Shown here: positions 1 through 16,883 of the stretch, piece after piece
Layout: each line of letters opens with the position of its first letter
Numbering within the stretch: the first letter of the stretch is position 1
Assembly (NCBI GenBank): GCA_007127655.1
Contig: SKYX01000264.1
Span: forward strand, 1 to 16,883
Direction of reading: 5' to 3'
Origin: Desulfonatronum sp.
Lineage (GTDB): Bacteria; Desulfobacterota; Desulfovibrionia; Desulfovibrionales; Desulfonatronaceae
DNA length: 16,883 nt
Program-made: the position numbers and the translations under genes
The notes under the pieces: generated by a model
The model's database searches: none
The model's input: only the letters and a program-made list of their open reading frames with translations
What the model was told of the DNA's origin: nothing

Positions 1-1108
1 CGCCGAAGAACAGCCTGGAGGGATACTCCCGGGCGTCGTCCGTGATTTCCCGTATATTTTCACTGGTCCGCCCAAGGTTGTGCAGCAGGACGTCGATCTG
101 TTCCAGCTTCGAGGCCAAGCGAAACTGGATCTGACCCAGGAGCTGTTGAAAGCGTAAAAAACTCTCCTGGGCCGTGTCCGCGGCAGAGGAAAAATCCTCC
201 ACCATCTCCGGAGCATCGGCCATTGTCCGTCGCAAATCAATAATGGCGAGGCGTAAATCCTCCAGCCCGCCCTGCTCGGCATGGACCCATTTATTCACCT
301 CTTCGGCCATCCCCCGTACTTCGCGCATGGCCAGGGAGACGTCCTGAAAGATGGATTGCAGATCCACCCTCTCGCCCTGCCCCGCGGAATCGCCCGGACT
401 GCCCAGAAGACGGGCCACCTGAGCATTGGTCCGGCGCAGCTCTTCCATCAGGGCGATGGCCTCGACGCTGAACCGCTCAGTCTGCACCGCGTCGACCTTT
501 TCCATCGCCAAGTTCATAAGCTCTTCCAATCGTTCCAGCGGCTTGTTCAAGTTGATCCCTTCCAGATTCTTCAGTGTGGTGCTGACCGACTCGAATGTTT
601 CCTCAAACCGGGCGATGGTCCCCGGAGCCGAAGGGATATAGGGTGCGACGGGCGTCCAGTTGATGGGCAGAGCTGGAGCCCGGAAAGGGATACTATAGTC
701 CAGTTCCAGATAGGCCGCCCCGGTCAGTCCCTGGGGAGTGATCCGAATCCGCAGTCCGGTGGCGATTTCCTCGGCCAAGAGTTCCTTAAACCTGTCCCGA
801 GGAAAATCCCCGAATTTATCAGCCTGTAAGCCGATCTCCACCAGCACGTAACGGTGTCCGGCCTGGAACGCTTCGGGGTACTTGAGATAAACAAAGGATA
901 TTCGTTCAATATTGCCCACCTGGACGCCGCGCATCTTGACCACGGAGCCGGCTTCCAGGCCCTGGGCGGATTCGTCCAGATAGGTTTCCACGAGGATGTG
1001 CTCACTCCAGAGCTTGCCGCCGCCCAGCACGATCAGCCCGGCGAGAATCAGGGCTACGGTGATCAAGACGAAGGCTCCGAGTTTGACGTAGTTGGTTTGG
1101 ACGCTCAT
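1..1108 (-). CDS. mlaD: MCE-domain (MlaD-like) lipid-transport protein, partial at left edge
   Basis: Reading leftward from an ATG at 1108-1106 gives 369 residues with no stop before the window edge, so the C-terminus is missing. A membrane anchor lies at about residues 7-31 (YVKLGAFVLITVALILAGLI), followed by an MCE domain at about 38-120 with the family pattern GLEAGSVVKMRGVQVGNI. The remainder is a long, mostly helical region rich in Leu, Glu and Arg, as in long MlaD/Mce proteins rather than the short E. coli MlaD. MCE proteins bind lipid in the periplasm and work with an MlaE permease and MlaF ATPase, which are the two genes upstream. Its start overlaps the mlaF stop in an ATGA, suggesting translational coupling. 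There is no clear Shine-Dalgarno sequence, because the bases just upstream are a short repeat. Family assignment is confident; the lipid cargo and direction of transport are unknown. Confidence 0.9.
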   Translation of the reverse strand, partial: MSVQTNYVKLGAFVLITVALILAGLIVLGGGKLWSEHILVETYLDESAQGLEAGSVVKMRGVQVGNIERISFVYLKYPEAFQAGHRYVLVEIGLQADKFGDFPRDRFKELLAEEIATGLRIRITPQGLTGAAYLELDYSIPFRAPALPINWTPVAPYIPSAPGTIARFEETFESVSTTLKNLEGINLNKPLERLEELMNLAMEKVDAVQTERFSVEAIALMEELRRTNAQVARLLGSPGDSAGQGERVDLQSIFQDVSLAMREVRGMAEEVNKWVHAEQGGLEDLRLAIIDLRRTMADAPEMVEDFSSAADTAQESFLRFQQLLGQIQFRLASKLEQIDVLLHNLGRTSENIREITDDAREYPSRLFFG

Positions 1109-2001
1109 GGACTTAGGGGTTCAGGGTTCAGCGCTTCAGAGTTCAGCGGTTCAGGGTTCAGCGGTTCACGGTTCAAGGGTTCAGGAATTTCCCCCTTCCC
1201 CCTTCCAGATACATGGCGATGAAAAAAGTCGTGGACCATTGGGTCGGTGGAGTGGTCGCGCAGGGTTCTCGGGTCACCCTGGGCTACGATGCCTTGCCGG
1301 GATTTGTCCAGCATGATCACCCGGTCGGCGATGGCGAACACGCTGGCCAGTTCGTGGGTCACGATCACGAAGGTCATGCCCAGACTCCGGGCCAGATCCA
1401 GGATCAGAGCGTCCAGTTCCGCGGAGGTCACCGGGTCCAGGCCAGCCGAAGGTTCATCCAAAAACAGGACGCACGGGTCCAGGACCATGGCCCGGGCGAT
1501 GGCCGCCCGTTTGACCATCCCCCCGCTCAGCTCCGAAGGAGCGTGGTCCTCGAACCCAGCCAGCCCCACCTGGGCCAGCTTCATCCGCGCCACCCGCAGC
1601 CGCAAAGGTTTGGGCAGGTCCGTACACTCTTCCAGTGGCAACAGGACGTTATCCAAAACGCTCAGGGAGCCGAACAAAGCCCCGGTCTGGTAACTGACCC
1701 CGAAGCCATGCAGGATGCGCGTTCGTTCCGCCCCCCGGGCAGCGTGGACGTCCCGGTCGTTGATCAGCACCGAGCCGGACAGGGGCTGCTCCAGGCCGAT
1801 CATCTGCTTGAGTAACGTACTTTTTCCGCATCCCGAGCCGCCCAAAAGGATCAACACCTCACCGGGAAAGACGTCCAGGTCAACGTTCTGGAGGATGATC
1901 CGTTCACCGTAACCGGCCTTCAAGGCCCGGACCTGGATCAGTGGAGCGTGTCGGTCACCGGCTTCCACGCCGCAGGCCGTGGCATCAATAGTGAAAGACA
2001 T
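1105..2001 (-). CDS. mlaF: MlaF-type ABC transporter ATP-binding protein with repeat-encoded C-terminal tail
   Basis: This 298-residue cytoplasmic ATPase would power the MlaE/MCE lipid transporter. Visible motifs are Walker A GGSGCGKST (about 54-62), the signature LSGGMVKRAAIARAM (about residue 160), Walker B LFLDEPSAGLD and the H-loop VTHE. The ATP-binding fold ends near HDFFHRH (about residue 263), where MlaF proteins usually stop. About 35 further residues follow, the last 25 being five pentapeptides of the form EPLNx (residues 274-298), encoded by a 15-bp tandem repeat. The start ATG lies inside the mlaE 3' end (17-bp overlap) and the stop overlaps the MCE start by 4 bp. The ATPase identity is secure. 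The tail is odd and probably came from spread of an intergenic repeat into the gene; whether it is tolerated or functional cannot be told from sequence. Confidence 0.93.
   Translation of the reverse strand: MSFTIDATACGVEAGDRHAPLIQVRALKAGYGERIILQNVDLDVFPGEVLILLGGSGCGKSTLLKQMIGLEQPLSGSVLINDRDVHAARGAERTRILHGFGVSYQTGALFGSLSVLDNVLLPLEECTDLPKPLRLRVARMKLAQVGLAGFEDHAPSELSGGMVKRAAIARAMVLDPCVLFLDEPSAGLDPVTSAELDALILDLARSLGMTFVIVTHELASVFAIADRVIMLDKSRQGIVAQGDPRTLRDHSTDPMVHDFFHRHVSGRGKGEIPEPLNREPLNPEPLNSEALNPEPLSP
1108..1182 (-). repeat. In-frame 15-bp tandem repeat in the 3' end of mlaF (GGTTCA family)
   Basis: On the plus strand this region is a run of GGTTCA cores spaced alternately 7 and 8 bp apart, making a 15-bp period with point changes. 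On the minus strand the period reads roughly GAACCSCTGAACCSN and is a multiple of three, so it encodes five successive pentapeptides (EPLNR, EPLNP, EPLNS, EALNP, EPLSP) without a stop. The same core recurs at 15364-15418. The repetition is seen directly; an origin by expansion or insertion is inferred. Confidence 0.9.
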
Positions 2002-3121
2002 AATACAGCACCGCGAATATACCGTCCATGACCGCGATCAGGATGATCCCGCTGACAACAGCGCTGGTGGTCGCCGCTCCTACGGCCCAGGCCCCCTGTC
2101 CGGTCTGGAGGCCGCGTACGCACCCGATCCAGCCCACCAGCAGGCTGAAGATGAAAGACTTGAACAGCCCGTTGGCCAAATCCCCCACGCCCACGGAAAG
2201 AGTCACCTGATTGGTATAGCTCACCAGGGGATACCCCAGGGAAAACATGACCACGGCTCCGCCGATCAGGCTGAAGACGATGAACACCATGGTCAGCAGA
2301 GGCGTCATGCACATGGCGGCCAGCATCCTGGGCACCACCAGCAGCCGGACCGGGTCCAGCCCCATGGTGGTCAGGGCGTCCAGTTCCTGGTTGATCTTCA
2401 TGGTCCCCAGTTCCGCGGCAAAGGAGGCCCCGGAGCGCCCGGCCAAAATGATGGCCGTGACCAGCGGGCCGAGTTCCCGGATCATGGACAGCCCCAAAAG
2501 CCTGGCCACGTAGATCTCCGCGCCGAACATCCGCAGGGGCATGGCGGACTGGAAGGAGATGATCAGGCCCATCAGAAAGCCGATGAGCATGATGATCAGC
2601 ACGGCGTTGGCTCCCACGGTTTCGCAGCTCAGCCAGAAATCCCGCCACCGGATGCTCCCCGGACGTCGAAAGGCCTGGGCAAAGCCGGAGACGAACAGCC
2701 CCACGAAGCCCACCAGGTCGCGCACGTCCCGCCAAAAAGCCTGAGCCCCGCGCCCAATCCGCTCCAGTACCCCGCCGCGTCGCGCCGGAACCGCGGCACC
2801 CCGGCTCAGAGCCTGAAAGCGCTCCAGGCTCCCAGCCAGCTCCGCCCGCGGCCCGACCAGTTCCAGCCCTCCTCCCCTCGCCCGCAGTTCCTCATCGAGT
2901 TCCACGAACAAGGCCAACCCCGAAGCGTCAACGTAGCCAACGCCGGACACGTCCAGACGGAGTCGACTCGTCCCGGCCTTGCCCACGAGCCTCCGCAACC
3001 GCCGCCAGATAGCCCCCGTGCTTCGGACGTCCAATCGACCGGTCAGGGTCGCGGAAAAGGCGCCGGAAGCAGTGGAGGGATGTTCTTCAAGTTTTACTTG
3101 AGAGAAAAGTTCGGACTGCAC
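1985..3121 (-). CDS. mlaE: MlaE-type ABC permease with N-terminal STAS domain
   Basis: This 378-residue inner-membrane protein has two parts. Residues about 1-100 form a STAS domain (LRLDVSGVGYVDASGLALF), the fold of the separate MlaB subunit in E. coli. Residues about 115-378 form the MlaE permease domain, with conserved stretches such as LIISFQSAMPLRMFGAEIYV, IILAGRSGASFAAELGTM and ALTTMGLDPVRLLVVPRM and several hydrophobic helices. It would form the membrane channel of the lipid transporter with MlaF and the MCE protein. The start is a GTG at 3121-3119 with only a weak ribosome site. It lies 31 bp after the sugE stop, so co-transcription is likely. The STAS-permease fusion is known in many Gram-negative Mla-like operons. 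No mlaC or mlaA homologue is inside the window. Confidence 0.93.
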   Translation of the reverse strand: MQSELFSQVKLEEHPSTASGAFSATLTGRLDVRSTGAIWRRLRRLVGKAGTSRLRLDVSGVGYVDASGLALFVELDEELRARGGGLELVGPRAELAGSLERFQALSRGAAVPARRGGVLERIGRGAQAFWRDVRDLVGFVGLFVSGFAQAFRRPGSIRWRDFWLSCETVGANAVLIIMLIGFLMGLIISFQSAMPLRMFGAEIYVARLLGLSMIRELGPLVTAIILAGRSGASFAAELGTMKINQELDALTTMGLDPVRLLVVPRMLAAMCMTPLLTMVFIVFSLIGGAVVMFSLGYPLVSYTNQVTLSVGVGDLANGLFKSFIFSLLVGWIGCVRGLQTGQGAWAVGAATTSAVVSGIILIAVMDGIFAVLYYVFHY

Positions 3122-3152
3122 GTCGGACCACCGTGATTCGGGTTCGCGGGTC

Positions 3153-3467
3153 TCAGGAAACCAGTTTCAACCCTAAAATACCGGATACGATCAGCAGAAT
3201 GCAGCCGATCCGGGCCCAGGTCGCCGGTTCGGCGAAGAGGATGATGCCCAGGATGGCCGTGCCCACGGCACCGATGCCGGTCCAGACTGCGTAGCCAGTG
3301 CCCACGGGGATGGTGCGCAGGGCCTGGGCCAGGAAGCCAAAGCTGAAGATCATGGCCGTCAGCGTCAGCGCCGTGGGCCAGAGTCGGGTAAAGCCATTGG
3401 AGTACTTCAGGCCGATGGCCCAGATCACCTCGAAAACACCGGCAACGGCCAGAAAAAACCAAGCCAT
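3153..3467 (-). CDS. sugE: SMR-family exporter, SugE/Gdx type (guanidinium exporter)
   Basis: A 104-residue protein with four hydrophobic helices, the normal size for small multidrug resistance exporters, which work as antiparallel dimers in the inner membrane. The conserved acidic residue is Glu13 ([16 protein letters not shown]). The segment [20 protein letters not shown] is typical of the SugE/Gdx branch rather than EmrE. Family members exchange guanidinium for protons, and some export quaternary ammonium compounds. The start is well supported: GAGGA lies just upstream, inside the last codons of the kinase gene, and the kinase stop is separated from this ATG by one base. Gdx genes are often controlled by guanidine riboswitches, but there is no leader room here, so expression must depend on the upstream transcript. 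Subfamily is confident from sequence; substrate is by family. Confidence 0.92.
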
Positions 3468-3468
3468 T

Positions 3469-6261
3469 TTATCCTCGTGAATGGTTGCGGTTTCCCAGCA
3501 CGTCGAGAATGGCCCGCCGCAAGGCCTCGATGCTGAAAGGTTTTTGCAAAAAAGATCCCGGACGGTCGGCGGTGAAGCGCTGCTCCGCTTCCCGTGAACT
3601 GTATCCGCTACACAGGACGACAGGGACGTCCGGCGCGATCTTGCGCAGTTCCGTGAACGCCGTGACCCCGTCCATGTTTGGCATCATCAGATCCAGGAGC
3701 ACGCAGGCGATCCGTTGACCGTGCTCCTGAAAGACCCGAACCGCTTCGACGCCGTCCTTGGCGGTGATCACCGCATAGCCAAGATGCCCCAAAGCTTCAA
3801 CCGAGAGGTCCCGGACCATTTCCTCATCGTCAACGACCAGGATCAGTTCCGGATGCGAAGGGACGTCCACCTGGGGCACGGCGGCCTGGCTCGGAGACGG
3901 CGACGGTTCCGGAAATGGGGTGCTTTTCACTATTGCGTCGTCCACCGGAAAAAACACGTGAAATGTGGTCCCCGAGTCCAGAGCGCTGTCCACCATGATC
4001 GCCCCGCGGTGACCGCGCACGATACCCAGGATCGCGGAAAGCCCCAACCCGCGCCCGGTAAACTTGGTGCTGAAAAATGGATCGAACAGTTTGGACTGGA
4101 CGTCCTCGCTCATCCCCACGCCGGTATCCCGAACCTCCAGTTGGACAAACCAGCCTGGCGCGGGCTTCTCCTCGAGCCGGGAACGACCCAGAAGCGTCGC
4201 GTCGCAATACGCCAGCCGAGTGGAGAGGGTCATGGTCCCGGGATGGTCGCCAATGGCTTCCGAAGCGTTGGTGATCAGGTTCATGATCACCTGTTGGATC
4301 TGCCCAGCGTCCGCCCGGATCGAGGGCAGGGACGGGGCCAGGTCCTGGACGAAGCGAACGTTCTTGCCCAGGGCGGTTTGAAAAATATGAGCATTGTCCT
4401 GGACAAGGTCGTTAAGCACCACGGACCGGACGTCGAACCCGCCCTTCCCGGAATAGGCCAGCATCTGACGGGTCAGATCCGCGGCCCGACGGGCGGCTAA
4501 AAGGGCGTGTTCCACGCGCTTGCGACTTGGTTCCGTCAAGCCGTGCATGGACAGGGCCAGTTCCATGTTGCCCATCATGGCCGCGAGGAGATTGTTGAAG
4601 TCATGGGCGATACCACCGGCCATGACTCCCAGGCTTTCCAGCTTTTGGGCATGAAGCAGCCGCCGTTCCATCTCCAGACGCTGCTCCTGCATCTGGGCGC
4701 GTTCAGTGACGTCTTCCAGCAGGACCACGGTTTCGTCGTTGGCCGCTCGGGAATAACGAACCCGCAGGATTCGTTCTTCGGAGACGCGAATCTCTTCCGC
4801 GCCGACACCGCGGCGAAACATGTCCAGGTGTCGTTCCAGCCAGTCTCCAAGTCGTCCAGGGTAATCCGGCCTCACGGATTGTTCGCGAGGAAACATTCCG
4901 GCCTCCTGGATGACGAACAGGCACTCTTGAAACGAAATGCCCGGGCGTAGGGCGCTTTCCAGGGCTGGAAACATCCGGGTCACGTTGCGGTTCGCGATGA
5001 CCAAGCGTCCATGCTTATCGAACAGGGCAAACCCTTCCTCAATGGACTCGATACCCTGGAACAGCCGATTCTGGCTCATTTCCACACGCCGCTGCAGGTC
5101 ATGCATCAGCTTCGCGATGCGCTCAGCCATGGTGTTGAAGGTCTCGGCCAGTCGGCCGATCTCGTCGCTGGAGCGCACCTCGGCCCTGGCCCGGAGGTTA
5201 CCGCCCCGGATTTGGTCCGCAGCAGCGGCCAGGGTCGCGAACTTACGGGAAATGGAGCGGTGCATGAACAGGGCCGAGGTCAACCCCAAAAGCACGGCGC
5301 AGACCACGGCCGAGAGCAAGAGCATGGTGGCGTTTAAGCGTGTTTTAGCGATGCTCTCCCAAGCCCGGTCCACCTCCAGTCGGGCCTGGGTCACCAGCTG
5401 TTCGGAAATGGGCAACAAGGCGTTAATCCGCAGGTCGAACTCCCGCAATTTAGCCTCCAAAAGCCGGTCCAACTCAAGAATCCGCTCGGCGACGTATCCG
5501 TGATAACGCAGCATGTTCAGCAGATCCGAACGACTGACTTCCGGAAGGTCCGGGTCGACGAGCAACCGGTCTTCAAAGGTTTTCAACACGTTCAGGGTGG
5601 ATTGCATGTCCGAGTGTTGCCGGGTGGCCAGGTAACGATTCTGCCAGGTCTGAGCCGTACGAAACAGCAGGAGCAGATCCCAATGCCGGAGCATCTCCAT
5701 CCGTTCCACCAGCACGTCGTTGATCACGAACAGCGTGGTCTGCCGCCCGGTGTCTTCCTTGGCCAGCTCTGAAACCAGCAGCACGGCTTCGGCAAACGCC
5801 TCGGCGTAGCGTTCCGCCGCGGAAAGATAAAAGTCCAGATACAGCACCGCGTCGCGCAAGTTCTGGCTGATGGCCGGATCATTGAGCTTGTCGCGCAAAT
5901 CGTTCGTCAGGCTGATCACGCCGTCCATACGCAGTCGCAGTGGCTCTCCATAGGACGCCATGGCCGGTGAAAATCCGACTTTGGGTACCTGCTGAAAAAA
6001 GGCTCGCTCAAGTTGCCGGGCGTATTGCAGTTCCCGGTCGATTTCCAAAGTCAGCTCGCGAATGTCCGTGCTGGCGATGATCACGGTTTGCACATGGTTC
6101 AGGGTCATGCGCAGGGCAAGAGCCCCGGTCAATGCGGTGAACATGATCAACATGAGCATGAAGGCCATGATGGCCGCGAACTTGAAGCCGATGGACGAGC
6201 GGCGCCACCACTGACGGATCGTCAATCTCATGCCGTGGTTGGACTTCGAAGAGGCAGTCAT
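3469..6261 (-). CDS. Hybrid sensor histidine kinase with periplasmic helical sensor, HAMP, PAS and receiver
   Basis: About 930 residues. Order of parts (numbered from the ATG at 6261): TM1 about 26-51; a mostly helical periplasmic region about 52-310; TM2 about 311-333; HAMP about 334-385; PAS about 400-520 ([20 protein letters not shown]); HisKA with phospho-acceptor His553 in GGIAHDFNN; HATPase with N-box [21 protein letters not shown] and [12 protein letters not shown]; and a C-terminal receiver with Asp857 in [11 protein letters not shown] plus the conserved Lys in LQKPF. No Hpt domain is visible, so a separate phosphotransfer protein or direct transfer is expected. The gene begins 7 bp after the lipoprotein gene, and the pair resembles TorT/TorS-type binding-protein/kinase systems (inference). 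The frame stays open to an earlier ATG at 6312, but that would overlap the upstream gene by 44 bp and adds residues before the first membrane helix. No start here has a strong Shine-Dalgarno sequence. Confidence 0.92.
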
Positions 6262-6268
6262 AGGGTGT

Positions 6269-7540
6269 TCAGGGGGCATAAACGTCAAGGGTGTTGCGCA
6301 GCGCCTGTTCAAAGTCCATGGACGCGTCCAGGCGGATCAGCTTGAACCGCGGGACCCCGCAGTCGCCAAAGGTATCGCAGCTCAGCGTCCCGGTCAGCCC
6401 CGGAAAACGGTGCAGTTCGTACAAAGCGTCGCGGATACGCTGCCGTTCAATGCGCAGGGAGCCGTCCGGCTCAGGAAACGAGGCCAGCTCCAGGGCGTGG
6501 AGCAGGATGGACGCAGCGTCGTAGCCATGGGCATGGAAGTAGCCCACCGGACCTTGACCGTGGGCCTGGACGTAGCGGTCCAGAAACGCGGTGTAGGCCG
6601 GGTTACGGAGTTGGTCCGGGGCGATGAAGAGCATGCCTTGGCAGGCATCGCCGCAGCCCTGAATGAATGATTGGTTGAAGATGGAGTCCGCGCTGAGCAA
6701 GATCAAATTGGAAAGGTCCGGTTCAACCCGGACGGCCTGGATCAAATATTCGGCCTCTGGAGAATAAATAGGCAAAAAAAGCAATTCCGGGCCATATCCG
6801 ACCATGGCCTGGGCCACGGGCCGCATATTGCGGTCTCCCCGGGCCACGGTGCCGGTGAAAACCACCTCGCCGCCCTTGGAATGGAAGGCTTCTATAAACG
6901 CCTCGGTCAGGCCCGTGGTATAGGGGCTCTGGTCATGGACCGTGGCGACCCTGCGCAGTCCCATGAAATCATAGACAAAGGAGGCCGCGGCCACCCCCTG
7001 AAACTGATCATTGGCCGCAGTCCGGAAAAAGCCCGGCTGGTAGTGATCACCGCGTTTTCCGCTCTTGGAAGTCAGGGAAGGCGCCGTTGCGGTTCCTGAG
7101 ACCATGACCATTCCCGCTTCGGAAAGAACGCGGGCCGCGGGAACGGCCGCGCTGGAACAGTGGGGGCCGTGGATCGCGACCACACCCGGATCCGTGGCGA
7201 TTTTCTGGGCCGCCACCAGCCCCCCGGCCGAGGAACACCGTTCATCCTCGCGGACGATGCTCACGGGCCGACCATGCAGCCCGCCGAGTTCAGCGACACG
7301 CATTGCCAAGGTCCGAACATGCTCTTCGCTGACCGTCGTCAGAGGACCGCTGAAGGTCTGCAAACTAACAAGCTTTACCGCCTCACCCGGCTCAACCCAG
7401 ACGCAACCCAGAGCGTCCCGGCAAGCCGATCGCGTCGCTGTCTCCGGAGCGCAACCCGACATGACGACGGCCAGGGTCCCGAACAGGAGCCCCAGGACAA
7501 ACCTGAGCGCCCTGAAGCGCAAGATATCCGTTATCTTCAT
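6269..7540 (-). CDS. Lipoprotein periplasmic binding protein, type 1 fold (LivK/Peripla_BP_6-like)
   Basis: A 423-residue exported lipoprotein. It has a basic N-terminus, a hydrophobic stretch and a lipobox VMSGC with the lipidated Cys at position 30. The mature part looks like a type-1 periplasmic binding protein of the branched-chain amino acid/amide family: an opening strand with a ligand-loop feel (LVSLQTFSGPL), VAIHGPHCSSAAVPAARVL, and a mid-protein segment VATVHDQSPYTTGLTEAF. Such proteins usually feed ABC importers, but no importer permease or ATPase of that class is near. Instead the next gene, 7 bp away, is a hybrid histidine kinase, so a role as the ligand-binding partner of that sensor is the better guess. 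GGGAG lies 5 bases before the ATG and supports the start. Ligand unknown. Confidence 0.88.
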   Translation of the reverse strand: MKITDILRFRALRFVLGLLFGTLAVVMSGCAPETATRSACRDALGCVWVEPGEAVKLVSLQTFSGPLTTVSEEHVRTLAMRVAELGGLHGRPVSIVREDERCSSAGGLVAAQKIATDPGVVAIHGPHCSSAAVPAARVLSEAGMVMVSGTATAPSLTSKSGKRGDHYQPGFFRTAANDQFQGVAAASFVYDFMGLRRVATVHDQSPYTTGLTEAFIEAFHSKGGEVVFTGTVARGDRNMRPVAQAMVGYGPELLFLPIYSPEAEYLIQAVRVEPDLSNLILLSADSIFNQSFIQGCGDACQGMLFIAPDQLRNPAYTAFLDRYVQAHGQGPVGYFHAHGYDAASILLHALELASFPEPDGSLRIERQRIRDALYELHRFPGLTGTLSCDTFGDCGVPRFKLIRLDASMDFEQALRNTLDVYAP

Positions 7541-7585
7541 CGAGCTCCCGTGGTGTTGAGTTCAAATTTCTTCAGCAGCGGCTTT

Positions 7586-7616
7586 GATCTCGCACCCCTC
7601 TTCGCGAGAATGACGT
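7586..7616. repeat. Degenerate palindromic intergenic element
   Basis: In the 181-bp gap between glnS and the lipoprotein gene, TCTCGC at 7588-7593 pairs with GCGAGA at 7604-7609 around a 10-base loop. The right half, TTCGCGAGAATGACG, closely resembles the edge of the common proteobacterial intergenic palindrome usually written TTCGCGGGAATGACG. The left half carries the matching change, so the stem is kept. No T-run follows on the minus strand, so it is a poor terminator. The rest of the gap shows no clear promoter to my eye. Confidence 0.35.
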
Positions 7617-7721
7617 GTTTTTCAATGTCGTTTTCGAATCACTCATATCAGCAAAGGCGGATATCCAGACCACTTTTTCTCGGATGAGCTGAGTAGCTCC
7701 TTTTCAGGAACGGCAATGGGC

Positions 7722-9425
7722 TCAAACCTTCTTGCCCTCAGCGGCCTGGACCTTGGCCCAGGAGTCCCGCAGGGAAATGATCCGGTTGAAGATCAGTTCC
7801 TCCGGAGTGCTGTCCACGGGGTCCACGCTGAAATAACCCAGACGTTCGAACTGCCAGCGGCTGCCCGTTTCCGCCGCGGCCAGATGCGGCTCCACCAGGC
7901 AGCTTTCCAGGATCTCCAGGGAGTTGGGGTTCAGATTGTGGCGAAAGTCCTTGCCTTCCGGGGCTTCGTTGGGATTGGGCGTGGTGAAGAGATGGTCGTA
8001 TATCCGGACCGTGGCCCGCTTGGCTGTTTTGGCGCAGACCCAGTGCAGGGTGGCCTTGACCTTACGCCCGTCCGGTGTTCCCCCTCCCCGTGAGGCCGGA
8101 TCATAGGTGCAATGCAGTTCCACCACCTCGCCCAGGCTGTTTTTGATCACTTCCCGGCAGGTGATGTAGTATCCGTAGCGCAGCCGGACTTCCCGGCCAG
8201 GAGCCAGCCGGTAAAACTTCTTGGGCGGCTCCTCCATGAAATCGTCTCGCTCAATATACAGCTCTCGACCAAAGGGCAGCACGCGCGTTCCCATCTCCGG
8301 ACTCTCCGGGTGCAGAGGGGCTTCCAGCTCGTCTATCTGGTCCTCCGGGTAATTGGAAATTATCACTTTCAGGGGCCGAAGCACGGCCATCACTCGCGGG
8401 GCACGGGCGTTGAGCACCTCCCTGACACAGTGTTCCAACATGGAAATATCCACCAGAGAGTCGGCCCGGGCCACGCCAATCCGGTCACAGAATGTCCGCA
8501 GCGCCTCCGGAGGCACGCCCCGCCGCCGCAGGCCGGTGATGGTGGGCATCCGCGGGTCGTCCCAACCAGACACGGCCTTGTCCTGGACGAGCTGGATCAG
8601 CTTGCGTTTACTGAGCACGGTGTAGCTCAGGTTCAGCCGGGCGAACTCGATCTGTTCCGGATGGCACGGGGTTTCGAGAGCGTCCAGAAACCAATGGTAC
8701 AGGGGACGGTTGTTTTCGAACTCCAGGGTGCAGATGGAATGGGTGATCCCCTCGATGGAATCGGACAGGCAGTGGGCGAAGTCGTACATGGGGTAGATGC
8801 ACCAGGCGTCTCCGGTCCGGTGATGGGCGGCCTTTTTGATCCGGTAGATCACCGGATCGCGCAGGCTGACGTTGGGCGAAGCCATGTCAATCTTGGCCCG
8901 GAGCACGTGTTCGCCGTCCTTGAACTCCCCGGCCCGCATCCGGGCGAACAGATCAAGATTCTCTTCAACGGTTCGGTCGCGGTACGGGCTGTTTCGGCCC
9001 GGCTCGGTCAAGGTGCCGCGGTAGGCCCGGATATCTTCGGCGCTCAGGCTGCAAACGTAGGCCTTGTCCCGACGGATCAACTCCTGGGCGTAGTCGTGCA
9101 GCCGTTCGAAGTAGTCCGAGGCGTAGAACAGGTTGTCGCCCCAGTCGAAGCCCAGCCAGCGCACGTCGCGCTTGATGGACTCCACGTATTCCACGTCCTC
9201 CTTGATTGGATTGGTGTCGTCGAAACGCAGGTGGCAGGCTCCGCTGAATTCACGGGCCAAGCCAAAATTCAGGCAGATAGACTTGGCGTGACCGATATGC
9301 AGATATCCGTTGGGTTCCGGGGGAAATCGGGTCGTCACCCGCCCGTTGTTTTTTCCGGCCCGCAGGTCTTCCTCGACGATGGTCTTGATGAAATTGGGAG
9401 CAATGCTGTTGGTGGTGTTCGTCAT
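7722..9425 (-). CDS. glnS: Glutaminyl-tRNA synthetase
   Basis: A 567-residue class I aminoacyl-tRNA synthetase that charges tRNA-Gln with glutamine in the cytoplasm. The ATP-binding signature sits in [15 protein letters not shown] (HIGH at 43-46), and the KMSKS-like loop is VLSKRK at 270-275. GlnRS-typical segments include [25 protein letters not shown]-like [14 protein letters not shown], and the C-terminal anticodon-binding beta barrels. Length matches E. coli GlnS (about 554). GAGGAG a few bases upstream supports the ATG at 9425. The gene starts 22 bp after the stop of the Dsb-type gene, so the two are probably co-transcribed. Many bacteria lack GlnRS and use GatCAB instead, so its presence is mildly informative about lineage. 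Very confident. Confidence 0.98.
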
Positions 9426-9447
9426 GTGTTCATCTCCTCATCAACCT

Positions 9448-10260
9448 TTAGTTCGACTCGGCCGCGTCCCGCGTCTTGGCCAGTTCAATGACGCGCTGAA
9501 ACTCGGACAACGGAACGGCCCCTCGCAGCGGCATGCCGTTGACCAGAAACATGGGAGTGCCGCTGAAGCCGAATTTACGGGCCTCTTCCATATCGGCCTG
9601 GATCAGTTCAGCCAATTCCGGGCGCTTGCGGTCCTCGGCGAACCGCTCCGGGTCGAGACCGAGTTCGGCGACGATTTCCTGAAGCACGGCCTCAGCCCCG
9701 CCCCGCAACCGGCCCTGTTGCTCAAAAAGCCGGTCATGCAACTCCCAGGCCGCATCATGGCTTTGCAGGGCCGCGGCCTCGAAAGCCAGGGCCAGTTCAT
9801 GGGAAACCGGATTCAGGGGCAGATGTTTGAACACCAGGCGCAATTCTCCGGCCTGATCCAGGACCATCAGGCGTTTCACGGTCTCCGTGGCCTGACTGCA
9901 ATACGGACACTGAAAATCTGAATATTCGACAATTGTCACCGTGGCATCCGGATTGCCCCGGATGGGACGTTTGAAAGACACTTCCGGATTACGCACCATG
10001 GCCAGGTCAGCCTGTTCCTGCCGACGCTGATCCGCCTCCCGCTTGGCCATTACGGCCTGTTCCAGAATTTCCACCAGTTCGGCGGGATTGTCCCGCAACA
10101 CATCCAACACCAACTCAGGATGGGCCTTAAGCAGCGCCTGAATCTCGGACGGCGTGATGTTTCCGGACGTGTTTTGAGCATCAGCTGCCTTGAGGGCAAG
10201 CCCGCAGAAAAAGAATGCCAAGGCCGAAACAAAAAAAGAAAGCCGTAAGGTTTTTATCAT
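9448..10260 (-). CDS. Exported DsbA/ScsC-like thiol:disulfide protein
   Basis: A 270-residue secreted protein with a signal peptide at about residues 1-28 (basic start, hydrophobic FFVSALAFFFCGLAL, then ADA). Residues about 35-90 are helical and charged (SEIQALLKAHPELVLDVL), like the N-terminal oligomerisation segment of ScsC/DsbG-type proteins. The thioredoxin fold follows, with active site Cys118-Pro-Tyr-Cys121 in YSDFQCPYCS and the cis-proline Pro236 in SGTPMF; the helical insert lies between them. It would oxidise or isomerise disulfides in the periplasm. Whether it is an oxidase or an isomerase cannot be read off; the CPYC motif and helical N-terminus lean towards the ScsC group. No DsbB/DsbD-like partner is recognisable nearby. 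GGAG lies 11 bases before the ATG. Confidence 0.9.
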   Translation of the reverse strand: MIKTLRLSFFVSALAFFFCGLALKAADAQNTSGNITPSEIQALLKAHPELVLDVLRDNPAELVEILEQAVMAKREADQRRQEQADLAMVRNPEVSFKRPIRGNPDATVTIVEYSDFQCPYCSQATETVKRLMVLDQAGELRLVFKHLPLNPVSHELALAFEAAALQSHDAAWELHDRLFEQQGRLRGGAEAVLQEIVAELGLDPERFAEDRKRPELAELIQADMEEARKFGFSGTPMFLVNGMPLRGAVPLSEFQRVIELAKTRDAAESN

Positions 10261-10337
10261 GGGTCAGTGTGCTCCATTCCGAATATATAAAGACAGTTTT
10301 CGGTTCATTTAGGGTTAGCAGACGAAGATATCCAAAG

Positions 10338-10366
10338 CTCATAGGGACGGAAGAGATTTATTGCAA
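10338..10366 (-). promoter_or_regulatory. Candidate sigma-70 promoter for the Dsb-type gene and glnS
   Basis: On the minus strand TTGCAA (10366-10361) and TATGAG (10343-10338) are separated by 17 bp, in the 124-bp gap upstream of the Dsb-type gene, leaving a leader of about 70 bases. Each hexamer matches four of six consensus bases, so the call is weak. The gap itself is AT-richer than the flanking genes. Confidence 0.25.
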
Positions 10367-10384
10367 AACAGTACGCCTCGACCA

Positions 10385-11380
10385 TTAAAAAAATGAATGG
10401 AACGTCATGACCAACACGGTCAGGCTGAGGAACACGATGATGACGTGCCCCAGCATCAGTCCTTTCAGGCGCATGGGATTCTGGCTTTTGATCAACGGAA
10501 CCAGGCTCAACCAGGCCAGCAGGGATAAAATCAGAAACGCCAGCATGGCCACAAGGGCCGAAGATTCAGATAACGCCGTAAGGGCCATCGAAAGCCGGAG
10601 GGACTGGTCCTGGAGCACCATCTCGGCCCAAGGCAGGCACAGAGCGGCAAACGCCGCCACGCCCCAAAGCGCCTGGACCACTCCGGAACTCAAGGCCCTG
10701 GCGGCGCAAGTCCGCGTGGCCCAGGCGTAGTAGTCCCGTCCGTAGTCTTCCTTGTTGCGCCGCACCACCAGAAACAGCAGCCCCGCCCCGCCGGCCAGGG
10801 CCAGGGCCAAAAACAGCCCTTGGGCCCAGATCAGCCAAGCCGTGGGATGCTGAAGCAACTCCGGCAGAGCCAGGGGATCCATTTTAGGGGCCAAACCCTC
10901 AAAACGACTGATTTCCTGCCAGCCGACCACGAAAAGCATCAGGGCGGCCATCCAGGCCAAGCAGGAAAGAGCGCCGAGTACGAAGTGCACAGCGGCACCC
11001 TTCTTGTGTCGCCTCCAAGCCCGGGCGACGATGATGGACGTCAAGACAGCCAGCATGCCCACGTGCCCGGGGATGTCGAAAAAAAGGTGGTAAAATTGCC
11101 GCAGCGTCCCGGACACCGGCCAGATATCGCCGATCCACAGTCCCCACCTCGCTGAAATGAGCAACAGCCACACGCCCAAAACGAGCATGCCGAACTCGGA
11201 AATCTGCTTGGCCAGTTTGTCCGCGAAAACCCTGGTTTTTTTTCTGTACGCCGCGGCCGTAAGCACGGCCACGAACACCGCGCCCATGGCGATCAGGCCA
11301 GGCAGGAGCAATCCCGCCAAGCCCAAGGCCGGAAGCAGAACGTCCAGCGCAACCAGGGCCGATATGTCTTCCATTCGCAT
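10385..11380 (-). CDS. Unrecognised inner-membrane protein with about eight helices
   Basis: A 331-residue, strongly hydrophobic protein that I do not recognise. Likely membrane segments lie at about 15-43, 63-83, 101-121, 131-153, 181-206, 232-256, 273-297 and 308-328. Short basic loops (AYRKKTR, RAWRRHKK, VVRRNK) point to cytoplasmic faces. Histidines lie in or near helices (His98, His106, His132, His178, His312), which could ligate haem or metal or mean nothing. It starts 21 bp after the stop of the GtrB-like glycosyltransferase, with AGGGAG before the ATG, so the two are probably co-transcribed. A role in lipid-linked sugar handling is possible from context only; a respiratory or quinone-linked membrane subunit is an alternative. 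The downstream gap holds no clear terminator. Confidence 0.85.
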   Translation of the reverse strand: MRMEDISALVALDVLLPALGLAGLLLPGLIAMGAVFVAVLTAAAYRKKTRVFADKLAKQISEFGMLVLGVWLLLISARWGLWIGDIWPVSGTLRQFYHLFFDIPGHVGMLAVLTSIIVARAWRRHKKGAAVHFVLGALSCLAWMAALMLFVVGWQEISRFEGLAPKMDPLALPELLQHPTAWLIWAQGLFLALALAGGAGLLFLVVRRNKEDYGRDYYAWATRTCAARALSSGVVQALWGVAAFAALCLPWAEMVLQDQSLRLSMALTALSESSALVAMLAFLILSLLAWLSLVPLIKSQNPMRLKGLMLGHVIIVFLSLTVLVMTFHSFF

Positions 11381-11401
11381 GATATTTGGCTCCCTAAAGT
11401 C

Positions 11402-12331
11402 TTATCGCTCGATGATCTCGCGAATAATATAGGACTTATCCTTGGATTTCTCGTAGTAGAGCTTGGACATCATGTCCGCGAGGAGGCCGCTGACAAAGAG
11501 TTGCAATCCGGTGATCACGGAAAAGGCGGACAGGAGCGGCCAGACCGTGTTGGAAAGGTTTTGTCCCTTCAGGAACAAGACCAACGTATATAACGAGAAA
11601 ATCATTCCGATACCCAGCAGGACCATTCCGGCTCCGCCCAGCAGATGCAAGGGCCGGACCGCGTACTTGTTCCAAAACCACACGGAAACCATGTCCACGA
11701 AACCCTTCATGGCCCGTTTCCAGTTGTACTTGGAGACCCCGGCGATCCGGGGCCGATGATTGACCTCCACCTCGCCCACGGTGAAGCCCTTGATCTTCAG
11801 CAGGGCCGGAATAAAGCGGTGCATCTCGCCGAACAGGTTAATGTTCTCGAAACACTCTCGCCGATAGACCTTCAAGGCACAGCCACTGTCGTGAATCCTG
11901 TCCTTGACCAGCACGTCCCGCAACATCTTGGCCCCGTTGGAAAAGAACCGCTTGGAAAAATTATCCTTTCGATTCTTGCGCCATCCTGAAACCACATCAT
12001 AGTCATGCTCTTCCAAAAAAGCGATCATCCGGGGGATGTCCCGGGGGTCATTCTGCCGATCCCCATCCATGGTCACGATATACCGGTAGCGGGACTGCTT
12101 GATTCCAGCGTCGAAAGCAGCTGTTTGCCCGAAGTTACGGCGAAAGCGAATAATCTTCGCAGGTGAACATTCCTTGGCCCGCTTCAGCGTCTCATCCTCG
12201 GACCCGTCGTCCACCAGGATGATTTCATACATATACCCGTTGGCTTCGCAGACATCCTTGATCTCTCGGTGCAGTTCCACCACGTTGCCCTCTTCGTTGT
12301 ACAAAGGCACGACAACCGATAATTTTATCAT
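11402..12331 (-). CDS. Polyprenyl-phosphate glycosyltransferase, GT2 family, GtrB/DPM1-like
   Basis: A 309-residue protein with a GT-A fold at about 1-220: SVVVPLYNEEGNV at the start, VDDGSEDET, and the metal/nucleotide motif MDGD (DGD at 89-91) followed by RQNDPRDIP. HRPRIAGVSKYNW (about 192-204) is typical of the dolichol/undecaprenyl-phosphate sugar transferase group. Two membrane helices follow at about 228-254 and 263-287, with a short charged C-terminal tail, the usual topology of GtrB/ArnC/YfdH proteins. It would move a sugar from a nucleotide donor to undecaprenyl phosphate at the inner face of the membrane, for later use on LPS or other surface polymers. The neighbours are a double glycosyltransferase upstream and a polytopic membrane protein downstream. 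The exact sugar is unknown. Confidence 0.93.
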   Translation of the reverse strand: MIKLSVVVPLYNEEGNVVELHREIKDVCEANGYMYEIILVDDGSEDETLKRAKECSPAKIIRFRRNFGQTAAFDAGIKQSRYRYIVTMDGDRQNDPRDIPRMIAFLEEHDYDVVSGWRKNRKDNFSKRFFSNGAKMLRDVLVKDRIHDSGCALKVYRRECFENINLFGEMHRFIPALLKIKGFTVGEVEVNHRPRIAGVSKYNWKRAMKGFVDMVSVWFWNKYAVRPLHLLGGAGMVLLGIGMIFSLYTLVLFLKGQNLSNTVWPLLSAFSVITGLQLFVSGLLADMMSKLYYEKSKDKSYIIREIIER

Positions 12332-12394
12332 GATTGCAACTCAACTTGTTTCATAACTGTTCGATAATCAGGTAAAATTCAATCGTACCCATGC

Positions 12395-14755
12395 TCAGCC
12401 CAGCTCCATTCGATCTAAAACCCGCTGGAATCGATCATGGAACCTCTCGGCCACGAAGGCTTCCCGGCGCTCCCGTTGAGACTGGATCACCCGCTGATGG
12501 ATTTGGTCGTCGCGGATCAGCACATGGGCCAGAGCGGCCAGCCGGGAAGAACTCTCCACGTGGTGGATCAGCACTCCAGCTCCGCCCATGGTCTCCGAGA
12601 CCGCGGAACGGGCTAAAGCCAGCACGGGGATATTGAACCACATGGCTTCAATCAGCGGCACGCCAAAGCCCTCGTGCTCACTCATGGACCAAAACAAATG
12701 GGCCGTGCGGTAGCAGGACTGCAAGTTCGAATCCGAAATGCTTCCAAGAAACAGCACGTTGTTTCTCAAGCCAAACTTGTCCACCATCCAGGTCAGGCTG
12801 ACATAATAAGGGTCCGCCAAGTCGTAGCCGCCCACCAGGATCAACCGGGCAAAAGGATCCAGGGTCCGGTACGCGGCAAAGGCCCTGATCAGTTGGTCCT
12901 GACGTTTGTTGGGTGCCACTCGTCCCACGAACAAAATATTCGTTCGTCCGTCCTGAAACCGGGCCATCAGGGTCGGCCCTGGAGAGTTGTTCCACTGGCC
13001 GGGGTCCACGATCAAGGGCAGTACGCCCGGATCATGAAATCCGGTCTGAGCCAGTTCCTGGGCATTGTAGGCGGATACGCCGACGCTAAGAGAAAATTTG
13101 GCCGCCAATAATCCGAGTTCAGTCCGACCGCCTTCCAGCAGGCTCACCCGAGCGTCGCTGTAGGGCGTATAGAAATGAGCCGGAGTGATATTATGGTAGA
13201 TCAGACACTTCGGTCCATTGTGACTTGCAGCAAATGGGGTCAAATCCGAACCGATGGAATGGTGGTAGATCAGGCCGTCGCCGGGCTTGATGCAACCGTC
13301 CTGATAAGGATGGGCCAAGTGTCGGGCCGCGGAATCCAGGTGCTGCCCGGGCAAATAGATTTCCGAGGCGAATCCCCGGGCAATGAGCTGTTCCCGGATG
13401 GCCCGGGCATAATTGGAAATGGCGTCGCCCAGGCGAAATCCGGCCACGATCTGGTGGACCGACCGACCCGAGGAGCGCACTTCGACACGGCTTGTTTCCG
13501 GCCTCGGCGCAGGGGTCGAGGTCGGAATCAGGCCCAACGCATGTTCATAGCGATCCACCACCCGCTCCCAGGAAGCGTGTTCCCGGGCATAGGCCTGGCC
13601 CAGTCGCCCCAGAGCGCTCAGCTCGGTTTCGGACGCCTGCTCCACGGTCGCGAACAAATCAGCCCATTGATCCAGGGTCTCCGCCAGCCAGCCGCCGCCA
13701 CTCCGGCGGACCACCGTGGCCGTGGCCAGACAGCGTCCGTGGGCCGCCACCGGTCGCTCACTGAACCAGGCCTCCATGATCACCCGCGAATAGCTCTCGT
13801 TCTCGCTGGGATGAAACAAGGCCCGGCATTTGGCCAAGAGAACGGCCTTGTCTTCTTCGCTCACCAAACCAAGATCCACCACGCCACGCTCCCGGTCGTC
13901 GTAGGAACGATCCCCCGGACCGGCAAGAACCAGTCGCAACCGGGACTCCGGGTGGCGGGCCTGATAAGCTTGATGGGCTTGAACCAGAAAGTTGGTATTC
14001 TTATGCAGATCCCTTCGGCCCAGACAAAGCACGAAGGCTTCGCCCGCCTGATCTAAAATCCGATTCGTGTCCGACCCGGCATGTGGAGCGACCAGTTCCA
14101 CCCCAGCGCCCACCAGCACACCCTTTGTGACGATCCCGGGGCCGTAGAGTCGCTCGGCCAGGGCCTGTTCTCCGGCGGAGAGGTACAGAATGCCCTTGGC
14201 CTGCCGAAAAATTCGCTCCACCTGGGAGAGATAAGCGTAAGCCTCGTCGTGCAGACAGGGCATCAGAAAGGCCCGCTCCGCCACCAGCGGCAGCCCGTTC
14301 AAAATAGGCCCGTACAGATAGGGCAGAAAGATCACGGCGGCGTAGTTTTGGCCCTGCCCGCGCAGATGGTTCAACAGTCCCTGGGCATTGACGCTGTCTG
14401 AGGCGAAAACTTCGGATGCGTTGCCGGGTACCGGACTGACTCCGGGCTTCAACATATTCCGATCCAGGCGCAGCAAATGACCGTTCAATGCGTTGAAATC
14501 CTGGAAGGAACTCCGGCGCAAGGCGAAGCGGCGAATCACCATTCCATCCTCGCGGCTTATGCCTTCGGGGTAATGGTTCTTGGCCCAATGGTCCTGAAAC
14601 GAGCGACCGCAGGTGGTCAGCACCTCGACGCCATGGCCCCGAGCCGCCAGCCGGGTGGCCATCTGCCAAGCCTGCTGTTCAGCCCCGCCCTTGAGGTCCT
14701 TGCCGAACCAGGGAATGACGATGGCGATGGTTCGCCCTATGGAATTGGTATGCAC
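12395..14755 (-). CDS. Fused double glycosyltransferase (two GT-B / GT4-like modules)
   Basis: A 786-residue cytoplasmic protein made of two complete glycosyltransferase modules. Module 1 (about 1-405) opens with IAIVIPWFGKDLKGGAEQQA, has a second-lobe strand FVLCLGRRDLHKNTNFLVQA, and carries an EX7E motif at Glu320-Glu328. A Pro/Ser-rich linker (about 406-430) follows. Module 2 (about 431-786) starts VHQIVAGFRLGDAISNYA, has NILFVGRVAPNKRQDQLIRA, and carries EX7E at Glu695-Glu703 (EGFGVPLIE). Both sites look intact, so it may add two sugars in turn, as bifunctional O-antigen or A-band synthases do. The only plausible start is a GTG at 14755-14753, with little Shine-Dalgarno; a TGA lies upstream in frame. 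It is 112 bp downstream of the coiled-coil gene. Donor and acceptor are unknown, though the nearby gmd suggests a GDP-mannose-derived sugar. Confidence 0.93.
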   Translation of the reverse strand: MHTNSIGRTIAIVIPWFGKDLKGGAEQQAWQMATRLAARGHGVEVLTTCGRSFQDHWAKNHYPEGISREDGMVIRRFALRRSSFQDFNALNGHLLRLDRNMLKPGVSPVPGNASEVFASDSVNAQGLLNHLRGQGQNYAAVIFLPYLYGPILNGLPLVAERAFLMPCLHDEAYAYLSQVERIFRQAKGILYLSAGEQALAERLYGPGIVTKGVLVGAGVELVAPHAGSDTNRILDQAGEAFVLCLGRRDLHKNTNFLVQAHQAYQARHPESRLRLVLAGPGDRSYDDRERGVVDLGLVSEEDKAVLLAKCRALFHPSENESYSRVIMEAWFSERPVAAHGRCLATATVVRRSGGGWLAETLDQWADLFATVEQASETELSALGRLGQAYAREHASWERVVDRYEHALGLIPTSTPAPRPETSRVEVRSSGRSVHQIVAGFRLGDAISNYARAIREQLIARGFASEIYLPGQHLDSAARHLAHPYQDGCIKPGDGLIYHHSIGSDLTPFAASHNGPKCLIYHNITPAHFYTPYSDARVSLLEGGRTELGLLAAKFSLSVGVSAYNAQELAQTGFHDPGVLPLIVDPGQWNNSPGPTLMARFQDGRTNILFVGRVAPNKRQDQLIRAFAAYRTLDPFARLILVGGYDLADPYYVSLTWMVDKFGLRNNVLFLGSISDSNLQSCYRTAHLFWSMSEHEGFGVPLIEAMWFNIPVLALARSAVSETMGGAGVLIHHVESSSRLAALAHVLIRDDQIHQRVIQSQRERREAFVAERFHDRFQRVLDRMELG

Positions 14756-14867
14756 GGTGAAATCGGATCGATGAAGTGATGAGAAGACGCGGTCCGGATC
14801 GGATCACGAAATATCTGGCCGGGAACGCTTGGTCGAGACGACGTGGCCGAGACTATCCGCCGCAACG

Positions 14868-15356
14868 TCAGCCGCGTTCCCGCAATTCCCGCAACTCGCT
14901 TTCCAGGCGGTCCACCATGGCCTGCTGAGCCGCGGCCCGGCCCTGAACGTCGCGCAATACCTCGGCCAGGTTGTGCTGCCCGCGCCGGACCTGCTCGTTG
15001 AGCTGACGATTGATGGCCATGGACTCCCGCAAGGCCTTGATCAGGGCCAGATTCACCGTACGCTGCTCCCGGAACAGCACCTCGTAGAATCTCAGGATGA
15101 AGCGATGCAGAAATCCGAGGTACTTCAGGGGAAACCGGCTCATCCTGGCCGGCAGCACAGTTCTGGACGGGAAACACTGGGCCGCTTCGTTGACCAGGCC
15201 TTCCACATGATAGCTGCGCAAGGCGATGTCGTCCTGCAGGGCCTTGATCATTGGATCGCCCTGATCCGCGTCCATTTCCGCCAATACGGCGTCGATCTTG
15301 GCATTGAGTTCGTCGACGGAGATTCCCGCCGCGGTGATATCGGTGGTTTCAGACAT
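14868..15356 (-). CDS. Unrecognised 162-residue coiled-coil protein in the polysaccharide cluster
   Basis: I do not recognise a catalytic domain. The N-terminal third is acidic and helical (SVDELNAKIDAVLAEMDADQ). The middle has an amphipathic, aromatic and basic patch (SRFPLKYLGFLHRFILRFYE), which could lie on a membrane surface. The C-terminal third is a heptad-rich coiled coil (about 108-162) full of Leu, Gln, Arg and Glu. There is no signal peptide or clear transmembrane helix. The ATG at 15356 is preferred; the frame stays open to a TTG at 15371 that lies inside a short repeat. It sits between gmd and the double glycosyltransferase, so a scaffold or membrane tether for the glycosyltransferases is a reasonable guess, as is a chain-length factor. 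Function unproven. Confidence 0.8.
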   Translation of the reverse strand: MSETTDITAAGISVDELNAKIDAVLAEMDADQGDPMIKALQDDIALRSYHVEGLVNEAAQCFPSRTVLPARMSRFPLKYLGFLHRFILRFYEVLFREQRTVNLALIKALRESMAINRQLNEQVRRGQHNLAEVLRDVQGRAAAQQAMVDRLESELRELRERG

Positions 15357-15363
15357 TATTCTT

Positions 15364-15418
15364 GGGTTCAACGGTTATGAAAGTTCAACGGTTCAATGGT
15401 TCACGGTTCAACGGTTCT
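15364..15418. repeat. Degenerate GGTTCA short tandem repeat (second copy)
   Basis: About seven GGTTCA-like cores (GGGTTCA, ACGGTTA, AAGTTCA, ACGGTTCA, ATGGTTCA, CGGTTCA, ACGGTTCT) run at 7-8 bp spacing immediately upstream of the coiled-coil gene. This is the same core, spacing and orientation as the repeat inside the mlaF 3' end 14 kb away. Here it is not translated unless the TTG at 15371 is used as a start. Confidence 0.85.
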
Positions 15419-15490
15419 GAAGCTGGAGGCAGGATCACAGCCCCTCGACTTGTCACTACCCGTCCTGTCGCCAAACATGCGACGTCTCTC

Positions 15491-15534
15491 TCTTCTGACT
15501 CCTGTCTCCTGAATTCTGACTCCTGAATTCTGTC
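15491..15534. repeat. Heptamer short tandem repeat (TYCTGNN)
   Basis: The plus strand reads as successive 7-mers TTCTGAC, TCCTGTC, TCCTGAA, TTCTGAC, TCCTGAA, TTCTGTC, giving near-perfect 14-bp units at 15507-15520 and 15521-15534. It begins three bases past the gmd stop codon. Together with the GGTTCA repeat it fills most of the 180-bp gap between gmd and the coiled-coil gene. The middle part (15419-15490) holds a 5-bp stem at 15467-15471/15479-15483 without a following T-run and nothing else I recognise. Confidence 0.85.
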
Positions 15535-15536
15535 TT

Positions 15537-16502
15537 CTATACCTTCACCCTCGCCTCGACCATCATCCGAACCACGTCCGGCATGGAGAACTTGGCTCGC
15601 CACCCTAATTCTCGCGCGGCCTTGGTCGGGTCGGCGCGACTGATCATGATGTCCGTGGGGCGGATGAATTCGGGATTGGTGCGCACATGGCGGGTCCAGT
15701 CCAGGTCAAGGCGCTCGAAAACCATTCGGACAAAATTTTCAAGGCTGAAGGTTTGCCCGGTGGCGATCACGTAGTCGTCCGGGGTGTCCTGCTGGAGCAT
15801 CAGCCACATGGCTTCCACGTATTCCGGGGCCCAGCCCCAGTCCCGCTGCACGTCAATGTTGCCCAGGGATAATTCGCCGCCCTCCTGGGCGATCCGACAG
15901 GCAGCGGCCACGATTTTCTGGGTCACGAAGCGTTCCGGACGCAGAGGGGACTCATGGTTGAAGAGGATTCCTGAGCAGGCGTAGAGACCGTAAGCCTCGC
16001 GATAATTGGCCACTTCCCAGAACGCCGCGGACTTGGCCACGGCATAGGGACTGCGTGGCCGGTACGGGGTCTCTTCGTTGGCGGGCACTCCTTGGGTATT
16101 TCCGAAGCATTCGCTGGAACCGGCGTTGTACAACCGTACCGGTCGTTCAAAAAAACGAATCGCCTCCAACAGATTGATCACCCCGACACTGATGCTCTCG
16201 AAGGTTTCCATCGGCTGTTCAAAAGACAGGCCCACGGAACTCTGACCGGCCAGATTGTAGATTTCGTCCGGATCGGAGCGAATGATGGCTTGCAACACGC
16301 TGCGAAAATCATTCACGGCCACGGAATACAGCGTGACCCGGTCCAGCACCTCCAGTTGCCGCAGGTTCGCGAACGAGGACATCTGCACGTCTCGGGACGT
16401 ACCGAAAACTTGGTAGCCCTTGTCCAGCAGCAGCTTCGACAAATAGGCCCCGTCCTGCCCGGAGATGCCCATGATCAGGGCTTTTTTTTGTTTTTTTGGC
16501 AT
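15537..16502 (-). CDS. gmd: GDP-mannose 4,6-dehydratase
   Basis: A 321-residue short-chain dehydrogenase/reductase-type enzyme that converts GDP-mannose to GDP-4-keto-6-deoxymannose, the precursor of GDP-fucose, GDP-rhamnose, GDP-perosamine and related sugars. The dinucleotide motif is G12-x2-G15-x2-G18 (GISGQDGAYL), and the catalytic pair is Tyr153 and Lys157 in SPYAVAK. Segments diagnostic of GMD are NLAGQSSVGLSFEQP, GSSECFG, FNHESPLRPERFVTQKI and the region around DVQRDWGWAPEYVEAMW. It is slightly shorter than the usual 340-370 residues. The ATG at 16502 is followed by two runs of A (7 and 8 bases) encoding KKQKK, with no evident Shine-Dalgarno sequence. No gene for a later step (fcl, rmd, per) is visible, so the final sugar is open. 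Confidence 0.96.
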   Translation of the reverse strand: MPKKQKKALIMGISGQDGAYLSKLLLDKGYQVFGTSRDVQMSSFANLRQLEVLDRVTLYSVAVNDFRSVLQAIIRSDPDEIYNLAGQSSVGLSFEQPMETFESISVGVINLLEAIRFFERPVRLYNAGSSECFGNTQGVPANEETPYRPRSPYAVAKSAAFWEVANYREAYGLYACSGILFNHESPLRPERFVTQKIVAAACRIAQEGGELSLGNIDVQRDWGWAPEYVEAMWLMLQQDTPDDYVIATGQTFSLENFVRMVFERLDLDWTRHVRTNPEFIRPTDIMISRADPTKAARELGWRAKFSMPDVVRMMVEARVKV

Positions 16503-16531
16503 GAATATGGCGATGCAAAGAGTTTTCGAGG

Positions 16532-16559
16532 TTTATACTTGGCAAGGACGGCCAATCAA
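16532..16559 (-). promoter_or_regulatory. gmd: Candidate sigma-70 promoter for gmd
   Basis: On the minus strand TTGATT (16559-16554) and TATAAA (16537-16532) are separated by 16 bp, in the 73-bp gap upstream of gmd. The -10 box matches five of six consensus bases and the -35 box four of six. Transcription would start near 16525, leaving a leader of about 23 bases. This would let the polysaccharide genes to the left be expressed independently of the small gene to the right. Confidence 0.45.
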
Positions 16560-16575
16560 TGAAGATCGACGGGGA

Positions 16576-16782
16576 TTACCGGAGATCAAAGACATGGAAC
16601 ACCAAAACCAAAACGCCCAGACGCGTTGCCCAGGTCATCCAGAGCAGCGTCCCCAACTGCTTCCGAAGCTGGAAGAGGCGCTTTTCAAAGCCGACAATAT
16701 CCGCCAAGACGGTTTGCTCGCTCGGAGCACTCGGATGATCGGGAACTGGATTGGGCATACGCCAGGGCAATTTTGTTCTCAC
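16576..16782 (-). CDS. Small 68-residue predicted membrane protein
   Basis: Starts at a GTG (16782-16780) that overlaps the stop of the preceding frame in a GTGA, the usual arrangement for translational coupling. The first half is Pro- and charge-rich (LPWRMPNPVPDHPSAP). Residues about 30-45 form an amphipathic helix (IVGFEKRLFQLRKQLG), and about 45-66 are hydrophobic (LLWMTWATRLGVLVLVFHVF), probably a single membrane helix. I recognise no family. Its position next to gmd suggests a part in surface-glycan assembly or export, but this is context only. Codon choice looks like that of the neighbouring genes, which favours a real gene. Confidence 0.6.
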   Translation of the reverse strand: MRTKLPWRMPNPVPDHPSAPSEQTVLADIVGFEKRLFQLRKQLGTLLWMTWATRLGVLVLVFHVFDLR

Positions 16783-16883
16783 GTAACCATCTGAAATTTT
16801 TGAGGCTGGTTTGCCCTTTTTGGAACGGATCGACTGTTTGACTGAACCAGGAATCGTTCATCAAGCCGTTGCCCAGCGCCAAG
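16779..16883 (-). CDS. C-terminal fragment of an unidentified gene, cut by the right edge
   Basis: The last 34 codons of an open frame entering from the right end at TGA 16781-16779, with a basic, Gln-rich tail (SRSVPKRANQPQKFQMVT). The case for it being real is the 4-bp GTGA overlap with the next small gene. Too little remains to name it. Another minus frame over the same bases stays open to 16685 but turns into Ser/Arg-rich low-quality sequence and would overlap the small gene. Confidence 0.45.
   Translation of the reverse strand, partial: LGAGQRLDERFLVQSNSRSVPKRANQPQKFQMVT

Follow-up and report, generated by a model that had tools for sequence, protein, structure and literature searches.

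Rickettsia offers the best-known palindromic repeats that lie in-frame, the Rickettsia palindromic elements (RPEs), which are described as elements integrated in unrelated metabolic genes and encoding a conserved peptide (PMC10969869). PARCEL repeats, coding repeats with dyad symmetry that are thought to have spread within genomes, occur in many clades as an amphipathic motif of 25 residues whose hydrophobic positions are conserved (PMC2996958). Marine Beggiatoaceae and some cyanobacteria carry direct repeats of the heptamer TAACTGA, most of which, in one genome, are found immediately upstream of start codons; read forward, they have stops in all three frames, so that they can only end an open reading frame (PMC4679880). 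Literature searches gave no paper describing such repeats either in histidine kinases or in Desulfonatronum, with most subscription journals outside their coverage.

Here we describe a repeat in Desulfonatronum, a sulfate reducer of soda lakes, that is translated as the end of MlaF, in a window (the whole stretch of DNA analysed) of 16,883 nt. The tail is an arm, situated at a gene edge, of a repeat family with 7/8-nt units in Desulfonatronum. This family appears to work like the RPEs, with which we compare it by their description only and among which we do not file it. The kinase-borne copies share with RPEs that they are dispersed short inverted-repeat elements inserted in protein-coding genes and translated in-frame within host proteins, but all 19 in-frame cores lie within hybrid histidine kinases, confined to two loops, rather than in many unrelated genes, and their peptide is unconstrained where that of the RPEs is described as conserved (PMC10969869). 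The first-pass annotation had likened the mlaF copy itself to the Rickettsia elements; this comparison suits the family as a whole, since its complete elements are found in-frame within histidine kinases, but the mlaF tail is an arm only, with no palindrome or hairpin. PARCEL differs in that the Desulfonatronum repeat is concentrated in one genus and its peptide is without constraint. The TAACTGA repeats are likewise short direct repeats of 7 nt; the Desulfonatronum units, however, are of 7 and 8 nt and of another sequence, the mlaF array holds stops in two frames only, and the arms are often paired as inverted repeats, with some lying after stop codons. Finally, MITE and REP elements are also small and dispersed with terminal inverted arms.

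The mlaF tail and its variation among relatives

The gene mlaF, for the ABC ATPase of the Mla lipid transporter, occupies positions 1105..2001 of the minus strand and encodes 298 aa. Among NCBIfam models MlaF matches it best (E 2e-52), though the 178 bits fall short of the curated cut-off of 441; Pfam ABC_tran is found in the protein, and the gene adjoins those for MlaE and MlaD. The former (1985..3121, minus) is fused to an N-terminal, MlaB-like STAS domain (Pfam MlaE and STAS_2), while the latter (2..1108, minus; Pfam MlaD) is truncated at the contig end with 369 codons present. The sequence ATGA at 1105..1108 (minus) holds both the mlaF stop and the mlaD start.

The C-terminal end of MlaF reads HVSGRGKGEIP, followed by the five pentapeptides EPLNR EPLNP EPLNS EALNP EPLSP and by the TGA that overlaps the mlaD ATG; the five are the exact translation of 1108..1182 (minus), where a tail of five pentapeptides had been noticed. 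Directly before the tail lies a second, different heptad, TTCCCCC (2.6 copies, 1189..1206, plus strand), which is read within GRGKGE. The tail had been ascribed to a 15-bp repeat. The array is indeed periodic, but it is built of nine TGAA-bearing units (1118..1183, minus; GGTTCA-type on the plus strand) in a strict alternation of 8 and 7 nt (8,7,8,7,8,7,8,7), and it scores as lying 11 nt from the mlaD start. Of its minus-strand frames one contains five TGA and another four TGA and one TAA, and the mlaF frame alone is open. Tolerance of the repeat had been explained by a period that is a multiple of three; the frame is free of stops as claimed, but the family has no period of 15 and the openness comes from the strict 7/8 alternation. 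RNA folding gave no hairpin in the mlaF arm (z 0.34), and we rejected the idea that it is a palindrome in its own right.

The ABC fold had been placed as ending near residue 263, and this agrees with the MlaF model, which ends at residue 261, and with E. coli MlaF (6xbd), which is alignable over window residues 19-261, where its residue 245 corresponds to 261. In an AlphaFold2 prediction the block means are 92-98 for residues 21-260, and pLDDT falls below 50 over residues 265-297. The alignment behind this prediction had 19 rows, 15 of them from a MlaF profile scan of genome contigs that matched generic ABC patterns and named no Desulfonatronum among the 80 matches listed.

A protein search with residues 244-298 of the window MlaF gave five proteins out of 13 candidates. 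The cluster P0001, whose longest contig is 13,062 nt, has a single substitution relative to the window MlaF, at residue 15, and retains all five pentapeptides unchanged. P0002 is identical over residues 1-273 and is shorter by exactly two pentapeptides (10 aa), which leaves three, with one substitution in the remaining tail. The MlaF of Desulfonatronum lacustre, a single-contig genome, ends in KGETPEPINREPLLS (..EPINREPLLS), with two pentapeptides in the same frame as in the window, and P0004, which may be truncated on its 965-nt contig, ends KGETPEPLNR. D. thiodismutans MlaF has no pentapeptides and ends HVTGKDER, so the tail is not carried by all relatives. Such a change of length by whole pentapeptides beside an identical protein, with the tail absent elsewhere, lends good support to the original suggestion of a non-coding repeat tolerated in a gene. 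At the whole-genome loci inspected, the mlaF stop of G005 precedes the repeat units, which fall between genes; G001 has about one unit 3' of the mlaF stop, and G004 and G006 have none at the mlaF end. In a genome from a different taxonomic family (G021, locus L039), unrelated short repeats follow the mlaF stop, of GAAGGCT type and then of GGACTTT/GGACCTT type.

Tandem repeats are error-prone and the source genome is fragmented, in 439 contigs at 84% completeness, so the tail might be thought a sequencing or assembly error. We reject this reading as extremely improbable, given the identical five pentapeptides of the P0001 cluster and the identical frame, with two, of D. lacustre.

A functional role for the tail has to be weighed as well. 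In E. coli, MlaF residues 247-269 form the 'handshake' that keeps the ATPase dimer together, and MlaF without them does not function (PMC7367683). Since the alignment stops at E. coli residue 245, the repeat-encoded tail occupies the place of the handshake and could have been recruited as a C-terminal extension there; for the same reason an altered contact with MlaE and its STAS domain, as the first-pass annotation had proposed, is possible. However, the tail is variable in presence and length within the genus, is predicted to be disordered, and has no counterpart in a common motif at the C-terminal ends of nine aligned MlaF relatives. Over 30 homologous loci, of which some share no more than about 45-50% identity and could be paralogues, the residues after the fold range from 2 to 36, the window being the longest, with only 2-8 in 16 loci. 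The proposed contact thus receives no support, and we regard a functional tail as quite unlikely. In 7 of the 30 loci there are 20-30 post-fold residues of unrelated sequence, which indicates that a long MlaF C-terminal end is not peculiar to the repeat.

A repeat family at gene edges

The sequence GGTTCANNGGTTCA occurs at 62 + 62 = 124 places in the genome of the window (G000), while its reversed control occurs at 0 + 0, which puts the repeat family far beyond chance. It is present in seven of eight genomes of the genus (124, 41, 33, 21, 10, 3, 2 and 0 places; 234 in all against 1 for the reversed control), and outside the genus 22 of 93 genomes from the same order carry it, at 30 places in all, where the reversed control scored 16. 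A copy outside genes had been noticed within the window itself and is indeed found at 15383..15410 (plus strand), outside the ORFs called by script as longest frames and with a minus-strand ORF starting 27 nt away. The same gap holds another heptad array (15487-15538; CTTCTGA/CTCCTGA/ATTCTGA) that extends to the end of the 15537-16502 ORF.

In 60 fetched stretches and the window we recorded 95 arrays with at least three GTTCA cores. The stretches comprise 30 from G000, taken around those of the 124 GGTTCANNGGTTCA places that were listed (100), 17 from G007 and 13 from G005, where places on contigs after C8 fall outside the array sample and some entered as core loci. Other members of the family have mixed spacing, unlike the strict 8/7 alternation in mlaF. 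Many arrays are paired, a GGTTCA arm and a TGAACC arm flanking a spacer in the manner of MITE-like terminal inverted repeats, and four intergenic pairs picked by eye showed strong RNA folding (z -5.5 to -9.4). At L112, L114, L095 and L137 the spacers between inverted arms form long RNA hairpins that could affect mRNA processing or termination. A 110-nt core taken from one arm pair was found at 23 places in three of the eight genomes (13 in G000, 7 in G005, 3 in G007). Its hairpin exists in three matching versions (GGGCGCACC/GGTGCGCCC, GGGCGAAA/TTTCGCCC and GGGCGACC/GGTCGCCC) and is found in about 17 of 22 core sequences, being weak or lost in about five. The mlaF array is one arm of a larger element family, without the palindromic core. 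We considered whether a Y1 (REP-type) transposase moves the repeat and found no support for it: matches to this transposase family, the only one sought, do not follow the number of repeats, with 6 in G004 (0 repeat places) and 0 in G006 (21 places).

Among 59 non-kinase arrays, mlaF's included, a gene edge lies within 60 nt 5' of GGTTCA in 37 (25 starts and 12 stops) and within 60 nt 3' in 9, where the gene calls are scripted, uncurated longest-ORF calls, edges that reach up to 40 nt into the array are also counted, and the split into kinase and other arrays was made by hand from the arrays listed. The GGTTCA arms thus tend to point outward from gene edges. Together with the units beyond the frame in G005, this is consistent with the non-coding origin that had been proposed for the mlaF tail.

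Copies translated inside histidine kinases

Nineteen of the 23 core copies lie in-frame in hybrid histidine kinases, in two loops and three genomes; 17 of these were identified by script (open frame, long flanks) and the two at contig ends were read by eye, with kinase sequence on both sides. The receiver loop (..EATRRIRAAE / IPIIAMTA) holds 12 copies and the HATPase loop before ..VRDTGIGI holds 7, all 19 on one strand and in one frame, and Pfam was run on two of the core-bearing kinases. The other four places stand outside this picture: L270 and L272 are weak, partial and non-kinase, L273 is non-kinase with stops, and at L264 the core lies in a degenerate receiver domain where a stop stands upstream, possibly a decaying kinase gene. 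With one insert extended by about ten residues into each flank as query, a protein search gave 27 proteins out of 380 candidates. HATPase, HisKA and receiver domains are present in every one of the 27, and all 8 of the 8 that carry an organism name are Desulfonatronum. HATPase loops at L092 (about 40-110), L127 (ORF ~17092-17133) and L259 contain another translated repeat, like NAGMLECWNAGID, which is apparently derived from a GCATTCCA-type DNA repeat.

The kinase insert shows no protein-level constraint. Pooled over the 19 cores, pN is 0.281 and pS 0.258, with a median dN/dS of 1.15 (170 usable pairs). In an orthologous kinase trio (G000, G005 and G007) the insert dN/dS is 1.36, 1.52 and 3.32 over 56-63 codons each, compared with 0.220, 0.228 and 0.231 in about 1000 flanking codons, and a conserved, selected insert is rejected on these values. 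In the G004 orthologue (62% aa identical), from the genome with 0 repeat places, a short unrelated loop replaces the insert, and at that divergence a target-site duplication would not be recognizable. This lack of peptide constraint, taken with the matching hairpin versions, suggests that DNA features rather than the peptide look to be the preserved part of the element.

It must be added that 11 of the 19 inserts end exactly in ..VNREPLNREP, the others in variants, and that this frame is the MlaF tail frame. The EPLNREP frame common to the MlaF tail and the C-terminal ends of the kinase inserts could hint at a selected peptide, which would speak against neutrality.

Reading frame and origin of the tail

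The alternation of 7- and 8-nt spacing avoids an in-frame TGA in arms whose translated strand bears stops. Inside kinases, the stop-bearing TGAACC-sense arms alternate in 29 of 29 steps (16 arrays), the GGTTCA-sense arms in 23 of 44 (20 arrays); mlaF alternates in 7 of 7 and the other arrays in 76 of 134 (58 arrays). The difference between the stop-bearing kinase arms and the other arrays gives a Fisher p of 7e-7, and arrays with any same-spacing step number 0 of 13 against 35 of 56 elsewhere (p 2.4e-5); both use the hand-made division into kinase and other arrays and treat arrays as independent, where some are paralogous or have a common insert. The comparison is partly circular because kinases with a closed frame would not be called intact, and the alternation in kinases therefore shows what translation requires and not its origin.

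For mlaF, one account would be chance read-through, in which an ordinary gene-edge arm happened to be open in the mlaF frame and the frame is under no selection. One open case among 59 non-kinase arrays is not very improbable, mlaF can stop earlier, as in G005 and G001, and an array that grew from an open seed by 15-nt slippage would presumably remain open in the absence of selection. The strict alternation over eight intervals is harder to obtain in this way: a simulated nine-unit array with spacings drawn from the other arrays had some TGA-free frame in 2.3% of cases and the given frame in 0.8%, although this chance was computed after the mlaF array had already been seen to be open. Moreover, D. 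lacustre and P0002 are open in the same frame as the window mlaF. We consider chance read-through unlikely, yet a somewhat more credible reading than a functional tail.

The reading that we favour, and hold to be fairly likely, joins three elements: a gene-edge arm tolerated as disordered protein, a frame kept by coupling of mlaF and mlaD, and a peptide that is neutral. The arm sits directly 5' of the mlaD start codon and, owing to the overlap of mlaF and mlaD, falls within the mlaF end. The array would change length in 15-nt steps (one 8-nt and one 7-nt unit), presumably by replication slippage. Such steps preserve the sole TGA-free frame, with the result that mlaF still terminates at the mlaD start and translational coupling of both genes can persist; the tail peptide would be a disordered, functionally neutral by-product. 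The mlaF frame is thus probably maintained by coupling. In 20 of 30 homologous loci the stop of mlaF overlaps the start of the following gene (at L060 that start is doubtful), so frame-keeping could matter at mlaF, while G005, G001 and G004 have no mlaF-mlaD overlap, which means that coupling is not indispensable in the genus. Neutrality was measured on the kinase inserts and is extended from them to the short mlaF tail.

A broader reading, which we advance tentatively and with less than even confidence, is that the repeat system marks the edges of coding segments, its inverted 7/8-nt arms standing near gene ends and at the ends of kinase domain loops. If this is true, a frame-safe repeat, made so by selection or by its spreading mechanism, would move between spacer DNA and protein loops, the alternating 7/8 spacing would be what makes the stop-bearing kinase arm readable, and MlaF would be an arm caught becoming protein.

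Within one free-living genus, spacer DNA may be followed into protein in stages, from copies outside genes through a variable tail to kinase loops. The process would leave a signature in the reading frame that can be counted, in that 7/8 spacing alternates only where translated copies are read on the stop-bearing strand, and the presence of the family in two kinase loops of a sulfate reducer would make the tolerance of such elements testable in laboratory strains.
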